Part shown: positions 1 through 36,235 of the stretch, piece by piece
How the letters are laid out: the number at the start of each line of letters is the position of its first letter
Numbering within the stretch: the first letter of the stretch is position 1
Source of the DNA: Holosporaceae bacterium
Lineage (GTDB): Bacteria; Pseudomonadota; Alphaproteobacteria; UBA3830
Assembly (NCBI GenBank): GCA_031257475.1
Contig: JAIROP010000012.1
Span: 1-36,235 of the forward strand
Direction: 5' to 3'
DNA length: 36,235 nucleotides
Made by a program: the position numbers and the translations under genes
The notes under the pieces: generated by a model
Database searches by the model: none
Told to the model about the DNA's origin: nothing
What the model saw: the letters and a program-made list of their open reading frames with translations, nothing else

Positions 1-392
1 AGCAGCGAAGAAATGCGATCCGGAATATTCATCATGCCGTCGCGGATAATTCGACCTTTAGCGAACATGGCATTGCGTACTTTTTCTGCCGACACCAATT
101 CTCCCATTTCGGATTTGACTTTTGCTTCCAGCAGTTTCCCGCGCTCGATTTCGTTTTTCAGTTTTGTTTTTACGAGAAGGTCGTGCATTTCATTCCGCTG
201 CTCATAGGTTCCGCCGCCTTTCCTCTGCAGCGGAAGATTTGGATCGCGTTGTCTCGTAAGGACTGAATTTGCAGTTTGCTCATCAATCATGCCGTTGACG
301 AGTTTGATTTTTCCTTCGGATATGAGCTTACCCACATATTGCTTCGAAAATCCCTGTCGCCGAGCCCACTCTGCCTGTGAAATTAGAGACAT
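1..392 (-). CDS. Phage terminase small subunit, C-terminus cut by the window edge
   Basis: An open frame starts at ATG 392 and runs off the left edge (about 130 codons visible). The start has a strong GAGGAGG site 7 bases upstream, inside the end of the preceding methyltransferase remnant, and overlaps it by 10 bases, a typical phage operon junction. The protein begins MSLISQAEWARRQGFSKQYV, a helix-turn-helix of the kind found at the N-terminus of small terminase subunits, followed by a charged, probably coiled region and the segment GELVSAEKVRNAMFAKGRII, which I recognise from alphaproteobacterial prophage small terminases. In phages this subunit binds the packaging site and recruits the large ATPase/nuclease subunit, which would be expected further left, outside the window. 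Family assignment is from memory of such proteins. The visible part shows no disruption. Confidence 0.72.
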   Translation of the reverse strand, partial: MSLISQAEWARRQGFSKQYVGKLISEGKIKLVNGMIDEQTANSVLTRQRDPNLPLQRKGGGTYEQRNEMHDLLVKTKLKNEIERGKLLEAKVKSEMGELVSAEKVRNAMFAKGRIIRDGMMNIPDRISSL

Positions 393-1056
393 GATGTAAC
401 CTCCTCAAATGTTTTTCCGGTCGATTCCAAAATCGCTTTTTGGTTTGTATATTTCTGCCAACGGCGAATTATTGTATCCACATATTTTGTGTCCAATTCC
501 ATCATGCAACATCTGCGATCCGTTTCTTTGCAGGCAATGAGAGTCGTTCCGCTTCCTCCGAACAAATCCAAAATCAATTCACCATGGAGAGAGCAGTCGA
601 GAATTGCATCAGCCACGAGTTTTACCGGCTTAACCGTCGGATGCATTTTGAGCAAATCACTTTCCTGATCCCGAGAAGAAAAGCTATTCATTCCCGCATA
701 ATCCCAAACATTTGTTCGATAGCGATCATGCTGGCCAAGTTCGAAGTTATTCGTATGTTTCGCCGTTCCGTTTTTAAAAACGAAAATCAATTCGTGTTTG
801 CTGCGATAAAAACTTCCCATACCGCCGTTGTCTTTATTCCAAACGCAGAGCTGTTTGAATTCTGTGTAGGTGGCGCGACTGGCGACCATGATTTCATAGA
901 TGTGTTTCCAATCCATACAGTGATAATGAATCGATCCGTCTTTTGAAACCGCAACAAGATTTTTGGATTTGCCCTATAGAGATATCGATGATTAGATAAA
1001 ACTCTTGAATATTCAACAAAATCGTCAATTTTGAACGATGTTTCTGATAGAGACAT
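383..1056 (-). pseudogene. Truncated, frameshifted phage DNA methyltransferase
   Basis: The C-terminal part (frame open from 973 down to the TAA at 383-385) carries HPTVKPVKLV and DLFGGSGTTLIAC, the SAM-binding end of beta-class N6-adenine/N4-cytosine methyltransferases, in the order seen in phage ParB-methyltransferase proteins. Upstream residues (SKDGSIHYHCMDWKHIYEIM) are also family-like but are preceded in frame by a TAG at 974-976. The likely continuation (FVEYSRVLSN) lies in another frame up to an ATG at 1056, as if about 32 bases had been inserted near 971-1003. The catalytic DPPY-type motif and any ParB domain, expected further upstream, are absent, and I see no more homology beyond about 1060. 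The gene is therefore inferred to be dead. It sits directly before the terminase gene in the same phage operon. Confidence 0.72.
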
Positions 1057-1128
1057 AACTCATTGTAAAATCAGTGGATTTTCCGCATTTTGCTATACTT
1101 ATAGGGCAGTCCCCACGAAAAGCAGAAC

Positions 1129-1157
1129 TAGACAAAATCCTTCTGCTGCGGTATAAT
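1129..1157 (+). promoter_or_regulatory. Sigma-70-type promoter for the NrdD-like/activase operon
   Basis: TAGACA (1129-1134) and TATAAT (1152-1157) are separated by 17 bases, five of six and six of six matches to consensus. The predicted start is near 1164, about 22 bases before the first ATG. The site lies just right of the point where the prophage remnant ends, so the operon keeps its own promoter. Confidence 0.7.
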
Positions 1158-1185
1158 AAAATCTTTCAATTGGTGGAGGGAAGCT

Positions 1186-1371
1186 ATGAAGGAAACGGCA
1201 ACAGTGGAATTACGGGATGAAGAACGCAGCAGGTGTGAGATATGGACCCGTGTGATGGGTTATCATCGGCCGGTGGATGATTTTAATATTGGGAAAAAAG
1301 GTGAACAAGCGGAAAGAGTATGTTTTGATGAAAAGCAAACATGCGGAGGCTGGGTATTCAAGGATGAATAG
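1186..1371 (+). CDS. Small stand-alone NrdD-like protein (NRDD C-terminal domain)
   Basis: This 61-residue protein has an ATG with a GGTGGAGGG ribosome binding site and a good promoter, so it is a real short gene. Residues 17-39 (CEIWTRVMGYHRPVDDFNIG) and the following GKKGEQAERV resemble the extreme C-terminus of anaerobic ribonucleotide reductase NrdD, next to its glycyl-radical loop and zinc site. Similar proteins of 50-60 residues occur alone beside NrdG-type activases in other proteobacteria. The rest of NrdD, including the catalytic barrel, is not encoded here. The next gene's GTG overlaps this stop by one base, so the two are translationally coupled and probably act together. Whether it takes part in nucleotide reduction is unknown. 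Extra cysteines near the end (VCFDE, TCGGW) could bind metal. Confidence 0.68.
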   Translation: MKETATVELRDEERSRCEIWTRVMGYHRPVDDFNIGKKGEQAERVCFDEKQTCGGWVFKDE

Positions 1372-2051
1372 TGGGTAAAACATTATTTGTTGGAGGGGTA
1401 GTTGCCCTCACCACCATAGATTATCCAGGGCATCTTGCAACTGTGGTGTTTTTCCAGGGCTGCAATTGGCGGTGTTGTTATTGTCATAATAAACATCTGC
1501 AAACCATATTGCCGACAGAATCGCTTCCCTGGGAAGACGTATTAAATATGTTGAGGGCCCGCAAGGGGTTCGTGGAAGCTGTCGTGTTCGGTGGAGGAGA
1601 GCCGCTGGTTCAGAGTTGTCTTTTGGAGGCAGTGGATGAAGTCAAGAGAATGGGATTTAAGGTAGGGGTTCATACATCAGGAGCCTATCCCAGTAGGTTT
1701 GCTCAAATACTACCATTTGTAGATTGGGTGGGTTTTGATGTAAAGTACGCATTTAGTAACTACGAGGAAATAACCTGCACAAAAGGAAGTGGGCAAGCGG
1801 CTTTGGATAGCCTGAACGCATTGGTGGCGTCAGGGGTATCATTTGAAGCCAGAATGACGGTCTATGAAAAAATGAAAATGGATATAATCATAGCGGCGCT
1901 GAAGGAAATCGCAGAGCTCGGTGTAAAAGCGGTGGTTCTACAAAAATGTAGAGATAGGGAAGAGAATATAGTTGAACATCCAATCTTTTCTGATAAACTT
2001 CTACTAGAGGAAGTGGCTAAGTACTTTGAGAGCTTCCATGTCAGGGGGTAG
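1371..2051 (+). CDS. nrdG: Radical SAM activase, NrdG-like (NrdG2 type)
   Basis: The 226-residue protein has the radical SAM motif CxxxCxxC at C31, C35 and C38 (GCNWRCCYCHN) and the SAM-binding GGGEP at about 74-78. These define an enzyme that cleaves S-adenosylmethionine with a 4Fe-4S cluster. The N-terminal order (GGVVALTTIDYPG, then FFQGCNWRC) is that of anaerobic ribonucleotide reductase activating proteins, in particular the NrdG2 subgroup. It starts with GTG at 1371, overlapping the stop of the NrdD-like gene (TAGTG), and is followed about 70 bases later by rpsT. The true target could be a reductase elsewhere in the genome, or the small coupled protein. The radical SAM call is secure; the substrate is inferred. 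Confidence 0.82.
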   Translation: MGKTLFVGGVVALTTIDYPGHLATVVFFQGCNWRCCYCHNKHLQTILPTESLPWEDVLNMLRARKGFVEAVVFGGGEPLVQSCLLEAVDEVKRMGFKVGVHTSGAYPSRFAQILPFVDWVGFDVKYAFSNYEEITCTKGSGQAALDSLNALVASGVSFEARMTVYEKMKMDIIIAALKEIAELGVKAVVLQKCRDREENIVEHPIFSDKLLLEEVAKYFESFHVRG

Positions 2052-2121
2052 TTTTCCCTTTGTTTCATGGAGTAAAGATCAAAGACTAGGCACAGAGAGA
2101 GTAAGATAATGTAGGAGTAAA

Positions 2122-2376
2122 ATGGCCAATCATAGATCAGCGTTAAAAAGGATGAGGCAGAGTGAGAGGAGAGCCTCACTGAATAAAAGTCGAATTAGTC
2201 GTATAAAAACCTTCGTGAAGAAGTTTATTGCGAGTCTTGGATCCGGGAATGAGTCGTCCAGCTTTTCTTCGGTTCAATCGGAGATTCATCGGGGGGTAAC
2301 AAAGGGTGTTTTGCATCGAAATACCGCCGATAGAAAAATCTCCCGCCTCAGCAGGTTGTTGAAATCAGCAAAATGA
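2122..2376 (+). CDS. rpsT: 30S ribosomal protein S20
   Basis: An 84-residue basic protein begins MANHRSALKRMRQSERR, the characteristic S20 start, and ends RKISRLSRLLKSAK. S20 binds 16S rRNA in the body of the small subunit and helps early assembly. Length matches the family (about 85-90). The ATG is preceded by TAGGAGTAAA, a good ribosome binding site. It lies 31 bases before dnaA, an order widely conserved in alphaproteobacteria, so the two are probably cotranscribed. No clear promoter was found in the short gap after the activase gene, although AT-rich sequence at 2102-2110 could supply a -10 box. Confidence 0.96.
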   Translation: MANHRSALKRMRQSERRASLNKSRISRIKTFVKKFIASLGSGNESSSFSSVQSEIHRGVTKGVLHRNTADRKISRLSRLLKSAK

Positions 2377-2407
2377 AGGGTCCCGTTCCGGTAGATGGGA
2401 ATTTGGG

Positions 2408-3769
2408 ATGGACAAGTCAGACTTAGCAAGAATATGGGCTGTTGTTTATCGCAGTTTACAGTATGAGTTTGGAAGTCCCATAGTAAACAGCTGGATATCA
2501 CCATTGTCTGTGGACAAATTGCATTCTGGGGTGCTGTATGTAAAAGCTCCCAGCCTGTTTTTGCGGGACTGGGTGGTGAACAACTATCAGGATGCCATAC
2601 TAAGGTTCTGTCAAAAGGAAAGCAAAGAAATTAGAGCCCTGGAAATTTTTGTGGCGTCCGTAAAGCCGACTGTTATCGAAAAAACTGATTCGCGAAAGTC
2701 TATGCCGCCAAAGCAGGAGGAGACGCAGCTAAAATCCGAGGAGATTTTAGGAATTCCTCTGGATCCCAAGTTTACATTCGAAAATTTCGTGGTTGGAAAA
2801 CCCAATGAATTTGCCTATGCAGCTACACTGCGGGTGGCAGAGTCGGACAAAGTGGCATTCAATCCCTTATTTTTGTATGGCGCTGTGGGGTTGGGCAAAA
2901 CACATCTAATGCATGCCATCGCTTGGAATATAAGAGCAAGATCTCCCAAAAGGAACGTGGTATACATGTCCGCAGAGAAGTTCATGTACCATTTTATAAA
3001 ATCGGTGAGATACAAAGACATGATGGCGTTCAAGGAGCAGTTTCGCGCGGTAGAAGTGTTGATGATAGATGATATACAATTCATCTGTGGAAAAGATTCA
3101 ACACAGGAGGAGTTTTTCCATACGTTTAATGCTTTGGTGGATAATAATCGGCAGGTGATCGTTTCTGCAGATAAGTCTCCATCGGATCTGGATGGCATGG
3201 AGGATAGGTTAAAATCCAGACTTGGATGGGGGCTGGTGGCTGATATCCATCCAACCAATTATGAGCTGAGATTGGGGATTCTCCAATCAAAAGCAGCCTC
3301 CTGTTCCATTAAAATTCCCGGAAAAGTTTTGGAATTTGTGGCTCACAAAATAACAGCTAACATAAGAGAATTGGAGGGGGCACTTAATCGCATAGTTGCC
3401 AATGCCATGTTTGTGGGATGCGAAATTACCGTAGAAAGTGCCCGCGAGGTTCTGTCAGATCTGCTGCGCACCAACGACAGAAGGATAACCATTGAGGATA
3501 TCCAAAAAAAAGTTGCATCGCATTATTCAATCAAGCTAAGCGACATGTCCTCCACCAGAAGGGCAAGACAGGTTTCCTTGCCACGGCAGGTTGCCATGTA
3601 CCTAGCTAAAAGGCTTACGTCCATGTCATTGCCTGAGATCGGTAAAAGTTTTGGGGGACGAGATCATACCACTGTGTTGCATGCCGTCAGGAAAATTGAG
3701 GAATCTGTGAAAGAGAATCCTAGTTTGGCGGAAGATCTGCGGCTGCTGGGAGATATCCTGACAGGATAG
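2408..3769 (+). CDS. dnaA: Chromosomal replication initiator DnaA
   Basis: DnaA binds DnaA boxes at oriC, opens the duplex and loads DnaB helicase. The 453-residue protein has every domain. Residues 1-80 form the N-terminal helicase/DiaA interaction domain. A short linker follows (about 85-120). The AAA+ core carries Walker A GAVGLGKTH (158-166) and Walker B VLMIDD (217-222). The C-terminal DNA-binding domain carries the signature GGRDHTTVLHAVRKI (416-430). It starts with ATG after GGGAATTTGGG and follows rpsT closely. I see no cluster of DnaA boxes in the window, which fits alphaproteobacteria, where oriC usually lies elsewhere (near hemE or parAB). Function is certain from the motifs. Confidence 0.98.
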   Translation: MDKSDLARIWAVVYRSLQYEFGSPIVNSWISPLSVDKLHSGVLYVKAPSLFLRDWVVNNYQDAILRFCQKESKEIRALEIFVASVKPTVIEKTDSRKSMPPKQEETQLKSEEILGIPLDPKFTFENFVVGKPNEFAYAATLRVAESDKVAFNPLFLYGAVGLGKTHLMHAIAWNIRARSPKRNVVYMSAEKFMYHFIKSVRYKDMMAFKEQFRAVEVLMIDDIQFICGKDSTQEEFFHTFNALVDNNRQVIVSADKSPSDLDGMEDRLKSRLGWGLVADIHPTNYELRLGILQSKAASCSIKIPGKVLEFVAHKITANIRELEGALNRIVANAMFVGCEITVESAREVLSDLLRTNDRRITIEDIQKKVASHYSIKLSDMSSTRRARQVSLPRQVAMYLAKRLTSMSLPEIGKSFGGRDHTTVLHAVRKIEESVKENPSLAEDLRLLGDILTG

Positions 3770-3847
3770 CAATCCGTCGGCACATATTATACAATACGGT
3801 GGTGTTGCTCTGCTGTGCGGCGGGCCAAAAGAGTGAGGAACAGGGAC

Positions 3848-5347
3848 ATGATGAGTGATATAGCGTCGTTGTGTAAACGCCGGGGATTTATTTTTCAAAC
3901 GTCCGATATCTATGGCGGCATGAATGGATTCTGGGACTATGGACCATTGGGAGTCGCGCTGAAAAATAACATTCGAGATCTTTGGTGGCATAGAATTGTG
4001 GAGTGTCCGCCACTGGACAAAAATGGGAATCCCCTCCGAATTTTGGGATTGGACAGCTCGATTATACAGCATCCGTTGGTCTGGGAGGCCTCAGGACACA
4101 CCAGCAATTTTTCGGATCCCATGGTGGACTGTCGTGTCACCAAGATTCGTTACCGTGCTGATCAGCTAGCTGTGTACCTGCCTATTAAGTCGGATGGAAC
4201 CGATGCAGACGGGAAGGCGTTTGCGTTTTTCGAGGAAGAGGATATCCAAAACATCGCTGATAAATTAAAAAAATGTGGTCGCAGAAAAATCGAGGAATTT
4301 CGCAGAGTTTTGCTAACCGACCTAGATACTTCCCAATATATTCGTGTGGTTGCTCCGGATACCACTGATGTTGGAACTCTGACGTCTCCAAAGGCATTCA
4401 ATCTAATGTTTGAAACCAGGGTTGGAGCTGTCGTGGAAGAAAAGAGCGTGGCCTACCTGCGACCGGAAACTGCACAGGGGATCTTTGTTAATTTCAAAAA
4501 TGTGCTGGACAGTGTGAGACCAAAAATCCCCTTTGGAATCGCTCAAATAGGAAAAGCGTTCCGGAATGAAGTTACTCCTCGCAATTTTATATTCAGATCA
4601 CGTGAGTTTGAACAGATGGAATTAGAGTGGTTTTGTTCCGGTAATGAGGTTGCTGAATGGCAGGAATTTTGGCTGGATAATAGACTGTGCTGGTGGAAAG
4701 ATTTGGGACTGGACAGTGCTAGAATAAACATCCGTAGACATAGCCCGGAGGAGCTGGCACACTATGCCAGAAATGGTCATGGAACCACGGACATTGAATA
4801 CAAGTTCCCGTTTTCTGGAAATGGATTCAGCGAGCTGGAGGGAATAGCACACAGGTGTGACTACGATTTAGCTCAGCACCAGAAGAGCAGCGGCGTAAAG
4901 CAGGAGTATCTAGATCAGGCGAGCAACGAGAGATTTATTCCGCATGTTATTGAGCCGTCATCCGGACTAACCAGGGCTGTGCTAGCCGTGCTATGTAACT
5001 CCTATTGCAAGGATAAGGCGCACCCAAGTGGCTTTTTTCTCAATATCGCGCCCCGCATTGCCCCAACAAAGGTCGCGGTACTTCCTCTGCAATCCAGCGT
5101 AGAGATAGAGAATGTGGCCAGGAGCATATTTAATGAGTTGAGGGGAAAATACATAGTCGCCTATGAGGATAGACAAAGCATTGGGAAAAGGTATGCGAAA
5201 AACGACGAAATCGGTACACCCTACTGCGTAACAGTGGATTTCGATAGTCTAAAGAACATGGATGTCACAGTCAGGGATCGGAACACCATGAAGCAGGATC
5301 GGATTGGTATTTCGCATCTGGGAGAATATTTGCGACAATTGCTGTAG
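3848..5347 (+). CDS. glyS: Glycyl-tRNA synthetase, single-chain dimeric type
   Basis: The enzyme charges tRNA-Gly with glycine. It is the single-polypeptide, alpha2 kind (also called GlyQS) shared with archaea, eukaryotes and some bacteria. Evidence is the N-terminal GFIFQTSDIYGG and GFWDYGPLGVALKNN, class II motif 2 in FGIAQIGKAFRNEVTPRN and REFEQMELEWF, and motif 3 in SSGLTRAVLAVL. A C-terminal anticodon-binding domain follows (from about VAVLPL to the end). The frame extends upstream to GTG 3815, but ATG 3848 is preferred because GAGG lies about 10 bases ahead and homology begins just after it, giving 499 residues. Most alphaproteobacteria instead have separate glyQ and glyS chains, so this gene may have been acquired. 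Confidence 0.93.
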   Translation: MMSDIASLCKRRGFIFQTSDIYGGMNGFWDYGPLGVALKNNIRDLWWHRIVECPPLDKNGNPLRILGLDSSIIQHPLVWEASGHTSNFSDPMVDCRVTKIRYRADQLAVYLPIKSDGTDADGKAFAFFEEEDIQNIADKLKKCGRRKIEEFRRVLLTDLDTSQYIRVVAPDTTDVGTLTSPKAFNLMFETRVGAVVEEKSVAYLRPETAQGIFVNFKNVLDSVRPKIPFGIAQIGKAFRNEVTPRNFIFRSREFEQMELEWFCSGNEVAEWQEFWLDNRLCWWKDLGLDSARINIRRHSPEELAHYARNGHGTTDIEYKFPFSGNGFSELEGIAHRCDYDLAQHQKSSGVKQEYLDQASNERFIPHVIEPSSGLTRAVLAVLCNSYCKDKAHPSGFFLNIAPRIAPTKVAVLPLQSSVEIENVARSIFNELRGKYIVAYEDRQSIGKRYAKNDEIGTPYCVTVDFDSLKNMDVTVRDRNTMKQDRIGISHLGEYLRQLL

Positions 5348-5362
5348 ACTACGGTAGATACT

Positions 5363-6586
5363 GTGATTTACTCCAATGTCATAAATTTTGGATGCCGGTT
5401 GAACGCATGTGAGTCAGATCTAATAGGCGGCTTTGTGCGAGAATTGGGTCTTGCAGATTTTGTGGTGATAAATACCTGTGCTGTGACAGCTGAAGCGGAG
5501 CGAAAACTCTGTCAGACCATACGCAAACTCAGAAGAGAAAATCCCAATGTTGGGATAATATTAACCGGCTGCGCATCAGAGCTTCGTCCAGGGCGTTACC
5601 TTCATATGGACGGGGTTGCTGGGATTATTTCGAACAAAACTAAACTATCAAAGTCAGAGTATCTAAAATATGCTGGAGACAGTGGAGTGGAGATTGTTAA
5701 TTCAACTCCCGGCTGCCAAAAAGTGCGCGGCTTTCTTCAGGTCCAAAATGGATGTGATCAGAAATGTACCTACTGCATCGTCAGATTAACCCGTGGAGAT
5801 AACGTGAGTTTTCCCGAGGATGAGGTGCTGAGTCAAGCCAAATCTCTCCTCAACAAGGGGTATAGAGATATTATTCTGACAGGGGTTAACATCTCCTCCT
5901 ATGGGCGTGATCAAAATTCCAAACATAATCTAGCCCATCTGATACGCTACCTTCTGAAAAATCTACCAAGCCTCACAAGGCTTGGATTGTCTTCGCTGGA
6001 TCCTGCTGACATAGGTAATGATTTGGTGGAACTCATTCAATCAGAAGAAAAATTGCTGCCACATATTCACGAAAGCATACAATCAGGGGATGACATGATT
6101 CTGAAGCGCATGATGCGCCGGCACACACGCCACCAGGTTATCGAACTAAACGAAAGAATTCTAAACATTCGTCCAGATGTGATTTTTGGAGCGGATTTGA
6201 TCGTTGGATTTCCGACCGAATCTGACGAAATGTTCGATCGCACGAAGCTGCTCGTTGTAGGAGCGCAGTTGTCACTGCTCCACATATTTCCATTTTCTCC
6301 AAGGCGAGGGACTCCGGCTTTTTCCATGCCAAAGGTTGATAGTGGGATCATAAAACAGCGAGCCCAGCAACTTGGAGAACTGGCCGTCCATATTCTTGGC
6401 AAAAAACTGTCGGAGCAGATCGGTAGAGATTTGATTATTCTAGCCGAGGATCAATTTAGTGGAAAAACTAATTCTTTTTTGCCGATCAAATCACTGAACA
6501 AACTCGTCGTCGGCAGAGAGTATCTATTCCATTGCGACTTCGTTGATGGCAAGATCATAGTTGGGCATCCAATCTCAGAGAGGTGA
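5363..6586 (+). CDS. mtaB: tRNA t6A37 methylthiotransferase MtaB
   Basis: MtaB adds a methylthio group to N6-threonylcarbamoyladenosine at position 37 of ANN-decoding tRNAs. The 407-residue protein has the N-terminal methylthiotransferase domain with three cluster cysteines (C11, C39, C70), then the radical SAM motif C131-C135-C138 in NGCDQKCTYCIV, followed by TGVNISSYG, and a C-terminal TRAM-like tail. The close of the radical SAM domain (IHESIQSGDD, ADLIVGFPTE) also fits. The start is GTG 5363, 15 bases after glyS, with no convincing ribosome binding site. The gene ends over the beginning of ftsY. The mtaB-ftsY order is common in alphaproteobacteria. MiaB and RimO are the alternatives; the NFGCRLNACES start and the neighbour favour MtaB. 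Confidence 0.9.
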   Translation: MIYSNVINFGCRLNACESDLIGGFVRELGLADFVVINTCAVTAEAERKLCQTIRKLRRENPNVGIILTGCASELRPGRYLHMDGVAGIISNKTKLSKSEYLKYAGDSGVEIVNSTPGCQKVRGFLQVQNGCDQKCTYCIVRLTRGDNVSFPEDEVLSQAKSLLNKGYRDIILTGVNISSYGRDQNSKHNLAHLIRYLLKNLPSLTRLGLSSLDPADIGNDLVELIQSEEKLLPHIHESIQSGDDMILKRMMRRHTRHQVIELNERILNIRPDVIFGADLIVGFPTESDEMFDRTKLLVVGAQLSLLHIFPFSPRRGTPAFSMPKVDSGIIKQRAQQLGELAVHILGKKLSEQIGRDLIILAEDQFSGKTNSFLPIKSLNKLVVGREYLFHCDFVDGKIIVGHPISER

Positions 6587-6591
6587 TAGTA

Positions 6592-7506
6592 GTGGCTTTT
6601 TTCGACAAAATTAAGAACGCTTTTCATAGAACTTCTGAAAAGATCTCAATTTCCCTCGCTGGGAAGAAGGTGGACGATAATTTTGTTCAGGAAATCGAAG
6701 AGGCTCTTATCATGGCAGACCTTGGAGTTGAAACGGCAGCCGAGTTGGCTAAGAAAATCTCCAGCAGGAAGTTTCCCAGGGAAACCACTGAGTTTGAGGT
6801 AAAACAATTTCTGGTCAGCGAAATCTGCTCTCTGTTAAAACCCTACGAGAGCCGTTTCTTTGGGGAGAATCTTCTCCATAATCCTGAAATAATCCTGGTT
6901 ATAGGAGTCAACGGAAACGGAAAGACCACCACAGTGGCAAAAATCGCCCATATTTTTAAAACTTCGGGATATAAACCACTGCTGGTTGCTGCCGACACAT
7001 TTCGAGCTGCTGCCATCGATCAATTAAAGTACTGGAGTGAAAAAATCTCCACGAATATTTATATAGGAAAGGAAGGAGCAGATGTTGCTGGTGTCGTCTA
7101 TGATGCTCTGAAGCAGGCCTCAGCAAATGCCAACGATTTGGTGCTTATCGATACTGCCGGTCGCATGCAAAATCGCTGCGATCTCCTTGATGAACTGGAA
7201 AAAATTAAACGAGTAATCAAAAAACTAGACGAATCCGCTCCCCACAAAGTTGTTCTTGTGCTTGATGGATTAACCGGGCAGTCGGTGCATGGCCAGGTGG
7301 ACGTATTCCTCAGACACATTGGTGTCGATGGACTCATCGTTACAAAACTCGATGGAACTGCCAAAGGTGGCGCTATTGTTCCTCTCGTGCTTAGATACAA
7401 TCTCCCCGTTCTTGCCATTGGTATCGGAGAATCACTGGAAGATCTTCGTCCATTTGACGCGTACCTGTACACATCGGCGCTCCTTGGTATGCCTGTCGGA
7501 GAATAG
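6592..7506 (+). CDS. ftsY: Signal recognition particle receptor FtsY
   Basis: FtsY is the membrane-associated GTPase that docks SRP-ribosome complexes at the Sec translocon. The NG domain has G1 GVNGNGKTT, the DTFRAAAIDQL motif, G3 DTAGR and G4 TKLDGTAKGG. The acidic A domain of enterobacterial FtsY is missing, as in many alphaproteobacteria. The frame is open from GTG 6583, overlapping the mtaB stop, but GTG 6592 is preferred: GAGAGG lies about 9 bases upstream, and the product then begins MAFFDKIKNAF like other short FtsY proteins (304 residues). It is the last gene of the run beginning at rpsT. Confidence 0.95.
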   Translation: MAFFDKIKNAFHRTSEKISISLAGKKVDDNFVQEIEEALIMADLGVETAAELAKKISSRKFPRETTEFEVKQFLVSEICSLLKPYESRFFGENLLHNPEIILVIGVNGNGKTTTVAKIAHIFKTSGYKPLLVAADTFRAAAIDQLKYWSEKISTNIYIGKEGADVAGVVYDALKQASANANDLVLIDTAGRMQNRCDLLDELEKIKRVIKKLDESAPHKVVLVLDGLTGQSVHGQVDVFLRHIGVDGLIVTKLDGTAKGGAIVPLVLRYNLPVLAIGIGESLEDLRPFDAYLYTSALLGMPVGE

Positions 7507-7774
7507 ATCTTGTCAATAGTCAGACCTTTTTGTCCTTCCCCACGTCCCTTGGCCTACCGTGCTGACTTCGTAGATGGCTCGGCAGGGCCAGTGATGGAGA
7601 CACTTCCGTTCTTCCGATACTGGCCGCGCGACAATTTCTTGCGAAATCACTACTGCTTGCTGGATTTACACAACTCAGCAAAAACATGGAGAACATCTCG
7701 ATCTTTTGCGACCAGGGCCCATCACACTGATGTTTCCTGACCTGCACAGCAGCCACGATTTAGTCCCCAAAAAA
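7507..7774. other. Gene-poor gap after ftsY
   Basis: No supported gene or RNA was found in these 268 bases. Open stretches of 55-78 codons occur in three frames (7510-7740 plus, 7566-7730 plus, 7520-7756 minus), but none has both a credible ribosome binding site and a recognisable product. The 7566-7730 frame contains a hydrophobic run (ILAARQFLAKSLLLAGF) and could be debris of a lost gene. No GC-rich stem with a T run was found. Confidence 0.4.
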
Positions 7775-8656
7775 CTATTCATGTCCGCCAAGTTCTTTGA
7801 GAAGTTTCCCATACTTATCAAGCCAAAGCAACTGGTAGCTACGGTAACCTTCTGAACATTCCGGCGTATTGTCTTTGTCTAGATTGTTGTTGACATGAGT
7901 GCGAACAAGCCCTAAACGGGCCAGCGGAGTACGAGCCCATGTGAACGTATCTCTAATATCATCATGGCTTTGGTTGCCTCCACGACCACCACACTTTACA
8001 CTGACCTGCAGCAGATCATTAAATATGCTCACAACACAATGTTGATGGCCCGTTTTTTCATCAAAAGCGATACGATCCGAAACGCATACAATCCCTTTAG
8101 TGGACGCCTGAGTAGTACCCCACGAAAGCAGCTGCTCAGGATTATCAATATAGTACGAATCGCCTCCACACCCAGCAGGCCTTGGTATGAACTCACGCAT
8201 TTCATATGATGTCACAACCCAATATGGATGGCCCGTTTTGTTTTTCATATAGTCTTGAACAAAAAAGCAAACAGTCCTAAAAGCGGACGACATAGGAAAA
8301 GCCTCCGAAAGCGGATATTCAAGAGTATCATAATGGTTTGGGTCGCCTCCACGATCCCTAAGCTTTGCCACGGACGTCATCCGATAATCATCAAACGCGG
8401 CTACAACCCAATACGGATGTTCTATAAAGACATCTAAAAGGACGTGAAAAACCTCAGGTGGAACCGGACCACCTTGCCAAACAGTCAGGTAATACGCAAG
8501 GCTGCCGCCCTCGTACTGCCACACCCATGACTCATTACTCCGCAATGCCATTTGCTCTTGCTGTTGCTGGTCCATCGGCGGCGGCCAATGTCGCGCTCCA
8601 TCGACTTGCAGAAATAGTGTAGCACTGCTGAATACTCCCATCAGAACTCTTTTCAC
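7775..8656 (-). CDS. Secreted protein with three ~62-residue internal repeats, unknown function
   Basis: The family is not recognised. The 293-residue protein starts at GTG 8656, with GAGGAG 8 bases upstream, and has a likely Sec signal peptide (MKRVLMGVFSSATLFLQVDG), so it should be exported. A Gln-rich stretch follows (29-35). Residues about 70-251 form three repeats. Each has a core HPYWVV (80-85, 143-148; HQHCVV at 204-209) and, 20-22 residues later, a GG-D/N motif followed by a polar segment ending in D (RGGDPNHYD, CGGDSYYID, RGGNQSHDD). Part of the repeat is also visible in the DNA (GATGGCCCGTTTT near 8046 and 8227). The C-terminal 40 residues are charged. It is a single gene set between ftsY and hscA in opposite orientation, consistent with an accessory insertion. 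A host-interaction role is only inferred. Confidence 0.75.
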   Translation of the reverse strand: MKRVLMGVFSSATLFLQVDGARHWPPPMDQQQQEQMALRSNESWVWQYEGGSLAYYLTVWQGGPVPPEVFHVLLDVFIEHPYWVVAAFDDYRMTSVAKLRDRGGDPNHYDTLEYPLSEAFPMSSAFRTVCFFVQDYMKNKTGHPYWVVTSYEMREFIPRPAGCGGDSYYIDNPEQLLSWGTTQASTKGIVCVSDRIAFDEKTGHQHCVVSIFNDLLQVSVKCGGRGGNQSHDDIRDTFTWARTPLARLGLVRTHVNNNLDKDNTPECSEGYRSYQLLWLDKYGKLLKELGGHE

Positions 8657-8689
8657 GTTTTTTTCTCCTCTTAATTAAGAATGTTTTAG

Positions 8690-8717
8690 TTTATATCATA
8701 TAAATGTTTCGTGTCAA
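8690..8717 (-). promoter_or_regulatory. Promoter of the repeat-protein gene
   Basis: On the minus strand, a perfect -35 TTGACA (8717-8712) is followed after 16 bases by TATAAA (8695-8690), one mismatch from the -10 consensus. The transcript would begin near 8683 and reach the GTG at 8656 after a short leader containing AAGAGGAG. This supports the gene being expressed on its own. Confidence 0.7.
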
Positions 8718-8895
8718 GAGCGGAAAAGTTTTTTTTAACACGGCGAAAAAAACATAAAATCTGTCAATCTCGGAGAGACAGTTACCTGACGGATCTTTTT
8801 CACACCAGCTCCGTCGAATCGGCTATCCGGATTCCAGTGCATAGGGAGCGCGTTGCAGTCTAAAATATCTCATTATGCAATTTTCTCAAATCTGC
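8718..8895. other. Intergenic spacer between divergent promoters
   Basis: This stretch lies between the divergent repeat-protein and hscA genes. It holds a weak stem (CTGTC/GACAG, 8760-8780) and a 44-codon frame on the minus strand (about 8869-8739) without a ribosome binding site. No gene or recognised RNA is supported. Confidence 0.35.
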
Positions 8896-8901
8896 TATAC
8901 T
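8875..8901 (+). promoter_or_regulatory. Possible promoter for hscA-fdx
   Basis: TATACT at 8896-8901, preceded by TGC to give an extended -10 (TGCTATACT), is the best -10 candidate before hscA. Upstream ATGCAA (8875-8880) at 15-base spacing is a poor -35, so the call rests mainly on the extended -10. The same TTGCTATACTT-like string occurs near 1091, ahead of the nrd genes. Confidence 0.35.
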
Positions 8902-8934
8902 TTTTTTTGGTCAGAAAGATTAGCTTAAGTGCCT

Positions 8935-10623
8935 ATGCCTACTATTGGGATAGATCTTGGAACAACCGAGTCGGTCGTGGCGCGTCTTTGCGATGGTGTG
9001 CCGGTATCCGTCCGAATCAACGGCAGCGTTACGACTCCCTCGGTGGTCAGTTACACGAATGGTAAGACGGTGGTTGGGCGAAACGTCGTCCCCGGCGACG
9101 AAGTCAATCCAGAGGACACCGTGTTCTCGATCAAACGTTTCATTGGAACAAATGAAAAAATTTGCGGTAGAAGTCCAACGGAAATATCAGCGGATATCCT
9201 GTCATACCTGAAGCGAAGTACCGAAGAGTATCTGGCTGGACAAATAACCGGTGCCGTGGTGACTGTTCCTGCGCATTTTTCCGATCCGCAGAGGATGGCC
9301 ACCAGGCAAGCGGCAGCCATTGCTGGCATCAAAGTTCTGCGTCTAATAAACGAACCCACTGCTGCAGCCATTGCCTTTGGGCTTGAGAAGAAAAACAGCG
9401 GTATTTTCGCAGTCTATGATTTCGGTGGAGGCACCTTTGATTTTTCCGTTCTACGTTTGGTTGATGGAATTTTTCAGGTTTTGACCACCGGAGGAGATAA
9501 TTATCTCGGAGGAGATGACATTGACAATGCGGTTCTTGATTATAATCTTCAGCTCCAGGGCATCGAGAATCTTCCACTCAATAGTAGAATTTCTGGGAAA
9601 CTGGTTGCAAAATCCCTCAAGGAACAGCTGGGAGATCTTCCGGAAATTGCAAAAAACTGCGTTCTAGAAAATAAAAACTATGAATTTAAATTGTCCAGAA
9701 ATGTTCTGCGAGAAGTTTCCAAGAATTTCATACAAAAAAGCCTGGAGATAGCAGATCTAGCACTCAGGGATGCTCGCCTTGATGCATCCGCGCTGGATGG
9801 CGTTGTTTTGGTTGGTGGCATGACCAGGCTGAATCTGATTAAAGAGGCAGTGCGAGAACATTTTCCAATCAGGATATTCGATGATATCAGTCCCGAAGAG
9901 GCTGTTGCATTCGGAGCTGCCATCTATGCGGATTCAATCACCAGTAAAAGTCAAAATATGCTGTTGATTGACGTGGTTCCACTGACAATTGGCCTGGAAA
10001 CTCTAGGTGGCGGAGTAGACAAAATTATTCATCGCAATACCCCCATTCCCATCGTTGAAAAACAGGAATACACTACCCATGCGGATAATCAGACAGGGAT
10101 AAAGTTTCACATAGTTCAGGGAGAAAGGCCCATCGCTGCCGAATGTAGATCACTGGCGCACTTTGAGCTCATTGGAATTCCTCCCATGCCGGCTGGTAGA
10201 CCTCGTATAGTTGTGGAATTTTCCGTGGATGTAAACGGAATACTGAGTGTGAAAGCCCAGGAGCAAAGAACCAACTTGTCACAGATGATTGACGTTGACC
10301 CGTCCAATGGTCTATCAGGAGATGAAATGATAGGAATGCTGCGGGAAGCCATGGTCCATAGGGAAGAAGATTCGCGACAAGCGTGTGATATCAACGTAAA
10401 AATCGAATCCGAGAGGATGATAAGGCTTTGGAAGATAATTATCTGTGAGATTCCTGATGATGCTAAAAATACGGCGAAAATAGAGCTGACCAATCTGGAA
10501 AAAGCTCTGGATCTGGGTAAATATGAGGAGGCTCTCGTCTGTAAAAAAACTTTGGAAGACTTGTTTCGACCATTTATCGATAATATAATTAACCGCCTGT
10601 TAAGTGGCATAGTTATTGTCTAG
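8935..10623 (+). CDS. hscA: Fe-S cluster assembly chaperone HscA (Hsp70 family)
   Basis: HscA is the specialised Hsp70 that, with HscB, helps transfer Fe-S clusters from IscU. The protein has Hsp70 signatures: IGIDLGTTESVV at the start, VYDFGGGTFDFSV in the ATPase domain and VVLVGGMTRLNLI near 300. The substrate-domain segment IDVVPLTIGLETLGGGVDKII is HscA-like rather than DnaK-like, and the protein is short (562 residues) with a reduced C-terminal lid. The downstream ferredoxin gene supports HscA. The start is ATG 8935; an in-frame GTG at 8929 is possible and neither has a strong ribosome binding site. The other isc genes (iscS, iscU, hscB) are not in this window, so the usual operon is split here. 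Confidence 0.92.
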   Translation: MPTIGIDLGTTESVVARLCDGVPVSVRINGSVTTPSVVSYTNGKTVVGRNVVPGDEVNPEDTVFSIKRFIGTNEKICGRSPTEISADILSYLKRSTEEYLAGQITGAVVTVPAHFSDPQRMATRQAAAIAGIKVLRLINEPTAAAIAFGLEKKNSGIFAVYDFGGGTFDFSVLRLVDGIFQVLTTGGDNYLGGDDIDNAVLDYNLQLQGIENLPLNSRISGKLVAKSLKEQLGDLPEIAKNCVLENKNYEFKLSRNVLREVSKNFIQKSLEIADLALRDARLDASALDGVVLVGGMTRLNLIKEAVREHFPIRIFDDISPEEAVAFGAAIYADSITSKSQNMLLIDVVPLTIGLETLGGGVDKIIHRNTPIPIVEKQEYTTHADNQTGIKFHIVQGERPIAAECRSLAHFELIGIPPMPAGRPRIVVEFSVDVNGILSVKAQEQRTNLSQMIDVDPSNGLSGDEMIGMLREAMVHREEDSRQACDINVKIESERMIRLWKIIICEIPDDAKNTAKIELTNLEKALDLGKYEEALVCKKTLEDLFRPFIDNIINRLLSGIVIV

Positions 10624-10635
10624 GGATATTTGGTC

Positions 10636-10935
10636 GTGAAAGTAATTTTTGTAACGAAAAGCGGATTGGAAATGTCAGTTACTTTCTCTGAGGGGCAAAC
10701 TCTGTTCACTGTGGCAGAAAACAATCATGTTCCCTTGGGAGGAGCTTGCAAAGGCAATGGAGCTTGTGGTGGATGCCACGTGATCGTTGAGAATTTACAT
10801 GATCAGCTTCCAAAAGCCTCTGAACCGGAGGAGGATACTCTGGACAGAGTCAGAGGCGTGGCTGCTAAATCACGGTTGGCTTGTCAGCTTGTGCTATCGG
10901 CGGCTTTGGATGGTCTTCTGGTAAGGCTTGTGTGA
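10636..10935 (+). CDS. fdx: ISC-type 2Fe-2S ferredoxin
   Basis: This adrenodoxin-type ferredoxin gives electrons for Fe-S cluster assembly. The cluster cysteines are visible as CxxxxxCxxC in GACKGNGACGGC and a final cysteine in SRLACQL, with the acidic EPEEDTLD segment between them. The frame allows a TTG start at 10630, but GTG 10636 is preferred because AGGGATA lies about 9 bases upstream and MKVIFVTKSG is a normal ferredoxin start (99 residues). It begins 12 bases after the hscA stop, so the two form one operon. mnmA follows after 24 bases and may be read from the same transcript. Confidence 0.93.
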   Translation: MKVIFVTKSGLEMSVTFSEGQTLFTVAENNHVPLGGACKGNGACGGCHVIVENLHDQLPKASEPEEDTLDRVRGVAAKSRLACQLVLSAALDGLLVRLV

Positions 10936-10959
10936 CCGCAAATACGTAGGCAGAGACAC

Positions 10960-11991
10960 ATGAAATGCATAGTTGGTATGTCCGGAGGAGTCGATAGTTC
11001 GACCTCCGCGGCTCTAATGAAGGAAAGGGGATTTGAGGTTGTTGGCTGTACCTTTCGTATGTTTGAATCCGCGAAATCACAGGCAGCTGTGGACAATGCG
11101 CGTCGGGTGGCAGATTTCCTGAAGATAGATCACGAGGTGGTGGATTGCATCATAGAATTCAAACAGTTTGTTATTGATTATTTCATAGAATCCTACGAGA
11201 GCGGATTTACCCCTAACCCCTGCGTCATGTGCAACAGGTTTATAAAATTTCGATACTTGGATCTTCTAAGACTAAAATATTGTGCTGATATTCTCGTTAC
11301 TGGGCACTATGTGCAGTTAAAAAGGCGTGATGACAGAATTGAGTTGTTTCAGGCAGCAGAGCTGAGAAAGGATCAGAGCTATTTTCTATACGGCGTTGAT
11401 CAGGAAATACTCAAAATTGCAGAATTTCCACTGGGTGGACATCCTAAAAGCCACACCAGAGAGCTGGCCCGTCGTTTTGGCCTTCATGTGTCCGAGCAAC
11501 CGGAGAGTCAGGATATTTGCTTCCTTGCAAATCATGATTATGTGAGTTTCATAAAGCAGCATTCCACCAGATCCTACGTTGATGGAGACATTGTTGACAC
11601 ATCTGGAAATGTCCTCGGTAAACATTCCGGCACCATCAATTACACGCAGGGGCAGCGCAAAGGCATCGGTCTTTCCGGCGGTCCCTTTTTCGTATGCGGA
11701 ATAGATGTGAATAGAAACCAGGTGATTGTGTCTGACAAAAACGGGGTAAAAGTTGGAAAAATTTTTCTAAAGGACGTAAAGTTTTTGAACGAAGAATATC
11801 TGGGAGTATGTGAAGTCAAAGTCAGATCCATCAGCGAAAAAAACACGGCCCACATCGGAAAAAGCAACAATAGTTACTACGTTGAATTAGACCAGCCGGA
11901 GTATGGAGTCGCGCCTGGACAGCATTGTGTATTTTACCGCGGAAATCTACTGCTGGGTGGGGGAATCGTTCGCAGTGAAAATTCTGTCTAG
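10960..11991 (+). CDS. mnmA: tRNA-specific 2-thiouridylase MnmA
   Basis: MnmA makes 2-thiouridine at the wobble position 34 of tRNA-Lys, Glu and Gln. The 343-residue protein has the PP-loop GMSGGVDSS for ATP at residues 6-14. The two redox cysteines are in NPCVMCN and QDICFL. TGHYVQL, DQSYFLYG and the C-terminal beta-barrel starting after YTQGQRKGIGLSGGPFFV are also typical. ATG at 10960 has a purine-rich AGGCAGAGAC ahead. Sulfur transfer needs a cysteine desulfurase, which fits the nearby Fe-S genes. The 3' end overlaps the start proposed for the next gene by 17 bases, suggesting translational coupling. Confidence 0.96.
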   Translation: MKCIVGMSGGVDSSTSAALMKERGFEVVGCTFRMFESAKSQAAVDNARRVADFLKIDHEVVDCIIEFKQFVIDYFIESYESGFTPNPCVMCNRFIKFRYLDLLRLKYCADILVTGHYVQLKRRDDRIELFQAAELRKDQSYFLYGVDQEILKIAEFPLGGHPKSHTRELARRFGLHVSEQPESQDICFLANHDYVSFIKQHSTRSYVDGDIVDTSGNVLGKHSGTINYTQGQRKGIGLSGGPFFVCGIDVNRNQVIVSDKNGVKVGKIFLKDVKFLNEEYLGVCEVKVRSISEKNTAHIGKSNNSYYVELDQPEYGVAPGQHCVFYRGNLLLGGGIVRSENSV

Positions 11992-13000
11992 GACACTGTG
12001 CCAAGCAGCTCTGTGCCTATGCGTTGGTTGCACAGAGCAGGAGCAAAAAAGAATCGAGTCTACTCCAGAGGAATGGTTGAAAACCAATGAGGTCGATGCT
12101 GTTTGTCGTAGAATCGCTGATCTCAACGTGCAGGTGGTGACAATTGGCGAAGGAATCAGTCCTGCCATGATCAACCTGATGCGCGCCATAGCCGATCGGT
12201 ATCGCGTGAACATTCCAGAGGATGCGTTCATCAGAAATACCACGAAAAATGCCGTTTTCATCGATACAAAAGAAAAAAGGCTTGCCCATTTTTTGAAAGC
12301 GACTCAGTCAGACTTCAGATTCATTTGGTGTATGCGCGGAGGATTCGGCACCAATATGCTCATCGACGATCTCAATCGTATGCCGATTCCGGAAGTGAAA
12401 AAAACACTGATCGGATTCTGCGATATTACCAGCATGCATCTGTTCGTACATCAGAAATGGGGCTGGCGAGCCATCCATGCGCCATTATTCGTATTTCTTG
12501 CGAAAACGCTATTTAGCAGGGACAAATTCAGTACGCTGCTGAATATTCTGGAGGGAAAAATTGATCACTATGAACTGAGAAATGTGCAGCCCCTGAACGA
12601 AGTCGCACGCCGAGCCAGCCAGGTGACAGGGCCGCTAACGGGTGGCAATCTCACCGTCGTGGAAGCAAGTCTTGGAACCTGCTGGGAAATAGAAACCGAG
12701 GACAGGATCGTATTTTTGGAGGATGTTCACACATATCCACAGTGGATCTATCGTTCCATGTATCATCTGAAGGAAAGTGGTAAATTGTCTAAAATAAAGG
12801 CTCTACTATTCGGTGAATTTATACAGCCGGAGAATTCATACCAGGACGTCGTGTCCTACCTGCGGAAATTTGCGGAAACCCTCGTTGATGTTCCGGTCTA
12901 CGTAACAAATCAATTTGGACATGGCAGGTGTTGCATGCCGCTGATCTACGGCGCGCCGGCCCAGATACATGCCGGGAAAATGACAGTTTGGGTGAAATGA
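11975..13000 (+). CDS. ldcA: LD-carboxypeptidase-like lipoprotein (peptidase S66) with Cys at the nucleophile position
   Basis: S66 LD-carboxypeptidases remove the terminal D-alanine from murein tetrapeptides during cell-wall recycling. The fold is shown by MRGGFGTNMLIDDL (120-133), TLIGFCDITSMH (144-155), FLEDV (247-251) and QFGHG with a following P (313-322). The expected catalytic Glu (E249) and His (H316) are present, but the serine expected in G-F/Y-S-D-I-T is cysteine (C149, codon TGC 12419-12421). The frame extends to 11903. GTG 11975 is chosen because it gives MKILSRTLCQAALCLCVGC, a hydrophobic leader with a possible lipobox (C19), and lies after a G-rich site. The classical enzyme is cytoplasmic, so export would be unusual. 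It overlaps mnmA by 17 bases. The S66 family call is firm; activity is uncertain. Confidence 0.8.
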   Translation: MKILSRTLCQAALCLCVGCTEQEQKRIESTPEEWLKTNEVDAVCRRIADLNVQVVTIGEGISPAMINLMRAIADRYRVNIPEDAFIRNTTKNAVFIDTKEKRLAHFLKATQSDFRFIWCMRGGFGTNMLIDDLNRMPIPEVKKTLIGFCDITSMHLFVHQKWGWRAIHAPLFVFLAKTLFSRDKFSTLLNILEGKIDHYELRNVQPLNEVARRASQVTGPLTGGNLTVVEASLGTCWEIETEDRIVFLEDVHTYPQWIYRSMYHLKESGKLSKIKALLFGEFIQPENSYQDVVSYLRKFAETLVDVPVYVTNQFGHGRCCMPLIYGAPAQIHAGKMTVWVK

Positions 13001-13130
13001 ATCAAAATACGTCGTTATTGCTGAATTGACAATAGAACAACCGTAGAAGCGATTAAAAATAGATTGAGTCGTTAATACAAATTTTTACCTGCAGGCAATA
13101 TATTTATACCCGGTATGAGGGAGACGGGTA

Positions 13131-15398
13131 GTGGTAAAGCTTTTCCATTATTTCTACAGCATATTTTTGCTATGCGGGCACCTGGCATTTGCGGAGCTTC
13201 CACTGAACGTTTTTTTAGATGACAGTAGTCAAGATGCCGATAAGCCATTTTTGCTTTTTTCAGGTTGGAAGCCACCAGAAGATCGAAGCTCTCCCGCATC
13301 ACTATCCCTTGATTGCTCTGTTTTCTGGGGAGCGCTTATTTTGCACACTGGATATCTAGAAAGACTTTATATTCATGGGAATACAACAAGAGACGCAGGA
13401 AATAATTTTGTTCCTGGAGACAACGTAATGAGATTGCTCGTCAGTTTGTTTGATAGTCCAGCAGGCTTCGGAATAAAACCTACAACTTATAATCTCTTTA
13501 GAAATTCAAACACTAAGAATCGGTGCATAGAACAGGTTGCAAAATGTTATATAAGTATAACAATGCTACGAGCACTCATGGAAGAAGGGTGCTCTGTCAG
13601 ATGTGCCCCCAACCCCAGCCCCAAAAAAGGAGAAAGCAAACAACAAATAGTACAAGTTAAGGGCGCTGAAGACGCTGAATGGATGGATTTTCGTATATTT
13701 TGGGATGGAGAACAGCAAGTAGGTTATCTGTCTAATCAAGCGCAGATAATTGTGTCGGCATTAGTAGATGAAGGAAAATACGAATATGAAAAATACCTCT
13801 GTGAACAAATTGTATTAGCTTTTGTATTCAATGTTTTGGTTAGCAGAGACGATCTTCATACTTTCTATAACGAAGTCCATGCAAAAATTGCCAAAATAAA
13901 CAATTTCAAAAACCTGCCAAGCACCCAAGACTATTCGGCTGCATTTAATAAAGCAATTCGAAGTCTAGAACAAGCTATAAAAGAAGCGTCTGGCTTGGAT
14001 GCCGCAGTTGCTGGATTTAAGCTACTTGTTAGTCCTAAAAATTTCCACGAAATTCAGGCCATGCTCCTAAAAACTAAGGACCAGGCACAAATTCTTTCTG
14101 AAGTAAATAAGAGAAAGAGGGCAAAACCTGATTTGTGTAGAATTGATGCGATGAAAGCAAAAGTACGCCGCGACTTTTTTGCTCCTCATGTTGAACATCT
14201 AGACGACCGTCTGGCTGCAATGATGTTTGAAGATCTTTGTAGAATTGCGAAACCTTTAATAGCAGCCGCAATGTATCCAGATACTCCGGTTCAAAATAAT
14301 TTTTGTTCCAGGCTTTCTTTCCTTGCTGACCAACCGCCCGTAGTATTATCACCAAACAGACCTTTTCAAGATTGCGTAGAGACTTCGATTCGGCACTTCT
14401 TTAATTTGTGCCTGGGGCAAAGAATGATCGATCATTTTTCTTCAAGTCCAGATTCGACAGGACAGGAACTTGTAGAACAACTTCGACGCGCCATAGCAGA
14501 ATATTGTGCCAAAGCAAGAGAAGGACATGTCCTAGCGACAAGAACAGAAACAGACAGAATTCAAGAGTTAGTTGCTTTTTTTAGAAAATATTGGAGAGAT
14601 GTAAACAATGGAGAGATAGAGGCTAGAACGGCCTGGAACAGCGTGGTTTTTCACTTGGACGGTGTTGCGTATCGGGATGGAGATACAGGAAATGAAATTC
14701 AAAGTGGATATACCTCTATAGTTAATGCTATTTGTGGCGTTCTTGGATTACCCATACCAGATGCCGCTAATAGGAATGCAGCTATGGCAGAAATTTTGAA
14801 GATATTCTCTGCCTGGAGACCTGATAAAGTGGTTATTACCTGTCCTGAACAACTTGCCGTGGGTACTGAAACCGGAATTGTGCGGTTTTTGGTGAATGAC
14901 AATGAATATTTTGCCCTAAATGTGGGCAGAGGTCATTCTGTGGTCGATTTACCTGGTACTGATTATGTTGACTATAATACCCGATATCATGGGATGAATA
15001 TTCACTGGTCATTCTTGGGAAGTTTTTTTGCTTCCCCCCGTTCGCCCTTCTGCGACAGTCGTAGTGTTTATCAGCAAATGTTTGGTCTGGCCTGTCGGGT
15101 TTGCCAAAGTCCAGTTATCCAGAGATTTTTGGCCTGCGCCCCAAAATCTACGGAAAGAGACATGTGGTTCTCCGTTTTGTCGAATATTGTTAGAAGTTAT
15201 GGGGGCAAGCTTGTAATTACAAGGCCTGTGGGCAGTGACCTCAACTTGACAGAATTCGAAACTGTAGAGAAGGTTGTACTGTCTAGGGGGGGTATTTCCG
15301 GAAACAGGAGGCATCCTCACTCTTCCCTCAATGGTCAAAGAACTTTCCGTGGAATATGGAGCACGGGCAAAAAAAGTAGATCTGTCAAGATGCTCTAA
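13131..15398 (+). CDS. Large secreted protein, N-terminal part, unknown function; frame breaks at a G7 tract
   Basis: This 755-residue product starts at GTG 13131 (GAGGGAGACGGG upstream) with a clear signal peptide (MVKLFHYFYSIFLLCGHLAF, then AE), so it is exported. No family is recognised. Residues about 270-330 are Lys/Gln-rich and probably helical. Segments worth noting are DCVETSIRHFFNLCLG (about 413-428) and a region near 500-540 (WNSVVFHLDGVAYRD, SGYTSIVNAICGVLGL). Several cysteine pairs suggest disulfides. The coding frame appears to end in meaning at a run of seven G (15286-15292): after it, 34 basic residues of odd composition follow, while the +1 frame continues as a repeat domain. 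With six G the protein would be one chain of 1119 residues ending at 16491. A two-frame gene, phase variation or a sequencing error are the alternatives. Confidence 0.72.
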   Translation: MVKLFHYFYSIFLLCGHLAFAELPLNVFLDDSSQDADKPFLLFSGWKPPEDRSSPASLSLDCSVFWGALILHTGYLERLYIHGNTTRDAGNNFVPGDNVMRLLVSLFDSPAGFGIKPTTYNLFRNSNTKNRCIEQVAKCYISITMLRALMEEGCSVRCAPNPSPKKGESKQQIVQVKGAEDAEWMDFRIFWDGEQQVGYLSNQAQIIVSALVDEGKYEYEKYLCEQIVLAFVFNVLVSRDDLHTFYNEVHAKIAKINNFKNLPSTQDYSAAFNKAIRSLEQAIKEASGLDAAVAGFKLLVSPKNFHEIQAMLLKTKDQAQILSEVNKRKRAKPDLCRIDAMKAKVRRDFFAPHVEHLDDRLAAMMFEDLCRIAKPLIAAAMYPDTPVQNNFCSRLSFLADQPPVVLSPNRPFQDCVETSIRHFFNLCLGQRMIDHFSSSPDSTGQELVEQLRRAIAEYCAKAREGHVLATRTETDRIQELVAFFRKYWRDVNNGEIEARTAWNSVVFHLDGVAYRDGDTGNEIQSGYTSIVNAICGVLGLPIPDAANRNAAMAEILKIFSAWRPDKVVITCPEQLAVGTETGIVRFLVNDNEYFALNVGRGHSVVDLPGTDYVDYNTRYHGMNIHWSFLGSFFASPRSPFCDSRSVYQQMFGLACRVCQSPVIQRFLACAPKSTERDMWFSVLSNIVRSYGGKLVITRPVGSDLNLTEFETVEKVVLSRGGISGNRRHPHSSLNGQRTFRGIWSTGKKSRSVKML

Positions 15399-33232: not shown

Positions 33233-34120
33233 ATGGTTTCACTTAATGATGCTTCCCTTGCAGGCTATGTGTCAGACATAAAGAAGTTTCCCATGTTAGA
33301 AGCCGACGAAGAATTCGAGCTTGCCACCACATGGAAGGAAAAGGGGGATAGAAAAGCTCTAAATCTAATAATCTCCAGTCATCTCCGTCTGGTATTGAAA
33401 ATCGCCAATGGCTATTCTGGCTATGGCTTGTCCAGAACTGATTTGATAGCTGAGGGAAATGTTGGTCTCATGCACGCGCTGCAGCATTTCGATCCATCCA
33501 TAGGCCATAGATTTTCCACCTATGCCTCCTGGTGGATAAAGGCGAAGATTCAGGAATTTGTATACAATACTTGGTCAATAGTGAAACCAAGTTCCAGTAA
33601 AAATAATCGGAAGCTGTTTTTTGGATTGAGAAAGTTGAAACATATGCTGGGATTGGAGACAGTGTCTGAGGAAAATGTTGCCATCATCGCTGACAAAATG
33701 AATGTGAGTGAGAAAGATGTGTTAACTTTGGAGACTAGACTCACCCACCGGGACTTTTCCACTAACACAGCTCTAGGTCAGGATAGTAAATCCGATTGGC
33801 AGGATCTTTTGGCGGATTCCACGGATTCCCAAGAAACTAAGGTACTGGAGAAACAAGAGTTTGAGTATAGAAAGCGAATATTGCACGAGGCATTGAATAC
33901 TCTTTCCAAAAAAGAATATGCCGTGGTGTGCGCCTACAGATTGCATTCTCCGACAAAAAGTCTTCGGGAAATCGGTCTGGAAATGAATATTTCCGGAGAA
34001 CGAGTTCGTCAAATTGAAAAGGTCGCATTTTTGAAAGTTCAGAAGTATGTACGCAACGTCACGAGAGATTTGTCTCCCAAAAATCTAATGTTGATAGTTT
34101 ATACAGTATTTGCTATTTAA
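33233..34120 (+). CDS. rpoH: RNA polymerase sigma-32 factor RpoH
   Basis: RpoH directs transcription of heat-shock genes. The 295-residue protein has sigma region 2 (RLVLKIANGYSGYGLSRTDL, EGNVGLMHALQHFDP, FSTYASWWIKAKIQEFV), then the RpoH box (NRKLFFGLRKLK) that separates it from RpoD, and region 4 with a helix-turn-helix (LREIGLEMNISGERVRQIEK). The start is ATG 33233 with TAGGTGGGTG ahead. The final residues (NLMLIVYTVFAI) are more hydrophobic than usual. tRNA-Leu begins 9 bases downstream on the same strand. The stop region overlaps the end of the convergent cmk frame by 8 bases. Confidence 0.95.
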   Translation: MVSLNDASLAGYVSDIKKFPMLEADEEFELATTWKEKGDRKALNLIISSHLRLVLKIANGYSGYGLSRTDLIAEGNVGLMHALQHFDPSIGHRFSTYASWWIKAKIQEFVYNTWSIVKPSSSKNNRKLFFGLRKLKHMLGLETVSEENVAIIADKMNVSEKDVLTLETRLTHRDFSTNTALGQDSKSDWQDLLADSTDSQETKVLEKQEFEYRKRILHEALNTLSKKEYAVVCAYRLHSPTKSLREIGLEMNISGERVRQIEKVAFLKVQKYVRNVTRDLSPKNLMLIVYTVFAI

Positions 34121-34865
34121 TTAGACGTTGCGGTCGTGGCGGAACAGGTAGACGCATAGCGTTGAGGTCGCTATGGGGGAAACTCCGTGGAAGTTCAAGT
34201 CTTCTCGACCGCACGGGGATGCACGAGTTTTCAAAGGTTGCTATCTTCGCAGCGCATGCATCTATTGCCTCTTTCAGACTTTCCTCTATGGTGCTGTTCG
34301 TTGTGTCGATGAGAGTATAGTCGTCAGTGAAAACTAGAGGAGCAACTGGACGAGAACTATCCTGTCGGTCTCTTTTTATCAAATTTTCGTACACTTCTTC
34401 GTAGGTGATCCTCGGATTTATTTGCTGAAGCGATTGAAACCGTCTCTGTGTACGTATTTCTGGACTCGCGGTGACGAAAAGCTTGCAGTTCGCGTTTGGC
34501 GCAACAACTGTTCCTATGTCGCGCCCGTCCAAAACAGCTCCTCTGTACTCCTCTCCTGGATTTCTGGCAAACTTTCTCTGCAATTTGTTCAATCTATCCC
34601 GTATATGGGTCTGCAGAGCCAGTAGGGATGCTTTTTGCCCCACCTCATCTGATCGTAGCTCCTTTTCCGGCGTGTCCATAACATATCCCATCAAATCTTC
34701 CATTGATAAATGACATACTACCGCCAGATTTAATCCTTTATGGGCAATAACCCTATAGAGCAACCCAGTATCCAGGTACGCATAGCCATAATGCTTAGCC
34801 AACCTTCTTGATATTGTCCCCTTTCCGCTAGCCAGCGTACCATCTACAGCAATTACCGGTTTCAC
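34113..34865 (-). CDS. cmk: Cytidylate kinase with a C-terminal extension read through tRNA-Leu
   Basis: Cmk phosphorylates CMP and dCMP. The P-loop DGTLASGKGT (8-17 of the proposed protein), YLDTGLLYR, LDGRDIGTVVAP and FVTASPEIRTQRRF give a secure call. The frame opens at 34979, but GTG 34865 is preferred: it follows the secF stop by 10 bases with AGAG ahead and gives MKPVIAVDGT, the normal Cmk start (250 residues). The natural end is near EAIDACAAKIATF. No stop follows, and the frame continues about 35 residues (SRRLELPRSFPHSDL) that are the reverse complement of tRNA-Leu, before a TAG at 34113. The extension is probably without function, or the true stop was lost. Confidence 0.92.
   Translation of the reverse strand: MKPVIAVDGTLASGKGTISRRLAKHYGYAYLDTGLLYRVIAHKGLNLAVVCHLSMEDLMGYVMDTPEKELRSDEVGQKASLLALQTHIRDRLNKLQRKFARNPGEEYRGAVLDGRDIGTVVAPNANCKLFVTASPEIRTQRRFQSLQQINPRITYEEVYENLIKRDRQDSSRPVAPLVFTDDYTLIDTTNSTIEESLKEAIDACAAKIATFENSCIPVRSRRLELPRSFPHSDLNAMRLPVPPRPQRLIK
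34130..34213 (+). tRNA. tRNA-Leu, anticodon GAG
   Basis: A complete cloverleaf is present. The acceptor stem is GCGGTCG/CGACCGC. The D arm contains AACAGGTAGACGC. The anticodon stem TAGCG/CGCTA has loop TTGAGGT (anticodon GAG, reading CUU and CUC). A long variable arm (GGGGGAAACTCC) is typical of Leu. The T arm is GGAAG-TTCAAGT-CTTCT. The discriminator base is A; CCA is not encoded. It starts 9 bases after the rpoH stop and lies wholly antisense within the extended cmk frame. Confidence 0.95.
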
Positions 34866-34875
34866 TTGATGCTCT

Positions 34876-35814
34876 CTATTTAATTCTGTCCAGTCCGATT
34901 TCCAGATCTTTTCCATCAACTCTGATTCCTGTAAAAAGAAGCAGAGGAGCCGATAGAAAAATGGAGGAAAACGTACCAAACATTAGCCCAAACAATATGG
35001 GAAAACAGAAATCAAAAATGACCTTGCCCCCAAACGCGCACAGCGCAGCCAGCGACAATACTGTGGTGAGCGACGTGAGTACAGTCCTTGATAGCGTTTC
35101 ATTGATTGCCTTATTCAGTAATTCTGCGATGGAAAGTCCACGATAGACCACCATATCTTCCCGAATTCTATCGAAAACCACAACCGTGTCGTGAATTGAA
35201 TAGCAGGCAGTCATCAGTAGCGCAACTATAGCGTTCACGTTGAATTCAAAGTAGTGGCATGTAAAATAAAGCCCCATCAATACAATGCAATCATGGGCCA
35301 GGGCAACAACGCCGCAGATAGCAAATTGCCACTCAAAACGAATCCAAATGTACATCAGAATGACAAAAAGAGAGATTATCACTGCCAGCGTCGCGTCGTG
35401 TATCAGTTCGCGTCCCACCTTCGGTCCAATTTTTTCTATTCTTCTATATTCAATGTCATTCCCCAACGCATGCTGTACTTTTTCTAGCGATATGTTCTGG
35501 GCTGTTGATTTTTTATCTTCTTCAGAACTGGGAACTCTTATTAAAACGTCTTTTTTGGATCCAAATTCTTGTAGGTACACCTCTCCTAAATCCAATTTAC
35601 CCAATTTCTCCCGAAGTTCTCCAATATCCACTTCATGCTGCGCTCGAATTTCCAAAACAAAGCCCCCACGAAAGTCTATGCCAAAATTTAGCCCATGGAA
35701 TAGTGCAGCAAGCAGACTGATCATCGTAAGAACTATTGAGAACGCATAGGTATAACTACGAAACCTAATAAAATTAATTGTTGTGTCATGGGGAATTAGC
35801 TTGTAAAATTCCAT
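34876..35814 (-). CDS. secF: Protein translocase subunit SecF
   Basis: SecF works with SecD to pull exported proteins through SecYEG using the proton gradient. The 312-residue protein has a first membrane segment (YAFSIVLTMISLLAALF), the conserved NFGIDFRGGFVLEI, a periplasmic domain and five more helices. One of these contains the conserved VFDRIREDM, preceded by the YSIHDTVVV segment. The ATG at 35814 follows AGGTAG and lies 17 bases after secD. Its stop is close to cmk, giving a secD-secF-cmk run on the minus strand. Confidence 0.96.
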   Translation of the reverse strand: MEFYKLIPHDTTINFIRFRSYTYAFSIVLTMISLLAALFHGLNFGIDFRGGFVLEIRAQHEVDIGELREKLGKLDLGEVYLQEFGSKKDVLIRVPSSEEDKKSTAQNISLEKVQHALGNDIEYRRIEKIGPKVGRELIHDATLAVIISLFVILMYIWIRFEWQFAICGVVALAHDCIVLMGLYFTCHYFEFNVNAIVALLMTACYSIHDTVVVFDRIREDMVVYRGLSIAELLNKAINETLSRTVLTSLTTVLSLAALCAFGGKVIFDFCFPILFGLMFGTFSSIFLSAPLLLFTGIRVDGKDLEIGLDRIK

Positions 35815-35831
35815 AATCTACCTGTCCTTTC

Positions 35832-36235
35832 CTACATTGGTATTGCTAGCTTCCATTTCCTACTCAGCAGGGTTGATACCACGAACTTGGTTAGCGTCGT
35901 GGCCGTGAAAAACGATATGATTGTACCCAAAATTGTCGTAATTGCAAAACCTTTTACCGGACCTGTTCCAAATTGATAGAGACAGGCCATACCAATAATT
36001 GTGTTCAGATTCGTGTCAACTATGGATGTCATAGCCAAATCGTAGCCTGAGGCCACTGCCTTAATCCACTTTTCCCCTTTTCTAAGATGCTCCTTTATTC
36101 TTTCGTTGATTAGAACATTGGCATCTACTGCCATCCCTACTGTTAGGGCTATACCGGCAATTCCGGGCAGAGTCAGTGTGGCTTGTAGGCAGGAAAGACC
36201 GGCAACGAGTAAAATCAAATTTACTACGACCGCTA
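35832..36235 (-). CDS. secD: Protein translocase subunit SecD, C-terminal part (cut by the window edge)
   Basis: Only the last 134 residues are in the window. They contain TLTLPGIAGIALTVGMAVDA, NVLINERIKEHLRKG, AMTSIVDTNLNTII and GFAITTILGTIISFFTA, the final membrane helices of SecD. The frame is open to the edge at 36235 without a stop; the apparent start near 36218 is internal. It is the upstream partner of secF. Confidence 0.96.
   Translation of the reverse strand, partial: AVVVNLILLVAGLSCLQATLTLPGIAGIALTVGMAVDANVLINERIKEHLRKGEKWIKAVASGYDLAMTSIVDTNLNTIIGMACLYQFGTGPVKGFAITTILGTIISFFTATTLTKFVVSTLLSRKWKLAIPM

Follow-up and report, generated by a model that had tools for sequence, protein, structure and literature searches.

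The window analysed here, a 36,235-nucleotide stretch of DNA, is contig 23 of a draft genome of 920,616 bases in 42 contigs, which is probably metagenome-assembled. It carries a gene for a secreted repeat protein whose reading frame breaks at a run of seven Gs, laid out as follows.

13117..13123, + strand: GAGGGAG before the GTG start, a candidate ribosome-binding site proposed from the sequence
13131..15398, + strand: upstream frame of 755 codons, with a GTG start and its stop at 15396-15398
13131..13196, + strand: candidate secretion signal VVKLFHYFYSIFLLCGHLAFAE, predicted from its hydrophobic core
15276..15315, + strand: interval of the frame change in the codon-usage scan
15286..15292, + strand: G7 tract, site of the frame break
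15292..16491, + strand: downstream part of the same gene, ~400 codons, a predicted leucine-rich-repeat-like solenoid
15293..15398, + strand: what remains of the upstream frame up to its stop, out of frame and meaningless

The upstream frame opens with a signal-peptide-like segment, continues into a domain that carries the conserved motif C-x-E-x-x-[IVL]-R-H, and stops soon past the frame break. The downstream open reading frame is listed as 15274-16491 (405 codons), opening at a TTG codon at 15274. Both frames, and the G7 run at exactly 15286-15292, are present as the original prediction described them.

Two independent lines of evidence bear on whether these frames belong together. The same genome holds a paralogue (contig C28, L004) in a single unbroken open frame at 237-3719, 1161 codons long, to which both window frames align in order and across the join. 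The upstream frame is matched from its signal peptide as far as the join, at ~43-52% identity, with a near-identical counterpart of the VVKLFHYFYSIFLLCGHLAFAE signal; the match of the downstream frame begins just past the join and continues through the repeats, at 33-49%. In a codon-usage scan, with ten intact genes of the window as its training set, the first frame is favoured up to the G7 and the second beyond it; the best change points fall at 15276-15315. The tail of the upstream frame past the tract has no coding signal, in keeping with the earlier view that it is meaningless. The probability that a non-coding frame would by chance stay open for 398 codons is ~8e-12. Since both frames match one unbroken paralogue and codon usage switches at the tract, the 13131 and 15274 frames are confirmed, at the level of sequence, as one gene broken at the G7, as had been proposed. 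In related genomes, several of them named Holosporales, the homologues fuse both parts into single frames of ~790-1567 codons; the homologues are thus intact where the window copy is interrupted. A search of genome contigs and viral contigs returned no close orthologue of either paralogue: the nearest orthologue-type matches to the window gene are partial, at 40% identity, and a search with a four-sequence alignment gave distant relatives only, several of which are Holosporales or Alphaproteobacteria MAGs.

The window gene is one member of a family of large secreted proteins of Holosporales-like symbionts. Its members share a signal peptide and an N-terminal region with a C-x-E...R-H motif, where the invariant positions include C415, E417 and H422 (numbered as in the window protein), and many carry C-terminal repeats. 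The window protein has no Pfam or NCBIfam family match, and its N-terminal part gave no confident structural model (pLDDT 38). The C-terminal part is modelled by AlphaFold as a beta-rich solenoid (pLDDT 81), and its best PDB match in Foldseek is the bacterial leucine-rich-repeat (LRR) protein 4fs7 (E 6e-4), with a poor global superposition. The downstream part may share with bacterial LRR surface proteins of this kind its predicted beta-rich repeat solenoid, but the window protein differs from them in the low TM score of 0.23, in the lack of a family match and in the lack of any LRR Pfam hit in the window part. The protein may act outside the cell as a host-facing binding protein. A congener's member of the family (L007:871-3503; G009:C149) is also split into two frames, with no G run at the site of the break. 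Loss therefore occurs in this family without poly-G and is not peculiar to the window locus.

How unusual the tract itself is was judged from tract counts across the genome, obtained by pattern search plus chosen stretches and set against expectations from Markov models of the window (second and third order). There are 20 runs of G/C with a length of exactly seven, where 17-30 are expected. An excess over chance starts at lengths of at least 10, for which 13 runs were observed against 0-0.75 expected, although some of these, lying at contig ends, may be assembly artefacts. The G7 is therefore neither longer than chance allows nor within the hypermutable range. The window tract aside, this genome has 18 mid-gene runs of 7-10 G that lie in open frames, taken here as frames with no stop for 60 codons or more to either side of the run; the G10 of trmD is among them. 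At the window G7, the only spanning frame that is this open on both sides is antisense. Because hypermutable or miscalled tracts would often be out of frame, these 18 runs argue against base-calling error and against general instability at such lengths. In published work, the cut-off for poly-G tracts in Campylobacter is 7 or more; switching has been demonstrated there from 8 upwards, and the same source warns that the mutation rate of some tracts may be too low (PMC6321876). In Neisseria the cut-off is 9 or more (PMC5953494). Being at chance frequency and at or below these cut-offs, the G7 is a credible site for a single slippage and a poor candidate for a high-rate switch. Nor is the tract conserved at this position among homologues: at the aligned junction the paralogue is free of G runs, its own G7 lying elsewhere, in the repeat region and in frame, and in other members of the family G runs are few and lie elsewhere in the gene.

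We favour, with a probability of roughly 0.6, a plain, one-off loss-of-function frameshift in one of two gene copies. A single slippage mutation in an ordinary G run of chance length, at the junction of the N-terminal region and the repeats, would have removed the repeat domain and become effectively fixed, and the product would be a truncated secreted protein of 755 residues, or nothing useful. The intact paralogue elsewhere in the genome would relax selection on the broken copy. No other stop or shift occurs across the ~1119 codons of the joined gene, which indicates that the lesion is recent; we infer a recent frame change that abolishes display of the repeats and involves no high-rate switching. 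With the frameshift pseudogenes of reduced symbiont genomes the window gene has in common that it is a duplicated secreted gene outside the housekeeping set, hit once and recently, with an intact paralogue and a broken family member in a congener; it differs in that its lesion falls on a G run.

Some features speak against a plain frameshift: the break lies exactly on a slippage-prone run in a gene for a secreted repeat protein, far longer poly-G runs occur in other surface-type genes, and the downstream frame is fully preserved, as expected of a gene that is switched off but maintained. The same features speak for a phase-variable switch, in which slippage in the G7 would reversibly add or remove the repeat domain and the assembled state would be OFF. 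Further points in its favour are the G7 that the intact paralogue has at a different place in its repeat region, and the lineage's habit of keeping long poly-G runs in the leaders of pilin-like genes, with lengths mixed between copies. Against it stand the chance-level length of the tract, the other 7-10 G tracts that are in frame, the lack of conservation in the paralogue or family, a length at or below those at which switching is published, and a position in mid-gene, whereas the long tracts of this genome sit near gene starts. Like the contingency genes of the Campylobacter and Neisseria phasomes (PMC6321876, PMC5953494), the window gene has a G run inside a frame of secreted or surface type, where a change in length would shift the frame and, the two frames joining across the tract, alter expression; its tract differs in its marginal length, mid-gene position and chance frequency, and is known from one assembled length. 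The sortase-pilus switch of Bifidobacterium breve has a similar layout, for there too a G-tract parts the two halves of one surface gene into two frames; that tract, however, is longer, with G11 and G12 mixed in the population and length variants measured (PMC9187656), and the gene makes pili. The mutS gene near the split gene is intact, as originally noted, with all five Pfam domains present. We consider a reversible switch at this locus unlikely. The original prediction of phase variation has thus fared unevenly: the use of poly-G in the lineage has gained strong indirect support from another gene family, and for this particular G7 the support is weak.

It is doubtful, for the same tract, that the G7 is a slow, low-rate member of a lineage-wide poly-G contingency system in Holosporales-like symbionts, with a library of leader tracts in TadE/TadF-like genes as its high-rate core and with slippage varying host-facing secreted and pilin-like proteins alike. 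The proposed core is itself better founded. In the genome of the window, four genes for TadE/TadF-like pseudopilins (L093:531-542 on C21, L097:3544-3557 on C32, L098:4374-4387 on C33 and L101:5040-5066 on C38) have long runs just upstream, namely G12, G14, G14 and a G10/C17 tangle at a contig end, which adjoin on its upstream side a conserved GAILIEF segment near the gene starts. These four runs are candidate translational phase switches. The proteins of this family are ~250 residues long and resemble TadE/TadF pseudopilins at a level below Pfam cut-offs (TadF E 8e-5). A profile of the family found matches in 38 of 61 genomes, with up to 42 copies in one, and a run of at least nine Gs lies close upstream of the match in 34 of the 52 copies sampled.

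The congeners G008 and G009 show the pattern in its most regular form (L172-L191, L210, L232-L239). The motif CAAC-Gn-CAGGCTC occurs there at 31 places, as G11 three times, G12 23 times, G13 four times and once with an interrupting T; the reversed control pattern does not occur in either genome. Where copies were examined, a G11 run puts the upstream ATG in the reading frame of the gene, and a G12 or G13 run does not. Copies that are in frame have a leader of prepilin type, which reads like MLPKIMTVMQRGGGQALRRARIG/AIFIEF and has Glu at position +5, and on this reading the G run encodes glycines in a segment predicted to be cut off, with prepilin cleavage probably falling just downstream of the run. 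Among 18 copies from G008, the median pairwise identity is 33%, most are out of frame and none contains a stop codon, so that they look silent but maintained. The leader run recurs in other genera of the same bacterial family (L204, L207, L208 and L244-L263, in G016, G020, G022 and G036), mostly within G7-G10, with G9 the commonest, and often without an in-frame ATG, the start codons there being assigned by inference; in G016, the run is G10 in one copy and G7, at the corresponding place, in its neighbour. Each of the five genomes tested has both a prepilin peptidase and a secretion ATPase of the T2SSE family. Taken on sequence evidence, the pseudopilin leader tracts are a strong candidate for a poly-G contingency system, with the reservations that the length variation seen here is variation between paralogues and that assembled lengths above ~10 call for caution (PMC9187656). 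Several contigs in relatives (L193, L197, L202, L203 and L205) stop no more than tens of bases from the 5' end of a pseudopilin gene, as if the leader G run had broken the assembly.

Taken alone, the split gene makes a modest case, a duplicated secreted gene with a single frameshift. Testing it exposed an apparent phase-variation system in small-genome, symbiont-like alphaproteobacteria that is, as far as we searched, unreported. Its scale is that of a library: relatives hold dozens of diverse TadE/TadF-like pseudopilin genes per genome, with runs of ~7-14 Gs that shortly precede the predicted site of prepilin cleavage, and most of the copies examined are out of frame with the start codon yet free of stops. 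If real, this would amount to a set of pilus-like surface proteins that can be turned on and off, in bacteria whose probable home is in or on protists, and to phase variation that serves symbiosis rather than escape from animal immunity. A limited literature search, with subscription journals mostly uncovered, found no earlier report of poly-G phase variation in Rickettsiales or Holosporales, in endosymbionts or in Tad pili, and a 2025 review of Holosporales does not mention phase variation, homopolymers or pili.

Returning to the break in the window, an error of assembly or base calling, with the real gene intact, would also account for a frame that changes at a homopolymer. The draft is fragmented, poly-G runs commonly suffer length errors, and Illumina trouble at G-tracts is documented (PMC9187656). 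Seven bases are nevertheless short for a length error in short reads, and the 18 in-frame mid-gene tracts of the same assembly lead us to reject general homopolymer miscalling. An error confined to this one tract is improbable, and less likely than the original prediction allowed.

At an in-frame G7, slippage of a tRNA or of RNA polymerase is possible in principle, and programmed ribosomal frameshifting or transcriptional slippage would then yield the full protein. In symbionts, the known cases of polymerase slippage are mainly those at long A/T runs. A programmed site should be conserved, and here it is not: the full-length homologues examined, the paralogue included, are each read in a single frame and have no shift site at this position, which leaves the suggestion of programmed frameshifting unsupported and very improbable, and a conserved site of this kind is rejected. 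Last, two separate genes with independent starts are hardly credible and are rejected by the continuous paralogue, for although a TTG codon at 15274 opens the second frame, it has no independent start signal that we could find and no properly spaced ribosome-binding site upstream, the homology of the second frame starts only after the tract, and homologues fuse the two parts.

Several other observations concern the surroundings of the gene and poly-G runs elsewhere. After the broken gene, at 16500-16900 of the window, short CTTTCGAAAC repeats in both orientations surround a short open frame for which a Pfam search gave no convincing support; together they are possibly the remnant of a mobile element. 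Elsewhere in the genome, a G15 (L098:3310-3324 on C33) and a G10 (L086:4014-4023 on C3) have similar flanks, and each precedes a large reading frame. By eye, the products of both frames resemble TadG-like secreted proteins; the frame after the G15 is 1099 codons long and its protein has no Pfam hit. In families f2 and f3 of the order (G037, G040-G042 and others; L212-L231) there are up to 55 runs of at least 10 G per genome, and the profile search found no match to the pseudopilin family in these genomes. Some of their runs lie near gene starts. In the genome of the window, G10 runs also lie near the starts of serS (L096:824-833), trmD (L092:1315-1324) and a gene for an FkbM-type methyltransferase (L091:3150-3159), and those of serS and trmD are in frame, an odd placement for essential-type genes.
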